The notes under the pieces were generated by a model. That model did not search any database, had not been told where the DNA came from, and saw only the letters and a program-made list of their open reading frames with translations. From assembly GCF_030505395.1 (NCBI RefSeq), contig NZ_CP130044.1:2465001-2529000 (forward strand): DNA of 64,000 nucleotides, written 5' to 3'. The stretch comes from Asticcacaulis sp. ZE23SCel15 (GTDB lineage: Bacteria > Pseudomonadota > Alphaproteobacteria > Caulobacterales > Caulobacteraceae). Below are positions 1 to 64,000 of the stretch, piece by piece; position 1 is the stretch's first letter, and every line of letters begins with the position of its first letter. Position numbers and translations under genes: made by a program.

Positions 1-29
1 ACCTGAATGATTTGAGCTTTTTCCGACAT
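1..29 (-). CDS. 5' end of an unidentified gene leaving the window
   Basis: An ATG reads leftward from position 29 and gives the N-terminus MSEKAQIIQ before the window edge. An AGGA motif lies about 10 bases upstream of it (40-43 on the minus strand). Nine residues are too few to name a family, so no function is proposed. The intergenic stretch to its right could hold its promoter. Confidence 0.35.
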
Positions 30-159
30 GGGAGAGGGGTCCTTAGGGTGCAGACTTTGGGGTACTGACGGGTCACTTTGTCTGCACCATAACCACAGGA
101 CATTTAAGAACCCCTAAAATGCGGACAAGTTTTATCAATTTTGGCAGCAGGGGCGCGGG

Positions 160-190
160 CAGGGGCACAGCCCCTGCACCCGGAACTTGG
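160..190. repeat. Short dispersed repeat, copy 1 (partner at 56307-56336)
   Basis: This 31-base module contains the short palindrome AGGGGCAC(A)GCCCCT followed by GCACCCGGAACTTGG. A nearly identical copy, one base shorter in the palindrome, starts directly after the argS stop codon at 56307. In both places the module is followed within about 30-60 bases by a GGGGAGGTGG...GACGGAGGGGG unit, so the two parts appear to travel together as a composite intergenic repeat. Confidence 0.7.
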
Positions 191-220
191 CGCAGGCGGA
201 CAGGCCGGTGCTCTTATTTC

Positions 221-493
221 CTCCTCCCCTGTTTACGGGGGAGGTGGCAGACCACCAAAGGTGGGATGACGGAGGGGGCACTGCTTTTTTCTCCTCCCTA
301 TCAAGCCCTTTAGCGAAGATGGGGAGGTGGATCGGCGCGTGAGCGACGAGACGGAGGGGGATTACGCCGCTGTTTTTTTTCACCAACGCTCATGGTTATA
401 AGGTCTGTACAGTGGTAATGCCTCAGCCATCCCCCTCCGTCGGCTACGCTGCGCTTGCCGCCACCTCCCCATGCTTACGCATAGGGAGGAGAA
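221..493. repeat. Cluster of three GGGGAGGTGG/GACGGAGGGGG repeat units
   Basis: Three copies of one unit are visible: 221-280 and 291-360 in forward orientation and 429-493 inverted. Each starts with CTCCTCCC, has a short inverted partner GGGGAGG(TGG), a variable core of about 25-35 bases, and ends in GACGGAGGGGG. Small ORFs can be read through the cluster, but their sequence is dictated by the repeats and does not look protein-like. Apart from possible promoters I see nothing else between 30 and 537. Confidence 0.7.
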
Positions 494-537
494 AAGGCAC
501 TTATCCCCTCACGCCTCGTTTCCCCCATGCTTAAGGG

Positions 538-1002
538 ATGACTGCCGATGCGCCGACATCTTTTGACCCGAAAGAACGCTTTACGCCCGAAGAGGCCGCC
601 CGCAGCCGCGAAGAATTCGGCCTGAAACTGGCGGCCTTGCGCGCAACCCATGAGGCGGTGAGCGCAAAACTGGCCCCCAAAATCGACCCGCAGCCAGCCC
701 CTATAACGCCGAATGAACTGATCAAGCGCATCAAGGGGCTTGATTTGTCGGAACCCGATTTCGGGATTGATATCGAACTTGATGATGATCTGGTGGATGA
801 GCCAGAGGATGCGCCGAAATGCCCGCCGCGCCTTGATCCGAAAACCGGCCTGTTGTGGCTGGATGAGCGGACGATTCTCGCCACTCAGCATCCGCCGTGG
901 TTTGAAGCCGGTGGCGGCGAGATGTACTGGCGGGTGGCGCGCGGTGAGGTGAAGCTGGTCTTGCCGGATAGCATCCCTGATGCCATCACCGATAGCAGTT
1001 AA
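538..1002 (+). CDS. Conserved-looking acidic hypothetical protein (154 aa)
   Basis: I do not recognise this protein. It has no signal peptide or membrane segment. A helical, charged N-terminal half (about residues 10-50) leads into a very acidic stretch around residues 65-92 containing DIELDDDLVDEPED, then a tryptophan-containing C-terminal part. The start is forced: an in-frame TAA lies two codons upstream of the ATG, and the only Shine-Dalgarno-like bases (AAGGG) touch the start codon, so initiation may be weak or leaderless. It is isolated between two fields of GC-rich repeats. Codon-position GC bias and a continuous reading frame support it being real. Confidence 0.55.
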   Translation: MTADAPTSFDPKERFTPEEAARSREEFGLKLAALRATHEAVSAKLAPKIDPQPAPITPNELIKRIKGLDLSEPDFGIDIELDDDLVDEPEDAPKCPPRLDPKTGLLWLDERTILATQHPPWFEAGGGEMYWRVARGEVKLVLPDSIPDAITDSS

Positions 1003-1020
1003 GGCCCAAAAGTTCGCAAG

Positions 1021-1161
1021 CCCCCCACCGTCTCGTCGCTAAAGCGCCGATCCACCTCCCCCGGTACACCGGGGGAGTATAAAAGAATTTCATCCCGCTA
1101 ATTTATACCTCCCCATTTTAATGGGGGGGGACCGCTTTGCGTAGCAAAGGGGTGGTGGGGG
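1021..1161. repeat. GC-rich intergenic repeats, two further units
   Basis: 1021-1077 is an inverted copy of the unit seen at 291-360; its core bases around CGTCTCGTCGCT and GCGCCGATCCACCTCCCC match that copy in reverse. 1105-1161 is a related second type, with a CCTCCCC...GGGGG hairpin followed by GGGACC and GGTGGTGGGG; the same ending recurs in the element at 44022-44181. Between 1161 and 1293 I see only AT-rich sequence that could hold a promoter for the next gene. Confidence 0.6.
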
Positions 1162-1293
1162 TTCTTTCAGCGACCCCAAGACATATTTATACTATTCGCC
1201 TCCCCATCCTCGATCGGGAGGGCGAAGCGACTTTGATCGCCATTGTCGCCATCGACAAGATATCTTAATCTTTTAGATTAAAGGGGGCGTTTT

Positions 1294-1560
1294 ATGCATT
1301 TTATCGCGATTGCTTTTTTGGGTTATGTATTCGTCAGTTCCGTCTGGTGGTTCTACCGGGGCATTCGTGATGGCGAGACTATTTTTATGCGGCCGCGCGT
1401 GACCTTTCCGTTCCGGAAACATTTTCCGGAACCGGCGACTATTAAAAAAGACAGCAACGAAGGTTTGGGATTTTACATTGTCATGGTCATGCATGTCTTC
1501 GTAATCATTGTCGTTGGCGGGGTCGGAATGATGGCTCTCTGTTCTGTCCTTACGCCGTGA
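1294..1560 (+). CDS. Small two-segment membrane protein (88 aa)
   Basis: Hypothetical. Hydrophobic segments at about residues 2-21 and 60-84 flank a basic central loop (residues 30-52), suggesting an inner-membrane hairpin with a positively charged cytoplasmic loop. An AAAGGGGG stretch about 8 bases before the ATG is a good ribosome-binding site. Its 3' end overlaps the 3' end of the convergent NAD kinase gene by 11 bases. No family is recognised. Confidence 0.6.
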   Translation: MHFIAIAFLGYVFVSSVWWFYRGIRDGETIFMRPRVTFPFRKHFPEPATIKKDSNEGLGFYIVMVMHVFVIIVVGGVGMMALCSVLTP

Positions 1561-2308
1561 ACATTTCGGCCAGCACGCGCTCATCAAAACCCTTGCCCGC
1601 ATCAAACAGGATCGTGGCGGACATATCGCGGCATTCTTCGATCTGCACATCCCTGACATGCCTGACTTCAAACGTATCCGCAGAGGCGCTGACCGGGCGT
1701 TTGTCGCCTTCAAGCACCTCAAAGCGCACACGTTTAGTGTGAGGCAGAACCGCGCCGCGCCAGCGCCGGGGACGGAACGCGCTGATCGGGGTGAGGGCCA
1801 GCGCCTGCGCCGTCAGGGGCAGGATCGGGCCGTGGGCCGACAGGTTATAGGCCGTCGATCCGGCGGGTGTGGCCAACATGCAGCCGTCGCAGATCAGTTC
1901 TTCGAGGCGAACCTTATCGTCAACATAGATTTTCAGCTTGGCGCTCTGGTGAGTTTGGCGCAGCAGAGAGACTTCGTTAAGCGCCAGAGCTTCAAAGCTT
2001 TCGCCGTCGCGATTGGTCGCGCGCATCCGCAAAGGGTGAATGAGGGTGCGCTCGGCGGCATAGATACGCTGAACCAGATCGTCTTCGCCGTACTCATTGA
2101 GCAGAAACCCGACCGAACCGCGGTTCATGCCAAAGATTGGCACGCTGTCATTTAGGTGCTCATGCAGACATTCGAGCAGGAACCCGTCACCGCCCAGCGC
2201 CACCACCACGTCAGGGCTGTCGCTTGAGCCATAGCGGTCTTTGAGCCGTTCGCAGGCTAGTTGCGCTTCGGGCCGTTCAGACGCTTTAAAAGCCAGCTTC
2301 AGGGGCAT
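1550..2308 (-). CDS. nadK: NAD kinase
   Basis: ATP-dependent NAD kinase, which phosphorylates NAD to NADP in the cytoplasm and sets the NADPH supply for biosynthesis and redox defence. The family signatures are present: GGDG at residues 39-42 (nucleotide binding), NE at 111-112 and TPAGSTAYN at 147-155. The length of 252 residues is normal for alphaproteobacterial forms, which are shorter than the E. coli enzyme. The 3' end overlaps a convergent small membrane-protein gene. The gene stands alone, with the DUF2336-like gene upstream on the same strand about 85 bases away. Confidence 0.93.
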   Translation of the reverse strand: MPLKLAFKASERPEAQLACERLKDRYGSSDSPDVVVALGGDGFLLECLHEHLNDSVPIFGMNRGSVGFLLNEYGEDDLVQRIYAAERTLIHPLRMRATNRDGESFEALALNEVSLLRQTHQSAKLKIYVDDKVRLEELICDGCMLATPAGSTAYNLSAHGPILPLTAQALALTPISAFRPRRWRGAVLPHTKRVRFEVLEGDKRPVSASADTFEVRHVRDVQIEECRDMSATILFDAGKGFDERVLAEMFTA

Positions 2309-2392
2309 TGTAAGGGCCTTTTTGGGAACCGTTAGCGCGCAGGGCGGGGCGGCTTTATACGCTGATATTTCGGGAAATCAAAGCGTTATAGC

Positions 2393-3448
2393 CTAGCCAA
2401 GAATAGCCTGCAGCTTTTCCCGCGCCATGGCGGGCGGCAGATCAAATACCGGCCGGGCCAGCAGGTGATGGGCGCTGGTCACCTTGGGGCGTTGGTTGTT
2501 GAGGCGCTGTATCTGCTCAAGCACAGTAGCAAAGGCGGCGCGGTCAATCCCAAGCGCCGTCATCGAGAGCGCCAATGTCACGCAGCTTTGGCCGTTAAGG
2601 CTGTGGCGCAGTTTTGCGCTATCGAGGTCTAGTTTACGGCCCATGCCTTCGAGAAAGGCGTCAAGCTGGCCGACATTGAGCAGGTTCAGTAGCAGGCCAT
2701 TGGTCAGGGAAGACAGCTTAAGCTCGGCCACCGCCTGCGCAGAGGTGGCTGTGGCTGACGGGACGGCCAGATACGGAAAACGCGTATGAAGTGCGTCACG
2801 TAAGGCCGGGCCGACCGAAGCCATCAGCGCCTTGGCATGGGACTCGGTAAACAGCGGATGGCGAATGAGGGCGCCGCGCAGGGCCGCATGACCTTGGGCC
2901 AGTTGGCAAAGGCTCTGCATGTCCTCAGGCTCAAAGCGAGCGGACGGGTTATTCAGCAGCGCCATCTGAACCAGATAGGGCGGCAGATTAATAATCGCCT
3001 TGACCAGATTGTTCGACAGGTTGGGCCGTCCGGCAATGGCGACCTGATGGGCCTCTGATCGGTTATTCAGCAGGTTAAACAGGGCCGCATCGCTGAGCGG
3101 GGCCTGTTGCAGCATGGCCTGACTTACCTCGGCGGGCAGGGCGCAGAGCTCAAGACGTGCCGCTTCGGGAAGCCAGGGCGCATCAATCAGTTGCGCAATT
3201 CGGGCCCTTTGTTCGCGGCTCCCGCTTTTACGGAGGGTGTCAATCAACAGGCGGGTAAAGTGATCAAGGTCACCGGAGGTGCGTGGCGCAGGCTCAGTCG
3301 GGGACGGCACTGGCGCTGGGGCAGTTACCGTGGCGAAGGTGTGAGTGGCGGCCTTTAAGGCTTCCAGCAGGCTGACATAGCTGTCCCGATCGCGACCGCC
3401 AAGGGCCGCGCGTTCAGGTGGCGATGTTTGTAAAGCGGGTTTAGCCAA
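2393..3448 (-). CDS. DUF2336-like helical repeat protein
   Basis: A 351-residue soluble protein without signal peptide. After a Pro/Ala-rich N-terminal linker (about residues 35-58), the rest is predicted helical with repeated patterns such as LLNNRSEAHQVAIAGRPNLS and LLNNPSARFEPEDMQSLCQL. These resemble the HEAT-like repeats of alphaproteobacterial DUF2336 proteins. The cellular role of that family is not established, and I propose none. It diverges from the 440-residue gene at 3643, with about 190 bases between them for two promoters. The family assignment comes from sequence pattern only. Confidence 0.55.
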   Translation of the reverse strand: MAKPALQTSPPERAALGGRDRDSYVSLLEALKAATHTFATVTAPAPVPSPTEPAPRTSGDLDHFTRLLIDTLRKSGSREQRARIAQLIDAPWLPEAARLELCALPAEVSQAMLQQAPLSDAALFNLLNNRSEAHQVAIAGRPNLSNNLVKAIINLPPYLVQMALLNNPSARFEPEDMQSLCQLAQGHAALRGALIRHPLFTESHAKALMASVGPALRDALHTRFPYLAVPSATATSAQAVAELKLSSLTNGLLLNLLNVGQLDAFLEGMGRKLDLDSAKLRHSLNGQSCVTLALSMTALGIDRAAFATVLEQIQRLNNQRPKVTSAHHLLARPVFDLPPAMAREKLQAILG

Positions 3449-3642
3449 GGCACCGTCCGAATCAAGAGGTTCGAATAGGCTAAACAGTGACGAAACAGGG
3501 TGAACGATTGTTTAATTTTTACGCTAAGGCAGGATTTTGAGGGGTGCGCATGGATTGTATACATTTTTTCAGGCGTATTAATGTTGTTTCAACAGTGTGA
3601 CCTTAAATTGGTCAGATAAGTAAACAGGAACCGCAGGGCGCA

Positions 3643-4965
3643 ATGTCCCAGACTTCCGAAAGTGTAACCGCTTCCACGGTTTCGTCCCTGACGGGTACGG
3701 AGCGTGAGATCATGGTGCTTGAGCGCGATGATGCGGTCGAGATCATCGAACGTCTGCGTGAAACCCATCATGATCGGCGCGGGCGGGCGTTTTTACTGAA
3801 TATCACACCGCTTATACTGCGCATGGGGGCGCGCTGGGATGCCAAACGCGAACTGGTGTTTGAGCATCTAAAGACCGGGTTTGAGCGGCGCTTTCCTGAG
3901 CCCAACTGGTGCATAGCCATATCCGAAAATACCTGGCTGGCGGTTCTGCCGACCGAAGCGTCGCGCAAAGGTGCCATGTCGGTGGTCGATATGTGGCTGG
4001 ATCTGGGGAACTTTTTTGTGGGCGACCTGAGCGGCACAGATGTCCCCCTCTATGCCGTAGAGGCCTATGATGTCGATAAGTTTGCCATTGCGCGTGTCCG
4101 TATGAACAGCTTTTTTGAACGCGACGAAGAAGAGGCTCATTCCGTCAGGGCGCGGCCCGGGGCCATGCCCGAAGCGGCGGAAAAGCGTCCGGAGGCTGGG
4201 CCACAGATGAGCGCGATCCAGCGCCCGGTGATTGTGGCGCAATCTGTGGCCTATGCCGGGCGCACGGTACGGGTGGCGTCTTCGGCGGAACCTTTGTTTG
4301 AAATGCGTAAGATGGTGATGATCGGTCACCGGCTTGAGGCGATGGTGATTGAGGGCGGCGAAAACACCCTGCTGGACCGTAAGGGGCTGGCTAATATGGA
4401 CTGGAACCTGCGGGAGCAGGTCGATGTCGCCAATATCGAGCAGGGCATTAAGCTGATCCGCCTGAAGGAGCCTGACGCCCGTAAGATGCTGATGGTCGTG
4501 CCGGCGGCGTTTTCGACCTTTGCGTCTAACCGGGCGCGGGCCCGTATCACGCAGGAAGTGTCAAGGGCGGCGACGGATATGCAGCTTAAGGTGCTCTTTG
4601 AGGTGAGGGGTCTGGACGGCGTGCCGCCGCACCGGATTTTGGAGATTGTCTCTATGATCAAGCCGTTCTGCATGACCGTCGTGGGGTCTGTGTCAGCCGA
4701 TCGCAAGTCCATTGCGACTTTGCACAAGTGCGGCCTGTCGGGGGTATGCGTTGAATATGACGGCGTTAAACGCGAAGATGCCGCGCTTAACGAGTATCTG
4801 AGTGTGCTGAGCGCCGCCGCCAAGGCTTCGGCGGGCGCTTGCATGGTGCAGGGCTTTGACAACTACCGTCAGATGGCGGTGGCGCGGATGGCCGGAGTCA
4901 CCCACGCCTCAATCAAGGCCACGGCCATGATGACCGCCAAGGTTTCGGATCAACCCGCAGCCTGA
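3643..4965 (+). CDS. Unidentified 440-residue protein, possibly a degenerate EAL-like domain
   Basis: A cytoplasmic protein with no signal peptide. Residues about 1-150 form a mixed domain with many charged residues. A charged linker follows (about 160-190), then a C-terminal alpha/beta domain (about 210-430). The latter contains LFEVRGLDGVPPHRILEIV, then hydrophobic strands at VVGSV and GVCVEYDG. The strand order and the E in LFEV recall EAL phosphodiesterase folds, but EAL, DDFG and the other metal-binding motifs are missing, so catalysis is unlikely if the relation is real. An in-frame ATG at 3643 follows an AGGAACCGCAGGG stretch. No operon partner is evident. The EAL relation is a weak inference. 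Confidence 0.5.
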   Translation: MSQTSESVTASTVSSLTGTEREIMVLERDDAVEIIERLRETHHDRRGRAFLLNITPLILRMGARWDAKRELVFEHLKTGFERRFPEPNWCIAISENTWLAVLPTEASRKGAMSVVDMWLDLGNFFVGDLSGTDVPLYAVEAYDVDKFAIARVRMNSFFERDEEEAHSVRARPGAMPEAAEKRPEAGPQMSAIQRPVIVAQSVAYAGRTVRVASSAEPLFEMRKMVMIGHRLEAMVIEGGENTLLDRKGLANMDWNLREQVDVANIEQGIKLIRLKEPDARKMLMVVPAAFSTFASNRARARITQEVSRAATDMQLKVLFEVRGLDGVPPHRILEIVSMIKPFCMTVVGSVSADRKSIATLHKCGLSGVCVEYDGVKREDAALNEYLSVLSAAAKASAGACMVQGFDNYRQMAVARMAGVTHASIKATAMMTAKVSDQPAA

Positions 4966-5025
4966 TTTTTTTTTGACGCGCATCTTATCCAAAAACCGCC
5001 TTACACTTTTTGGGATGCGCTCTGT

Positions 5026-6126
5026 TTACTGGATGTTGAGTGCTGCCTTGACGTTGTTCCAGTCCACGATCTTGAAGTTTTGCTTCACGCGGGTGGTGGA
5101 CGCCGCTTCGCCATCAGAATCGACATCGTCCTGCATGACGACAATACCGTTGGGGTAGGGGCCGACCGGCCCGCCACGCGCCGCGACACCATCGGTGCCG
5201 GTGACCGCGTCGATACCGTTGCCGGCCATGACCGAGAAGCGGCCCTTATAGACCGGATCGGCATCGACCTGCCACACGGCAAAGGCCGAATCGCCCTGGG
5301 AGGAGGCAATCAGATAGGTCTTGTCGCCCTCGTGCATCAGGGTCAGGCCCTCGACATCGGGTTTTAAGATGTCGGACGGGGCGGGGGCAAAATGAATGCG
5401 GGTGGCGTTGGAAGCCGCGCGCACATCATAGCGCCAGATGCCTTTGGCCTCTTCGCCGATATAGAGTGCGCCGGTTTTGGCATCGATGACGCAGCCTTCG
5501 GACTGGGAGCCGACTTCAAAGCGCTGGGTGTCAATGATTGAATAGCCGCCCACATCGTTCAGGCGGGCGACGGCGACATCGCCGCGCTGGCCGACCACGA
5601 CAACAACCGGGCTAGTCTTATCGCCGAAATTGACGGCGGCCATGCAGAAGCCGTAAGCCTCAGACGTCGGCAGGCTGACAAAGCCGAGGTTGCGCAGTTT
5701 CAGGTCTTTATCCAGACCAAACAGGGCGACGCCGTTCTTCACGCGGTCGGACGTACCGATCAGAACCTGACCGTCCATTTCCAGCAGATCAACATTGTTG
5801 AGCGGGCCGGTGGGGGCGAAATCGCGCACGCTGCCGTCGATATTATAGACATAGAGCCCGGCCTTCTTGTCGGTGCCCAGAATGACGGGCGTGTCAGGCT
5901 GATAGCGACTGACATAGATTTCGGGATCATCGGCGGCATCGGCAGAACCCGTACCGACCGCGATGGTCTCCGCCGCCGCCAGTACCGGCGTGCCCGTGCC
6001 GAACGCCATAGACTTTGAATCGGAAATAAGTTCCGAATTAAAGCCTGAACATGCTGACAATAAAGACACAGTTACGGCGGCAATGCCGACTGTCACACAT
6101 CTGTCATATAAGTTTTGCAAATTCAT
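5026..6126 (-). CDS. Beta-propeller phytase (3-phytase), lipoprotein
   Basis: Releases phosphate from phytate (myo-inositol hexakisphosphate), usually with calcium. The N-terminus is a lipoprotein signal: a short N-region, a hydrophobic stretch and the lipobox LSAC (Cys about residue 26), implying a membrane-anchored, probably surface or periplasmic enzyme. Six-bladed propeller phytase hallmarks are present: GTDKKAGLYVYNIDG, SQSEGCVIDAKTG, YIGEEAKGIWRY, DVEGLTLM and YLIASSQGDS. About 366 residues is typical. Two adjacent ATGs exist; the second (6126) is better spaced from the upstream CGGAG. It is divergent from the TonB-dependent receptor, and a PhoB-box-like site lies inside its first codons, so phosphate starvation control is likely. 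Confidence 0.85.
   Translation of the reverse strand: MNLQNLYDRCVTVGIAAVTVSLLSACSGFNSELISDSKSMAFGTGTPVLAAAETIAVGTGSADAADDPEIYVSRYQPDTPVILGTDKKAGLYVYNIDGSVRDFAPTGPLNNVDLLEMDGQVLIGTSDRVKNGVALFGLDKDLKLRNLGFVSLPTSEAYGFCMAAVNFGDKTSPVVVVVGQRGDVAVARLNDVGGYSIIDTQRFEVGSQSEGCVIDAKTGALYIGEEAKGIWRYDVRAASNATRIHFAPAPSDILKPDVEGLTLMHEGDKTYLIASSQGDSAFAVWQVDADPVYKGRFSVMAGNGIDAVTGTDGVAARGGPVGPYPNGIVVMQDDVDSDGEAASTTRVKQNFKIVDWNNVKAALNIQ
6090..6107 (+). promoter_or_regulatory. PhoB box candidate
   Basis: CTGTCAC-ACAT-CTGTCAT: two seven-base CTGTCAN direct repeats with an 11-base period, matching 16 of 18 positions of the classical PhoB box. It is oriented toward the TonB-dependent receptor, whose ATG lies 110 bases downstream, and it overlaps codons near the 5' end of the phytase gene. 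Phytase, receptor and phosphatase functions on both sides fit the Pho regulon. Confidence 0.7.
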
Positions 6127-6217
6127 CATGGGCTCCGGTTAGTAAGCGTTTCAACGCTAATACCAAGATTTTGTGTGTTTGCACGGCTAATCTTCTGTGA
6201 CTGGGAATAATAATTCT

Positions 6218-8407
6218 ATGAAACTCGTGAAAAAGCTCGCCATGGGCGTGGCACTTGCACCGTTTGCGTTTGCGATGGCGCCCTTTGCTTATGCGCAAGA
6301 TGCTGCCGCCACGGCCGCTGCTGATAAGGAAGAGATGACCGAAGTCGTCGTGACCGGCAACATCCGGTTCCGTGACCGTCAGCCGGTTGAAAACCCGACC
6401 CTGGTTTATGACACCGAGTATTTCCAGCGCTTCGAGCCGGTTTCGGTAGGTGAAATGCTTAAGCGCGTTCCGGGTGTCACCTTCACCTCGGATATGCTGG
6501 AATATGACGGCGTGTCGATGCGCGGCCTGCCGCCGGGCTACACCACCATCCTGATCAATGGCCGCAAGGCACCAGGCGGCGAAAAGGATCGTTCGTTCTT
6601 TGTTGACCGCATCCCGTCGGAACTGGTTGACCGCATCGAAATCATACGCAGCCCGGCGGCCGATCAGCCGCGCTCAGGCATGGCCGGTTCGATCAACGTC
6701 ATTCTGAAAGACGGCGCTAAGCTGCGCGGCGGTCTGATCAAGGCGGGTGCGCTGATCAATGGTGACGGCGAAGCCCGTCCGTCGCTGGCGGCGGCCTATG
6801 CCGGTGGCGACGAGAGCAATGACTGGTGGATCGGCGTGAATCATCAGGGCCGCCGTAACCCGAAGAAGAAGTATTCCTGGCGCTATGGCGCTGACAATGC
6901 CGACTTCGACGATATGGAGTATCAGGAAGATACCCGCGACGGTAAGGACACCTCGATCAACGGTGAATGGAAGCATTCCTTCGATAACGGCTTCGTGCGT
7001 TTCAACGGTTTCTTCGTCAATACCGACCGCGACGAAGATGAAACCTCCAAAACCTATGGGGCACCGGATTTCACGGATTTTGACGAAGTTGAAATTCAGG
7101 CTGAACGCATCAGCCAAAAAACCTACGCCTTTGGCCTTGATGGTGAATATGGCCTGGGCCTTGGTAAGCTGGAATACGATTTCGGCTACAACAAGTATGA
7201 CGAGCACACCGAAACGACCGTTCATGTCGGCGAAGCTGAAGACCTCAGCGATCTGGAACTCGACGACGAGGAAGTGCTCGATATTGTCGATGAGGAATAT
7301 AACGGCAAGCTGGCCTATGGCTTCAAAACCGACGCCATGAAGCTTAAGTTTGGGGTTTCGACCACCCGCAAGACCCGTGATGGCGCCGCTGATCCGCTCG
7401 GCACCTACACTATCGAAGAAACCAATATCGATCCGTTCGTTCGCGCCACCTTTACCCCGACCGCTGCTCTGACTGTTGATCTGGGCTTACGTTACGAAAT
7501 GACCGATCGTGAGGTTACGGGCGAGGATGATACCGGTTCTTACGACGAAGGCATTCTGACGCCGTCGGTTCATCTGCTGTATAAAACCAGCCGCGATGAT
7601 CAGTTCCGCTTCTCGGTGGCGCGCACCTCACGTTCGCCGGACTTCGACGACATGGTGCCGCTCACTGAAACCGAAGAGCCTGCCGATGAGAACGCTTTCC
7701 GCGGCAATGCCGATCTGAAGAACGAAACGTCCTGGGGTGTGGATGCGGGCTATGAGCATCGCTTCGGGTCGCAGGGTATTTTCGGGGTTAATTTCTTCTA
7801 CCGCAACATCGAAGATCTGATTGATCTGGTCTCGACCGGTGAGACGGTTGAAGATGACGGTGATGAGTTTTCGGTCTATCAGCCGCGCAATATTGGCGAC
7901 GGCAAGACCTGGGGGGTGGAACTTGACTACTCAGCCCCTCTGACCCTGTTCGGCATCAAGGATACAGGTGTGTTCTTCAACTACACCTGGATGGACTCAG
8001 AAGTGGCCGATCCGTTCACCGGCGAAAAGCATAAATTCAACAACCAGCCAGAGTGGGTCTATAACGCTGGCTTCATCAAGACGATCACCAAGTGGGACGT
8101 AAGCTTCGGGGCCAGCCTCTATGGCCGTGATACCGGTGTGGCCTATGCGGTCGATGAAGTCGCCAGCGTAGATTATGATCCGAACCTGGAAGCCTTTGTT
8201 GAAAAGCGTCTGGGTAAGACCATGGTGGTGCGTCTGTCGGCCCAGAACATTCTTGACGCTGAAAAGGCCGAAGTGTTCCGCAAATATGACGGTGACTCGA
8301 TTGATGAAATCATCGCCAACCGCCGGGCTGACGATCTTGATGAATATGAGCGCGAATCCGAAAAATCGGGAGTGCTGTATCAGTTGACCTTCCGCGCGAC
8401 GTTCTAA
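6218..8407 (+). CDS. TonB-dependent outer-membrane receptor, probably for phytate or a phosphate ester
   Basis: An outer-membrane 22-strand-type receptor that imports a ligand using TonB energy. The chosen ATG (6218) gives a clean signal peptide ending AYAQ-D; a GTG 21 bases earlier would add a non-typical leader. A TonB-box-like EVVVTG lies just after the signal. The plug domain runs to about residue 160, with SVGEMLKRVPGV, MRGLPPG and IEIIRSPAA. The remainder is barrel, with a YQLTFRATF terminal beta-signal ending in phenylalanine. It lies between a phytase (divergent) and a phosphatase (89 bases downstream, same strand), behind a PhoB-type box. The phytate-related ligand is inferred only from these neighbours. 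Confidence 0.85.
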   Translation: MKLVKKLAMGVALAPFAFAMAPFAYAQDAAATAAADKEEMTEVVVTGNIRFRDRQPVENPTLVYDTEYFQRFEPVSVGEMLKRVPGVTFTSDMLEYDGVSMRGLPPGYTTILINGRKAPGGEKDRSFFVDRIPSELVDRIEIIRSPAADQPRSGMAGSINVILKDGAKLRGGLIKAGALINGDGEARPSLAAAYAGGDESNDWWIGVNHQGRRNPKKKYSWRYGADNADFDDMEYQEDTRDGKDTSINGEWKHSFDNGFVRFNGFFVNTDRDEDETSKTYGAPDFTDFDEVEIQAERISQKTYAFGLDGEYGLGLGKLEYDFGYNKYDEHTETTVHVGEAEDLSDLELDDEEVLDIVDEEYNGKLAYGFKTDAMKLKFGVSTTRKTRDGAADPLGTYTIEETNIDPFVRATFTPTAALTVDLGLRYEMTDREVTGEDDTGSYDEGILTPSVHLLYKTSRDDQFRFSVARTSRSPDFDDMVPLTETEEPADENAFRGNADLKNETSWGVDAGYEHRFGSQGIFGVNFFYRNIEDLIDLVSTGETVEDDGDEFSVYQPRNIGDGKTWGVELDYSAPLTLFGIKDTGVFFNYTWMDSEVADPFTGEKHKFNNQPEWVYNAGFIKTITKWDVSFGASLYGRDTGVAYAVDEVASVDYDPNLEAFVEKRLGKTMVVRLSAQNILDAEKAEVFRKYDGDSIDEIIANRRADDLDEYERESEKSGVLYQLTFRATF

Positions 8408-8495
8408 GCGGCAGGTTTGATAAAACGAAGCGGGGGCAGTGTCCTTACCGAAAGGTGAGGGCGCTGCCTTTGCGTTTACAAAAGAGGCTTTTGCC

Positions 8496-9908
8496 ATGAA
8501 ATCCTTGTGTTTAGCCCTGCTGTGCAGTGTTGCCACCCTTGTACCGCTGGCCGTCGTTGCTGATGACCTGCCGCCGCTTGAGGTGCCGCGCACCGCCGGT
8601 CTGCCTTACGGCGTCAAATCCATTCCTGACCGGATCGTGCTGACACCCGGAGCCAATCCGGCGGTGGAAATGGCGGTATCGTTTCGCACCGACAGCCTGC
8701 AACGCACGGCCCAGGCGCAAATTGCGGTGGCGGTCGATGGTCCGACGCTGGAGGAAAAGGCGCAAACCGTCACCGGCACCACCACCTATTTCCCGTCCTC
8801 CAATGGCCTGGCCCACTATCAGCAGGTACGTTTCACCGGCCTGACGCCCGATACCGTCTATGCCTACCGGGTCAAGGGTTCGGCGGGCTGGAGCGAATGG
8901 CAGCAGTTCAAAACGGCTAAATCCGAAGCTGCGCCGTTCCGGTTCATGTATCTGGGCGACACCCAGAACGGCATCCTGACCTTTGCGTCGCGGGTGATCC
9001 GTCAGGGCTTCCATGAGGGCAAGGTCGATCTGGTCGTCCATGCCGGCGATCTGGCGGCCCAGCGTGATGACCTTGACCATGACGATGAATGGGGTGAGTG
9101 GACGCAGGCCGGGGGGTACAGCTATGCCATGGTGCCGCAGATACCGGCGACCGGAAACCACGAATATGTCGATACGATCGCGGCCAACGGCAGCGAAAGC
9201 CGTAAGCTGGGACCTTACTGGCCGGTTCAGTTTGCGCTGCCTGCCAATGGCGCGTCGGGGGCTGAGAAAACCTCATACTTTGTCGACTATCAGGGCGCGC
9301 GCTTTATCGTGCTGGATGGTACAGCGGCCCTTGATCTGGGCCAACTTCAGTCTCAAACCCAGTGGCTGGATAAGACCCTGACCGACAGCAAAGCCAACTG
9401 GAACTTCGTGCTGTTCCACCAGCCGATATTCACCTGTGCGCGTCCGAACGACACCGAAGTGCTCAAAGCCGCCTGGAAGCCTGTGTTTGATAAGCACAAG
9501 GTCGATCTGGTGCTGCAAGGTCATGACCATTGTTATAGTCGCCTAAGCTCTGAGGTCGGACGCGCAGCGGGCATCACCGCGCGCAAAGGCGGTAAGGCGC
9601 AGGGCCCGGTCTATCTGGTCTCCGTAACCGGCTCAAAGATGTATGGTCTGAATAATCGTTCCGGCACTCAGCCCGATAAGGTGGCCGAAGCGACCGAGCT
9701 TTATCAGATCATCGATGTCGACGGGGCACGCCTGAAATTGCGCACCTATACGGCGTCAGGCAAGCTCTATGACGGTTTTGACCTTGAGCGGCGCAAGGAT
9801 GGCACCAACCGTCTGCTTGAACTGAAAGAACCGATGCTGGCGACCCGTAAATGCATCGGTGCTGTTGGGCCGGACGGCGGGGCGTGTGTAGCTGACCCCA
9901 AGGATTAA
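8496..9908 (+). CDS. Secreted purple-acid-phosphatase-like metallophosphoesterase
   Basis: A periplasmic or secreted phosphomonoesterase. The ATG at 8496 follows AAAGAGG and opens a signal peptide (to about VVADD); an upstream in-frame start would spoil it. An N-terminal fibronectin-like domain (about residues 35-140) precedes a calcineurin-type metallophosphatase domain with YLGDTQ, HAGDL, ATGNHEY, LFHQP and GHDHCY. These are the dimetal ligands in the expected order. It probably shares a transcript with the upstream receptor (89-base gap) and would finish dephosphorylation of organophosphates started by the phytase. The C-terminus carries two extra cysteines (CIGAVGPDGGACV) that may form a disulfide. 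Confidence 0.85.
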   Translation: MKSLCLALLCSVATLVPLAVVADDLPPLEVPRTAGLPYGVKSIPDRIVLTPGANPAVEMAVSFRTDSLQRTAQAQIAVAVDGPTLEEKAQTVTGTTTYFPSSNGLAHYQQVRFTGLTPDTVYAYRVKGSAGWSEWQQFKTAKSEAAPFRFMYLGDTQNGILTFASRVIRQGFHEGKVDLVVHAGDLAAQRDDLDHDDEWGEWTQAGGYSYAMVPQIPATGNHEYVDTIAANGSESRKLGPYWPVQFALPANGASGAEKTSYFVDYQGARFIVLDGTAALDLGQLQSQTQWLDKTLTDSKANWNFVLFHQPIFTCARPNDTEVLKAAWKPVFDKHKVDLVLQGHDHCYSRLSSEVGRAAGITARKGGKAQGPVYLVSVTGSKMYGLNNRSGTQPDKVAEATELYQIIDVDGARLKLRTYTASGKLYDGFDLERRKDGTNRLLELKEPMLATRKCIGAVGPDGGACVADPKD

Positions 9909-9917
9909 GTGGTAAAG

Positions 9918-11312
9918 TCAGGCGACTGGTAATCTTATATCGGCCCGGAGCCCGCCCAACGGGCTCTGATCCAGCACCAGTTCGCCGCCGTGGCCACGGA
10001 TGATGTCATGGGCGATCGACAAGCCCAAGCCGACACCCTTGACGTTCTGATTGCGGGATTCGTCCAGCCGTGAAAAGGCCTTCATGGCGTCTTCGCGCTT
10101 ATCAGGGGCAATGCCTGGCCCATCATCATCGACATAGATGTGCAGCAGTCGGGCCGGCCCCCCCGTCTTGTTAATCGTGGCCTTGACCTCGACCTCAGCA
10201 CTGACCGCGACGATCTTGGCGTGGTGAAAGCCGTTCATGATCAGATTGGTCAGGGCACGTTGAAGGCCCATTTCGCGGGCCGATATGGTGACATCTTCGC
10301 TAAGCGGCGACAATTTCAGCTTATGGCCTGAGCGTTCGATGCTGTCATTGAGTGCGGCCAGCAAACCGTTGATCGAGACATCGTCCTGCGTGTCCTGCAT
10401 CTCACCGCGGGCAAAGGCCAGATATTCGTCGATCATATAGGCCATTTCCGACACGTCCTGCTTCATGCGCTCGGTCGCTGTGTCCTGCGGGGCCATGGCC
10501 AGTTCCAGCTTAAGCCGGGTCAGAGGGGTGCGCAAATCGTGGGACACGGACGCCAGCAAGGTCGTGCGCTGTTCGATATGGCGCTGAATGCGGGCTTTCA
10601 TCTTAAGGAAGGCGTGGGCGGCGGCGCGGACTTCGGCGGCGCCGTAGGGCTTAAAGCCTGGATCGTCCTCACCCTTGCCAAAAGCCTCAGCCGCGCGGGC
10701 CAGCCGCTCAATGGCGCGGACCTGATTGCGGATAAACAGGACGGAAATGGTCGTCAGGAAAAAGGTCGCGCCCCCCATCCACAGGATAAAGATATGGGCG
10801 CGGGTCGCAAAGGCCCGCTCACGGGGCGCAATGATACGCATGACCCCGCCGTCGACCTGAACACGGATATCGACGGCACCGGCATATCGGGTGGTATCGA
10901 ACCAGAACGGATCATCAAGCTGGTTTTGCAGGGCGCGCTTGAGTGAGCGATCAAGGGCGGCCCAGGGGTTCGGACGGCGGCGCTCCGGCAGGGCTTTGTG
11001 CGGCTGATAGACGATAGAGAGCTGCATGGCCTTTTGCGCCTGCTCAGAGATGCGCGTCATGTTCTGCGTGGTCGGGTCGGCCTCATAGGCATCGACTGCC
11101 CAGACGATATCACCGACCAGCCCTTCGGATAGGCGCGCCGTCACGGTTTCCCAGTGCATATCAAAGAACGCCCAGGTTACCGCAAACTGCATCAGCGCCA
11201 CCGGCAGGACGATGATCAGCAGCGCGCGGCCCCACAGGGTTTTGGGGATGCTGCGCTTGATGAACTTGGGCCACAGGCTGATTTTGGGCAGGCGAAACTT
11301 CATGGGCGACAC
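9918..11312 (-). CDS. EnvZ-type sensor histidine kinase
   Basis: A membrane sensor kinase paired with the OmpR-type regulator just upstream. Transmembrane segments lie at about residues 29-50 and 174-194, enclosing a periplasmic sensor region. A HAMP segment follows, then the HisKA dimerisation helix with SVSHDLRTPLTRL (phosphoacceptor His about 258). The ATP-binding domain has LTNLIMNGFHH (N box), DDGPGI (G1) and GVGLGLSIAHDI (G2). The GTG start lies directly after the regulator's TAA; an ATG three codons later (11303) is an alternative. The stimulus is unknown. Linkage to CenK/CenR-type envelope signalling is possible but not shown. Confidence 0.88.
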   Translation of the reverse strand: MSPMKFRLPKISLWPKFIKRSIPKTLWGRALLIIVLPVALMQFAVTWAFFDMHWETVTARLSEGLVGDIVWAVDAYEADPTTQNMTRISEQAQKAMQLSIVYQPHKALPERRRPNPWAALDRSLKRALQNQLDDPFWFDTTRYAGAVDIRVQVDGGVMRIIAPRERAFATRAHIFILWMGGATFFLTTISVLFIRNQVRAIERLARAAEAFGKGEDDPGFKPYGAAEVRAAAHAFLKMKARIQRHIEQRTTLLASVSHDLRTPLTRLKLELAMAPQDTATERMKQDVSEMAYMIDEYLAFARGEMQDTQDDVSINGLLAALNDSIERSGHKLKLSPLSEDVTISAREMGLQRALTNLIMNGFHHAKIVAVSAEVEVKATINKTGGPARLLHIYVDDDGPGIAPDKREDAMKAFSRLDESRNQNVKGVGLGLSIAHDIIRGHGGELVLDQSPLGGLRADIRLPVA

Positions 11313-12011
11313 TTAATCAGGCGCCAGCATATAGCCCTTACCGCGCACGGTTTGCAGATAGCGCGGGTTTTTAGGATCGTTTTCAATCTTGCGGCGCAGG
11401 CGTGTAACCTGAACATCGACGGCGCGGCCGGTGGTATCGACGCTGTCCTTGGCCAGTTCCATCCGATCAACCGGCACATTGGCGCGTTCGGCCAGATATT
11501 TCAGCAGTTGTGCCTCGGCCTCAGTCAGGCGCACCAGTGCACCGGCCTTGGTCAGTTCCGAGCGCTCAAGGTCAAAGGTAAAGGCCCCGATATGAATCTC
11601 ACGAGGCAAAGCCGGTTTCACACCCGTACGACGCAGGATCGCCTCAATCCGCAGCAGCAGTTCCTGCGGTTCAAACGGTTTGGACAGATAATCATCGGCC
11701 CCCAGCGACAGGCCCATGATGCGGTCGTCAGGCAAACCGCGCGCGGTCAGGATCAGGATCGGCACATTGGAATTGGCGCGCACCCATTTCGACAGCGAAA
11801 ACCCGTCTTCGCCCGGCATCATGACATCCAGAATCAGCAGGTCGAAATCCAGCAACTGCAACATGCGCTTGGCGGCATCGGCATGGGCGGCGGCGGTAAC
11901 GCGAAAGCCCTGCCGCGACAGGAACTCCTTTAGCAGGGTGCGGATGCGGTCGTCGTCATCGACGACCAGCAGATGGCGGGCGGTGGCTTCGGAGGTTGGC
12001 GCGGGACTCAA
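11313..12011 (-). CDS. OmpR-family response regulator
   Basis: A two-component transcription factor. The receiver domain (about residues 10-125) has the acidic cluster VVDDDD, phosphoacceptor Asp62 in LDVMMPGEDG, the conserved Thr in LTARG and Lys in YLSKPFEP. The C-terminal winged helix (about 140-230) has VDVQVTRLRRKIENDP and TVRGKGYML. The stop codon is immediately followed by the start of the sensor kinase, so the two are co-transcribed and coupled. The target genes cannot be read from the window. Confidence 0.9.
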   Translation of the reverse strand: MSPAPTSEATARHLLVVDDDDRIRTLLKEFLSRQGFRVTAAAHADAAKRMLQLLDFDLLILDVMMPGEDGFSLSKWVRANSNVPILILTARGLPDDRIMGLSLGADDYLSKPFEPQELLLRIEAILRRTGVKPALPREIHIGAFTFDLERSELTKAGALVRLTEAEAQLLKYLAERANVPVDRMELAKDSVDTTGRAVDVQVTRLRRKIENDPKNPRYLQTVRGKGYMLAPD

Positions 12012-12139
12012 AGGTTTTGTCCTCTCATGATTATCGTCGTTTATATTCAGACGATAGACATGACCAATCGGTTAAAAATGTAAAGCCTGTTACGCGCCCG
12101 CCTCTGAAATGCTCACTCAACAGTGATTACCAAAGATTA

Positions 12140-12673
12140 TCAGGCGGGTTTTGAGCGGTTCCACGGCATGTGTGCCAGAACCCTGGCCAGACCGCAGATG
12201 CCAGTGAGGCCCGCAAAGGTCAGGCCCGCGCCGAAAAAGGCTGCGCCCCAGATGAAGTGAGGGTTTACAAAGGCGCTAAGGAGCGCAAACGCCAAAACCC
12301 CAAGGCCGATGGTCAGTTGCGTCTGGCGATCCAGCGGCAGGGTGCGGCGAGTGCCCGGTTTTTCGGTGGCAAAGCCCTCCGCCGACCAGGCGCTGATGCC
12401 GCCTTCCAGATTATGGATTTCACGATCGGGATATAACTGGCTCAAGGTCTGGCAGGCCGATTGCCCGCGTCCGCCCTTAAGGCAGTGAACGGCAAGGATG
12501 CGTCCATCAAGCGCGGGCAGGGGCGTAGTGGACAAAGCGCCGAGCGGTATCAGGTGTGCTCCGGCAATATGTTCGGCGGCATGTTCGGCGGGCTCGCGCA
12601 CATCAATCAGAATGGCTTCATTATGGTTTAGCCATTGTTTCAGGGTGGGGGCGTCAACGGATTTTACAGACAT
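12140..12673 (-). CDS. ygaP: Rhodanese-membrane fusion protein, YgaP type
   Basis: An inner-membrane sulfurtransferase. The rhodanese domain (residues 1-105) has DVREPAEH and the active-site loop C64-LKGGRG. It is followed by the linker GTRRTLPLDRQTQ and two membrane helices (about 118-138 and 142-163), as in YgaP/DUF2892 proteins. Such proteins handle persulfide or thiosulfate sulfur. It lies 35 bases downstream of an ArsR repressor of the SqrR/BigR/YgaV type, the same pairing as E. coli ygaV-ygaP. A copy of the repressor's probable operator lies in the 35-base gap, so this gene may also have its own regulated promoter. Confidence 0.82.
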   Translation of the reverse strand: MSVKSVDAPTLKQWLNHNEAILIDVREPAEHAAEHIAGAHLIPLGALSTTPLPALDGRILAVHCLKGGRGQSACQTLSQLYPDREIHNLEGGISAWSAEGFATEKPGTRRTLPLDRQTQLTIGLGVLAFALLSAFVNPHFIWGAAFFGAGLTFAGLTGICGLARVLAHMPWNRSKPA

Positions 12674-12688
12674 GTTTCACTCAATTTA

Positions 12689-12702
12689 TTAGAATTATCT
12701 AA
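12689..12702. promoter_or_regulatory. Palindromic operator copy between arsR and ygaP
   Basis: TTAGAATTATCTAA is the reverse complement of the 14-base core found upstream of the arsR gene at 13054-13067. Exact recurrence on both sides of a repressor gene suggests a binding site for that repressor. Its position 16 bases before the ygaP ATG also fits control of an internal promoter. Confidence 0.6.
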
Positions 12703-12708
12703 TTTATA

Positions 12709-13020
12709 TCAGGATTGACAGTAGATCAGATACAGGGTGGACAACAGGGCGGTGACCTTGGGGTTGGCTAGACGGTAATAGACCATCTGGCCTTGTTTTT
12801 CGGCTTCAATCAGACCTTGGGCGCGCATCTTGGCCAGATGTTGTGACAAGGCTGATTGAGAAAGATGAATATTTTCATTGAGCTCACCTACTGATCTTCT
12901 CTGATCGATAAGCTGGCACAGGATCAGCAGGCGGTGACGATTGGCCAGAAGCTTAAGCATGGCTTCGGCCTCAGCGGCATTGCGTTCCAGAACGTCGGCG
13001 GGTGTATCAGTAGTGGGCAT
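12709..13020 (-). CDS. ArsR-family repressor of the SqrR/BigR/YgaV persulfide-sensing type
   Basis: A small winged-helix repressor (103 residues). The recognition helix is LSQSALSQHLAKMR, and the beta-hairpin wing is around GQMVYYRL. Cys35 in LLILCQL and Cys101 in LIYCQS match the cysteine pair that senses reactive sulfur species in SqrR/BigR; no ArsR or SmtB metal-binding motif is present. It is followed by the rhodanese protein gene and preceded by a large palindrome. The expected behaviour, inferred from the family, is repression of its own operon and release by persulfide. The divergent AhpD-like gene at 13115 may share the control region. Confidence 0.8.
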   Translation of the reverse strand: MPTTDTPADVLERNAAEAEAMLKLLANRHRLLILCQLIDQRRSVGELNENIHLSQSALSQHLAKMRAQGLIEAEKQGQMVYYRLANPKVTALLSTLYLIYCQS

Positions 13021-13038
13021 GAAATATTTTGTCCTTTG

Positions 13039-13080
13039 GCTCTTGCAAGTATATTAGATAATTCTAAATTATTCAAGAGC
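13039..13080. promoter_or_regulatory. Palindromic operator region between arsR and the AhpD-like gene
   Basis: The core TTAGATAATTCTAA (13054-13067) sits inside a larger inverted repeat with perfect seven-base outer arms, GCTCTTG at 13039-13045 and CAAGAGC at 13074-13080. It is placed between two divergent start codons (13020 and 13115). The same core recurs inverted at 12689. I infer that it is the autoregulatory site of the ArsR repressor. Confidence 0.65.
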
Positions 13081-13114
13081 CGATGGTGGCGAAAATTTAT
13101 TGAGGTTTAGAACC

Positions 13115-13471
13115 ATGACCAAATCCTATCCCGATATTACCCGTCGCATTTCAGGGAATTTGAAAACCCTGCGCCGCGATATCCCTGAGACTATGGCGGG
13201 CTTTTCCGCGCTGGCGCAGGCGGCGACCAAGGACGGTGCGCTGGATAAGAAAACCAAGGAACTGATCGCGCTGGCGATTGGTGTATCGACACGCTGCGAT
13301 GGTTGCATAGGCTTTCATACCGAAGCTCTGGTTCGGTTGGGGGCGACCAAATTGGAGGTTGAGGAAACGCTGGGTATGGCCATCTACATGGGCGGCGGCC
13401 CGTCGCTGATGTATGCCGCGGATGCAATCGCGGCCTTTGATCAATTTGCGGACGCAGCACAAGCGGCGTAA
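13115..13471 (+). CDS. Carboxymuconolactone decarboxylase / AhpD-family protein
   Basis: A small helical protein of 118 residues with the AhpD-type redox motif C61-DGC64 and a following histidine (H68), typical of CMD-family peroxidase or disulfide-relay proteins. The ATG at 13115 is preceded by TGAGG at a good distance; an in-frame start 15 bases upstream lacks a site. It is divergent from a persulfide-sensing repressor and shares the palindromic control region, so a role in thiol or reactive-sulfur stress is plausible but inferred. It ends 16 bases before a strong bidirectional terminator. Confidence 0.8.
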   Translation: MTKSYPDITRRISGNLKTLRRDIPETMAGFSALAQAATKDGALDKKTKELIALAIGVSTRCDGCIGFHTEALVRLGATKLEVEETLGMAIYMGGGPSLMYAADAIAAFDQFADAAQAA

Positions 13472-13486
13472 GATTCCGAACAAATA

Positions 13487-13517
13487 AAAAAGCCCCCGGC
13501 GAACACCGGGGGCTTTT
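13487..13517. terminator. Bidirectional intrinsic terminator
   Basis: The stem AAGCCCCCGG / CCGGGGGCTT has a six-base loop and is flanked by an A-run on the left and TTTT on the right. It lies between the AhpD-like gene (plus) and the chemoreceptor gene (minus), which converge here. Confidence 0.85.
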
Positions 13518-13537
13518 CATGAGTGCGGTTGGCCGTT

Positions 13538-15211
13538 TTAAGCGGCGCGCAGGCGGGTCACGAAGCTGACCACCTCGGCCTGAAGGTCTTCGGAGCGGCC
13601 TTCGAGGTCGGACGACAGGCTGAGCAGCGATTGTGCCGCTTCGCCGGTCGATTGGGCCGCACGGCCCACGCCGGTGATATGGCCGGTCACGTCGCGTGTG
13701 CCAGAAGCTGCCAGGTTGGTGTTGTTAGCGATTTCATTGGTCGCAGCCCCTTGCTGTTCAACGGAGGCGGCAATCGATGAGGTCAACTGGCCGATGGTTT
13801 CAATGGTGCGGACAATGGCATCGATCGAACCCACAGTGATGGTGGTCGCTGACTGGATTTCCGAGATCTTGGTGCGGATATCGTCGGTGGCCTTGGCGGT
13901 TTGCTGGGCCAGTTGTTTGACCTCAGAGGCCACGACCGCAAAGCCTTTGCCCGCTTCGCCGGCGCGGGCCGACTCGATGGTGGCGTTGAGCGCCAGCAGG
14001 TTAGTCTGGGCGGCGATGGCCTGAATCAGGTTGATGACTTCGCCTATCTCATTGGCGGCAACCTGAAGGGTCTGGATGGCCTGTTCGGTCTTTTGGGCTT
14101 CTACGACCGCCAGACGGGTGACTTCTGAGGTGCGGATGACCTGCTGGTTGATTTCACCGACGCTAGCCGACAGTTCTTCGGTGGCGGCGGCGACGTTCTG
14201 GACGTTGTTGGCGGCTTCGATCGCGGCAGACGACACGGAGGCGGCGCGGGTATTGGTGTCGTCGGCATTTTCCGACAGGCCGCGGGCCGCATCGGCTACG
14301 GTGCGTGAGGAATTGATGAAGCGGGTGGCCAGTTCACCCATGTGCTTTTCAAACTCAGAGGCGATACGGTTACGTTCCTGCATCAGTTCGGCGTAGGCGC
14401 GTTTTTCGGCCAGTTGCTGTTCGCCCTTGAGCGCTTCAGCTTCGGCAGCGCGGTCACGCAGGACGCGGATCGAGCGCCACAGGCTGGAGATTTCGTCCTT
14501 GCCCTTAGCTTCCGGGATAACCGTATCGTAAGCGCCGTCAGAGATCTTATTCACACTGCCGGTGACGTTCTGGAGCGGACGGGAAATCGACTGGATGGCC
14601 ACCCACAGCGAGGCGCACACCAGAAAGACAATGCCCGACGCGGCCATTAGCAGAAACAGCATGGCGCGGGTGTCGTTATATTTGTTGATAGCGCTTTCGG
14701 AGCGGTTGAGGTCCGCACGAATGGTTTCCACCATCGCATCGATCTCTTGCTGGAACGCCTTGCGGTTTTCACGGTTGGCGTCGTTATTGCCCATGACATT
14801 GGCATCCTGCGGTGACACGTCACGGCCAAGACGGGCGACTTCGCGGCGGAAGGTGTTGAACTCCTGCGACCGCGCTTCGACCTTGGCGAATTCCGGCAGT
14901 TCATCACCACGCAGCGAGGTCTTCCACGTCGCCAGCATCCCCATCATTTCATCAAGATTCTTGTCGATGCCGTCAGCGAATTTTTTAGCGCCGTCGATGT
15001 CGCTGGCCATATAGACGCCGCGCGATTCCATCACAACGGCGGTCACAAGGCGGTTCAGGCGCTCACCATTATAGGCGTTTTCATAGGCGCTGCCGTAGTC
15101 GTCGATCATCTTGTCGTAATCGCCGATGGTGATCAGGCCGAGGCCGGTGATGGCGCTGGCCATCAGCGCAAAGGCTGCAACCAAGGCTAGAATTCTGGAC
15201 TTTATGGTCAT
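13538..15211 (-). CDS. Methyl-accepting chemotaxis protein (four-helix-bundle sensor)
   Basis: A chemoreceptor that feeds CheA/CheW. TM1 lies at about residues 8-28 and TM2 at about 182-205. Between them is an all-helical periplasmic sensor of the 4HB type, including [24 protein letters not shown] follows at about 206-260. The long cytoplasmic coiled coil carries the signalling hairpin, with [20 protein letters not shown] as the highly conserved tip. The C-terminus (VTRLRAA) has no CheR-docking pentapeptide. It is a single gene with its own promoter region (15212-15418 is shared with adhC). The ligand is unknown. Confidence 0.9.
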
Positions 15212-15418
15212 GGGTTTATCCCGTTTAAGCGAAACTCAAGGCTGTCCCCAACATAGCTAATCATCGTTAACAAAAGCTGAGTTTTGACCATCACGTTCAG
15301 TTGTGTGGGCAGGTCAATATTCTGATTTCATTGGAAAATAATTTCAAATATAAACGCTGGAATCGGGCGTGTGACATGTTACCATGCTCAACGATTTATA
15401 CCCTTAAAAGGATACCCC

Positions 15419-16528
15419 ATGAAGACCCGCGCCGCCGTTGCCTTTGAAGCCAAAAAGCCCTTGGAAATCGTGGAGGTTGATCTCGAAGGCCCCAAATTCG
15501 GTGAGGTTCTGGTCGAGATAAAGGCGACCGGCATTTGCCACACCGATGCCTACACTCTGGATGGTCTCGATTCCGAAGGTTTGTTCCCCTCGATCCTCGG
15601 TCACGAAGGGGCGGGGGTCGTGGTTGAGGTCGGTCCTGGCGTGGTTTCCTTAAAGCCGGGTGACCATGTTATCCCGCTTTATACGCCGGAATGTCGCCAA
15701 TGTAAGTCGTGCCTGTCGCGTAAGACGAATTTGTGTACGGCGATTCGTGCAACTCAGGGTAAGGGGCTCATGCCGGACGGCACGTCACGGTTTTCCTACA
15801 AAGGGCAGGCGATCCATCACTATATGGGCTGCTCGACCTTTGCTAATCACACCGTCATGCCGGAAATTGCGCTGGCCAAGATCCGCACTGATGCCCCCTT
15901 TGATAAGGTCTGTTATATCGGTTGTGGTGTGACGACCGGCGTGGGGGCAGTGACCAATACGGCTCAGGTTGAGCCCGGTGCCAATGCGGTGGTGTTTGGT
16001 CTGGGCGGTATCGGGCTTAATGTCATTCAGGGTCTGAAGATGGTGGGTGCTGATAAGATCGTCGGTGTCGACATCAATGACGATAAGGCCGAGTGGGGCC
16101 GACGCTTTGGCATGACCCATTTCGTCAACCCCAAGAAAATTGACGGCGATATCGTCGCCCATCTGGTCGAACTGACCGGCGGCGGGGCGGACTACACCTT
16201 TGACTGCACCGGCAATGTCGAGGTCATGCGTCAGGCGCTGGAGGCCTGCCACCGCGGCTGGGGCGAAAGCATTATCATCGGCGTGGCTCCGTCAGGGGCT
16301 GAGATCAAGACCCGTCCGTTCCAGTTGGTGACCGGGCGCGTGTGGAAAGGTTCGGCCTTTGGCGGCGCGCGCGGGCGGACCGATGTGCCGAAAATTGTTG
16401 ACTGGTACATGGACGGCAAGATCGAGATAGATCCGATGATCACCCACATCCTGCCCTTAGAGAAAATCAATGATGCCTTTGATCTGATGCACCGTGGCGA
16501 AAGCATCCGTTCTGTCGTAGTGTTTTAA
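15419..16528 (+). CDS. adhC: S-(hydroxymethyl)glutathione dehydrogenase / class III alcohol dehydrogenase
   Basis: Oxidises S-hydroxymethylglutathione, formed from formaldehyde and glutathione, to S-formylglutathione using NAD. It is a zinc medium-chain dehydrogenase of 369 residues. Catalytic zinc ligands are C40 and H62 (GHEGAG); structural-zinc cysteines are C92, C95, C98 and C106; the nucleotide fold has [14 protein letters not shown]. The C-terminal region [20 protein letters not shown] is class III-specific. The ATG at 15419 follows AAAAGGA at good spacing. It is first in an operon with an acetyltransferase and fghA, which completes the pathway. No FrmR-type repressor gene is nearby. 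Confidence 0.93.
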
Positions 16529-16555
16529 GTGGTTTAAGGGAATCGACACACGAAC

Positions 16556-17320
16556 ATGACCGACGACGACGACGATATTGTGGATGCCCACGAGTTTCAC
16601 TGCGTGTTTTGCGGGGTGGCGATTGAGGATGAAAGTTCAGCCGTCATGCTGACCGCGACCTGGATGCCGCACTGGCGGGCCGATAAGTTTGCCCCGCTGG
16701 CGCAGGATTTCTGGGCCCATTCCGCCTGCCTTGAGAAGGGCTGGAAAGGCCAATGGCCGTGGGAGGAGCATATCCTCTATGGCTTTGAGGCCGGGGCGGA
16801 TAAGGAATACGCCCAATCGCTGGAGATCAGTGTGGCCCGGCCGGAAGACCGCGAAGAGATTGAGGACATGCTGGAGACCGCCTTTGCCGAAGGCTTGCGG
16901 CGGTCCTATGGTACGGATCTGGTCGATGCGGTCTTGCCGACCATATCGAAAATCAACCCCAAACTTTTGACCAGCGGGACGTTTTATGTGCTGGCCGACA
17001 TGGACGGTCAGGTGGTGGCGTCGGGCGGGTGGACGCTGGATGATCCGGTCACCGGTGAGGTCATTGACGGCCTGGCCCATATCCGCCATTTCGCGGTTCA
17101 TCCTGATTTTTCGGGCTTTGGTCTGGGGCGCAAGCTGTTCCGCCATTGCCGTAGCCTGATCGCCAATGCCGGGGTGCGAGAAATCCGTTGCTTGTCGGGC
17201 CTGAATGCCGAAGCCTTTTACGCCAAGTTGGGCTTTGAGCGGGCAGGTGCAGTCGATATCGATCTGGGCGGCGTGTCCCTGCCGTCGGTCGATATGCGCC
17301 GTCCGGTGAAGGATAGTTAA
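16556..17320 (+). CDS. Zinc-ribbon plus GNAT acetyltransferase fusion
   Basis: 254 residues in two parts. The N-terminal part has a C2HC-type metal site: C16-VFC19 and H55-SAC58, with an acidic start (DDDDD). The C-terminal part (about 88-245) is a GNAT N-acetyltransferase, with the acetyl-CoA loop HFAVHPDFSGFGLGRKLFRH and the late motif LNAEAFYAKLGFERAG. The gene sits between adhC (27 bases upstream) and fghA (1 base downstream), so it is almost certainly translated with the formaldehyde detoxification enzymes. Its substrate is unknown. The zinc site could bind a nucleic acid or protein target, or be purely structural. Confidence 0.78.
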   Translation: MTDDDDDIVDAHEFHCVFCGVAIEDESSAVMLTATWMPHWRADKFAPLAQDFWAHSACLEKGWKGQWPWEEHILYGFEAGADKEYAQSLEISVARPEDREEIEDMLETAFAEGLRRSYGTDLVDAVLPTISKINPKLLTSGTFYVLADMDGQVVASGGWTLDDPVTGEVIDGLAHIRHFAVHPDFSGFGLGRKLFRHCRSLIANAGVREIRCLSGLNAEAFYAKLGFERAGAVDIDLGGVSLPSVDMRRPVKDS

Positions 17321-17321
17321 A

Positions 17322-18152
17322 ATGGAAGTCACGGCCCATCACCGCCTGTTTGGTGGCGACCTGAAATTTGTGCGTCATGACGCGGCCACTACCGGCACGT
17401 CGATGGCCTTAAGCGTGTTCACACCCCAAGGTGAAGGCCCGCATCCGGTGCTGGTGTGGCTGTCGGGTCTGACCTGTACGGCCAATAATTTCACCGAAAA
17501 GGCCGGGGCCTACAAACGCGCCGCCGAACTGGGCCTGATGATCGTCGCCCCCGATACTTCCCCGCGCGGGGACGGCGTGGCCAATGATGAGGGCTATGAT
17601 CTGGGGCAGGGTGCCGGGTTTTATGTCGATGCCACTGAGGCCCCGTGGGCTGCGCATTTTCAGATGGAATCCTATGTCACCAAGGATGTGCTGAGCCTGA
17701 TTGCGGAGCATTTTCCGGCCGATATGACGCGCGTCGGTATCAGTGGCCATTCGATGGGCGGGCATGGCGCATTGACCCTGGCCATGAACCATCCCCATCA
17801 TTTCAAGTCGGTGTCGGCCTTTGCGCCGATCGCCTCGCCCCTCAACTGCCCGTGGGGGCAAAAGGCGCTGAGCGCCTATCTGGGGGATGATCGCACTGCA
17901 TGGCAGCGTCACGACGCGGCGGCATTGATCGGGCAGGGGCGGGCATCCAGCTTTGATGATATCCTGATTGATCAGGGACTTGGCGATCAGTTTTTGGAAA
18001 CCCAGTTAAAGCCGCACCTGCTGGAGCAGGCGGCGTCCGGCGCGGGCCAAAAGATCACCGTGCGCCGCCACGCGGGCTATGACCACAGCTATTATTTCAT
18101 CGCCAGCTTCATCGACGATCATCTGATGTTCCATGCCGAGAGACTGAAATAA
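17322..18152 (+). CDS. fghA: S-formylglutathione hydrolase
   Basis: A serine esterase that hydrolyses S-formylglutathione to formate and glutathione, the last step of glutathione-dependent formaldehyde removal. It is an alpha/beta hydrolase of 276 residues with nucleophile Ser144 in SGHSMGGHGA, the oxyanion region LSGLTCT, and the C-terminal histidine region GYDHSYYFIASFIDDH. The start codon lies one base after the preceding stop, so it is translationally coupled to the acetyltransferase gene. A weak hairpin follows at 18169. Confidence 0.92.
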   Translation: MEVTAHHRLFGGDLKFVRHDAATTGTSMALSVFTPQGEGPHPVLVWLSGLTCTANNFTEKAGAYKRAAELGLMIVAPDTSPRGDGVANDEGYDLGQGAGFYVDATEAPWAAHFQMESYVTKDVLSLIAEHFPADMTRVGISGHSMGGHGALTLAMNHPHHFKSVSAFAPIASPLNCPWGQKALSAYLGDDRTAWQRHDAAALIGQGRASSFDDILIDQGLGDQFLETQLKPHLLEQAASGAGQKITVRRHAGYDHSYYFIASFIDDHLMFHAERLK

Positions 18153-18168
18153 CGAAACTGTTAGCTGC

Positions 18169-18192
18169 TTACCCCTGAAAATTTCAGGGTAA
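18169..18192. terminator. Possible weak terminator after fghA
   Basis: TTACCCCTGAAA faces TTTCAGGGTAA with one bulged base and a tight loop, followed by a short A/T-rich stretch rather than a clean T-run. It is the only hairpin in the 116-base gap before the next gene. Confidence 0.35.
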
Positions 18193-18268
18193 TTTATTGC
18201 ATCTGCTAAGCTTAATGATTACCATAACCGGCGGAGCCGAATAAGGCTTCGTCTGGAATTCTCCCTCA

Positions 18269-19558
18269 ATGTTACTTTTTGCCTGTGTCGTTGTGCTGCT
18301 GCTGGTAGTGCTGAACGGCATATTTGCCATGTCTGAACTGGCGGTCGTCTCGTCCCGCCGTGGTAAACTCCAAAGCCGTGCCGATCGGGGGGATAAGGGT
18401 GCGCAGGCCGCCCTGAAACTGTCTAACGATCCGACTCGGTTCCTGTCGGCGGTGCAGGTGGGGATTACGCTTATCGGGATTCTGGCCGGTGCCTATGGTC
18501 AGGCGACGATTGCCAGTGAGTTGGATAAGATTCTGGAAACCAGCGTGCCGGCCTTGGCACCCTATTCCGAAGGCATATCCACCGGCATCGTGGTCGTTAT
18601 CCTGACCTATCTGTCGCTGATTGTGGGGGAACTGGTGCCTAAGCGTGTGGCGCTGATTTTTCCGGAAACCATCGCGGGCGTGGTGGCCCAGCCTTTGTCA
18701 TGGATGGCGATGGCGATGGGGCCGTTTGTGACGCTTTTGACCGGATCGACGACGCTCGTGCTTAAACTGCTCGGTATTAAGGACGAAAAGGGCGAAACCA
18801 TCACTCAGGAAGAGGTCGAAAGCGCGCTGGCCGAAGGTATGGGTGCCGGCCTGATTGAGCCGGCCGAACAGCAGATGATGACCGAAGTGATGCGTCTGGG
18901 AGACCGTGCGGTGCGGGTGGCCATGACGCCGCGGCCGGAAGTCTACTGGGTGTCGCTGGATGATACCGAAGAGGTGGTGATCGACGACATTCGCTCTTGT
19001 CCCTATTCGCGCTTTGTGGTGGTACGCGGTCAGGACTTTGAAAATCCGGTCGGTGTCGCGCATAAACGTGACATCGCCGATGCCTTTATGCGCGGGGAAA
19101 AGTTTGATCTCGAAGCTTTGGTCCACGATCCGATCTTCATCCCCGATACGACCTCGCTGCTGCACGCGCTGGAGCTTTTCAAGTCGTCAAAGGTTCACAT
19201 CGCCCTTGTGGTCAATGAGTTTGGCACCATCGAAGGGGTTCTGACCCCGACCGACCTGCTGGAAATGATTGCCGGTGATTTCGATGAGGCCCATGACGAT
19301 GGCCGGTTGATGATCGTGCGCCGTGAGGACGGATCGTTCCTGGTCGATGGCCGGGCCGACCTTATGGGACTGGGCGATGCCATTGGCGAAAACTTTGAGT
19401 TTGGCGCAGGCTTTCATACCGTGGCGGGGCTTATCCTCAACGAACTTGGACGCTTCCCCAAGGAAGGCGAGATCGTTCGCGTCGGACACTATGATATTGA
19501 AATCGTCGATATGGATGAACGCCGCATCGATAAGGTGCTGTTCCACGCCCAGCGTTAA
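18269..19558 (+). CDS. CNNM/CorC (HlyC) family membrane protein with CBS domains
   Basis: 429 residues. The DUF21 transmembrane region occupies about residues 1-190; its first segment is very hydrophobic and leads into LNGIFAMSELAVVSSRR, and a later motif is SLIVGELVPKRVAL. A cytoplasmic CBS pair spans about 215-335 (AMTPRPEVYWV and VVNEFGTIEGVLTPTDLLE). A C-terminal CorC_HlyC domain (about 345-425, with DGRADLMGLGD) completes it. Family members are linked to magnesium or other divalent cation efflux; the name hemolysin is historical. It is a single gene on its own transcript, with the convergent YqhA gene following. Confidence 0.88.
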   Translation: MLLFACVVVLLLVVLNGIFAMSELAVVSSRRGKLQSRADRGDKGAQAALKLSNDPTRFLSAVQVGITLIGILAGAYGQATIASELDKILETSVPALAPYSEGISTGIVVVILTYLSLIVGELVPKRVALIFPETIAGVVAQPLSWMAMAMGPFVTLLTGSTTLVLKLLGIKDEKGETITQEEVESALAEGMGAGLIEPAEQQMMTEVMRLGDRAVRVAMTPRPEVYWVSLDDTEEVVIDDIRSCPYSRFVVVRGQDFENPVGVAHKRDIADAFMRGEKFDLEALVHDPIFIPDTTSLLHALELFKSSKVHIALVVNEFGTIEGVLTPTDLLEMIAGDFDEAHDDGRLMIVRREDGSFLVDGRADLMGLGDAIGENFEFGAGFHTVAGLILNELGRFPKEGEIVRVGHYDIEIVDMDERRIDKVLFHAQR

Positions 19559-19583
19559 ATAAAATGGCGCGGTAACGCAGGCC

Positions 19584-20108
19584 CTAAACCTTGTTGTCTT
19601 TCGGCAGATCTTTTTTCTTATCCATGATGCGCTCCAGAAAGCCCAGCAGCAGGGCCGACACGACAAACGCCATATGCAGGATCACGATCCACATCACCTT
19701 GTCATTGGCGATGGTGTCGATGTTGAGGAATATCTGCAACATGTGGATCGACGAAATCGCCACAATCGAAGAGGCAACCTTGATTTTGAGCGAACCGGAA
19801 TCAAGCTTTCCCAGAAAGCTGACCTGCTCCTTATCGTCATTGTCGTCGCCGAACCGTGAAACGAAATTCTCATAGCTTGAGATCATGACCATAACGATCA
19901 GTGACGCCACCAGCGCGGCATCGATCAGACCCAGCATGGCCAGTATCATCTGGTTTTCGGAATAGTCGAAAACGTGGATCGCGACCTTGTAAAACTTCAG
20001 GCAAAACGACACCGCGTAAATCAGCAACGAGGCCGACAGCCCCAGTATGAAGATCACCAGTATCCAACGGCTGGATAAGATCAGGCGCTCAATCAGCCGT
20101 TCAAGCAT
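19584..20108 (-). CDS. YqhA/UPF0114 family membrane protein
   Basis: A 174-residue inner-membrane protein with about four hydrophobic helices (around residues 10-35, 48-70, 108-128 and 138-158) and a charged cytoplasmic loop, GDDNDDKEQVSFLGK. These match the TIGR00645/UPF0114 family of unknown function. The start at 20108 follows AAAGGGA; an upstream in-frame ATG (20171) would prepend unlikely residues and lies inside the hairpin at 20132-20167. It is convergent with the CorC-like gene. Confidence 0.82.
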   Translation of the reverse strand: MLERLIERLILSSRWILVIFILGLSASLLIYAVSFCLKFYKVAIHVFDYSENQMILAMLGLIDAALVASLIVMVMISSYENFVSRFGDDNDDKEQVSFLGKLDSGSLKIKVASSIVAISSIHMLQIFLNIDTIANDKVMWIVILHMAFVVSALLLGFLERIMDKKKDLPKDNKV

Positions 20109-20131
20109 ACTTATGGTCCCTTTGAAGATGT

Positions 20132-20167
20132 CAACGCCCTGTCTTTTCCAGAAAAGACAGGGCGTTG
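20132..20167. other. Perfect 16-bp hairpin between chemoreceptor and yqhA
   Basis: CAACGCCCTGTCTTTT and AAAAGACAGGGCGTTG form a perfect 16-pair stem with loop CCAG. It lies downstream of the minus-strand chemoreceptor stop (20208) and just upstream of the yqhA ribosome-binding site. There is no T-run after the stem in either direction, so a classical rho-independent terminator is not complete. It may act as an mRNA 3'-end stabiliser or processing site. Confidence 0.7.
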
Positions 20168-20207
20168 GCAAATAACAAACACCGTGAGTACGGCCTTAAA
20201 GCTCACA

Positions 20208-22286
20208 TCAGCCGCGGCGAACCTGAGCCACGAACTGCTGCACTTGTTGGCGCAGTGAATCCGACTGAGTGACCAGATTATCAGCCGTCTCCAGAACCTG
20301 CGAGGAGGCGTCGCCGGTTTCCTGAGTGGCGACCGAGATGGAATGGATGTGGCTGGCGACCTCATCAGTGCCCTTGGACGCTTCGTGGACGTTGCGGGCG
20401 ATGTCATCGGTCGCTGCACCCTGCTGCTCCATGGCCGCCGAGATGGCGAGCGCGATATCGCTCATGTCGTGGATGACGTCGCGGATAGCGTGGATGGCCT
20501 CAACCGTGCCGCGGGTGGCGTTCTGGATGGCGTCGATCTGCTCGGAAATATCGTCCGTGGCCTTAGCGGTCTGGCTGGCCAGAGACTTGACCTCGGTGGC
20601 CACGACCGCAAAGCCCTTACCGGCGTCCCCGGCGCGGGCGGCCTCGATCGTGGCGTTGAGCGCCAAAAGGTTGGTCTGCTGGGCGATGGCCTGAATGAAG
20701 TTGATGACTTCACCGACCTTTGAGGCGGCGGATTCCAATTCCTGAATGCGGGCGTCGGACTTATTGGCTTCTTCAACCGCCTTACGGGCAATGGCGCCGG
20801 ACTGCTGCGCTTTTGAGGTGATTTCGTTGATCGAGGCGGTTAGTTCTTCGGAGGCTGCCGCCACCGTGCGCACATTGGAGGCCGCCTCTTCGGTGGCTGA
20901 GGCTATGGTGATCGTCTGACCCGACGCATTAGCGGCGATCATGTTGAGCGCTTCGGCCGAGTTCTTCATGTCGCGTGAGGCCTGAGAGACCGTTTCGACA
21001 ATGCCTCCAACGGCAGCTTCAAACTCTTGCGCCAGGCTGGCCATGGCGGCCTTGCGTTCCTCCGAAGCGGTGGCTTGCCGCAGGGTATCTTCGTCGACGT
21101 CGGCGCGCGCTTTCAGGCGCAGACTTTCGCGGAAGCCCATCACCGCCTTACCGATCAGGCCGATTTCATCGATGCGCTTGGCTTCGGGCACGTCGGTGTC
21201 GTGATCGCCGGAGGCCATGCGGTCAAACGTCTTGCCCAGCCCTTTGAGCGGTGAGCCGACCAGACGGCTGAGTACAAAGAACAGGATCAGCGCGGCAATA
21301 ACGATGCTCACGGCCGACAGAGTCAGCATGGTGGTGTTGTTTTTATTGGCTTCGGCATTGAGCGTCGCCACCGGAACGGCCACAACCACGGCCCAGCGAT
21401 CTTTGGTGCCTCCGGCAGAAACCGGCAGGGCCAGATAGCGCCAGTCACCGCCTGTGCCTGCAGCATCAACCGTGGCGGCCTTATTGCCCGCGATAGCGTC
21501 CGCGGCGGCGCGGGCGGCCGAGGGATCAACATCCTTCATCAGTTTGCCGGTTTTGGTGTCGTCCGGATAGCTGACGGCGATGCCGGAATGGCTGACCAGG
21601 GTTACAAAGCCGGTGCCAAACGGCTTTACGGCGGCGATTTCTTTATTGAGGGTATCGAGGGCGATATCGACCCCACCCGTACCCTGAAACTGGCCATCGA
21701 CCTTGATCGGAGCGCTGAACGTCATGATCAGCATATTCTTGCCGCCGACCGTATAGCTGTAAGGCTCAATGGCGATCATACGATCCTGCTGCTTCGGCAG
21801 CAGGTAATAGTCTCCGGCGCCGGGCTTATCGTAATCGACCAAAGGTTCCCTAATGGCTTGTCCGGTGCCGCGGTTCCAGTAGGGTACAAAGCGGCCGGTG
21901 GCGTCATTGGTCGGGGTATTGGCAAATTCAGCGTCCTTGCCATCCAGCGCGTTGGGCTCCCAGCCTGACCATACCCCCAGAAGATCGGGATTGGCCTCCA
22001 GCCCGGCCTTGAGCACGCCGTCATAGACCGCGCGGTCCGTTACCCCTTGCTGGCGGATGGCCGAAAGAGCGGTCACCGTTTCCTGTGCCGTCCGCGCCGC
22101 CAGATCTAGCCGGTTTTGCACTCTGGCCGCCTGATTTTCGGCGGCCTGGGTTTGCAGATTATGGTTCTGGTTGGACAGGGTCGTGTTCGTCTGTTGGGAG
22201 ATGAACAGCGTACCAAGGCCAAACACGACCGCGACGGTCAGCGCACCAACACCAGCGATTTTGGCGGACAGGGAGCGAGAAAACAT
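20208..22286 (-). CDS. Methyl-accepting chemotaxis protein with dCache sensor
   Basis: A chemoreceptor of about 692 residues. TM1 (about residues 10-30) is followed by a large periplasmic double-Cache sensor to about 310, with features such as PYWNRGTG, DYYLLPKQQDR, EPYSYTVGGK and FQGTGGVDIALDTL. TM2 (about 320-342), HAMP and the signalling coiled coil follow, with tip [20 protein letters not shown]. No CheR pentapeptide is seen at the C-terminus. Two in-frame ATGs exist; the inner one (22286) is better spaced from the GGA at its 5' side. dCache domains often bind amino acids or small organic acids, but the ligand here is unknown. Confidence 0.9.
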   Translation of the reverse strand: MFSRSLSAKIAGVGALTVAVVFGLGTLFISQQTNTTLSNQNHNLQTQAAENQAARVQNRLDLAARTAQETVTALSAIRQQGVTDRAVYDGVLKAGLEANPDLLGVWSGWEPNALDGKDAEFANTPTNDATGRFVPYWNRGTGQAIREPLVDYDKPGAGDYYLLPKQQDRMIAIEPYSYTVGGKNMLIMTFSAPIKVDGQFQGTGGVDIALDTLNKEIAAVKPFGTGFVTLVSHSGIAVSYPDDTKTGKLMKDVDPSAARAAADAIAGNKAATVDAAGTGGDWRYLALPVSAGGTKDRWAVVVAVPVATLNAEANKNNTTMLTLSAVSIVIAALILFFVLSRLVGSPLKGLGKTFDRMASGDHDTDVPEAKRIDEIGLIGKAVMGFRESLRLKARADVDEDTLRQATASEERKAAMASLAQEFEAAVGGIVETVSQASRDMKNSAEALNMIAANASGQTITIASATEEAASNVRTVAAASEELTASINEITSKAQQSGAIARKAVEEANKSDARIQELESAASKVGEVINFIQAIAQQTNLLALNATIEAARAGDAGKGFAVVATEVKSLASQTAKATDDISEQIDAIQNATRGTVEAIHAIRDVIHDMSDIALAISAAMEQQGAATDDIARNVHEASKGTDEVASHIHSISVATQETGDASSQVLETADNLVTQSDSLRQQVQQFVAQVRRG

Positions 22287-22561
22287 ACAAAGCATCCGGG
22301 TTGTGATAAAGCTGTGGGTAATTCTGTGGTGAATCTCTTGCGCAAAGGTTAACCATATGCGCCGCTTTAATAAGCTATGGCGGGCAGGACTGGCTGTTAA
22401 ATTGCGGCTCCAGCCTTGACTCTTAAGGCCTCAGCGGTCATAAGCGCCGCTTCAAATTCGGATTCTGCCCGAGTTTATACACGGATTGATCCTGCGCCGC
22501 CGTTGAAATCGCTTGAAGCATAAGGGCTTTAAGCCGGTCAGGGTTTGATAAGGTCTACGAT

Positions 22562-23179
22562 ATGTCTAAGCGCCATGCCGCTAAGTACAAACTCGACCGC
22601 GTCATGGGTGAAAACCTGTGGGGCCGTCCAAAATCCCCCGTCAACAAGCGCTCCTATGGCCCCGGCCAGCACGGTCAGCGTCGCAAGCAAAAGATCTCCG
22701 ATTTCGGTATCCAGCTTCGCGCCAAGCAAAAGTTGAAGGGTTACTACGGTAACATCACCGAAAAGCAATTCTCCAAGACCTACGAAGAAGCCGATCGCCG
22801 CAAGGGTAACACCTCGGAAAACCTGATCTCGCTGCTTGAGTTGCGTCTGGATGCCGTTGTGTACCGCGCCAAGTTCGTGCCGACCGTTTGGGCGGCCCGT
22901 CAGTTCGTCAACCACGGCCACGTCCTGGTCAACGGCAAGAAGGTGAACATCGCCTCTTACCGCGTCAAGGTCGGCGACGTCGTTGAGGTGCGTGAGCGTT
23001 CGCGCAACATGGCTCTGGTTCTCGAAGCCCTGCAATCGCCTGAGCGCGATGTGCCGGACTATATCGAGCTGGACGCCAAGGGTATGAAGGCAACCTACAT
23101 CCGCATGCCGGAACTGTCGGAAGTCCCTTATCCGGTCAAGATGGAACCGAACCTGGTCGTCGAATATTATTCGTCGTAA
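22562..23179 (+). CDS. rpsD: 30S ribosomal protein S4
   Basis: A primary 16S rRNA-binding protein of the small subunit. It has 205 residues, the usual alphaproteobacterial size. The N-terminal domain has [20 protein letters not shown], and the S4 RNA-binding domain follows at about 95-160 ([28 protein letters not shown]). It is monocistronic here, with AAGG before the ATG and a strong terminator 25 bases after the stop. The 266-base upstream gap holds its promoter and could hold an autoregulatory leader, but I see no clear structure. Confidence 0.96.
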
Positions 23180-23203
23180 GGTTTGTCCGTGAGGATAAAG
23201 CAG

Positions 23204-23237
23204 AAAAAGGCTCCGGATTATTCCGGAGCCTTTTTTT
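23204..23237. terminator. Intrinsic terminator between rpsD and the convergent peptidase gene
   Basis: AAAAAGGCTCCGGA / TCCGGAGCCTTTTTTT with a four-base loop. The A-run and T-run on the two sides allow use from both directions, serving rpsD and the convergent minus-strand gene whose stop codon it touches. Confidence 0.92.
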
Positions 23238-24843
23238 ATTTGGCCTTGTCCTTACCGGTATCTTCATCCGGTTTATCTTCCGGCACTGGGGTGGCCATCA
23301 GGGCCAGCACCTCAGTTTTAGTCTTTCCGGCGTCGATCCCGGCGATGATGGTGCCGACCCATTGCGCAAAGGCGCCACCGTGGGGATTGTTGGCAAGCGA
23401 CGCCATGGCCCGGCGGGCATCCGCCATACGGTCTTTGCTGATCAGCATACGGGCGGCATTCATGGCGTATTCAGGGATTGACGGGGCCAGCAGATGCGCT
23501 TCGTAGGCCGCATTGAGCGACGAGTTGTCCGGGCCATTCGGGCCTATTCTGGCCGTCATGGATAAATAGTAGAGATTGACGGCATTGAGGGGATCGAGCG
23601 TGTAGGCCTTTCCAAACGCCGTTCTGGCCTTCTTCATCTGGGTGTCAAAGGTCTCACCGGCGGCAAATTTGTCGTGGCGGGCCATCAGGAACAGGGTCTG
23701 GCCCAACCGGAAAAAGCCTTCCGGGTCTTTGGGATTGGCGGTGGTGTAGGCCCTATAGTAATCGAGGGCTTTTTCCTCATCGCCATAGATGATTTCAGCC
23801 CGTGCCAGCGCGCCCTTGGCATAATCATCATTCGGAAATTTGGCGGCCTCGGTGCGGATTTTGGCCAGTGTGCCGGGTTCAAGATCTTTGGGCAGGCAGG
23901 ATTTGACGCTGCTGTCCCATAGCAAAAGCTTATCAGCGCTTGCGGGCAATGAGGTGAGGGTAATCTGAGGCACCGGCATGTCCTTGACGGTGTATATGGT
24001 CGCCTTGAGCGTGCGCATGTAAGACCCCAGAACCGTGCTCAGCTTGCTAACCGGGACACCAAAGGCCGTTTCAAAAGCCTTGACGGGGTCATCGCCGCGG
24101 TTTCGCGCCACCACATATGCGGACAGGGCCTGCGTGCGTTTGGGATCAGACAATATCCAGTGGGTCATAAGCCAGGACTGCGCGTAAAAAAGCCCCTGAT
24201 TGGCGGGGCGTCGGATATGGGGCGCGCCGCGCAATATATCTTCGTATTTCAGGCTGCCGCCGCTCATCAAAGGGTGAACACGCCCGGACCAGGCCATGCC
24301 AACCACGGCCTGATCATCCTGAACTCTGGTTGTGCCGTAAAATTCGGCAAAGCCCTCCACAAACCAGCTTGGATAGGCAATCTGTGAGTTTTGGAACATG
24401 AACAGATGGGCATATTCATGGAATATGACGGTCTGACTCTGGTTTTCTTCCTGTCGTTTGATGTTGCCCGTCGTGCGAATGCGATCCCCGTCATATAGGG
24501 AATAACCGGCCATGCCGTTGGCGCAAAATCGTACGAACCCAAGCACGGAGCTCGACACACCGGGCCAGACCTGCTCCAGATCACTGGGGTTTTTAACGAA
24601 GTAAATATTCAGCTTGGGTTCCGGCAAGGCGTCCTGACCGACCCGGCGGTAAAAGGCCCCGATGACGTAGCGGTATTTCTCAAGATTGACAGCATAGGCC
24701 TGAGCATATTCCGGTTTGACATTGCTGTAGATGACGAAATTCTCGCTTTCGGCCTTAACCCATTGGCTGTCTGCATAGGCATGTGCCGAAAATAAGCTCG
24801 CGCCAAGTACGAAGCCTGCCCGGAGTATGTTCAGAAATTTCAT
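23236..24843 (-). CDS. Secreted peptidase-MA-like protein with TPR repeats
   Basis: 535 residues. A signal peptide runs to about residue 24 (cleavage near AHAYA-D). The central gluzincin-type domain has the zinc motif HEYAH and a downstream glutamate in WFVEGFAEF, as in peptidase-MA/DUF1570 proteins. The C-terminal half (about 300-510) is helical with TPR-like repeats, for example EGFFRLGQTLFLMARHDKF. It is probably periplasmic or outer-membrane-associated. It stands alone, with a long 5' region at 24844-25253 shared with the divergent acyltransferase. The protease activity is inferred from the motif; the substrate is unknown. Confidence 0.7.
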   Translation of the reverse strand: MKFLNILRAGFVLGASLFSAHAYADSQWVKAESENFVIYSNVKPEYAQAYAVNLEKYRYVIGAFYRRVGQDALPEPKLNIYFVKNPSDLEQVWPGVSSSVLGFVRFCANGMAGYSLYDGDRIRTTGNIKRQEENQSQTVIFHEYAHLFMFQNSQIAYPSWFVEGFAEFYGTTRVQDDQAVVGMAWSGRVHPLMSGGSLKYEDILRGAPHIRRPANQGLFYAQSWLMTHWILSDPKRTQALSAYVVARNRGDDPVKAFETAFGVPVSKLSTVLGSYMRTLKATIYTVKDMPVPQITLTSLPASADKLLLWDSSVKSCLPKDLEPGTLAKIRTEAAKFPNDDYAKGALARAEIIYGDEEKALDYYRAYTTANPKDPEGFFRLGQTLFLMARHDKFAAGETFDTQMKKARTAFGKAYTLDPLNAVNLYYLSMTARIGPNGPDNSSLNAAYEAHLLAPSIPEYAMNAARMLISKDRMADARRAMASLANNPHGGAFAQWVGTIIAGIDAGKTKTEVLALMATPVPEDKPDEDTGKDKAK

Positions 24844-24988
24844 GATGTTCCCCCCATAACTTCATAAATCTAACCTCAAGCGGCGAAGCCTTGCAAGTGG
24901 GGATGATGCTCTTTCGGGTTGTTAAGTAACGTCATGTTTCGTCAATTTTAGAAATTTTATTGCGGTGCGTTATTGTTCTATCCACAGG

Positions 24989-25028
24989 CCATAAAATCGT
25001 GTATCCATAAGGCTCTTCGATTTTATGG
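24989..25028. other. 11-bp inverted repeat in a long divergent intergenic region
   Basis: CCATAAAATCG (24989-24999) and CGATTTTATGG (25018-25028) are perfect inverted arms separated by 18 bases. They lie near the middle of the 400-base gap between two divergent genes. Either a regulator-binding palindrome or an RNA hairpin is possible. The rest of 24844-25253 is AT-rich near the peptidase start and GC-rich, without other clear features, near the acyltransferase start, except a small CCGTTC/GAACGG hairpin at about 25137-25156. Confidence 0.4.
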
Positions 25029-25253
25029 TTAATGTAACGTAGCGTATCAGTACGGTAGCATAACGCTTATGGCGAGCTCAAAGAGCCGCCTGGCGCGCAA
25101 GGCAGAAACTTTAAATCCGCGCGCTTTTTGAGGGGCCGTTCGCATTTTGAACGGTATCGGGGAAACGAACAGCACTGGCTTTGAGTATGCGTACGGGCAG
25201 AAAACCCGGATGAGACGCCCACGCGTGTCATTTAGCAGTTCGTGAGGCAGGCT

Positions 25254-27305
25254 TTGAAGTACAGACCAGACATCGATGGGCTGCGCGCACTGGCATTGTT
25301 GCCGGTAATGTTAAGTCATGCCGGTTTTTCAATGTTTTCAGGGGGCTTTGTCGGTGTTGACGTATTCTTCGTCATTAGTGGATACCTGATCACGCGCATA
25401 TTGGCCGATGAAATCGCCGAAGGGCGGTTCTCGCTGCTTAAGTTTTATGAACGGCGCGTGCGGCGTATTGCGCCGGCGCTAACCCTTGTCATGGCCGTGT
25501 CAATCCCGTTTGCGTGGTTCACCATGCTGCCTGAAGAGTTTCGCGATTTCGGCCAGAGCCTGATTGCCGTCAACCTGTTCCTGTCCAATGTGTTTTTTCT
25601 GGGCGAAAGCGGCTATTTCGAAGGGGCTGCGGAATACAAGCCCTTCCTGCATACATGGTCTCTGGCGGTGGAGGAGCAATTTTACTTCCTGTTCCCGCTG
25701 GCTTTATTGGTGGCTTGGCGGTTTGCGCGTCGTCACATAATGATTGTTTTCAGCGTGATGGCCCTGCTCAGCCTGATCTGGGCTGAATATAACTGGCGCC
25801 ATGATCCGAACGCGACCTTTTACCTGCTGATGAGCCGGGCATGGGAGTTACTGGCGGGGGCGCTGCTGGCGCTTGGCCTGCACAAATCCGCGCCGGATAC
25901 TGAGCAATCTGCGCTTATGAGCCGCCTTCAGAAGATCATTATGCGGCCCGATGTCCATCAAGGCCTGTCCTTAGCTGGCCTTGTCATGATCATTGCGCCG
26001 GTGCTGGTGATTGAGCATTTTATCCCCTGGCCGGGGCTGATGACGCTCATTCCGGTAAGTGGGGCCATGCTGGTTATCGGGTTCGCGCGTCAGGGCACAT
26101 GGGCGCACTATATTCTGACCCAGCCCTATCTGGTCGGGATCGGTCTGATCAGCTACAGTGCCTATCTGTGGCATCAGCCGGTGTTTGTGTTTGCGCGTTT
26201 GCTGTCGCCGGACGGGGTATCGCCGGGCGGATATATCATTCTGATACTGTTTTCGCTGGGCTTGGCCTATCTGACGTGGCGGTATATCGAGCAGCCCTTC
26301 CGCAAGGGATTAATAAGGCTGCCGGGGCGGCAACTCTATGCCGCGACCGCCGCATGTGCGGCGGGGCTGGTGGCGGTTGGCCTGACCTTGCATGTCACCG
26401 GTGGCCTGCCTCAGCGCCTGACCGCCGAAGAACGCATGATTTCGGCAGGCAATGAATATACCAGCCCTTACGGTAAGGACTGCCTGAACCAGATCCCGAC
26501 CTCTTTTGACAGCTATTGCCGGTTTGGCGATACGTCGGGCCGCACGGTGGCGGTGGTGGGCGACAGCATGTCAACAGAAGTATCGTGGAAGCTGGCCGAA
26601 CACCTGACCGGGCAGCCGATCGGTATGCAGCAGTTTACCTGGACCGGCTGTCCGCCGTTCGCGGGGCTTATCCGGCGCGAAGACCCGGAGCCGTGCGCCC
26701 AGTTTCACACTAAGGCCCATCAGTATATTCTGGAGTCGAAAAACATCGACACCGTCATCGTGGTCTCGAACTGGGCCGACTACTTCAGTTGCCCGGAAGC
26801 GCGTCAGTGTTACACCTCGGCAGAGCGGCCGGAACTGGTGCGGGGCCGTCGTGAGCCTGAACGTGAAGTGGCTATCGCCGCGGTCATGGACCGTGAGTTT
26901 GACGCCTATCTTAAGGCCGGTAAGACCATCATCCTGGTCTATCCGATCCCGCAAATGAGCCACCATGTGCCGCGCTATATGTTCTCATCGATCAAGAGCG
27001 CGCGCCGCAATCACGACCTGCCCAATCTGTCGCTGGAGGATCACCTTAAGCGCACACAGGTGGCCCGCAATCTGCTGGATCGACAAAGCGCCAAGGCCGG
27101 GGTCATGTACTACGATCCGGCCCATGCGCTGTGCTCAGTCACGGCCTCCGGCTGCGCATCGGAAAAAGGCGGTAAGCCGCTTTACTACGATAATCTACAT
27201 TTGAATGGCTATGGTGCCGATTTCCTGTCGTCCGATATCGTGCGGATGTTAGGGGTGGGCCTGAGTGTGCAGGTTACCAGTCAAGAGGCACAAAAAAAGG
27301 CCTGA
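25254..27305 (+). CDS. OafA/YrhL-type O-acyltransferase with SGNH domain
   Basis: A membrane acyltransferase that O-acylates an exported polysaccharide or lipopolysaccharide. The acyltransferase-3 domain (about residues 1-370) has around ten membrane segments and KYRPDIDGLRALA, FFVISGYLI, FYERRVRRI and HTWSLAVEEQFYFLFPL. The extracytoplasmic SGNH domain (about 400-680) has GDSMS and the late motif DNLHLNGYGADFL with the catalytic His. The TTG at 25254 gives the family's usual N-terminus and has GAGG six bases upstream; a GTG at 25242 lacks a site. A terminator overlaps the stop codon. The acceptor is unknown. Confidence 0.88.
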   Translation: MKYRPDIDGLRALALLPVMLSHAGFSMFSGGFVGVDVFFVISGYLITRILADEIAEGRFSLLKFYERRVRRIAPALTLVMAVSIPFAWFTMLPEEFRDFGQSLIAVNLFLSNVFFLGESGYFEGAAEYKPFLHTWSLAVEEQFYFLFPLALLVAWRFARRHIMIVFSVMALLSLIWAEYNWRHDPNATFYLLMSRAWELLAGALLALGLHKSAPDTEQSALMSRLQKIIMRPDVHQGLSLAGLVMIIAPVLVIEHFIPWPGLMTLIPVSGAMLVIGFARQGTWAHYILTQPYLVGIGLISYSAYLWHQPVFVFARLLSPDGVSPGGYIILILFSLGLAYLTWRYIEQPFRKGLIRLPGRQLYAATAACAAGLVAVGLTLHVTGGLPQRLTAEERMISAGNEYTSPYGKDCLNQIPTSFDSYCRFGDTSGRTVAVVGDSMSTEVSWKLAEHLTGQPIGMQQFTWTGCPPFAGLIRREDPEPCAQFHTKAHQYILESKNIDTVIVVSNWADYFSCPEARQCYTSAERPELVRGRREPEREVAIAAVMDREFDAYLKAGKTIILVYPIPQMSHHVPRYMFSSIKSARRNHDLPNLSLEDHLKRTQVARNLLDRQSAKAGVMYYDPAHALCSVTASGCASEKGGKPLYYDNLHLNGYGADFLSSDIVRMLGVGLSVQVTSQEAQKKA

Positions 27306-27325
27306 GCGAACTCAGGCCTTTTTTT
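27292..27325. terminator. Bidirectional terminator overlapping the acyltransferase stop codon
   Basis: AAAAAAAGGCCTGAG / CTCAGGCCTTTTTTT with a CGAA loop. The acyltransferase TGA lies within the 5' arm. The A-run and T-run make it usable by the convergent grxD transcript as well. Confidence 0.93.
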
Positions 27326-27344
27326 GAAGGATGATACGGTTGGA

Positions 27345-27686
27345 TTAAGCCGCGACGATGCCCTTATCGGTCATCAGTTGCTTTAACTCGCCGGACTGGA
27401 ACATTTCGCGCACGATATCAGCGCCGCCCACGAATTCTTCGGCGACATAAAGCTGAGGGATGGTCGGCCAGTCGGTGTAGGCCTTGATGCCATCGCGTAT
27501 GGCCTCGTCCTGAAGCACGTCAACACCGGCAAATTCGACGCCCAGATGATCGAGCACCTGCACCACCAGCGAGGAGAACCCGCAACGCGGTGCATCGGGT
27601 GTGCCTTTCATGAACAGGACGACCGGATTGGTCTTGATCGTCGTTTCGATAAATTGCTGGGCTTCGGTGTTAATGTCTGTGCTCAC
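27345..27686 (-). CDS. grxD: Monothiol glutaredoxin, Grx4/GrxD type
   Basis: A CGFS-type monothiol glutaredoxin (C35 in PRCGFSS), 113 residues. It binds and transfers [2Fe-2S] clusters with glutathione and forms complexes with BolA proteins. Other family motifs are VVLFMKGTPDAP, DWPTIPQLYV and FVGGADIVREMF. It is last in the minus-strand run purS-purQ-purL-bolA-AKR-grxD. The bolA gene two positions upstream fits a functional Grx-BolA pair in iron-sulfur metabolism. Confidence 0.94.
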   Translation of the reverse strand: MSTDINTEAQQFIETTIKTNPVVLFMKGTPDAPRCGFSSLVVQVLDHLGVEFAGVDVLQDEAIRDGIKAYTDWPTIPQLYVAEEFVGGADIVREMFQSGELKQLMTDKGIVAA

Positions 27687-27743
27687 GGTATCAGGCTCCG
27701 CATAAATGTATGGCTTTGATATAGGCGCGCGGCCCGTAAAAAT

Positions 27744-28658
27744 CTAGGCCTTTACGCGGTTTTTCGGTCCATGCTCGGTAAAGCGGGCCATTTCGATCTG
27801 GGCCGGGACGGAGGAGGGCATGTGACGCTCCGGCACCTGCGCCAGCAGTTCCAGTTGATCTACCGACTTCGGCTCAATCAGCACGCAGGAAATAGCGGTC
27901 TGGTGCAGGGCGTAGGACAGGCACAGTTCCTCCGCCGTCCAGTCCGGGGTCTGGTGCAGAAAGGCATAGGTGCCAGCCCCGGTCAGCGGGTTTTCCGGTT
28001 TCCTGAAGAACCACGATTTCTTGCCATCCTGCGGCATCAGGTCGGAGGCTTTTTTATAGGCATCGGGATAATAGTCGCGGGCGATGATCGACATGTCGCT
28101 TGCGACCGCCTTATCCATCAGATTGCGTTTGTCCCATGAGGTATCGAGGTCAAAGCGGGTGTCGATGACGTTGAAATCCCCGCTCATGATCACTTCGTCC
28201 ATGTCGGCGACATCGACGGTGGCACAGGCGTAGCGCAGCATCCGGGCCTCCTTGAGGCTCCTCAAAAAGGCGCGGCTGTCTTCAGGCAGGACATAGTTGA
28301 TCGGCCGCTCAAACGCCAGCATGTCGAGCCACATCAGGCCCGACTCCTTGATCGCCCCTTTGAGGCGTGACCTTAAGGGAGCCAGTTCATAGCTGGTGGC
28401 GGGCCCGTCAATGGTGCGGCCATGGGCAGTGCAGCCGATGAACAACAGCTTGCGATCGACGACCGAAAACACCTCGGACGCCAGTTTGAGTAACTCAAGG
28501 TCAGTCGTGTCGAAATGGAAGGTGTTGATGCCGTTTTCGAGCGCTGCCGTCATCAGGGCCGCGGCTGTATTACGGTTTTTATTGAACGTGTCCCAGCTCA
28601 GGCGCAGGCCTACGGTCGATAGCGCCATGCCGGAACGTCCAAAGGGGCGGTATCGCAT
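27744..28658 (-). CDS. Degenerate aldo/keto reductase-fold protein
   Basis: 304 residues with the AKR barrel pattern: start RYRPFGRSGMALSTVGLRLS, then ALENGINTFHFDTTD, then the late segment LCLSYALHQTAISCVLIEP typical of AKR barrels. The catalytic tetrad is mostly lost. The Asp region reads FDTTDLELLK with no Tyr at the expected place, the Lys strand reads LLFIGCTAHG, and the His strand reads LAFERPINY. A reductase role is therefore unlikely; a binding or scaffolding role is possible. It lies between bolA (13 bases) and grxD (57 bases) on the same strand, suggesting a link to iron-sulfur handling. Confidence 0.7.
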   Translation of the reverse strand: MRYRPFGRSGMALSTVGLRLSWDTFNKNRNTAAALMTAALENGINTFHFDTTDLELLKLASEVFSVVDRKLLFIGCTAHGRTIDGPATSYELAPLRSRLKGAIKESGLMWLDMLAFERPINYVLPEDSRAFLRSLKEARMLRYACATVDVADMDEVIMSGDFNVIDTRFDLDTSWDKRNLMDKAVASDMSIIARDYYPDAYKKASDLMPQDGKKSWFFRKPENPLTGAGTYAFLHQTPDWTAEELCLSYALHQTAISCVLIEPKSVDQLELLAQVPERHMPSSVPAQIEMARFTEHGPKNRVKA

Positions 28659-28671
28659 CGCGGGCGCTCCG

Positions 28672-28902
28672 TCAGGGGGCGCGGGTCTCTAACGCCAAGG
28701 CGTGAATTTCACCCCCGACGCGACCCTTTAATGCGGCATAGACGCTCTGGTGCTGCTTGACCTTGCTCAGGCCCGCAAACGACGCGTCAGCAATAATCGC
28801 CTTATAGTGATCGCCATCACCGGCCAGATCGACAACCTCAATCTCAGCCTGTGGGAAGGCTGTTTTCAGAAGGGTTTCGAGGTCGCTCTGGGCAATGGGC
28901 AT
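28672..28902 (-). CDS. bolA: BolA-family protein
   Basis: A small (76-residue) BolA/IbaG-type protein that partners monothiol glutaredoxins in [2Fe-2S] cluster handling. It has the fold pattern IEVVDLAGDGDHYKAIIADASFAGLSKVKQHQSVYAAL and the conserved C-terminal histidine in GGEIHALALET. The ATG at 28902 gives the standard N-terminus; a TTG 18 bases upstream is possible but lacks support. It is downstream of purL and upstream of an AKR-fold gene and grxD, matching the common alphaproteobacterial order apart from the AKR gene. Confidence 0.9.
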   Translation of the reverse strand: MPIAQSDLETLLKTAFPQAEIEVVDLAGDGDHYKAIIADASFAGLSKVKQHQSVYAALKGRVGGEIHALALETRAP

Positions 28903-29074
28903 AATGGGACTCAAAGGCAATGATCACGTAAACCTTAGCGTCAGGGTTATGACCCGAAGGTTAACACCGGCGTTAGGGTTACCGCTTAAGTGGGTTTGCG
29001 GGCGGTTATTTCAATCCATCGCAACCCGTTTTAAAGTCCTGGGTTGCGATGCGCTGCTTGGTCAACTTTTGCGA

Positions 29075-31294
29075 TTATTGGACGGCGCCCATATAGGCGG
29101 GCAGCCACGCTTCATGGGCAGCCTTGATCGACGACAGGCTAAGCGACAGGCCCGCATAGATCAAATCCGTGCCGGTGGCGAGGCCCACGACCTGCGCCGG
29201 AACGCCGGCCTCAGCCGCCCGCGCCAGCAGGGTGTGGGCGGCGGCTTCGTCGGTGCCGACCAGATAACGGGCCTGATCTTCGGCAAAGGCAAACACATGG
29301 TCTTCAAGGTCGGAGGTATTTTTAAGTTCAACCCCAACCTTTGAGGCCAGTCCCATTTCGAGTGCGGCAATCAGAAGGCCGCCGTCGCTCAGGTCATGAA
29401 CGGCGGTGACGGCCTTGGTTTTGATCAGGTCGCGCACGAAATCGCCGTTGCGCTTCTCAAACTTAAGATTGACCTTGGGCGGTGCGCCGATTTCCAGATT
29501 GTGGACTTCGCGCAAGTAAATGGAGGAACCCATCTCACCCACGGTCGCGCCAATCAGCACCAGCACCTGACCGGCCTTGAGGGCATTATAGCCCGCGCGC
29601 TGGTCATAGTCTTTCAGCAGGCCGACGGCGCCGACGGTCGGGGTCGGCGGGATTGAGACGCCATTGGTTTCGTTATAGAGCGAGACATTGCCCGACACGA
29701 CCGGGAACACTAACTCACGACAAGCTTCGGCCATGCCGTCGATGGCGCGCACGATCTGGCCCATGGTTTCAGGCTTTTCGGGGCTGCCGAAATTGAGGTT
29801 GTCGGTGATGGCGATCGGGTCGGCGCCCACAGCCGTCAGGTTGCGCCAGGCTTCGGCCACCGCCTGTTTGCCGCCTTCATAGGGGTTGGCCAAAACATAG
29901 CGCGGGGTGCAGTCAGACGTGACCGCCAGCGCCTTTTTGGTGCCGTGAACGCGGACCATGCCGGCATCGTGGCCGGTCGAGGAATTGGCCAGGGTATCGG
30001 CCATGACGTGACGGTCATACTGCTCCCACAACCAGCGCTTGGACGACATATCCGGCGACGAAATCATGGCCAGCAGGGCATCGTTAAGGTTGGCCGGGGC
30101 AGGGATATCCGCCGCCGTTAGTTCCGGCTCGCACTTGGGCTCGACCCACGGGCGGTCATAGAGCGGTGCATCATCACTGAGCGGGGCCAGCGGTAGATCG
30201 CACACAACCTCGCCCTTATGGGTCAGGATAATGCGGCCGGAGGTGTTGGTTTGCCCGATCACGGCGGCATCAAGGCCCCATTTTTCAAACACGCGGTAAC
30301 CATCGGCTTCGCGGCCGGGCTTGAGGATGGCCAGCATGCGCTCCTGCGATTCCGACAACATCATCTCATAGGCCGACATGTTCTCTTCGCGCTGCGGCAC
30401 CTTATCGAGGTCGAGCGTGATGCCAAGCCCACCCTTGCCGGCCATTTCGACCGAGGAAGAGGTCAGGCCAGCCGCGCCCATATCCTGAATGGCGGCGACC
30501 GCACCGGTGGCCATCAGCTCCAGTGTGGCTTCGATCAAAAGCTTTTCGGCGAACGGATCACCAACCTGAACCGTGGGGCGCTTTTCCTCAGAATCTTCGG
30601 TGAACTCAGCCGACGACATGGTGGCACCGTGGATGCCGTCGCGGCCGGTTTTGGAGCCGAAATAGACGACCGGCAGACCGGGTTCAGGGGCAGCGGAATA
30701 GAAAATCTTATCGGCATCGGCCAAACCGACGCACATGGCGTTGACCAGCACATTGCCGTTATAGCCGGAATGGAAGTTGGTCTCACCGGCCACGGTCGGC
30801 ACGCCGACGCAGTTGCCATAGCCGCCGATACCGGCAACCACACCTTCGACGATGCGCTTAGTCTTGGGGTGGTCAGGCTCACCGAAACGCAGGGCATTGA
30901 GCAGGGCGACCGGGCGCGCGCCCATGGTGAACACATCGCGCATAATGCCGCCAACGCCCGTCGCCGCCCCCTGATAGGGCTCGATGTAGGACGGGTGGTT
31001 GTGCGATTCCATTTTAAAAATACACGCCTGACCGTCATCGATATCGATGACGCCGGCGTTTTCACCCGGCCCGCAGATGACGCGATCGCCGGTGACAGGA
31101 AACTTCTTCAGGTGCAGGCGCGAGGATTTGTAGGAGCAGTGCTCCGACCACATGACCGAAAACACACCCAACTCAACATAGTTCGGCTCACGCCCCAGCC
31201 GGTCGAGAATGACCTGATATTCATCAGGCTTCAGGCCAAACTCGGCCGCATAATCAGCCATGGATTTCGGTTTAGGGGCGGTCGTCGTGGTCAT
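29075..31294 (-). CDS. purL: Phosphoribosylformylglycinamidine synthase, large subunit
   Basis: The ATP-dependent synthetase part of the fourth step of purine synthesis (FGAR to FGAM), working with PurS and PurQ. It is the 739-residue small form lacking the glutaminase domain. Motifs are [47 protein letters not shown] and DLSDGGL. The start at 31294 gives the normal N-terminus; 42 further in-frame residues upstream look non-coding. It follows purS and purQ, with 49 bases after purQ. The gap to bolA at 28903-29074 contains no clear terminator. Confidence 0.96.
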
Positions 31295-31343
31295 GGGGTA
31301 CGTCTTCGTTTCATTCGCCTCACCGCTATAGTGAGGGCGTGAA

Positions 31344-32024
<681 letters not shown>

Positions 32025-32025
32025 C

Positions 32026-32277
32026 TTACGCAACCTCGATGGTGTAGGATTCGATCACGGTATTGGCCAGAAGCTTATCGCACATGTCCTTAACCTGAGC
32101 TCGGGCCTCATCGGCGGTTGTGGCCGCAACATCAAACTCCAGCACCTTACCGACGCGGACGTGGGACACATTGGCCCAGCCCTGCACGGTCGACAAGCCA
32201 TTGAGGGCGCCCTCAACGGCTTTGCCCTGAACGTCCAGAACGCCGGGTTTCAGGAATACGTGAACTTTAGCTTTCAT
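32026..32277 (-). CDS. purS: Phosphoribosylformylglycinamidine synthase subunit PurS
   Basis: The small (83-residue) subunit that joins PurQ and PurL. Motifs are [20 protein letters not shown] and the LEFDVAA strand, followed by [18 protein letters not shown]. It is directly upstream of purQ. A terminator-like hairpin lies between it and purC, so purSQL probably has its own promoter or depends on read-through. Confidence 0.94.
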
Positions 32278-32300
32278 AACTATGCCTTAAAAACAAAGCG

Positions 32301-32333
32301 AAAAGCCCCGAAGGGCCGCCCCTAGGGGCTTTT
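32301..32333 (-). terminator. Terminator-like hairpin between purC and purS
   Basis: AAAAGCCCC (32301-32309) and GGGGCTTTT (32325-32333) enclose a GC-rich 15-base loop with a further small pairing. On the minus strand it follows purC and precedes purS by 24 bases, with a T-rich end on either side. It may attenuate between purC and purSQL rather than fully terminate. Confidence 0.7.
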
Positions 32334-32392
32334 CTCAATATCTAAACGCCTAAAAGTACACCGAACGCAGTGAGGGACTTTTAGGCGAGTTC

Positions 32393-33154
32393 TCAAGCTA
32401 TGCCCCCTTCGATCACCTTGGGCATGTCGCCCATGATGCCGAGGCGTTTGGCGACTTCGGTGTAGCTTTCAATCACATTGCCCATGTCGCGGCGGAAGCG
32501 GTCTTTGTCCAGCTTGTCGCCGGTGGTCGAATCCCACAGGCGGCAGCTATCGGGGCTGATTTCGTCGGCCAGAATAACCCGCGAGAATTCACCTTCAAAC
32601 AGGCGGCCATATTCGATCTTGAAGTCAACCAGCGTAATGCCGACCGCGGCAAACATGCCCGACAGGAAGTCGTTGACGCGCAGGGTCATGGCCAGGATCT
32701 CATCGATTTCCTGAGTATTGGCCCAGTTGAAAGCCGTGACATGTTCTTCGGTGACCATCGGGTCTTCGAGGGCGTCGTTCTTATAGTAGAATTCGATGAT
32801 CGAGCGCGGCAGTTGCTGGCCTTCCGGCAAGCCAAAGCGCTTGGCCATGGAACCTGCGACCACATTACGGCAGACGATCTCAAGCGGGATGATCTCGACT
32901 TCGCGGATCAGTTGCTCACGCAGGTTGAGGCGTTTGATAAAGTGGTTCTGAACGCCGATGTTGTTCAACTTGGTCATCACAAATTCGGAGATGCGGTTAT
33001 TGATGACACCCTTGCCGTCCAGAACCGCCTTTTTCTGGGCGTTAAAGGCGGTGGCGTCATCCTTGAAATACTGCACCAGCGTGCCGGGCTCAGGGCCCTC
33101 ATAAAGGATCTTGGCCTTGCCTTCGTAGATTTTCTTACGGCTTTTGGTGGTCAT
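32393..33154 (-). CDS. purC: SAICAR synthase
   Basis: Phosphoribosylaminoimidazole-succinocarboxamide synthase, which joins CAIR and aspartate in purine synthesis. It has 253 residues, with [14 protein letters not shown] at the N-terminus, [30 protein letters not shown] and [14 protein letters not shown]. The ATG at 33154 is spaced correctly from CTGGAG; an ATG six bases earlier is too close. It is first of the purC-purSQL group and divergent from the ATPase zeta-subunit gene. Confidence 0.96.
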
Positions 33155-33417
33155 CACCATCTCCAGTCAAACGGGGAAAGCCAGCGGGGCGGCGGCAAAA
33201 ACACCAAAACCCCGATGATAGCAAACATCAGGGGGCGGAACAGGATTTGCCGTCTGGAACTGCCTTTCGGATACCTTGGGATAAGGCCTATACATCATAT
33301 CTGATGCGTGTAGTGGCTGCAAATAATCAAAAACTTTTACGATGTAAATGACGGTTTCGATTGCACGCCGGAATAAGCCGCATTAAAGCTTAAAAGCACT
33401 ATAGAGGTTTTTACCAG

Positions 33418-33741
33418 ATGACTACGTTTGAAGATCGTTCCAAGGGCTTTGAAAACCAGTTCGCCCACAGTGAGGAACTGGAATTTAAGGCTGCCGCCCG
33501 CCGCAACCGCATGGTGGGTCTTTGGGCCGGTGAAAAGATGGGCCTGACGGGCCAAATCCTTGAAGACTATGCCAAGGCGGTCGTACGTGCTGACTTTGAG
33601 CAGCCCGGCGAAGAAGATGTGATCCGTAAGGTTTTAGGCGACCTTAAGGCCTCGAACCTGTCGGTCAGCGAATCAGAAGTTCGCACCCGGGTTGCCGAAT
33701 ATCACGCTCAGGCCCGCGAAGCCCTGAAGGGCGAGCAATAA
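33418..33741 (+). CDS. F1Fo-ATPase zeta inhibitor subunit (DUF1476)
   Basis: A 107-residue helical protein of the DUF1476 family, known in alphaproteobacteria as the zeta subunit that blocks F1-ATPase hydrolysis. The N-terminal segment FEDRSKGFENQFAHSEEL is the inhibitory stretch; RRNRMVGLWAGEKMGL and DLKASNLSVSESEVRTRVAE follow. It is far from any atp operon in this window. A strong terminator follows at 33797, after a short duplication of its final codons (33727-33740 and 33761-33774). Confidence 0.9.
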   Translation: MTTFEDRSKGFENQFAHSEELEFKAAARRNRMVGLWAGEKMGLTGQILEDYAKAVVRADFEQPGEEDVIRKVLGDLKASNLSVSESEVRTRVAEYHAQAREALKGEQ

Positions 33742-33796
33742 CCTAAGATGAGAGGTCCTCAAGGGCGAGCAATAGCGAATAGGTCTCACAAGACAT

Positions 33797-33830
33797 AAAA
33801 AAGGCGGTGCTTGCGGGCACCGCCTTTTTT
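33797..33830. terminator. Bidirectional intrinsic terminator
   Basis: AAAAAAGGCGGTGC / GCACCGCCTTTTTT with a six-base loop. It serves the zeta-subunit gene and the convergent membrane-protein gene ending at 33842. Confidence 0.93.
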
Positions 33831-33841
33831 GTTGTTTGCGA

Positions 33842-34561
33842 TTACACGCGCCAGTGAATAAAATTAAACACAAAGGCCGAGGTCATCAAAAGGCAGGCCA
33901 GCGACGCCACCCAGGTCCATGAGACGACCTGAAGTATGCGGGCTTCGTGAAAGGCGGCCGGGCGGGCCACATGGGTAAAGTCCAGGAAGTATTTGCCGGA
34001 CGTGCGGCGGCGGCTGGAAGACCGACGACGGCGCGGGGCGTCCTCGGCGGACATGTGCTCAACCGTGTCGTCTTCATGTTCGCCCAGGTGATCGATACGG
34101 GCGGGCTCTGAACGGCTGGAGCGCGGGATCAGGTAATCGCCGTTGGAATCGAGATGCACCGAGTGTTCGTTCAGCACCTTGAACTGGCCTTCATAGGGCA
34201 TGAAGTCGATATCACCGAACAAAGGTTTCAGGCGCTGCTCGAAATGACGAAGCTGGTTCTTGATGGTGCGGGCATATTCGGCGTTGCGCGTATCGATCGC
34301 CATGGTGCGACGGGCATAGTTGAAGCCCATATAGCAAAAGCCGAGCGCGAACGTGAACCAGATGATCCGGTAGCCGACATCCGGCACCGAGAACGGATAG
34401 GTCGGGGCAATCAGTTGCATGACCGACAAAGCAAAACCTGCCATCAGACCAAGCTGGAAGGGCATGAAGCGGCGCAGTCGCTCCTGCTTTAGGTTATCAT
34501 GAAAGACATGAAGGTCGACAAGCTTGCTCCACATCATCAGCGTGGGGGATTGCGGTTCCAT
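33842..34561 (-). CDS. Hypothetical membrane protein with basic/serine-rich loop
   Basis: 239 residues, not recognised. Hydrophobic segments occur at about residues 36-53, 65-85 and near the C-terminus at about 213-233. The cytoplasmic-looking centre contains a helical charged stretch (about 88-115) and a low-complexity basic run, RRRRSSSRRRTSG (about 177-189), that could bind nucleic acid or lipids. It ends at a bidirectional terminator. The next gene on this strand starts about 90 bases upstream; whether they share a transcript is unclear. Confidence 0.65.
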   Translation of the reverse strand: MEPQSPTLMMWSKLVDLHVFHDNLKQERLRRFMPFQLGLMAGFALSVMQLIAPTYPFSVPDVGYRIIWFTFALGFCYMGFNYARRTMAIDTRNAEYARTIKNQLRHFEQRLKPLFGDIDFMPYEGQFKVLNEHSVHLDSNGDYLIPRSSRSEPARIDHLGEHEDDTVEHMSAEDAPRRRRSSSRRRTSGKYFLDFTHVARPAAFHEARILQVVSWTWVASLACLLMTSAFVFNFIHWRV

Positions 34562-34654
34562 CTGTGTACGCCTTTTTCTGTATTATTCCGGCTCAACTAA
34601 AAGGTGAGGGCGGAACCAGAGCAAAAGGCGTGCCGAAGCTGAGGCGAGGACTAC

Positions 34655-35368
34655 TTACTCAAACCTGCCGGATACCGCAAAGCGCGGGGCACCGGCAAAG
34701 GCGGCCACACTGTTGACCGAGCGGGGCTGTTCGCCGCTATAGAGGCTCAAATCGTTCAGCCGGGGCATGATGCCGCCTTCGATGTCGCCGGACGGGGAAT
34801 GGAACAGGATCTGACCGCCCCAGTCCGAGCGCCAGTCGTGGGTGAAGTTCCACTCAAAACTAAGCTTCGCGCCGGAATCCTGATGCATGGTAAAAAAGTC
34901 GCCGGGGCGATAGGCGGTGGCGATCAGTGAGCGCAACCTCAGCCCGCTGAGGCCGGTCAGATTTTCGCAAAATGCCGCAAACTCAGCCGACCAGATCAGG
35001 CGGGCGAGATCAAGCAGCGGGTGCCCTCCACCAAGGTTCTCAATGGCCTCTTTCGAGGTCAGGTCGTATCCCAGATGCAAATAACTAAGGCCGGTTTGGG
35101 CGCGCTCCGCCGCCGCCGACAGGCGATCCTGAATCGCCATGTCGTTCAGTTCCGATAATTCGGTACGCGAAATCACATCGGGCTCGCCCTGAGCGGACAT
35201 CAGATGCAGTTCCCACGCCGTTTGCTGTTCCAGCGCGTGATGAACTTGAAGTGCGTCTTCGCTGTCGAGGGCCCCTTCAAGGCGAATACGGCCCTTGGAG
35301 GCAAAGCGGCTTTGGTAGCCGGCAAAATCGAAAGCGTCGTTAAGGGCGAGGGACATGGTGTGTCTCAT
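34655..35368 (-). CDS. 2OG-Fe(II) oxygenase-fold protein lacking the distal iron-ligand His
   Basis: 237 residues, a paralogue of the gene just upstream. The double-stranded beta-helix region has YRPGDFFTMHQDSG, with H162 and D164 as the first two iron ligands, then WRSDWGGQILFH and the 2-oxoglutarate-binding Arg229 in APRFAVSG. Alignment with the paralogue puts Arg216 (CGC codon, in EQPRSVNSV) exactly where that protein has its distal His219. Iron binding is therefore probably weakened or lost. The start ATG overlaps the upstream stop (ATGA), so the two are translationally coupled. The substrate is unknown. Confidence 0.75.
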   Translation of the reverse strand: MRHTMSLALNDAFDFAGYQSRFASKGRIRLEGALDSEDALQVHHALEQQTAWELHLMSAQGEPDVISRTELSELNDMAIQDRLSAAAERAQTGLSYLHLGYDLTSKEAIENLGGGHPLLDLARLIWSAEFAAFCENLTGLSGLRLRSLIATAYRPGDFFTMHQDSGAKLSFEWNFTHDWRSDWGGQILFHSPSGDIEGGIMPRLNDLSLYSGEQPRSVNSVAAFAGAPRFAVSGRFE

Positions 35369-36105
35369 TTCACAGGCGGGTCATTGCGCAGCCAACCCGT
35401 GACGCTCAGGCGCGGGTTGCGGGCGTATGGGGCCACGGGGGCAACGGAATGCAGGGTCGGAACTCTGAACAAAGTTAGCGTGTTGAAACGCGGTATAAAG
35501 CCGCGTTCGATATCATTTGAGGGCGTATGGAACATAAGCTGACCGCCCCAATCGGGACGCCAGTTGCGGCTGAAACCTAATGTATAGGCCGCCAGCCGCT
35601 GCCCCTTATCCCGGTCATCATGCAGGGTCAGAAAATCGCCGGGTCGATAAAAGGTCGCCTGAGCGTCCATTTTGACGACATCGTTGTGCCCGGAAATGTC
35701 ACGCGCAAAGCTTAGCATTTCGTTGCTGTTCAAAAACTCGGTCAGGCTGTGCAAGGGATGACCGGCGTCACGCCCCTGAACATAGGCATCGATCATCGGA
35801 TAACACATATAGACATAGGAAAAGCCCGTGCCTGCTCGCGTCGTGGCGTCCCGCATCAGGGTTTCGAGATCTCCGGGGGCAAGGGCGCGCCAGTCGCTTT
35901 GCGATAATAGGCGGGGCTTGCCACCGTCCTGATGCACTGCCAGATGCCAGGGGGTGTATTTTTCAAGGACTTCATAAAGTTGCTCGGCCACGTCGGGCAC
36001 AAACAGGTTATCTGCCTGCACCCATCCTTGCCTTCGATAAACCTCTGCCAGGGCTTGACGATCAAGCCCTGGGTTAAGCTTAAAGCGGATCGGAGGCCGG
36101 GCCAT
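35365..36105 (-). CDS. 2OG-Fe(II) oxygenase (prolyl-hydroxylase-like)
   Basis: 246 residues with a complete facial triad: H162 and D164 in FLTLHDDRDKG and H219 in VPTLHSVAPV; Arg232 in NPRLSVTGW is the 2-oxoglutarate contact. YRPGDF and WRPDWGGQLMFH match P4Hc/Ofd1-like oxygenases. It is encoded six bases after purB on the same strand and overlaps the next, degenerate paralogue by four bases, giving a purB-oxygenase-oxygenase operon. The target could be a protein residue; I see no basis for naming one. Confidence 0.82.
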   Translation of the reverse strand: MARPPIRFKLNPGLDRQALAEVYRRQGWVQADNLFVPDVAEQLYEVLEKYTPWHLAVHQDGGKPRLLSQSDWRALAPGDLETLMRDATTRAGTGFSYVYMCYPMIDAYVQGRDAGHPLHSLTEFLNSNEMLSFARDISGHNDVVKMDAQATFYRPGDFLTLHDDRDKGQRLAAYTLGFSRNWRPDWGGQLMFHTPSNDIERGFIPRFNTLTLFRVPTLHSVAPVAPYARNPRLSVTGWLRNDPPVK

Positions 36106-36111
36106 CAGACC

Positions 36112-37416
36112 CTATTCGCCAAACACGCGGGCGAAGATCGTATCGACATGCTTGGTGTGGTAGCCAATATCAAAGAACGGCTCCAACTCTTCGCGGGTGA
36201 AGAATTTCGAGACATCTTCATCCGCCGACAGGAAATCGAGGAAGTTGCCTTCACCGCGCCAGACCTTCATGGCGTTACGCTGAACCGCCGAATAGCTGTC
36301 TTCGCGCGACATGCCCTTTTGGGTCATGGCCAGCATGACGCGCTGCGAATAGACCAGACCGCCCAGACGGTCGATGTTCTTCTGCATATTTTCCGGATAG
36401 ATCAGCAGGTTATCGACCACATTGGTCAGGCGGCGCAGGGCGAAATCGAGATGCACGCAGGCGTCCGGCGCAATACCGCGCTCAACCGATGAGTGGCTGA
36501 TGTCGCGCTCATGCCACAGGGCGACGTTTTCCATGGCGGGAATGACGCTGGAGCGCACCAGACGGGCGAGGCCGGTCAGGTTTTCCGTCAGCACCGGATT
36601 GCGCTTATGCGGCATGGCCGATGAGCCCTTTTGGCCGGCGGAGAAAAACTCTTCGACCTCAAGCACTTCGGTGCGTTGCAGGTGGCGGATTTCGGTCGCC
36701 AGACGCTCAACCGAGGACGCGACCACGCCCAGAGCCGCAAAGAAGGCCGCGTGACGGTCACGCGGGATGACCTGCGTCGATACCGGTTCGATCTCAAGGC
36801 CCATCTTGTCGGCCACATAGGCTTCGACGTCGGGCGAGACGTTGGCGAAGGTGCCAACCGCACCCGAAATTGCGCAGGTCGAGATTTCTTCGCGGGCCAC
36901 CAAAAGGCGTTTTTTGGCGCGCACGAACTCGGCGTAATATCCGGCCAGTTTCAGACCAAAGGTAACGGGTTCGGCGTGGATGCCGTGCGAGCGGCCAACG
37001 GTCGGCGTGAACTTGTGCTCCAGCGCGCGCTTTTTAATGGCTGCCAGCAGCAGATCGACATCTTCGATCAGCAGGTCGGCGGAGCGCTGAAGCTGAACCG
37101 CAAAGCAGGTATCGAGCACATCCGAAGAGGTCATGCCTTGGTGCAGGAAGCGGGCTTCGGGGCCGACGATTTCGGACACATGGGTCAGGAACGCGATGAC
37201 ATCGTGCTTTACGGTGCGTTCGATCTCATCAATGCGGTCCGAATCGAAAGCGGCGTCCTTGCCCTTGGCCCACAGGGTTTCCGCGGCCTCAACGGGGATC
37301 ACGCCCAGTTCAGCCATCTTGGTGGCGGCGTGGGCTTCGATCTCAAACCAGATTTTGTACTTGGTGGCCGGGTCCCAGATGATGGTGGCGTCTTTGCGGG
37401 CGTAACGGGGGATCAT
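36112..37416 (-). CDS. purB: Adenylosuccinate lyase
   Basis: Cleaves SAICAR to AICAR plus fumarate and adenylosuccinate to AMP plus fumarate. It has 434 residues with the fumarase-superfamily signature [11 protein letters not shown], the N-terminal segment [35 protein letters not shown] and [10 protein letters not shown]. It lies on the same strand as purC/purSQL but separated by other genes. It leads directly into two oxygenase genes and is divergent from the GH9 gene, with a 147-base promoter region. Confidence 0.96.
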
Positions 37417-37563
37417 GGCGGCATCCGATTTTGGGGGGACAGAAAATATGCGGTTCTGTTGGGCGGATGCGAGGCTTAAGTCAAGATTTAAATATAGTTT
37501 TTAAGTGCGGCATCCTTTGCTACAACACCTCAACGATAACGCTAACATCAGGGACAATCAGTC

Positions 37564-39429
37564 ATGTTCAACCGAGTTTTGAAACCGGCCACGGGTATAG
37601 GGTTAGCCCTGATGGTGTCGGCCTGTGCCGGGTTTTACGGCGGCGGCGCGGTAGGTGAGAGCGGGCCGCAGATAGCTCTGAACCAGACGGGCTTTTTACC
37701 GTCTTCCCCAAAAATTGCCATTGTGGCCGGTACGGATGCCAAGCCTGTGCCGTGGCAGGTAAAAGACGCTAAGGGCAAGGTCGTCGCCCGTGGTCAGAGC
37801 CGGTATTTCGGCATGAATGCAGGCTCTGGAAGTGCCGTCCATCATATTGATTTTTCCGGACTGAAAAGGGTCGATAAAGACTATGTTCTCGTGGTCAACA
37901 ATAGCCCCAGCGTGCCCTTTGATATCGGCCCCAAGGTCTATGATCGTCTGCGCTATGATACGCTGGCTTTCTTTTATCATCAGCGCGCCAGTGTGCCGAT
38001 TGAGGCGAAATATGTCGGCGAGCGCTGGGCGCGGCCCGTGGCGCACAATCCTGATACCGCCACCTGCTACGGCCCCAAGGATTTTCGCGGCAATGACTGG
38101 GGCGGGTGCCCCTATACACTCGATGTCTCCAAAGGCTGGTATGACGCGGGCGATCAAGGCAAATATGTCGTCAATGGCGGGATCGCCGTCTGGACGCTGA
38201 TGAACTGGTACGAGTTCTCAAAGGGGGCTGCCGATTTCGCTGACGGTAAGGTCGCCATTCCGGAAAATGCCAATGGCATCAATGATCTGCTGGACGAAGT
38301 TCGCTTTGAAATGGACTTCATGATGGCCATGCAGGTGCCGGAAGGCGCCACGCTGAAACTGCCGCGCGGCAATCAGATGAAAACGCTGGATAAACTGCAA
38401 TTCAGCACCGTCGATGCGTCGGGCATGGCCCACCACAAGATGCACGATGAGCACTGGACCGCCGTGCCTATGCCGCCGCATCTGGATACAGAAACGCGCT
38501 ACCTGAGCTATCCATCGACGACCGCGACACTTAATCTGGCGGCGTCGGCCGCCCAGTGCGCGCGTCTGTTTAAGGGCGTGGACGACGCCTATGCCGCTAA
38601 ATGTTTGACAGTGGCCAGACGTGCCTTTGCGGCGGCACAAAGATTGCCGGATGTGCTGGCGATCGACGTGCTGCAAGGCGGCGGGGGCGGTTATGGCGAC
38701 CCGAAAGCCACCGATGAGTTCTACTGGGCGGCGGCGGAACTTTTCATCACCACGGGTGAAGCCGAGTATGAAAAATTCGTGCGCGCGTCGCCCGACTATC
38801 TGGCCTCGCCCTCCGGTGATGCCCAAGGGGGCGGCGATATCTCCTGGGGCTCGGTGCAAGCGCTCGGCACGCTGAGTTTAAGCATTGCGCCCAACATTCC
38901 TGCCGATATGCGTGACGGCGCGCGTCAGGCGATCATCAAAACCGCTGACGCATATGCGGCTCAGACGGCAGGTGAGGGCTATATGATCCCGATGACCCGG
39001 CCCTATGTGTGGGGATCGAATGCCGATTTCGCTAATCGCGGGATGATCTTTGGCTATGCCCACAGCTTCACGCAAAATCCGAAATATTTCGATCAATCCC
39101 TTCATTCGATGGATTATTTGCTGGGGCGTAACCCAAAGATGATGTCCTATGTGTCCGGTTACGGCGAATATGCGATGCAGCACCCGCACCATCGGTTTTG
39201 GGCGCCGTCCAAGGACAAAACCTTGCCGCCGCCACCGCCGGGTGTGCTGGCCGGTGGGCCGCAAAATCGTAACGCGGCTGATCCGGCGCTGAAAGAAATC
39301 TTTGCCAACTGCAAGCCTCAGACCTGCTATATCGACCATATCGACAGCTATTCGACCAACGAAGTGGCCATCAACTGGAACGCGCCTCTATTCTGGCTAG
39401 CCGCTTATGTTGGAAAAGAAACTGAATAA
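37564..39429 (+). CDS. GH9 family glycoside hydrolase (endoglucanase-like) lipoprotein
   Basis: 621 residues. A lipoprotein signal peptide with lipobox VSAC (Cys21) anchors it. An N-terminal Ig-like domain of the CelD_N type (about 36-125) precedes the catalytic (alpha/alpha)6 barrel. Catalytic aspartates D194 and D197 sit in GWYDAGDQGKYVV; the late motifs HHRFWAPS and YSTNEVAINWNAPLFW include the acid glutamate. GH9 enzymes cut beta-1,4-glucans such as cellulose. A membrane-anchored form would act on oligosaccharides at the cell surface or in the periplasm. The gene stands alone; no polysaccharide-utilisation genes flank it. Confidence 0.9.
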   Translation: MFNRVLKPATGIGLALMVSACAGFYGGGAVGESGPQIALNQTGFLPSSPKIAIVAGTDAKPVPWQVKDAKGKVVARGQSRYFGMNAGSGSAVHHIDFSGLKRVDKDYVLVVNNSPSVPFDIGPKVYDRLRYDTLAFFYHQRASVPIEAKYVGERWARPVAHNPDTATCYGPKDFRGNDWGGCPYTLDVSKGWYDAGDQGKYVVNGGIAVWTLMNWYEFSKGAADFADGKVAIPENANGINDLLDEVRFEMDFMMAMQVPEGATLKLPRGNQMKTLDKLQFSTVDASGMAHHKMHDEHWTAVPMPPHLDTETRYLSYPSTTATLNLAASAAQCARLFKGVDDAYAAKCLTVARRAFAAAQRLPDVLAIDVLQGGGGGYGDPKATDEFYWAAAELFITTGEAEYEKFVRASPDYLASPSGDAQGGGDISWGSVQALGTLSLSIAPNIPADMRDGARQAIIKTADAYAAQTAGEGYMIPMTRPYVWGSNADFANRGMIFGYAHSFTQNPKYFDQSLHSMDYLLGRNPKMMSYVSGYGEYAMQHPHHRFWAPSKDKTLPPPPPGVLAGGPQNRNAADPALKEIFANCKPQTCYIDHIDSYSTNEVAINWNAPLFWLAAYVGKETE

Positions 39430-39457
39430 TATCGTTAATTTACCCGTCTGCGGGAGA

Positions 39458-39482
39458 TTAATGTTGGTTAAGTTTGTGTTAA
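39458..39482. promoter_or_regulatory. CtrA-type binding site candidate
   Basis: TTAA-GTTTGTG-TTAA (39468-39482) is an exact TTAA-N7-TTAA site as used by CtrA in Caulobacterales. A third TTAA lies six bases upstream at 39458. The site is about 120 bases before the ATG of an exported peptidoglycan-binding protein, a sensible class of target. A full-length promoter was not confirmed. Confidence 0.45.
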
Positions 39483-39525
39483 TATTCTAAACTGTGCCGC
39501 GATTGTATGGTAGGTTGTGCCTTAA

Positions 39526-39566
39526 GCGCATTCCAAAAAGTGTCAGCGGTTTTTGGATTAGATGCG
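39526..39566. repeat. Short palindromic intergenic repeat (GCGCATTCC type)
   Basis: GCGCATTCCAAAAA and GGTTTTTGGATTAGATGCGC form an imperfect hairpin with a loop GTGTCAGCG. Its sequence resembles the GCGCATTCC...GGA...GATGCGC palindrome that is dispersed in many alphaproteobacterial genomes. It lies 36 bases upstream of the following gene's start. Confidence 0.6.
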
Positions 39567-39602
39567 CGTCAAAATATGTCGGCACGGTTTAGGAGATTAA
39601 AC

Positions 39603-40889
39603 ATGCGCGGTTTGAATATCTCGGTGGCGGTCGCTGCCATCCTTATCCTGTCCGCCCCGTCGATGCCCGCTTTCGCCGGTGGCGATGATGCGCCGCCCGT
39701 AAAGTCCCGTCCCGTTGTCAAAAAGGTCGAAAAGCAAGCCAAGAAGCCGGTGCGTGTGGCCGACGTGACCGAAACCGTCAAGGTCACCTCCGGCCCCATG
39801 CCACCCGCGCCTGCACCTGAACCTGCCAAGGTACGTGCTGAACTGAAAGAACCATGTCCGGAAGGCACCAAGGAGCATCATGCTCTGCCGGCGGATGTGC
39901 GCAAAATGGCGCGTGCGGGCCAATGCTATACCCGCCTGATTAAGCCGCCGGTGACCGAGACCTATCAGGCCAAGGTTGAGGCAACGCCGGAACGCTATGA
40001 AACTCGTACCATCCCCGCTGTCACGCGCTGGGTCGAAAAAGAAACCGTCATCCGCCCAGAGCGGGTCGAGCGTGTGCCCATCGCCGCCGTCACCCGTCAG
40101 GTCCGTGACACCGAAGTGGTCGAAGCGGCCAGCTACCGCGAAGACATCATTCCCGCCCGCTATGAGTACCGCAAGGAACGCGTGATGGTGCGTGAGGCGC
40201 GCGAAGAATGGGTGCTGCAAAAATCTATCGCCCCGCAGGTGGCGGTGGTATCGGCGGGGGATTACCGCCCGGTCGCCTATCGTCAGGATGGCAAGTTGAC
40301 ATGGCCCGGCAAGGAACAACCCACCCGCAGTCATGACGGTCACCATAATGACGGCAAAAAGTACCGGACGGATACCCGCACGCAGGATGTCTATTGTCTG
40401 GAACTGATTCCGGCGGAATATGATGTCGTCGAGCGCAAGGTCGAGATCGAGCCTGAGCGTATCCGCAAGATCAAAATCCCGGCTGTGACGCGCGACGTCA
40501 CCCGCACGGAGATCGTTGAACCTGAACGCTTTGAGGAGCGCGTCATTCCGGCGGTTTACGGTAAGACCAAGGTCAAAGAAGTGGTCGAAGCGGCTCGTTC
40601 TGAAAAGATCGTCATTCCGGCGACCTATAAGATGGTGGCCAAAACCCGCACACTCAAAGATGCGGAACCGGTTTGGTCCGAGGTCTTGTGCGAGCGCAAT
40701 GCCACCCCGGTCAAGGTGCGTGAAATCCAGATGGCCCTTAAAAAACGCGGCTATGATCCGGGCGCGATCGATGGTGTTCTGGGCACCAAGACCGTAACCG
40801 CTATGCAGAAATTCCAGGCTGATCAGGGCTTGGCGCAGGGCCAGATTTCGGTCGATGCCGCCAAGGAATTGGGCGTGTCGCTGCATTAA
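39603..40889 (+). CDS. Exported repeat protein with C-terminal peptidoglycan-binding domain
   Basis: 428 residues from the ATG with TTAGGAGA just upstream. A signal peptide ends at about residue 24 (PAFA-GG). A Pro/Lys-rich linker follows (about 30-85). The middle (about 120-350) is built of degenerate repeats with the pattern IPAxY/VTR...V-E-PER, for example TIPAVTRWVEKETVIRPERV, KIPAVTRDVTRTEIVEPERF and VIPATYKMVAKTRTL. The C-terminus (about 370-425) is a PG_binding_1 domain, VREIQMALKKRGYDPGAIDG. It is probably a periplasmic cell-wall-attached scaffold. A CtrA-like site upstream hints at cell-cycle control. Confidence 0.75.
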   Translation: MRGLNISVAVAAILILSAPSMPAFAGGDDAPPVKSRPVVKKVEKQAKKPVRVADVTETVKVTSGPMPPAPAPEPAKVRAELKEPCPEGTKEHHALPADVRKMARAGQCYTRLIKPPVTETYQAKVEATPERYETRTIPAVTRWVEKETVIRPERVERVPIAAVTRQVRDTEVVEAASYREDIIPARYEYRKERVMVREAREEWVLQKSIAPQVAVVSAGDYRPVAYRQDGKLTWPGKEQPTRSHDGHHNDGKKYRTDTRTQDVYCLELIPAEYDVVERKVEIEPERIRKIKIPAVTRDVTRTEIVEPERFEERVIPAVYGKTKVKEVVEAARSEKIVIPATYKMVAKTRTLKDAEPVWSEVLCERNATPVKVREIQMALKKRGYDPGAIDGVLGTKTVTAMQKFQADQGLAQGQISVDAAKELGVSLH

Positions 40890-40976
40890 ATTGGTCAAGA
40901 CGGTAACCTGAATCCGGCGACGGGCGTATACACTTACAGTAGTTAGTGTAGGCTTGATTAAGCGCAGGAGGTTACC

Positions 40977-41945
40977 GTGTTCATCAAACGCATCCGTCCG
41001 GGTAATGGCGACATCAGCGAAAATGACGTCACGCCTAAAGCGGTCTACGATCAGCGCCGCCAGATCATGAAGCTGGGGTTGGGTTTTGGCATAGCGGCTG
41101 CGGTCGCCGGGTGCGATATGATGGACGGCACGGACGCTGAGGCAGCACAAGTCAAGGGTAAGCTGTCCTATAAGCCGGGGCCGTTTTCGACCAATGAGAA
41201 AAAGACCGAATATGACGCGGTCACCGGCTACAACAACTTCTATGAATTTGGCACCGATAAGCTCGATCCCGCCAAATATGCGGCCAGTTTAAATACCCGG
41301 CCTTGGACGGTGAAAATCGGTGGCCTGTGTGGTAAGCCGCAAACCCTTGCCATTGAAACCCTGCTGAAAAATGCCTTTGAGGAGCGCATCTATCGCCTGC
41401 GCTGTGTCGAAGGCTGGTCGATGGTCATACCGTGGGTGGGTTTTCCGCTGGCCAATCTGATCAAGCTGGCCGAGCCGACCTCAAAAGCCAAATATGTCGC
41501 GTTTCAAACGGCCGAAAAACCAAAAGAAATGCGCGGTTTGCGCTCAAATGTTCTCGATTGGCCTTATGTCGAGGGTTTGCGGTTGGATGAAGCGCTCAAT
41601 CCGCTGGCCTTTCTGGCGGTCGGCCTGTACGGCGATCTTTTGCCCAATCAGAACGGCGCGCCGATCCGGCTGGTCGTGCCGTGGAAGTACGGTTTTAAGT
41701 CGATCAAGTCGATTACCGACATCACCTTTACCGAGCGCCAGCCGCCAACCTCATGGCAGAGGTACGGCGCCAATGAGTACGGCTTCTATTCCAATGTGAA
41801 CCCCAATGTCGATCATCCGCGCTGGTCGCAGGCCACCGAGCGGCGCATCGGTGAGTTCCGCCGGCGGGATACACTGATGTTCAACGGCTATGGCGATCAG
41901 GTGGCGGGCATGTACCGCAATATGGACTTGAAGAAGTTTTTTTAA
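40977..41945 (+). CDS. msrP: Protein-methionine-sulfoxide reductase catalytic subunit MsrP
   Basis: A periplasmic molybdopterin enzyme that reduces methionine sulfoxide in envelope proteins, with electrons from MsrQ. It starts at a GTG with AGGAGG six bases upstream. The Tat-type signal has RR at 27-28 in [17 protein letters not shown]. Molybdenum ligand Cys143 is in [14 protein letters not shown]. The signal ends in VAGC46-D, a lipobox-like sequence with Asp at +2, so it may be a membrane-retained lipoprotein rather than a free periplasmic protein. A small inverted repeat (TACACT...AGTGTA, 40929-40950) lies upstream. msrQ follows after three bases. Confidence 0.93.
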
Positions 41946-41948
41946 GTC

Positions 41949-42551
41949 ATGGTAAAATCAAATAAAAAAGGCTTTACCTTAGATATCGCGTTTATCTGCC
42001 TGTTGTGTCTTCTGCCGCTGCTGTGGCTGATCTGGCGTGGCTATAACGGTGATCTGGGCGTCAATCCGATCGAGACGATTGTGCGTCAGCTTGGGGTCTG
42101 GGGCTTACGGTTGCTGATCGTGGGTTTGGCCATCACGCCGGTGGTGCGCATCTTTAAGCAGCCGCGTCTGATCCGCTGGCGCAGGCCGATCGGGCTGTTT
42201 GCCTTTGCCTATATTCTGCTCCACCTGACCAGTTACATCGGCATTGATCAATATTTTGACTGGGGCGCGATCTGGAAAGATATCGTCAAGCGCCCCTACA
42301 TCACCTTTGGCATGATCGGGTTTGTGCTGCTGATCCCGCTGGCGGTCACGTCTTTCAATGGGGCCATCAAGGCCATAGGCGGGCGGGTATGGCGAAATCT
42401 GCATAAGCTGATCTATATCATCGTGCCTCTAGGGGTTCTGCATTATTACCTGCTGGCCAAGGCCGATAAAACCATGCCGTTGATTTACGGCGCGATCCTT
42501 TTGATTTTGCTGGGTTGGCGGGTCGTTGATGCTCAGAAACGGGGGCGTTAG
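41949..42551 (+). CDS. msrQ: MsrQ heme-binding membrane subunit
   Basis: A ferric-reductase-like membrane b-type cytochrome that passes quinol-derived electrons to MsrP. It has 200 residues and about six helices; candidate heme-ligating histidines are in LLHLTSYIG, WRNLHKLIYI and GVLHYYLL. Characteristic stretches are LGVWGLRLLIVGLAITPV and LIRWRRPIGLFAF. Three bases separate it from msrP, so the two are co-translated. Confidence 0.93.
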   Translation: MVKSNKKGFTLDIAFICLLCLLPLLWLIWRGYNGDLGVNPIETIVRQLGVWGLRLLIVGLAITPVVRIFKQPRLIRWRRPIGLFAFAYILLHLTSYIGIDQYFDWGAIWKDIVKRPYITFGMIGFVLLIPLAVTSFNGAIKAIGGRVWRNLHKLIYIIVPLGVLHYYLLAKADKTMPLIYGAILLILLGWRVVDAQKRGR

Positions 42552-42624
42552 CACGCCCATTCAAATTGATTTTATCCCTTCTGGCTTGCAAATACTGGCT
42601 TGGACGGTAAAAGTTTGAAAACTA

Positions 42625-44019
42625 TTGCATTGCAAACTCACCGCCAAACATTGCACACGGAATTTGTCTTTGGGAAGTCTGATCGCCTCCTTGCTGTTAA
42701 GTGCCACTTCGGTCAGTGCCGAAATGCCGGTGCGTACCGTTAATTTCAGCGACGCTGCGTTTGTCGAACTGGAGTCCAAAGCGTGCGAACCCAGCGGTGA
42801 TGAGCGCGTCCTGCCGCGCGATCTGGCGATTGCCCAGCTTTTGTCACGTTATCCGGTGACGCTGGATGTGAGCTTTATGGGGCCTCAGTCGGTGCCGCTG
42901 GGGGAACGGATTGCCACGACCATCTGTGACGGCGCGTCCTGCCAGCCCGCCGAAGCCTCACTGGCGCAGCTTCGCAATGCCGCTGCCCGCATGTTGAGCG
43001 TGCGTGAAGGGCGGGGGATAAAGCTGGAGTGGAAGGCCAACTGGCCGGAGCCCGAAGGCGATATTGCCCGCATCGCGGCGTTTTATGATCCGAATAATCC
43101 GGGCTATGTCCTGACCTGCACCGCGCCGCCAGCGCCGGTTGTGGCCGAAGTCGCGCCGCCGACAATTACCGAAAAGACGCTCCCCGCCATTCAGGAAAAG
43201 CGCAGTTTCCTGTCGCTGTTCAGGGTCGCCTCCAACGTCAGCCAAACTGAAAAAGATAAATATTCTCAGCGCGATCCGGCCAGAATCTCATATTACAAAA
43301 GTGCTTCGGATAAGTCAGCGATCGTTAACATCAGGGCCGCCATAGCTGCGCCCGATATTGCCCAATGGGGCGATGACGCCGATGCCACCAAAACATCAGG
43401 CAATGTCCGCCCATTTGTGGCCTATGAGAGGGTCACTCACTGGAACCAGTATAGCGAAGTCAATAACCTCGATTTCGGTATCCGCAGCCGGTTCCGCTTT
43501 GCTGATGATGAGGCCGAACATGCCTATATCGGTAACCTGACGGCGGCCTGGCAGACAGATGATGAGTTTCAGTCGGCCCTGACGCGCTTTGAAGCCTCGC
43601 TCAAGCCGCCGGTGCAGTACTGGCTCTATGGCGACAGCGACCCCAAGCGCGAATACTGCGTGTGGTGCCAGAACGCCAATATGACCATTGTGGCGGACTA
43701 TGTCGGCATTGACGATCCCGGCGACAAGGTCACGCTGAACAACGTCAAGCAATATGGCCGTCTGGGCTATGATATTGAATGGGGTGTCCGCCTTAAACGC
43801 CCGGCGGGTTTGCCGACCTTTGGCATGAATATGCAGTATAGCGCCCGCGAAGATGTGACCTCAAACCGCGCCAGCGCTGACCGGCTGGGGGCGAGGGCCA
43901 TGTACTATCCGACCGACACCAGCCACTTCGCCTTTGGGCTTGAGTACGATCGCGGCAAGGATCTGACGTCGCTGGTTGAACTGGATCGCTGGATGATCAC
44001 CTGGGGGTATCGACAGTAG
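42625..44019 (+). CDS. Exported hypothetical protein, probable outer-membrane beta-barrel
   Basis: 464 residues. A hydrophobic signal (SLGSLIASLLLSATSVSA-E) starts about 13 residues in. An N-terminal domain (about 35-165) has paired cysteines, CDGASC. A linker leads to a C-terminal domain (about 225-464) of alternating strands rich in Tyr, Trp and Arg, ending GLEYDRGKDLTSLVELDRWMITWGYRQ-like barrel strands. The start is uncertain: no in-frame ATG or GTG precedes the signal peptide, only TTG codons at 42625, 42664 and 42670, and an in-frame TGA lies at 42616. A frameshift or TTG initiation is possible. Function unknown. Confidence 0.65.
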   Translation: MHCKLTAKHCTRNLSLGSLIASLLLSATSVSAEMPVRTVNFSDAAFVELESKACEPSGDERVLPRDLAIAQLLSRYPVTLDVSFMGPQSVPLGERIATTICDGASCQPAEASLAQLRNAAARMLSVREGRGIKLEWKANWPEPEGDIARIAAFYDPNNPGYVLTCTAPPAPVVAEVAPPTITEKTLPAIQEKRSFLSLFRVASNVSQTEKDKYSQRDPARISYYKSASDKSAIVNIRAAIAAPDIAQWGDDADATKTSGNVRPFVAYERVTHWNQYSEVNNLDFGIRSRFRFADDEAEHAYIGNLTAAWQTDDEFQSALTRFEASLKPPVQYWLYGDSDPKREYCVWCQNANMTIVADYVGIDDPGDKVTLNNVKQYGRLGYDIEWGVRLKRPAGLPTFGMNMQYSAREDVTSNRASADRLGARAMYYPTDTSHFAFGLEYDRGKDLTSLVELDRWMITWGYRQ

Positions 44020-44021
44020 CG

Positions 44022-44181
44022 CTTTAAGAACCTCCCCTGTTGCAGGGGAGGGGGACCATCAAGCCCGCAGGGCGTAGATGGTGGTGGGGTAAGTTGACTC
44101 TAAGCCGGAAGTTTTACCCCCTCTTTCATTTAAGTAGGCCTTAAATGAAAGCTCCCCCTGCAACAGGGGGAGTTCTTAAGG
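44022..44181. mobile_element. MITE-like inverted-repeat element, about 160 bp
   Basis: Near-identical terminal inverted repeats of about 30 bases, TTAAGAACCTCCCCTGTTGC at the left (44024) and its inverse GCAACAGGGGGAGTTCTTAA ending at 44180, enclose a non-coding interior. Inside is a perfect 12-bp stem CTTTCATTTAAG / CTTAAATGAAAG (44123-44151) and a GGGACC...GGTGGTGGGG stretch shared with the repeat at 1105-1161. No ORF fits. It lies between a beta-barrel gene and a duplicated radC tail. The term MITE is used by structure only. Confidence 0.6.
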
Positions 44182-44226
44182 TTAAATGGAGCCAATCTGC
44201 TTCATGCTGGCGATGCCTTCGCGGCC
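44181..44226 (-). pseudogene. Duplicated 3' end of radC
   Basis: 46 bases match the true radC end (44275-44320) at 42 positions. On the minus strand they would encode GREGIASMKQIGSI and a stop, against GREGVASMKQIGSI in radC. Only the C-terminal 14 codons are present, so it is a fragment. It abuts the MITE-like element on its left and is separated from radC by 48 bases. The differences mean it is an old or foreign copy rather than a recent slip. Confidence 0.75.
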
Positions 44227-44275
44227 TAGCCCTCAAAAAGCGTAGCGTTAGGGCAAGTAAAATGTATGGGCAGCG

Positions 44276-45010
44276 TTAGATAGAGCCAATCTGCTTCATG
44301 CTGGCGACACCTTCGCGGCCCACAATCAGGTGGTCATGGACGGTGATCTTGAGCGGCTTTCCGGCGGCAATGATCGCCTTGGTCATGTCGATATCGCCCT
44401 GTGATGGCATGGGGTCGCCGCTTGGGTGATTGTGGACCAAAATCACATTGCTGGCCGACAGTTCCAGGGCCCGGCGCATGACTTCGCGGGGGTAGGCCGG
44501 GGCATGATCGACCGTGCCGTGCCCCATGATCTCATCGGCGATCAACTGGTTCTTTTTATCGAGAAAGATGAGGCGAAACTGCTCGCGCGGCTCATAGGCC
44601 AGAGTGACGCGCAGGTACGCGATCAGTTGTGACCAGGATGACAAAACCGTGGTGCGTTTGAGCGGCTCAGCCAGTAAACGCCGCGTCGCTTCAAACATCA
44701 GTTGCAGGTCAAGGGCGATTTCCGGCGTGATCTTAAGTGCGCGCCCCGCATTATCGAGCGATGAGACCTGAAGAATGTCCTCAATCGGCGCCGACAGAGC
44801 CGCAGGTAAACTGCCGAAGCGGGCAATCAAGGCCTTGGCCAGCGGTTTTACATCTCGCTGTGGGATCGAGCGGAACAGGAACAGTTCCAACAACTCATAG
44901 TCGGGCAGGGTGGACACCCCGGCCTTACGCGCCCGATCCCGCAAGCGATTACGATGGCCGCCGTGTTCGGGTCGAGATGGATCAGTAATGTTGGCTTCCC
45001 CCTCAGCCAT
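44276..45010 (-). CDS. radC: RadC-family JAB/MPN protein
   Basis: 244 residues. The N-terminal HhH-like region (about 15-100) has GHRNRLRDRARK and LPDYELLELFLF. The C-terminal JAB1/MPN metalloprotease-like domain has VILVHNHPSGDPMPSQGD with H193, H195 and D206. RadC was named for repair, but its function is unproven; it may be a metal-dependent peptidase or nuclease-associated factor. The ATG at 45010 lies five bases after the map stop, so both are one operon. A diverged copy of its last 46 bases lies downstream. Confidence 0.9.
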   Translation of the reverse strand: MAEGEANITDPSRPEHGGHRNRLRDRARKAGVSTLPDYELLELFLFRSIPQRDVKPLAKALIARFGSLPAALSAPIEDILQVSSLDNAGRALKITPEIALDLQLMFEATRRLLAEPLKRTTVLSSWSQLIAYLRVTLAYEPREQFRLIFLDKKNQLIADEIMGHGTVDHAPAYPREVMRRALELSASNVILVHNHPSGDPMPSQGDIDMTKAIIAAGKPLKITVHDHLIVGREGVASMKQIGSI

Positions 45011-45015
45011 TCGTT

Positions 45016-45759
45016 TTACAGCACGGGCAAGGGGCGGAACTGATCGGTGCGTGAGGCGGTGAAGATTTCGACGCCGTCTTTGGTCACGCCGACGCTGTGT
45101 TCGCACTGCGCGGTCAGGGACTTATCGCGGGTCACGGCGGTCCAGCCGTCGTTGAGCACCTTCACGTCCGGCTTGCCAAGATTGATCATCGGCTCGACGG
45201 TGAAGAACATGCCTTCTTCAAGTTTCGGGCCAGTGCCCGCCTTGCCAAAGTGCAAAACATTGGGGGTGTCGTGGAAAATCTGACCGACGCCGTGACCGCA
45301 GAAGTCTCGCACGACCGAGCAGCGCTGGCCTTCCGCATATTTCTGAATCGCGGCGGCGATGTCGCCAAAGGTGTTGCCGGGCTTGATCTGCTCCAGACCC
45401 AAACGCAGAGATTCGTAGGTAATATCTACCAGACGCTTGGCCTTGGCATTGACCTGACCGACCTCATACATGCGCGAAGTATCGCCGTGCCAGCCGTCAA
45501 TAATCGCCGTCACGTCAATATTGACGATATCGCCGTCACGCAGGGTCTTTTCACCGGGGATACCGTGGCAAACGATGTGGTTGGGTGAGATGCAGACGGT
45601 ATGATAATAGCCGCGATAATAGAGGCACGCGGGCAGGCCGTCGTGATCGAAAATGAACTGCCGCGCCAGATCATCCAGATATGAGGTCTTCACCCCCGGC
45701 ACGACATAGGGGATCAGCATATCAAGGCAATCGGCGGCCAGCCGTCCGGCTTTGCGCAT
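45016..45759 (-). CDS. map: Methionine aminopeptidase, start possibly frameshifted
   Basis: Removes N-terminal methionine from nascent proteins. It is a type I enzyme with metal ligands in NIDVTAIIDGWHGDTSR, CGHGVGQIFHDTP and FFTVEPMINLG. From the first in-frame ATG (45759) it has 247 residues. The conserved family N-terminus continues upstream in the same frame as SQSIRIHTAEDFEG, but that frame has no ATG, GTG or TTG before a TGA at 45831. An ATG at 45832, with AGAGG further up, is out of frame by one base. Either one base was gained near the start, or a rare start or the internal ATG is used. Confidence 0.9.
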   Translation of the reverse strand: MRKAGRLAADCLDMLIPYVVPGVKTSYLDDLARQFIFDHDGLPACLYYRGYYHTVCISPNHIVCHGIPGEKTLRDGDIVNIDVTAIIDGWHGDTSRMYEVGQVNAKAKRLVDITYESLRLGLEQIKPGNTFGDIAAAIQKYAEGQRCSVVRDFCGHGVGQIFHDTPNVLHFGKAGTGPKLEEGMFFTVEPMINLGKPDVKVLNDGWTAVTRDKSLTAQCEHSVGVTKDGVEIFTASRTDQFRPLPVL

Positions 45760-45976
45760 GCCTTCGAAATCTTCCGCTGTATGGATGCGGATCGACTGTG
45801 AGCGGACAAGGTAATCTGAAATCTGTGGTCATGCCGGCAATATAACCTCTCAAATCCCGAAATACCAGACCAAGTGACCCTGACGATGCCCTTATAATGT
45901 TTGAAACATCAGCGACTGAAATCTTATGCGCCGACAGTGATTATGGAGCTACAGTTTAAATATCAGGAATATACAG

Positions 45977-46222
45977 ATGGCCGCTACAGGTTCGCAAAAC
46001 AATAACATGCTCATGACTATTCTGGCCGTCGCCGTAATAGCCATCATCGCCGTTGCTGCCATATTTATGATGCAGGACAATCGCTCAAGCGGTGAACGGG
46101 TCGCTGATGCCGTAACCGCCTTGCCGCAAGGTGTTGATAATGCCGCCAACGAACTGGGTGATCAGTCACCGGCCGAGAATATCGAGCGCAACGCCGAGAA
46201 AGCCGCTGAAAAGGTCAACTAG
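45977..46222 (+). CDS. Small single-pass membrane protein (81 aa)
   Basis: Hypothetical. One strong membrane helix at about residues 10-33 (MLMTILAVAVIAIIAVAAIF) is followed by an amphipathic, charged tail rich in Ala, Asn and Glu. The tail ends in ENIERNAEKAAEKVN, likely helical. AGGAA lies nine bases before the ATG. It is flanked by map on the left and the convergent sfsA gene on the right. No family is recognised. Confidence 0.6.
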   Translation: MAATGSQNNNMLMTILAVAVIAIIAVAAIFMMQDNRSSGERVADAVTALPQGVDNAANELGDQSPAENIERNAEKAAEKVN

Positions 46223-46276
46223 GTTCAGATTTCATATGAACACTAAGCCGGATGTTGTTGATCAGCATCCAGTTTT

Positions 46277-47011
46277 TTATGTGATGGTGAGCGTGTGGTG
46301 AAACCGCAGGCCGGTTTCATCAAAGTCGAAACTCAAAGCCACGATTTCAACCCCTGCGACGCGGGCGGCGCGGTAGGCGGTAGCGAATTTCGGATCAAGG
46401 TCAGCGCAGACATCAAAGCGGTCAACATCGTCACGCTGCACGCAGAATACGACCACGGCACGGTATCCGGCGGCGACCATATCGATCAGCTCATAAAGAT
46501 GTTTGGCCCCGCGTTCCGTCACGCAATCAGGAAATTCAGCAAGCCCCGGAGTGCGCGACAGGTGGACGTTTTTCACCTCGACATAGGCATCGGGACGCGA
46601 CGGATGATCCTCAAGCTTAAGATCAATGCGCGAATTATGGCCATATCTGACTTCGGGCCGGATAACGGGATAGCCGTCAAGTGAGGGGATAAGCCTTGCC
46701 ACAATCGCGTTCCTGATCAACAGGTTGGGCCAGCCGGTATTGACACCCACCCATTGATCCCCTTCTTTCAGGGCCTCCAGCCGATATTTCAGCTTGGCCT
46801 TCGGGTTCTTTGATTCGGTGATCAGGGCGGGGGTATCCTCAACCAAAAGCCCCAACATCCGGCCCGGATTAGGGCAATGAGCGGTGACGATCTCACCCGA
46901 TTCCAGCCTTATGTCGGCAAAGAAGCGTTTGTATCTTGACACCAATCGCCCTTTTATGAGCCCATCCACGCGATGTTCAAAAGGGGTGATGTGTATGTGG
47001 CCCGATGACAT
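46277..47011 (-). CDS. sfsA: SfsA family protein (sugar fermentation stimulation protein)
   Basis: 244 residues with the OB-like N-terminal part (GRLVSRYKRFFADIRLESGE, HCPNPGRMLGL) and the nuclease-like core DAYVEVKNVHLSR with acidic and lysine residues in the E-x-K pattern. E. coli SfsA is a DNA-associated protein of uncertain role, so no reaction is assigned. The ATG at 47011 fits the family; a TTG 69 bases upstream would overlap the divergent CinA-like gene. The 51-base gap at 47012-47062 must serve both promoters. Confidence 0.88.
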   Translation of the reverse strand: MSSGHIHITPFEHRVDGLIKGRLVSRYKRFFADIRLESGEIVTAHCPNPGRMLGLLVEDTPALITESKNPKAKLKYRLEALKEGDQWVGVNTGWPNLLIRNAIVARLIPSLDGYPVIRPEVRYGHNSRIDLKLEDHPSRPDAYVEVKNVHLSRTPGLAEFPDCVTERGAKHLYELIDMVAAGYRAVVVFCVQRDDVDRFDVCADLDPKFATAYRAARVAGVEIVALSFDFDETGLRFHHTLTIT

Positions 47012-47062
47012 GATCGACACGTATTTCCTGTATGGCTTATGTGTCCATAAGGAGCCGAGTGC

Positions 47063-47875
47063 ATGACGGTCAATGCCCAAAATTTAAACGATGAGTTTAA
47101 CCCTACCGCCGCCATTGTTATCATTGGCGATGAAATCCTGTCGGGACGGACGCAGGACACCAATGTCAACACCATCGCCAAGTTCTTAGGGTCGCTGGGG
47201 ATTGATCTGATTGAAGTGCGCATGATCCACGACGATGAAGCCCAGGTGGTGCGCACTGTCAACGCGCTTCGGGCGGACTATGACTATGTGTTCACGACCG
47301 GCGGCATTGGCCCGACCCATGATGATATTACCGCCGATTGTGTCGCCAAGGCCTTTGGTGTGCCGATCGCTGAGCGGGCCGATGCCTTGCAGGTGCTGAT
47401 CGATCGCTACGGCGGCCTTGATAAGCTCAATGTCAACAGCCGGCGCATGGCGCGGGTGCCGGAAGGGGCCAGCCTGATCCTTAATCCGGTCTCAGGCGCG
47501 CCGGGGTTCCAGCTTGGCAATGTCTTTGTCATGGCCGGTGTGCCGCGCATCATGGCGGGGATGCTGAACGACCTGCCGTATCGTTTGCGTCAGGGCCGTC
47601 AAGTTATGTCGCGCACCTTAAAAGCTCACTATGTGCCGGAAAGTCTGGCCGCCGACATACTGACAGAACTTGACAGAGCCTACAGCGATCTTAGCCTCGG
47701 CAGCTATCCCTACGGCATGTTCCCGGATGCGTTTGGTACGCAACTGGTGATCCGCGGGCGCAATAAGGATCAGCTTAATGAGGCGTTTGATCGTCTGGTC
47801 GCCGGTATGCCAGAGGTGGTCGAAAAGGCGAAAGCGCGCTTCCCCGAAGCGACGTTTGAGGAACTTATAGCTTAA
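47063..47875 (+). CDS. CinA-like protein, molybdopterin-binding (MoCF) domain only
   Basis: 270 residues with the MoaB/Mog-like domain of CinA: AIVIIGDEILSGRTQDTNVN, FTTGGIGPTHDDITADCVAK and a nucleotide-type loop PVSGAPGFQ. The C-terminal nicotinamide-mononucleotide deamidase domain of full CinA (PncC) is absent, so pyrophosphatase activity on ADP-ribose-like substrates is the more likely residual function. AAGGAG precedes the ATG. An M28 peptidase gene follows after 17 bases, probably on the same transcript. Confidence 0.87.
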   Translation: MTVNAQNLNDEFNPTAAIVIIGDEILSGRTQDTNVNTIAKFLGSLGIDLIEVRMIHDDEAQVVRTVNALRADYDYVFTTGGIGPTHDDITADCVAKAFGVPIAERADALQVLIDRYGGLDKLNVNSRRMARVPEGASLILNPVSGAPGFQLGNVFVMAGVPRIMAGMLNDLPYRLRQGRQVMSRTLKAHYVPESLAADILTELDRAYSDLSLGSYPYGMFPDAFGTQLVIRGRNKDQLNEAFDRLVAGMPEVVEKAKARFPEATFEELIA

Positions 47876-47892
47876 AGCGTATAGAGAGTGTG

Positions 47893-49374
47893 ATGAGAAC
47901 GAGAACTATATGTGTGTCCGCCCTGATGGGCCTGTCTTTGGTGTCCGTGGCGGTGTCGCCGGTTTTGGCGCAGGCTAAACCTAAGTCCAAAGCGGAACGG
48001 GTAACGCCCGATATCAAGCTGGCCCCCGAAGTCGAGGCGGCCAAGCTGCGTGATGCGGCGCTGAAAAGCAATGAAGCCTACGCATTCGTATCGCAGCTGA
48101 CGACCCGGTTTGGGGCGCGTCCGGCGGGGTCGGAGTTTGAGCGAAACTCAGCCGTCTGGGCCGCCGAAGAGCTGAAAAAAATGGGCTTTGATACTGTCCG
48201 CATCGATACGTTCCCACTGGCTTTGTGGCAGCGCGGGGCGGAAAGCCTTGAGATCACCGGCCCGTTTGCACAAAAAATGGTGGTCACGGCTCTGGGCGGA
48301 TCAGGGGCCACCCCGCCCGAAGGGGTTACGGGTGAGGCTGCTATTTTTGAGACCTATCAGGATTTCACGACCTCAACCGCTGATTTGACGGGTAAGATTG
48401 TCGTTATTCTGCAACCGACTGTGCGCACCCAGACCGGGGTAGGCTACGGCGTCAACTCTGGCTCCGTCCGTCGTCAGGGGCCGGAAGCGGCCAAGGCGCG
48501 CGGGGCGGTGGGCTATGTCATGCGCTCATTAGGCACCGAAGATCACCGTTTTGCTCACACCGGTGCGACGCGGTTCTTAGGCGATGAGGGCTTAGCCGCG
48601 CTGGCGATCTCGCCGCCCGATGCGGAACAATTCGAGCGTTTGCTGAAACTGCAACGTGACGGCAAGGCCGGACCGCTGCACCTTAAAATGCTGTCGACGC
48701 CGAAATTTCTGGGCAATGGCACGTCGCAGAACGTCATCGCCGAACTCAAGGGCCGCGCCCGTCCGAATGAGATTATTACGATTGGCGGTCACCTCGATAG
48801 CTGGGATCTCGGCACCGGTGCCATCGACGACGGCGCCGGTGTGGCCATCACTATGGCGGCGGCCAAGGTCATGATCGATAGTAAAATGCGCCCTGAACGC
48901 ACCGTCCGAGTCGTGTTCTGGGGTTCCGAAGAGGTCTCACAGCCGGGGGATAAGGGCCTGTCGGGGGCTACGGCCTATGCTGAAAAATATGCGGTGACCG
49001 GATCGGGTGAAACCCACATAGCTGCGGCGGAGTCCGATTTCGGCGCGGATGTCGTCTATAGCCTCAGCTTGCCCAAGGCCAGCGATGAGACGTTTAAGGC
49101 TAAGCTCGGCAATGTGCTGTACCCGTTGAATATATACACTGACCGCGCCGATTCCACCGGAGGCGGGCCAGACACCGGGCCTTTGAAAAACAAGGGTGTG
49201 CCGGTGTTCGATCTTCAGCAGAACGGCACTGACTATTTCGATGTCCACCACACGGTCGATGATGTGATTGAGCGCATCGATCCGAAAAAGATGGACCAAA
49301 ACGTCGCCGCCTGGGCCGCCACGGTCTGGATGATTGCCAACACCAGCGTCACCTTCGCGCCTAACCCTAAGTAG
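47893..49374 (+). CDS. Secreted M28-family zinc aminopeptidase
   Basis: 493 residues. A signal peptide ends near VLAQA. An N-terminal region (about 55-115) and a PA-like inserted domain (about 125-250) precede the catalytic domain. The latter has zinc ligands in IGGHLDSWDLGTGAIDDGAG (His and bridging Asp), VFWGSEEV (Glu), AAESDFGAD (Asp) and a late histidine in DVHHTVDD. M28 enzymes remove N-terminal residues from peptides in the periplasm or medium. It follows the CinA-like gene by 17 bases. A short tandem repeat lies just after the stop. Confidence 0.88.
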   Translation: MRTRTICVSALMGLSLVSVAVSPVLAQAKPKSKAERVTPDIKLAPEVEAAKLRDAALKSNEAYAFVSQLTTRFGARPAGSEFERNSAVWAAEELKKMGFDTVRIDTFPLALWQRGAESLEITGPFAQKMVVTALGGSGATPPEGVTGEAAIFETYQDFTTSTADLTGKIVVILQPTVRTQTGVGYGVNSGSVRRQGPEAAKARGAVGYVMRSLGTEDHRFAHTGATRFLGDEGLAALAISPPDAEQFERLLKLQRDGKAGPLHLKMLSTPKFLGNGTSQNVIAELKGRARPNEIITIGGHLDSWDLGTGAIDDGAGVAITMAAAKVMIDSKMRPERTVRVVFWGSEEVSQPGDKGLSGATAYAEKYAVTGSGETHIAAAESDFGADVVYSLSLPKASDETFKAKLGNVLYPLNIYTDRADSTGGGPDTGPLKNKGVPVFDLQQNGTDYFDVHHTVDDVIERIDPKKMDQNVAAWAATVWMIANTSVTFAPNPK

Positions 49375-49382
49375 CCGTAATC

Positions 49383-49422
49383 GGGGCCAAGAACGGGGCC
49401 AAGAATGGGGCCAAGAATGGGG
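49383..49422. repeat. 12-bp tandem repeat, three copies
   Basis: GGGGCCAAGAA(C/T) occurs three times in a row, followed by a partial GGGG. It starts eight bases after the M28 peptidase stop. The unit length of 12 and the location suggest replication slippage. No hairpin or coding role is visible. Confidence 0.75.
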
Positions 49423-49525
49423 AAGATGTTGATAATATCATCAATCCTTCCCCGCTTTATCCCTTTGGCGCGCATTTAGTCTCGACGCCGCCATGGCCCT
49501 TAAGTATAAGGGCCGCTGGTTTTAA

Positions 49526-49612
49526 GCGGGCGTGGCGGAATTGGTAGACGCAACGGACTTAAAATCCGTCGGGAGCAATCCCATGCCGGTTCGAGTCCGG
49601 CCGCCCGCACCA
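49526..49612 (+). tRNA. tRNA-Leu (anticodon TAA)
   Basis: An 87-base class II tRNA. The acceptor stem GCGGGCG (49526-49532) pairs with CGCCCGC (49602-49608), followed by encoded CCA. The D arm (TGGCGGAATTGGTAGACGCA), the anticodon stem around ACTTAAAAT with anticodon TAA, the long variable arm GTCGGGAGCAATCCC and the T arm GGTTCGAGTCC are all present. It reads UUA and UUG. A read-through ORF starting MAELVDATDLKSVGS is the usual translation of a tRNA gene and not a protein. Confidence 0.97.
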
Positions 49613-49739
49613 TTCTTTCGCTCACGCTTATGTTCGCGGCACGCCAAGATTGGCGCGCTATTCGCTCACCGCTCCGCGAGGGCGGCGAACGATCGCCGAT
49701 ACCCGGTCGGGTGCTGTTATTTCTGCGGTGCTTTCTGCA

Positions 49740-49769
49740 TAAAAAAGCGGCCGGAATGACCGACCGCTT
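49740..49769 (-). terminator. Terminator of phoH
   Basis: On the minus strand, AAGCGG(T)CGG / CCG(G)CCGCTT with one mismatched pair and a five-base loop is followed by TTTTTT. It lies 30 bases past the phoH stop. The 49613-49739 stretch after the tRNA shows no other feature. Confidence 0.75.
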
Positions 49770-49798
49770 AAATGGGTACGCGACTTTATTGTTTTAAA

Positions 49799-50566
49799 TC
49801 ATAGCACGCCCAGCATCTGGGCGACCAGCGGATGGCGGACGATATCGCGGTCGGCCAGGCGCACGACCTTGATGGTCTCCACCGCCTCGAACTTATCCGC
49901 CACATCACCAAGCCCTGACAGGCCGGGTAGCAGGTCCGACTGCTGCGGATCACCCGTCACCACCATAGTCGAGTTCCAGCCCAGACGGGTCAGCAGCATC
50001 TTAAGCTGGGTATAGGTGCAGTTCTGGGCCTCATCGATGACCACAAACGCATTGTTAAGCGTCCGGCCCCGCATGAACCCTACGGGGGCTATTTCGATCA
50101 GGCCTTCCTGCATCAGGGCCTTGACGCGCTTCATGCTGAGGCGGTCGGTCAGGGCGTCATAGAGCGGGCGCAAATAAGGCGCCAACTTGTCTTCCATATC
50201 GCCGGGCAGATAGCCGATGGATTCACCGGCATCGACCGCCGGCCGTGACAGGACGATCCGGCCGACCTGACCGGCCTCAAGCGCTTCGACTGCTTTTGCT
50301 ATGGCCAGATAGGTCTTGCCTGTGCCCGCAGGCCCAAGCGCCAGCACCAGATTTTTTTCGTCGATGGCGCTGATGAGGGCGGCCTGGCCTTCGGACTTGG
50401 GCTTGATGGTTTTTACGTAAGACTGGTCACGGTCTTCGTTGGCCCCCATGGGCGACCAGCTACCATGATTGACATGGATGCGGCGGACTTTTGCATCAGC
50501 GGTGGCAAAAGCTTCCGTATCCAACTGGCCTTCGCGTAAGAAACGTTTGGCAGTGCGCTTGGTCAT
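49799..50566 (-). CDS. phoH: PhoH-family ATPase
   Basis: A cytoplasmic P-loop protein of 255 residues. Walker A is GPAGTGKT (near residue 78-85); Walker B-like is FVVIDEAQNCT; the PhoH signatures VLSRPAVDAGESIGYLPGD and VVTGDPQQSDLL follow. PhoH proteins are linked to RNA metabolism, often with YbeY, though no ybeY gene is adjacent here. The second of two ATGs (50566) is correctly spaced from AAAGGAG. An orphan terminator-like hairpin lies 22 bases upstream of this start on the same strand. Confidence 0.9.
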   Translation of the reverse strand: MTKRTAKRFLREGQLDTEAFATADAKVRRIHVNHGSWSPMGANEDRDQSYVKTIKPKSEGQAALISAIDEKNLVLALGPAGTGKTYLAIAKAVEALEAGQVGRIVLSRPAVDAGESIGYLPGDMEDKLAPYLRPLYDALTDRLSMKRVKALMQEGLIEIAPVGFMRGRTLNNAFVVIDEAQNCTYTQLKMLLTRLGWNSTMVVTGDPQQSDLLPGLSGLGDVADKFEAVETIKVVRLADRDIVRHPLVAQMLGVL

Positions 50567-50587
50567 AATCATGGCTCCTTTAAGGGC

Positions 50588-50620
50588 ATAAAAAAAGACG
50601 AGACCCGAAAAGGCTCGTCT
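50588..50620 (-). terminator. Orphan intrinsic terminator upstream of phoH
   Basis: On the minus strand the stem AGACGAG / CTCGTCT, extended by a GG/CC pair, has a loop of about six bases and ends in TTTTTTT. Nothing annotated on that strand ends here. It may terminate a non-coding transcript from within 50621-50980 or act as a leader attenuator of phoH. The rest of 50621-50990 has no convincing ORF: both short ORFs are low-complexity and one would run through this terminator. An AT-rich promoter-like stretch lies near 50900-50945. Confidence 0.7.
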
Positions 50621-50990
50621 GCGGCAAATGTATCAGGGAGGAGGGCGAGGCGGTGTGAAAGTCACTGGCCTCATACGCAGTGGGTGGTGCGGGGGGCGGC
50701 GGTGTGAAGCGCGAGTCAGGCCCATTTGCCGCCGGAGCGGAGATCGGGGGGCTGACAGATGACGCAACCTTAAAAGCCACTTTGAGAACCTCAGTCAAAA
50801 AGACAGGAACATTTTGGGTCTTTAGTCGTATGACGGCTGTCTATAAGCTGTCCTACAGGGCGTTGTTCTAACGTCGTACACTCACGCTAACAGATTCGCT
50901 GAGTCTCGTTACCGAGAAGTTAATTTTATTGCGTGCGCGAAAGATCAAGAGCTGTGGATAGTTTTTGCCACACTGTAAGGGGATGCCGAA

Positions 50991-51521
50991 ATGAGCCTTT
51001 ATCGTCTGGGGGATAAATCGCCTAAGTTGCCGGATAATCAGCGCTTTTGGGTGGCCCCTGGCGCTCAGGTGATTGGCGATGTCCATGTGGGCGAGGATGT
51101 CAGCATCTGGTTTAATGCTGTGGTGCGGGCTGACAATGAGCCTTTGACCATTGGGGCGCGCACCAATGTGCAGGACGGATCGGTGCTACATTCCGACCCC
51201 GGCTCGCCACTTGTGATCGGTGAGGGGGTGACTATCGGCCATAAGGTCATGCTGCATGGCTGCACGATCGGGGATAACAGCCTGATTGGGATTGGAGCGG
51301 TGGTGCTGAACCGGGCGGTGATCGGAAAGAACTCGATCGTAGGGGCGGGGGCGCTGGTGCCGGAAGGTAAAGTCTATCCCGATGGGGTGCTGCTGCTGGG
51401 CCAGCCGGCGCGGGTGGTGCGCGAACTGACGCCGGGACAGATCGAGGGCCTAAAGGGATCGGCGGCGCACTATGTTGCCAATGGGCAAAGGTTTAAAGCG
51501 GATATGGTGGAGATTTCGTGA
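50991..51521 (+). CDS. Gamma-class carbonic anhydrase family protein
   Basis: A left-handed beta-helix protein of 176 residues built of hexapeptide repeats (such as VIGEGVTIGHKVMLHGCTIG). The three zinc histidines of gamma carbonic anhydrases are present at H67, H84 and H89, in the motifs GSVLH and GHKVMLHG. It is related to YrdA/PaaY and the complex I-associated gamma-CA proteins. Carbonic anhydrase activity varies in this group, so the reaction (CO2 hydration) is probable, not certain. It is followed by a zinc-finger protein gene after 68 bases. Confidence 0.88.
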   Translation: MSLYRLGDKSPKLPDNQRFWVAPGAQVIGDVHVGEDVSIWFNAVVRADNEPLTIGARTNVQDGSVLHSDPGSPLVIGEGVTIGHKVMLHGCTIGDNSLIGIGAVVLNRAVIGKNSIVGAGALVPEGKVYPDGVLLLGQPARVVRELTPGQIEGLKGSAAHYVANGQRFKADMVEIS

Positions 51522-51589
51522 TTGTGTGCCTTGACATATCGGTTTGAGACCCAATCTCAAATAGATATGTGTTAAAACAAGGAGGCTCC

Positions 51590-52000
51590 ATGTCTGATCT
51601 ACGCTGCCCCGTTTGCCAGAGTGCGTTTCGTGAAGTTTTGCGCGAAGGTATTCTGATTGATGTCTGCACCCAATGCCGGGGTGTGTGGCTGGATCGCGGG
51701 GAACTGGATAAGCTTCTGGAACTGGCGCGTGACGGCGATGGACCGGCTCCTGCCCCGCAAGAACAACGCGCCTATCGTGACAATCCGCCACCGCAGCAAC
51801 GGCCTGAATATCGCCCGGAGCCTGAATACCGTCAGCCACAGCCTCAGTACCGACGCGATGATGACGATGATCGCCGCCGTGAGTCCTACGGCAAGGACAA
51901 ATACTACAAAAAAGACGACGACTATTATGTCGATAAATACGGCAATAAGCGCAAAAAGAAGTCCAAGCTGGAAGGCATTATGGACATCTTTGATTTCTAG
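51590..52000 (+). CDS. TFIIB-type zinc-finger protein with low-complexity tail
   Basis: 136 residues. The N-terminal zf-TFIIB ribbon has cysteines C6, C9, C26 and C29 with the signature C-TQCRGVWLDRGELDKLLE. The remainder is a low-complexity Pro/Gln/Tyr/Asp tail (about 50-110) and a basic end, GNKRKKKSKLEGIMDIFDF. The ATG at 51590 follows GGAGG. Proteins with this ribbon are common in bacteria but functionally uncharacterised. The tail might mediate binding or condensate-like assembly, but that is speculation. Confidence 0.8.
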   Translation: MSDLRCPVCQSAFREVLREGILIDVCTQCRGVWLDRGELDKLLELARDGDGPAPAPQEQRAYRDNPPPQQRPEYRPEPEYRQPQPQYRRDDDDDRRRESYGKDKYYKKDDDYYVDKYGNKRKKKSKLEGIMDIFDF

Positions 52001-52003
52001 CCA

Positions 52004-52450
52004 TCAGGAGGCGGCTCGCGCCGCCTCAACTATGCCCCGATTGGCCAACTGATCAGCGCGTTCATTATATTCATGACCGGCGTGGCCCTTGACCCAGTGC
52101 CAGTGGATTTTGTGGCGTTGACGGGCGGCATCGAGTCTGCGCCATAAATCCTCGTTCTTGACCGGCTTTTTGTCAGCGGTTTTCCAGCCGCGTGCTTTCC
52201 AGCCGTGAATCCACTCTTTGATGCCTTTGAGGACGTACTGGCTGTCGGCGTGAAGCTCGATTTCGCACGGCTCTTTCAGGGTCTCCAGAGCCATGATGAC
52301 GGCCATCAACTCCATGCGGTTGTTGGTGGTCTCGGCCTCATAGCCATAAAGATCTTTTTCGTGCGGGCCGAACATCAGCACCGCACCCCAGCCGCCTTTA
52401 CCCGGATTACCCTTGCAGGCGCCGTCGGTGTAGATTGTGACTTTTTTCAT
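52004..52450 (-). CDS. rnhA: Ribonuclease HI
   Basis: Cleaves the RNA strand of RNA-DNA hybrids (Okazaki primers, R-loops). It has 148 residues. The catalytic acids are in [12 protein letters not shown] (Asp), NNRMELMAV (Glu), LHADSQYV (Asp) and [11 protein letters not shown] (Asp); the handle region [13 protein letters not shown] is intact. It lies 16 bases downstream of ispH on the same strand, probably one operon, and is convergent with the zinc-finger gene, whose stop is 3 bases away. Confidence 0.96.
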
Positions 52451-52466
52451 CAGACTTTTGCCAAAT

Positions 52467-53429
52467 CTATACTTCAGTAAGCACGCGCGGCAGCTTGAAG
52501 GTCACCGTCTCCTGCACGCCGTTGCTCTCGATCACCTCAGCGTCATAGACATCGCCAATGGTCTTGATCAGGTCGGAGATCAGGTTTTCCGGGGCCGACG
52601 CCCCCGCCGATACGCCCACAGTAGAGACGCCCTCAAACCATGACCAGTCGATGTGGCTGGCGTCATCAATCAGATGTGCGGCCCTGGCCCCGCCGCGCAG
52701 GGCGACTTCGACCAGACGCTGGGAGTTGGAGGAGGCCTTCGAGCCGATAACCAGAAACAGATCGCAATCGGCGCTGACGTTTTTGACCGCATCCTGCCGG
52801 TTGGTGGTGGCGTAGCAGATGTCTTCTTTGTAGGGCATTGATATATTGGGAAACCGGCTTTTCAGGATGCCGACAATCTCAGAGGTATCATCAACCGACA
52901 GGGTCGTCTGCGTGACGAAGGCCAAATTTTTAGGATCAAGCGGTTCAAAAACGCGGGCTTCGTCGGCGGTTTCGATCAGTCTGACCACACCGTCCGGAAG
53001 CTGGCCCATGGTGCCGACGACTTCGGGGTGACCGGCGTGACCGATCAGGATGATTTCGCGGCCTTCGCGGTGGTGGCGCTCGGCCTCAACGTGGACTTTG
53101 GACACCAGCGGGCAGGTGGCGTCCAGAAAGAACATCTGCCGGTTCTGGGCGGCGGCGGGCACGGATTTTGGGACACCATGGGCAGAAAAGACCACAGGCC
53201 GGTCGGTCGGGCACTGATCCAGCTCTTTGACGAACACGGCCCCCAGCGCTTTCAGGCGATCAACCACATGCTTATTGTGCACGATTTCGTGGCGCACATA
53301 GACGGGGGCACCATAAAGTTCGATGGCGCGCTCCACGATCTGAATGGCGCGATCAACGCCAGCGCAAAAGCCGCGCGGTGTGGCCAGATAAACTTTCAGG
53401 GGCGATTTGGAGGCAGCAAGGTTCGACAT
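52467..53429 (-). CDS. ispH: 4-hydroxy-3-methylbut-2-enyl diphosphate reductase
   Basis: The last enzyme of the MEP isoprenoid pathway; its [4Fe-4S] cluster makes IPP and DMAPP. It has 320 residues from the ATG at 53429 (a 16-codon upstream extension looks spurious). The three cluster cysteines are in [22 protein letters not shown] and [10 protein letters not shown]. The catalytic EH-type segment [14 protein letters not shown] and the SNSQRL motif (here SSNSQRLVE) are present. rnhA follows. Upstream is a 317-base gap with two large hairpins. Confidence 0.96.
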
Positions 53430-53549
53430 GGGCTCAACATAAGGGCTTATGGGCGCTTTGGCTATGGCGGCCTGCAAACATATCCGCCGTGATTTGGCCT
53501 TTATCCCGCTCTAAAAACCTCTATACAACGTAACCGGGCTTGGCTATGC

Positions 53550-53625
53550 CTAGTATCGTGAATTCGAAGTTCGCCCCATTTCGATGTCAGCTACAAAGCG
53601 AACTTAGAATTCAAAACGATACTAG
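53550..53625. repeat. Large hairpin 1 of a homologous tandem pair
   Basis: Arms 53550-53574 and 53598-53625 pair over about 25 bases: outer CTAGTATCG with CGATACTAG, inner TGAATTC and AAGTTCGC with GCGAACTT and GAATTCA. One mismatch and a three-base bulge interrupt them; the loop is 23 bases. The same architecture recurs in the neighbour at 53638-53712 with different but still paired outer bases. Confidence 0.8.
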
Positions 53626-53637
53626 AGTTAGTTAATT

Positions 53638-53712
53638 CTGGTGTCCTGTTGAATCTGAAATTCGCTTAAGGTTGATATAGCCATGAGGCGAATTTCAGAT
53701 TCAGGACACCAG
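53638..53712. repeat. Large hairpin 2 of a homologous tandem pair
   Basis: Arms 53638-53665 and 53688-53712 pair perfectly except for a three-base bulge: outer CTGGTGTCC with GGACACCAG, inner GAATCTGAAATTCGC with its inverse. The loop is 22 bases and resembles that of hairpin 1 (GATATAGCCA against GATGTCAGCTA). GANTC methylation motifs occur in both arms (GAATC, GATTC). It ends 34 bases before the next ATG. Nothing else is seen in the 53430-53746 gap. Confidence 0.8.
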
Positions 53713-53746
53713 GGGCCAGATCATTTTTTAGGGGCGCACACGCCAT

Positions 53747-54436
53747 ATGTCGCTGATTTCGTCTATTCCTTTGCGTCAATTATTAGCCGGTATGGCTTTG
53801 GCGGCGGTGGCCTTAAGCGCTGTACCGACCGACAGCTTTGCGCAACAGCGCCGCGGCGACCGCGATTCGGGCCGTGAAAACACCGAAAAGTCCGCAGCCG
53901 ATAAGGAAAAAGACAAGGAAGAATGGGAAGGCCGCGACCTGCGCCTCGATAAGCGCCGCGCTGACGGCCCATGCCCGTTTGTTAAGGTGCTGTATGACGC
54001 CGCCCGCTATCAGGATTTTCAGGATGGCAAGGTCGCCACCGCATCGGTCAAGTGGACCGGTGAGATCAACGGTGTCGTTTCCGACTGCGCCTACAGGGGC
54101 GGTGAGCCGATTGAGCTTGAAATGATGATCGGCTTTTCGCTGGGCCGTGGCCCGGCCGCTGAGGGTAACCGCAATAACTACCGCTACTGGGTGGCGGTGA
54201 CCGATAAGGATCAGGCCGTTCTGGCCAAGAAATATTTTGATCTGCCGGTTACCTTTGCCGATGATCAGAGCCGTGTTGATGTGGCCACCAAGCTTGAAAA
54301 TATCGTGATCCCGCGCGCCGCGGCTTCTGTGGCAGGCTCGAATTTTGAGGTTCTGGTGGGCTTTGACGTGACGCCGGAAATGGCCGAGTTCAACCGCGAG
54401 GGCAAGCGTTTCCGTTATGTGACTTCGGCGCAGTAA
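53747..54436 (+). CDS. Exported hypothetical protein (229 aa)
   Basis: The signal peptide ends near SFAQ (about residue 33). A strongly charged segment follows (about 34-72, rich in Arg, Asp, Glu, Lys), then a folded domain (about 74-229) with two cysteines, PCPFVKV and SDCAYRG, that could pair. The domain looks beta-rich, with YWVAVTDKDQAVLAKKYF and FEVLVGFDVTPEMAEF. It resembles conserved secreted proteins of Caulobacterales without assigned function. AGGGG lies about 12 bases upstream. It may be co-transcribed with argS, which follows after about 65 bases. Confidence 0.7.
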   Translation: MSLISSIPLRQLLAGMALAAVALSAVPTDSFAQQRRGDRDSGRENTEKSAADKEKDKEEWEGRDLRLDKRRADGPCPFVKVLYDAARYQDFQDGKVATASVKWTGEINGVVSDCAYRGGEPIELEMMIGFSLGRGPAAEGNRNNYRYWVAVTDKDQAVLAKKYFDLPVTFADDQSRVDVATKLENIVIPRAAASVAGSNFEVLVGFDVTPEMAEFNREGKRFRYVTSAQ

Positions 54437-54503
54437 TCACACTCTATTTGATGATGACTTTTATAAGCGCTTCCGGTAACGGAGGCGCTTATTGTTTATA
54501 GGT

Positions 54504-56306
54504 ATGACGATGACTGAACTGAAACCCGAAGCCTTTAAGGGCGCGCATGATTTCAAAACCGTTCTGGGGGATTTGACCGCCGGTGCTTTTGTGCGTGAAG
54601 GGTTTGAGGCGCGCTTCGGGCAGGTCAATGTCTCCGACCGGCCTGATCTGGCCGATTTTCAGTGCAACGGCGCGCTGGCTGTGGCCAAGGCGGCCAAGGC
54701 TAATCCCCGCGACGTGGCGGGCCGGATCACGGGGCATTTGACGGGTGATGCCCACATCAAATCACTGGAGATTGCGGGGCCCGGTTTCCTGAATTTTGTG
54801 ATTTCTGACAATGCCTTGAGCGCACGCGCCAATGTGTTGCGCGACGATGAGCGGATGGGCGCGTCAACCGTTGATACTCGTCGCAAGGTTATCATCGACT
54901 ACGGTGGCCCCAATGTCGCCAAGCCTATGCACGTTGGCCATTTGAGGACAGCGGTCATTGGTGAAAGCCTGAAACGCATTTTCCGGTTTATGGGTGATGA
55001 GGTCATAGGTGACGCCCACTTCGGGGATTGGGGCTATCAGATGGGCCTACTGATCACGGCGGTGTCCGATGAACAGCCTGATTTGCCCTATTTCGATGAG
55101 GAATTTACGGGGGAATACCCCGCGCAGTCGCCGGTGACCCTGGCTGATCTGGAACGGCTCTATCCGCTGGCGTCGGGTAAGGGCAAGGAAGACCCGGACT
55201 ATCGCGACCGGGCCCGTAAAGCGACCAAGGAGCTTCAGGATGGCCGTAAGGGTTACCGTGCCCTGTGGCAGCATTTTGTCACCGTTAGCCGCGAAGCTTT
55301 GATCCGCGATTATGGTGCCTTGGGCGTCGAATTTGACCTGTGGTACGGCGAATCCGATGCCGACCCTTATGTGGCGCCGATGGTTGAGGAGCTGACGGCC
55401 AGGGGCCTTGTGGTGCCGGATCAGGGGGCGCAGATCATCCGGGTCGCCCGCGAAGACGACAAATCCGAAATCCCCCCGATGCTGGTGGTCTCCTCCGAAG
55501 GCTCGGCCATGTACGGCACGACCGACCTTGCGACGATTAAACAGCGCAAAGTCGAGTTTGCGCCCGATCTGGTGCTCTACTGCGTCGATCAACGTCAGGC
55601 GACCCACTTTGTGCAGGTCTTCCGCGCCGCTTATCTGGCTGGCTATGCGATTGAGGGCCAGTTGGAGCACGCCGCCAATGGCACGGTCAACGGGCCGGAT
55701 GGCAAGCCGTTCAAGACCCGCGAAGGTGGGGTGCTCAAGCTCTATGACCTGATCGACAGCGCGCTTGAGAAAGCTAAAATTCGTCTGACTGAGGCCGGTC
55801 TGGGCAAGAATTTGTCTGATGCCGATTTTGCCGATACCGCCCATAAGGTCGCCATCGCCGCGCTCAAATTCGCGGAACTGTCCAATCACCGCCTGACCAA
55901 CTATATCTTTGATCTTGATCGCTTTATGAGCTTTGAAGGCAAGACTGGGCCGTACCTTTTGTATCAAGCCGTGCGCATGAAATCGATCTTGCGCAAGGCC
56001 AGCGAGCAGGGCGTGAGCGCGGGTACGGTCAATGTCAACGAACCTGCCGAGCGCGAACTGGTGTTGTTGCTCGATGGATTTGATGTGGCCCTCAAGGAAA
56101 GCTACCTCAAGCGCGCGCCCAATATTCTGGCCGATCATGTTTACCGTCTGGCCCAGACCTTTTCCAAGTTCTACGCCGCCTGTCCGGTATTGATTGCCGA
56201 AGATGATGCCACCAAATCCTCGCGTCTGGCGCTGGTCGATCTGACCCTCAAGCAAATCGAAAAAGGCCTTGATTTAATGGGCTTAACCGCCCCCGATCAG
56301 ATGTAG
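54504..56306 (+). CDS. argS: Arginyl-tRNA synthetase
   Basis: A class I aminoacyl-tRNA synthetase that charges tRNA-Arg, 600 residues. The ArgRS N-terminal add-1 domain covers about 1-120. The HIGH-type motif is [18 protein letters not shown]; the KMSKS-equivalent is [10 protein letters not shown]; the anticodon-binding DALR domain ends the protein ([11 protein letters not shown]). ATGs at 54504 and 54510 are both possible; neither changes the domains. A dispersed repeat begins directly after the stop. Confidence 0.96.
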
Positions 56307-56423
56307 CAGGGGCACGCCCCTGCACCCGGAACTTGGAGCCGGTGGTGAGGCTGGTGAACTTTCCTCCTCCCTTGCGAAGCGGGGGAGGTGGCTTTTGAGC
56401 GCAGCGATAAAGACGGAGGGGGC
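56307..56423. repeat. Composite intergenic repeat after argS
   Basis: 56307-56336 matches the module at 160-190 at almost every base. 56362-56423 is another CCTCCTCCC...GGGGGAGGTGG...GACGGAGGGGG unit like those at 221-360. Both parts appear in the same order as at the left end of the window. The unit touches the end of the convergent permease gene, whose stop is at 56426. Confidence 0.75.
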
Positions 56424-56425
56424 AA

Positions 56426-57739
56426 TCAGGGAACTGATTTGTCTAAGCTTTGTCGAGATAAAATCAAACAACACAGCATGGCTGGTATACCCATCAAGGC
56501 CGTGCCGATAAAAAACGCCTGATAGGCCCCGAACAGGCCCAGATCAGGTGTCAGGCCATCGACGATCTGACCGGCAAAGCCTTTGAGCAGTTTGCCGCTG
56601 AAATCGGCAATCGAATAGAGCAGGGCGTAGTGCGTCAGCGAAAATTCCCGCACACACAGCCGTGTCAGAAAGGCTACGAACGCCGCCTCGGCCACGCCAT
56701 TGGCGATGTTATCAACGAACAGCGTGGCCCCAAACACATTCAAATTGCCGGGGTAGGTCGCCATCACGGCGAAACAAATATTGGACAACGGCCCGACCAG
56801 AGCCCCAATCCAGAATGACCGAGTCACCCCAATCCCCAGAATCAAAGCGCCCCCAATGGCGATGCCGACGAATGAGGCCGCAAGGCCCACGGTCGAGCGC
56901 ATGGCCGCGATTTCGGTATTGCTGATGCCCGTGTCGTTATAGAGCGGCAGGGCGACTGGCCCGATCAGATAGTCGGGCAGGCGGTACAAGCCAACGGTGA
57001 TGAGTATCAGTACCGCTGCCTTGCCGTGGGTGCCGAAAAAACTTCTGAGCGGTTCCACATAAAGGCTTTTAATGGTTTTGCGCTCAGCGTGGATCGTGCC
57101 ATCCTCGGTCGGGCGAGGCGCTATGAGCGTGGCGCCGATCCCTACGATCATGGTGGCGGCCAGCAGAAAAAACGCAGGTGACCAGCCCCAGTGTTCGGCA
57201 GGGATCAGGATCAAGCTACCGCTGATCAGCACTGCGATCTTATAGCCAAAGGCGTAAAAGGCCGGATTGAGCGCTTCATCCGCCTCGGTTCGGGTCTGCT
57301 CGATGCGCCAGCCGTCGATGGCCGCGTTCTGGGACGCTGACGAAAAGGCGACCAGCGCCGCCGAGGTGATAAACCAGCCTAAGCCGCCGCTGGGGCCAAT
57401 CGCCGCCATAAGACAGAGGCCTGCCACGACGCCCAACTGACTAAGCAGCATATAGGACCGGCGCTGCCCCAACAGGCCATGAAGCACGGGCAGGCGCACC
57501 TTATCCATCACCGGCGCCCACAGGAATTTCAGGCCGTAAATAAGACTGACCCACTGCACGAAACTGGCGATGGTCAGGCTCTGACCGTCCTGCCGCAGCC
57601 ATAATCCTAACGTCGTGCCGGTCAGAAGAAACGGCAATCCGGCTGAAAACCCGAACGCCAGCATCAGCCAGGCGGCGGGGTTTTTCAGCGCTTCAAGCAC
57701 GGGCGCTATGCGGGTTTGAGCGGCAGATATCACGGACAT
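56426..57739 (-). CDS. AmpG-like MFS permease
   Basis: A 437-residue inner-membrane protein with about 12 helices. It has the AmpG-type start (AWLMLAFGFSAGLPFLLTGT), the loop LWAPVMDKVRLP and QRRSYMLLSQ, and ASQNAAIDGWRIEQ. AmpG permeases import muropeptides for wall recycling; the sequence resemblance is to the MFS_1/AmpG group, and the exact substrate is not proven. It diverges from glyQ with a 136-base promoter region. Confidence 0.8.
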   Translation of the reverse strand: MSVISAAQTRIAPVLEALKNPAAWLMLAFGFSAGLPFLLTGTTLGLWLRQDGQSLTIASFVQWVSLIYGLKFLWAPVMDKVRLPVLHGLLGQRRSYMLLSQLGVVAGLCLMAAIGPSGGLGWFITSAALVAFSSASQNAAIDGWRIEQTRTEADEALNPAFYAFGYKIAVLISGSLILIPAEHWGWSPAFFLLAATMIVGIGATLIAPRPTEDGTIHAERKTIKSLYVEPLRSFFGTHGKAAVLILITVGLYRLPDYLIGPVALPLYNDTGISNTEIAAMRSTVGLAASFVGIAIGGALILGIGVTRSFWIGALVGPLSNICFAVMATYPGNLNVFGATLFVDNIANGVAEAAFVAFLTRLCVREFSLTHYALLYSIADFSGKLLKGFAGQIVDGLTPDLGLFGAYQAFFIGTALMGIPAMLCCLILSRQSLDKSVP

Positions 57740-57875
57740 GGGATGAATTCCGGTGGTGTAATCTCAGCAAAGCCGATTCTGCGCGAAAACAACAGGTTTT
57801 CATGAATAAAGCGCTTCACAGGCTTTGGCGTAGCCTCTATGTTCGCCGCAATTTATTGGGTTACATATTAAGATC

Positions 57876-58775
57876 ATGACCGCAAAATCTGCCGAGCCGT
57901 TAAGTTTCCAAGACCTGATCCTGACCCTGCATGCCTATTGGAGCAAACAGGGCTGTGCGATTCTCCAGCCTTATGATGTGGAAGTAGGGGCGGGAACCTT
58001 GCATCCGGCGACGGTGTTGCGCGCGCTTGGCAAAAAGCCGTGGAAGGCCGCCTATGTGCAGCCATCGCGTCGCCCGGTCGATGGCCGCTACGGCGAAAAC
58101 CCTAATCGGTTGCAGCACTATTACCAGTATCAGGTGATCCTGAAACCCAATCCTGAAAACCTTCAGGAACTGTACCTGGGGTCGCTAAAGGCCATTGGGC
58201 TTGATCCCGATCTGCACGATATCCGCTTTGTTGAGGATGACTGGGAAAACCCGACTGTCGGGGCTTGGGGCCTGGGCTGGGAAGTGTGGTGCGACGGCAT
58301 GGAAGTCACCCAATATACCTATTTTCAGGGCGTCGGCGGCATCGAAGTCGATGTGGTGTCGGGCGAGCTGACCTATGGCCTTGAGCGACTGGCCATGTAT
58401 GTGCAGAACGTCGATAACGTCTACGATTTGCGCTTTAACAATGCCGGTACGACCTACGGCGATGTGTTCAAGGAGCAGGAGCGCCAGTTCTCGGCCTTTA
58501 ACTTTGAGGCGTCGGATGTGGATACCCTTAAGCGCCAGTTTGAGGATATGGAGCGCAATGTGACGCGCATTCTGAACACGGAAAATAGCTTGGGTTATAA
58601 GCTGGTGCTGCCGGCCTATGACCATGTGCTTAAGGCGTCGCATCTGTTTAACCTGATGGATGCAAGAGGTGCGATCGCGGTAGCCGAGCGGCAGTCTTAT
58701 ATCGGTCGTATCCGTGATTTGTGTAAGGCCTGCGCGCTCGAATGGGCCGCGCAGGAAGAAGCCCGTGCTCAATGA
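57876..58775 (+). CDS. glyQ: Glycyl-tRNA synthetase, alpha subunit
   Basis: The catalytic subunit of the bacterial alpha2beta2 GlyRS, 299 residues. Motifs are [20 protein letters not shown], the [20 protein letters not shown] segment and [12 protein letters not shown]. The gene precedes glyS by 82 bases on the same strand and is probably in the same operon. Confidence 0.97.
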
Positions 58776-58857
58776 GCGTACGGGGCCGCCCGAGCGGCGT
58801 TAGCACATCAAAAAACGCCATCGTACAGCCATTAAGATTTCAGATTAAGAATATCCC

Positions 58858-61140
58858 ATGCCTCAACTATTGATCGAGCTGTTTTCCGAAGAAATTCCCG
58901 CCCGTATGCAACTGAGCGCGGCGCGTGATTTCGAGCGTCTGTTTGATGCCAAACTCAAAGCCTCTGGCCTTAGCTATGAGACCTTGAAAGCCTATGTCGG
59001 CCCGCGTCGTATGGTGCTGCATGTCGAAGGGCTGCCGCTGGAGCAGGCCGCCGTTTCCGAAGAGGTCAATGGGCCGCGCGAAGGCGCCCCGCCGCAGGCA
59101 CTGGAAGGATTTTTGCGCAAGACCGGCCTGACGGTCGATAAGCTGGTGATTGAAAACGGTGTCTACATTGCCCGGATTGAGAAGGCGGCGCGCAAGACCA
59201 CTGAAGTTCTGGGGACGATCCTCGAGGACGTCATCCTAAACTTCCCGTGGCCGAAGTCGATGCGGTCGGGCACCTCGACCTTCCGCTGGGTGCGGCCATT
59301 AAAGCGCATTATTTTTCTGTTTAACGGCAAGGTCATTCCGTTTGAACTTGAAGGCATTACAGGCTCGAATGTCACCGAAGGGCACCGGTTTTTAGGCTCG
59401 AAAAAGTCGTTCAAGGTTTCAGATTTCGATAGCTATAAGAATAGCTTGACCGAAAATTTTGTCATTCTGGATCACTATGAGCGCCAGAATATCATCCTCA
59501 GCAAAGCGCGCGAAGCCTGCACCAAGACGGGGCTGACGCTGATTGACGATCAGGGCCTGCTGGAAGAGGTGGCGGGCCTAAGCGAATGGCCGACGCCGCT
59601 GCTTGGCAATATGGACCCGAAGTTCCTGACCCTGCCGCCGGAAGTCATCAAGACGTCGATGAAAACCCACCAGAAGTATTTTGCCGTCAAGGATAACAAG
59701 TCCGGTAAAATGGCCCCGCATTTCGTGGTGGTCTCCAACATGGCGGCGGCGGATGGTGGCGAAGAAATCAAGCGCGGCAATGCCAAGGTCTTGTCGGCGC
59801 GCCTGTCAGACGGGGTGTTCTTCTGGTCGGAAGATAACCGCGCTGGTAATTTCGACGCCTGGTTGGAAAAGCTGAAAGGCGTGACCTTTCACGCGAAACT
59901 CGGCACCCTGTATGAGCGCGTTCAACGGTTGAAACTGATCGCCGAAGATATAGCGCCCCTTATGCGGGCTGATGTGGCGGCCTCCGGTGAGGCCGCGCGT
60001 CTGGCCAAGGCCGATCTCGCGTCCTATATGGTCGGCGAATTCCCCGAACTTCAAGGGGTTATGGGCGGATATTATAGTGTGGCCGCCGGTCATCGCCCGG
60101 AGATTTCTGAGGCGGTGCGCGATCATTATAAACCGCAGGGGCCGTCCGATACGGTGCCGGCCCATGTGGTGGCGGCGACCGTGGCTTTGGCGGATAAGAT
60201 CGACACTCTCGTTGGCTTTTTCGCCATTGATGAAAAGCCGACGGGCTCAAAAGACCCCTATGCCCTGCGCCGTGCCGCCCTTGGAGTATTGCGCATCCTG
60301 CGTGAGCACTGTGTGCGGGCGTCTTTAAGTGAACTGGTCGAAGCGTGGTATAAATCAACCTTGACCTACGCCAATGCTGACCGTGCGGTTCATGTCGATA
60401 CCGAAAACTGGCGCGGATCAGCCGGGCCGCGCTGGGCGCAAGGCACGACCGACACCTATGAGAACTATCTGCGCGACTTTAAGCAGGGCCTGCTGGAAAG
60501 CCCGATCTGGGTAGTGCCCAATACCCGCGACTATGATCTGGATATCCTGTTTGAGCATGTCACCAACAAGCAGGAAATTAAGAACGCCGTGCTGACCTTC
60601 CGGCCGTTTGAGGTCGTGAAGGCAGAGTTCCTTGAGTTTTTCGCCGACCGTCTCAAGGTGCAGTTACGCGACGAAGGCGTGCGGTTTGACCTGATCGACG
60701 CCGTGTTTGCCCTGAAAGATGATGACGTCATCCGCATGATCGAACGCATCCGTGCGCTGGAATCCATCATTGATACGGCTGAGGGGCAGGACGTTTTGGC
60801 GCTCTATAAGCGCGTCGCCAATATCCTCAATGCTGAGGCCAAAAAGGGTGAGTTGCCAACCGGCCATGCGCGTATTCTGGCGGGGGCGCCGGAGGTCGAA
60901 ACCGACCTGATCGCGCGCCTGTCGGGTGTGGGCGCTACGGTGCGTCAGCATATAGAGGGCGAGGCCTATCTTGAGGCGCTCAAAGCCCTGTCGACTTTAC
61001 GCGGCGCTGTTGATGCCTTCCTTGACGGTGTACTGGTCAATGCGGAAGATGCGTCGGTGCGTCAGAACCGTCTGGCGCTGTTGGGCGACATTCGCGGCTT
61101 GGTTGAAAGCGTGGCTGACCTGTCTAAGATTACCCAATAA
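58858..61140 (+). CDS. glyS: Glycyl-tRNA synthetase, beta subunit
   Basis: The tRNA-binding subunit of GlyRS, 760 residues. The N-terminus LLIELFSEEIPARMQ is family-typical; the HD-like middle contains VTFHAKLGTLYERVQRL and DKIDTLVGFFAIDEKPTGSKDPYALRR; the C-terminal DALR-type anticodon domain ends near LLGDIRGLVESVADLSKI. The next gene, ppdK, lies 340 bases away and has its own leader. Confidence 0.96.
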   Translation: MPQLLIELFSEEIPARMQLSAARDFERLFDAKLKASGLSYETLKAYVGPRRMVLHVEGLPLEQAAVSEEVNGPREGAPPQALEGFLRKTGLTVDKLVIENGVYIARIEKAARKTTEVLGTILEDVILNFPWPKSMRSGTSTFRWVRPLKRIIFLFNGKVIPFELEGITGSNVTEGHRFLGSKKSFKVSDFDSYKNSLTENFVILDHYERQNIILSKAREACTKTGLTLIDDQGLLEEVAGLSEWPTPLLGNMDPKFLTLPPEVIKTSMKTHQKYFAVKDNKSGKMAPHFVVVSNMAAADGGEEIKRGNAKVLSARLSDGVFFWSEDNRAGNFDAWLEKLKGVTFHAKLGTLYERVQRLKLIAEDIAPLMRADVAASGEAARLAKADLASYMVGEFPELQGVMGGYYSVAAGHRPEISEAVRDHYKPQGPSDTVPAHVVAATVALADKIDTLVGFFAIDEKPTGSKDPYALRRAALGVLRILREHCVRASLSELVEAWYKSTLTYANADRAVHVDTENWRGSAGPRWAQGTTDTYENYLRDFKQGLLESPIWVVPNTRDYDLDILFEHVTNKQEIKNAVLTFRPFEVVKAEFLEFFADRLKVQLRDEGVRFDLIDAVFALKDDDVIRMIERIRALESIIDTAEGQDVLALYKRVANILNAEAKKGELPTGHARILAGAPEVETDLIARLSGVGATVRQHIEGEAYLEALKALSTLRGAVDAFLDGVLVNAEDASVRQNRLALLGDIRGLVESVADLSKITQ

Positions 61141-61333
61141 TGGAAAATTTATGATGCAGCCGCTTAAGCTCGACCTGTCATATCTGTGGCGGGTTGGCGG
61201 CACTGAAAAAATATGTTGTAATTACTTATTCAAACATAACGGGTTTTAGGATTATAACGTCATAATCTGCGCAGTTTTTGCAACGCAGCGCATATCGAGT
61301 CAGTTTAAAGCGTAATTTTTATAAATGAGTAGT

Positions 61334-61461
61334 CCGGATGCTTCATTCCGGCACAACGGCAACAAATAAATACTACAAATGATCCCATGCTCAAGTGGGA
61401 CGTTTAATAAATCAACTTGGTCAGACAAGTTGCCACGGGCGTGTTTTTAAACCTGTGGCAA
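61334..61461 (+). promoter_or_regulatory. Structured leader candidate upstream of ppdK
   Basis: Four small inverted repeats follow one another before the ppdK ribosome-binding site: CCGGA/TCCGG (61334-61351), TCCCA/TGGGA (61383-61400), AACTTG/CAAGTT (61414-61431) and TTGCCAC/GTGGCAA (61430-61461). The last two share two bases and could be mutually exclusive. The first two have similar loops starting TGCT. It may be an mRNA leader with regulatory folding. The rest of 61141-61333 is AT-rich and promoter-like, with no gene. Confidence 0.35.
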
Positions 61462-61479
61462 GGCAAAAAAGGGAATATC

Positions 61480-64000
<2,521 letters not shown>

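Follow-up and report, generated by a model that had tools for sequence, protein, structure and literature searches.

The analysed window, a stretch of 64,000 nucleotides from the genome of Asticcacaulis sp. ZE23SCel15, carries a 163-bp element of two hairpins at positions 53550–53712 (plus strand). It lies in the gap between two divergent genes, ispH on the minus strand (52467–53429; LYTB Pfam match of 317.5 bits) and a gene encoding a 229-aa protein with no Pfam match (53747–54436). CTAG borders the element on the left and CCAG on the right, where most other copies have CTAG. Read along the plus strand, the left outer arm (LE; 53550–53574, 25 nt), a loop of 23 nt (53575–53597) and the left inner arm (53598–53625) make up hairpin 1 (53550–53625, 76 nt). 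A 12-nt linker (53626–53637), which in relatives frequently resembles ATTCAATAAG(TTG), leads to hairpin 2 (53638–53712, 75 nt), made up of the right inner arm (53638–53665), a loop of 22 nt (53666–53687) and the right outer arm (RE; 53688–53712, 25 nt). Both stems have 25 positions, 9 outer and 16 inner, plus one 3-nt bulge formed by extra nucleotides of the inner arm (53614–53616 on the left, 53647–53649 on the right); hairpin 1 has one mismatch (G-A) and hairpin 2 has none. Two GANTC motifs, the recognition type of CcrM, lie in hairpin 2: GAATC in the inner arm (53651–53655) and GATTC in the outer arm (53698–53702), the latter at a fixed offset from the end.

An earlier note on this DNA, made from the letters alone, had described two hairpins of equal length with loops of 22–23 nt in the divergent gap, and had proposed that both strands be folded. 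The hairpins, their loops and their position between the two genes were all confirmed, although the lengths are not equal. With RNA parameters, the plus strand folds at −29.3 kcal/mol (z −7.8) for hairpin 1 and −46.9 kcal/mol (z −10.2) for hairpin 2. The minus strand reaches z values of −7.2 and −10.7, so that stability on both strands spans z −7.2 to −10.7, and in each of the four folding runs (two hairpins, two strands) 0 of 200 shuffles was as stable. That other genomes carry the whole unit as well also places the hairpins beyond chance.

When the right arm of hairpin 2 is reverse-complemented and set against the left arm of hairpin 1, 6 of 25 positions differ, and all six differences are compensated by the partner within the same hairpin, just as the note had estimated. 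Its further claim of a three-base bulge at the same stem position holds as to the bulge and fails as to the arrangement. The bulges lie on the 3′ arm of hairpin 1 and on the 5′ arm of hairpin 2, i.e., both on inner arms, and the hairpins are therefore mirror images and not a tandem pair. Hairpin 2 is related to hairpin 1 in inverted orientation, and a single 25-nt sequence recurs, in different versions, in all four arms. With 19 of 25 positions identical, LE and RE constitute terminal inverted repeats, as is characteristic of MITEs. The note's alternative reading, an inverted-repeat element in two diverged copies, comes close: the structure is an inverted repeat and, as set out below, mobile, but it is a single unit composed of two mirror-image hairpins.

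A DNA search, with one genome compared per species, returned matches in 33 of 61 genomes at E values up to 1; those whose best E value fell below 0.001 all belonged to Asticcacaulis. In its own genome the window element was the only place found; a copy 100% identical to it is present in one other genome (G004). Boundaries were set for 42 further full Asticcacaulis copies, which measure 159–167 bp (114–170 bp among relatives overall) and end in CTAG or in a tetranucleotide one or two bases removed from it, with no conservation of the adjacent outside base. The flanks of the copies are unrelated, the exceptions being eight pairs that are orthologous between species and some short repeats in common, and whole-unit copies occupy unrelated loci inside single genomes (G001, G006). 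The 163 bp thus form one dispersed mobile unit, short, multi-copy and at unrelated loci like other MITEs. Beyond the right end of one copy (L033) lies a different, very abundant palindromic repeat of ~40 bp (AGCGAAATGACTTTAGGTGGAAACGCCATTTCGCT), with dozens of occurrences in G001, G006 and G019. We also observed short hybrids of ~60 bp that join the left outer to the right outer arm (L054, L087, L088, and L106 in Limobrevibacterium) as well as single-hairpin copies (L042, L052, L053), possibly deletion products or minimal mobile forms.

A covariance model (R1) built from 37 elements, the search the earlier note had called for, extended this distribution. With at most 19 candidates scored per genome, 27 of 149 Caulobacteraceae genomes matched at E values up to 0.001, namely 15 Asticcacaulis, including that of the window, and 12 from nine further genera; no match was obtained in at least 8 genomes of Asticcacaulis. 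The lack of any second occurrence, which the note had said would speak against its reading, is thus not what was found. In the window's own genome the model added one further element (L375; contig 1, 500978–501144), which is diverged but built on the same plan, has no GANTC at the usual place and has arms that differ from those of the window element, indicating that one genome hosts different subfamilies. Among distant relatives, G116 (118), G428 (107), G393 (46) and G126 (33) are rich in matches, counts that include both strands of one place because the element is nearly dyad-symmetric and that are therefore not copy numbers; many of the copies in distant relatives share the plan and have very different stems. 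The exact 20-base end pattern was found outside Asticcacaulis at 7 of the 31 loci of a named collection, including loci in Dehalococcoidia and Entotheonella MAGs. An element of ~100 bp is common to two of these loci (L103 and L122, one in each MAG); its ends are similar but its interior is different, which suggests related MITEs across phyla. No match to the element was obtained in plasmid and phage collections (blastn, E 1e-5), nor any to the exact 20-base pattern in IMG/VR.

The insertion history was read from empty alleles. For 14 copies, 60 + 60 flanking bases were joined without CTAG and searched against 11 genomes; five sites were read (L036, L041, L047, L048, L065), four were too eroded (L038, L040, L066, L073), and L033, L034, L046, L072 and L074 lay outside the reading. 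Of the 21 empty alleles at the five sites, 10 contain CTAG once, 4 CCAG once and 3 CTAA once, 17 in all. Three of the five sites have CTAG, in all five alleles at L036, all four at L047 and one of five at L065; CTAA occurs at L048 (3/3) and CCAG at L041 (4/4). The four alleles that are neither CTAG nor a one-base variant are all from L065, where one reads TGGT and three read CTTC or CCTC with one base fewer. A single CTAG or variant in the empty alleles implies that the unit inserted there and now has one copy of it at either end; the element has duplicated its target site, a further trait of MITEs. The duplicated length could be two or four bases, since the sequence fits either, and TA would be expected for IS630. 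At the site of the window element, three relatives (G002, G013, G009) lack the element, and in all three the junction is CTTG, which contains no TA, and the adjoining G run is one base shorter. One of them, G009, carries a different insertion of ~130 bp at this locus (L370), some 30–40 bases from the junction, towards ispH.

The outer arms point to a candidate mover. The window's right-end pattern, with up to 2 mismatches, occurs in 12 of 385 alphaproteobacterial genomes, its own included, and the reversed pattern, used as a control, in 0 of 385. Several of these matches mark a two-hairpin element; others come after a transposase-like coding sequence. At one locus (L132) the end is found after a gene for an IS630 transposase, at a distance of 1,172 bp from a second end of this kind; the gene is split into two fragments in different frames, with scores of 169.6 and 102.6 bits against an IS630 model that has a cut-off of 100, and DDE_3 is present in the second fragment. 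The reverse complement of RE agrees with the right ends of such insertion sequences at 22 (G260), 21 (G370), 21 (G126), 19 (G243) and 19 (G422) of 25 positions and with their left ends at 13–17. For LE the corresponding values are 17–21 and 13–18, and with the IS630 remnant of G260 they are 21 for the right and 18 for the left end, compared with at most 16 of 25 in 20,000 shuffles. A related IS630 (49% identity) in G125 sits between C and G, i.e., in CTAG, in all 8 copies. The accessible text on ISY100, an IS630 element, describes ends of 24 bp that are bound via two helix-turn-helix motifs and duplication of TA (PMC2170065), and the arm length of our element fits one such IS630 end. By sequence comparison, the outer 25 nt thus resemble the ends of IS630-family (Tc1/mariner) elements in other alphaproteobacteria.

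Because the unit is dispersed, occupies CTAG-type sites with the tetranucleotide at each end and has IS630-like outer arms, we consider it probable, at roughly 0.8, that it is a non-autonomous MITE moved in trans by a transposase of the IS630 (Tc1/mariner) family. Several observations weigh against this assignment: both window ends are nearer to IS right ends (17–22 of 25) than to left ends (13–18 of 25), the empty site of the window lacks the TA, four of five empty alleles at L065 deviate from CTAG, and erosion kept four further sites from contributing. Most directly, a cognate autonomous element was not found in the same genome, where DDE_3 has no match, and this lowers the assignment to IS630-derived MITEs. 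DDE_3 matches occur in 11 of 25 Asticcacaulis genomes, and no IS630 with a pair of such ends was seen at the loci examined (30 of 48 listed); isolated partial likenesses to the ends were noted, TAATGTCATC in L162, L163 and L167 and CTAGTGTCG in L167. In other Caulobacteraceae genera no such end pair was present at eight IS630 loci in 4 of the 12 element-bearing genomes, and among 16 genomes chosen for carrying the insertion sequence or the element only G126 combined the element with an insertion sequence of the matching kind. A cognate insertion sequence is, however, a supporting and not a strictly defining feature, because non-autonomous elements can outlive their partner. One Asticcacaulis genome (G022) has 15 equal-scoring matches to an IS630-type transposase of ~378 aa; the four loci compared (L181, L183, L186, L189) are >99.6% identical, and neither such ends nor a two-hairpin element was found there.

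The target alone cannot name the mover, because the IS5-like MITEPsy1 also uses a CTAG-type target in the portion of its description available to us (PMC3189936). Movement by an IS5/IS427-type transposase would be compatible with this and with IS711, for which the accessible text gives YTAR as the target (PMC2266754), and YTAR also covers CTAA and CTAG, as read at empty sites. Since the matching ends flank IS630-family transposase genes, we regard this alternative as unlikely, as judged from a survey of ends that covered the IS630 family.

The paired arms could alternatively reflect a structured RNA, such as a regulator, an attenuator or an RNase III target, maintained by selection on base pairing, as the earlier note had proposed. 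The pattern behind this proposal is real. In the 37 elements the proportion of paired cells is 95.3%, and both sides have changed in 30 of 50 pairs, compared with 13.4 in shuffles (0 of 500 as high), and three Asticcacaulis groups show 22 compatible double changes where ~2.4 would be expected if the changes were independent. In the eight orthologous pairs, changed positions make up 34 of 800 in stems, 56 of 519 in loops and linker and 204 of 2315 in the 150-bp flanks, one of which (L037/L051) includes another repeat. The rate of change in stems is thus half that in loops and flanks, which implies that something holds them after insertion; 28 of the pair changes are one-sided and 3 compensated. 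However, selection on a plus-strand RNA should favour G-U among the one-sided stem changes, and it does not: the 81 such changes in 43 copies comprise 15 G-U, 26 A-C and 40 transversions, with neither G-U nor A-C significantly favoured (p 0.12), so that selection on RNA is not indicated, although a lean to the other strand is conceivable at this p value. These are also the unpaired substitutions at other loci that the earlier note had named as evidence against its reading. Rfam returned only a tRNA from the window at gathering score, and a simple scan detected no promoter-like or terminator-like site. Sub-threshold matches of the hairpins to eukaryotic miRNA models in Rfam were judged to be chance matches to hairpins. 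Mobility and patchy distribution of the copies likewise argue against a maintained RNA, and transposase-site arms or template-switch correction would explain the pattern without one. The stems may be kept by template-switch repair of palindromes, by exchange between copies or by selection, in a comparison whose numbers are small. Copied insertion sequence ends together with correction at the DNA level fit the covariation at least as well as selection on RNA, and we consider a structured RNA improbable.

Two further regularities distinguish the element, and both look new. We compiled a convenience set of 133 elements comprising that of the window, the 42 Asticcacaulis copies, 14 from a class scan and the named collection and 76 scored relatives; partial and single-hairpin copies and four whose left end was eroded or poorly positioned (L108, L140, L154, L157) were excluded. 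First, 2–5 extra nucleotides are present on the inner arms of both hairpins in 121 of the 126 elements of this set that were scored for bulges, while the outer arms retain the spacing of insertion sequence ends. Second, in the outer part of the ends, GANTC occurs in exactly one end in 116 of the 133 elements, in neither in 17 and in both in 0; orientation by the model can swap LE and RE. Counted by distinct end pairs, the values are 49 of 63, 14 and 0, always from the 11th nucleotide and with a variable middle base (GATTC 33, GAATC 14, GAGTC 2). No probability is given for this asymmetry because the elements are related by descent. The end that bears the motif switches among subfamilies, being the other one in G028, G036, G447 and G464. 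Among IS630 ends, GANTC is present in 4 of 5 right ends (the exception being G126) and in 0 of 4 left ends.

A motif fixed in place in exactly one end and stems conserved after insertion might mean that the element has been domesticated as a site for CcrM/GcrA or a nucleoid protein, with mobility a matter of the past. Presence and absence differ between close species, and several IS630 ends carry GANTC themselves, both of which make such a role doubtful.

REPINs are inverted hairpin pairs in intergenic regions, and in this respect the element resembles them, but the REP-like origin that the earlier note had raised, with a linked RAYT (Y1) transposase gene to be looked for, is hardly tenable: Y1_Tnp is present in only 3 of 16 Asticcacaulis genomes (G008, G010, G014; 5, 6 and 10 element matches with both strands counted) and absent from the other 13, including that of the window and the two with the genus maximum in the DNA search (G001 and G006; 30 and 29 matches), and neither insertion at CTAG nor IS630-like ends agree with it.

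If the element is an IS630-type MITE, as we favour, the following sequence of events can be envisaged. The duplicated target would be the TA inside CTAG, and the IS630 transposase would bind the 25-nt outer arms. Each hairpin may have arisen when one insertion sequence end was copied in inverted orientation. The 2–5 extra nucleotides of the inner arms would then disturb the spacing between the two half-sites bound by the transposase, leaving the inner arms as disabled ends, so that the whole unit would move. Dam methylation times the transposition of IS10, and as a guess, a GANTC in one end could allow CcrM methylation to do the same here. A wider conjecture would unite such elements in a pan-alphaproteobacterial superfamily of two-hairpin MITEs with spacing-shifted decoy inner arms and a one-end CcrM site that ties transposition to the cell cycle, and would include the CIR and Bru-RS repeats. 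This is a tentative idea that we think rather less likely to be right than wrong by a good distance; if true, it would account for the GANTC and the mobility of both repeats together. The analysis puts forward a connection, open to testing, between transposition and the methylation of DNA in the cell cycle, and it cautions that strong covariation of paired hairpins may stem from mobile DNA palindromes and not from a functional RNA.

The closest known repeats by plan are the Caulobacter CcrM-associated intergenic repeats, CIR, reportedly so described by Chen and Shapiro in 2003. In the accessible text of a 2007 review, these are alphaproteobacterial intergenic repeats, found in Brucella too, of two long inverted repeats and a linker, with TA termini and a conserved GANTC; they measure ~110 bp, have GANTC at or in the terminal loop and are scored as lacking terminal inverted repeats, with target-site duplication unknown, and more information on their mobility mechanism is called for (PMC2229807). 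Our element likewise consists of two arms and a linker, has TA at its ends and carries GANTC at intergenic sites of alphaproteobacteria, with relatives in other Caulobacteraceae genera. Compared with this partial description, and by description only, it differs in size (163 bp vs ~110 bp) and in the position of GANTC, which lies in the stem from the 11th nucleotide, and it is for these reasons not filed as CIR, although kinship would be expected. For two-arm repeats of this kind the present analysis offers a concrete mover, an IS630-type transposase, and a concrete target, CTAG. Literature on alphaproteobacterial IS630 miniature inverted repeats, Asticcacaulis transposable elements and CcrM/GANTC transposition, in its mostly non-subscription coverage, contains no description of the element.

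According to the same review text, RUP of Streptococcus pneumoniae is a small intergenic repeat of 107 bp with a TA target, for which mobilisation by IS630-Spn1 has been proposed, and Correia/NEMIS of Neisseria is small and has TA termini and 24-bp terminal inverted repeats; in such non-CIR repeats a stem-loop results from pairing of the two ends (PMC2229807). As far as these summaries go, RUP thus shares small size, intergenic position, TA target and proposed IS630-type mover with the window element, whereas it is shorter than 163 bp and has an end-pairing stem-loop without arms and linker instead of two hairpins; Correia/NEMIS differs by its end-pairing stem-loop, its other host group and the lack of a two-hairpin plan. 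The Bru-RS repeats of Brucella, associated with IS711, are given in the available part of their description as palindromic and 103–105 bp long (PMC2267715), i.e., palindromic like our element but shorter, a likeness taken from the description. With ISY100 and IS630 elements in general, the likeness lies in the 24-bp ends and TA duplication seen in the accessible text (PMC2170065) and in the family of the transposase at L132. These are autonomous and carry their own transposase gene, and the insertion sequence ends read here are not palindromic hairpins, whereas the window element, which contains no gene, is apparently a passenger of transposons of the IS630 type; its relatives occur in other alphaproteobacteria as well.
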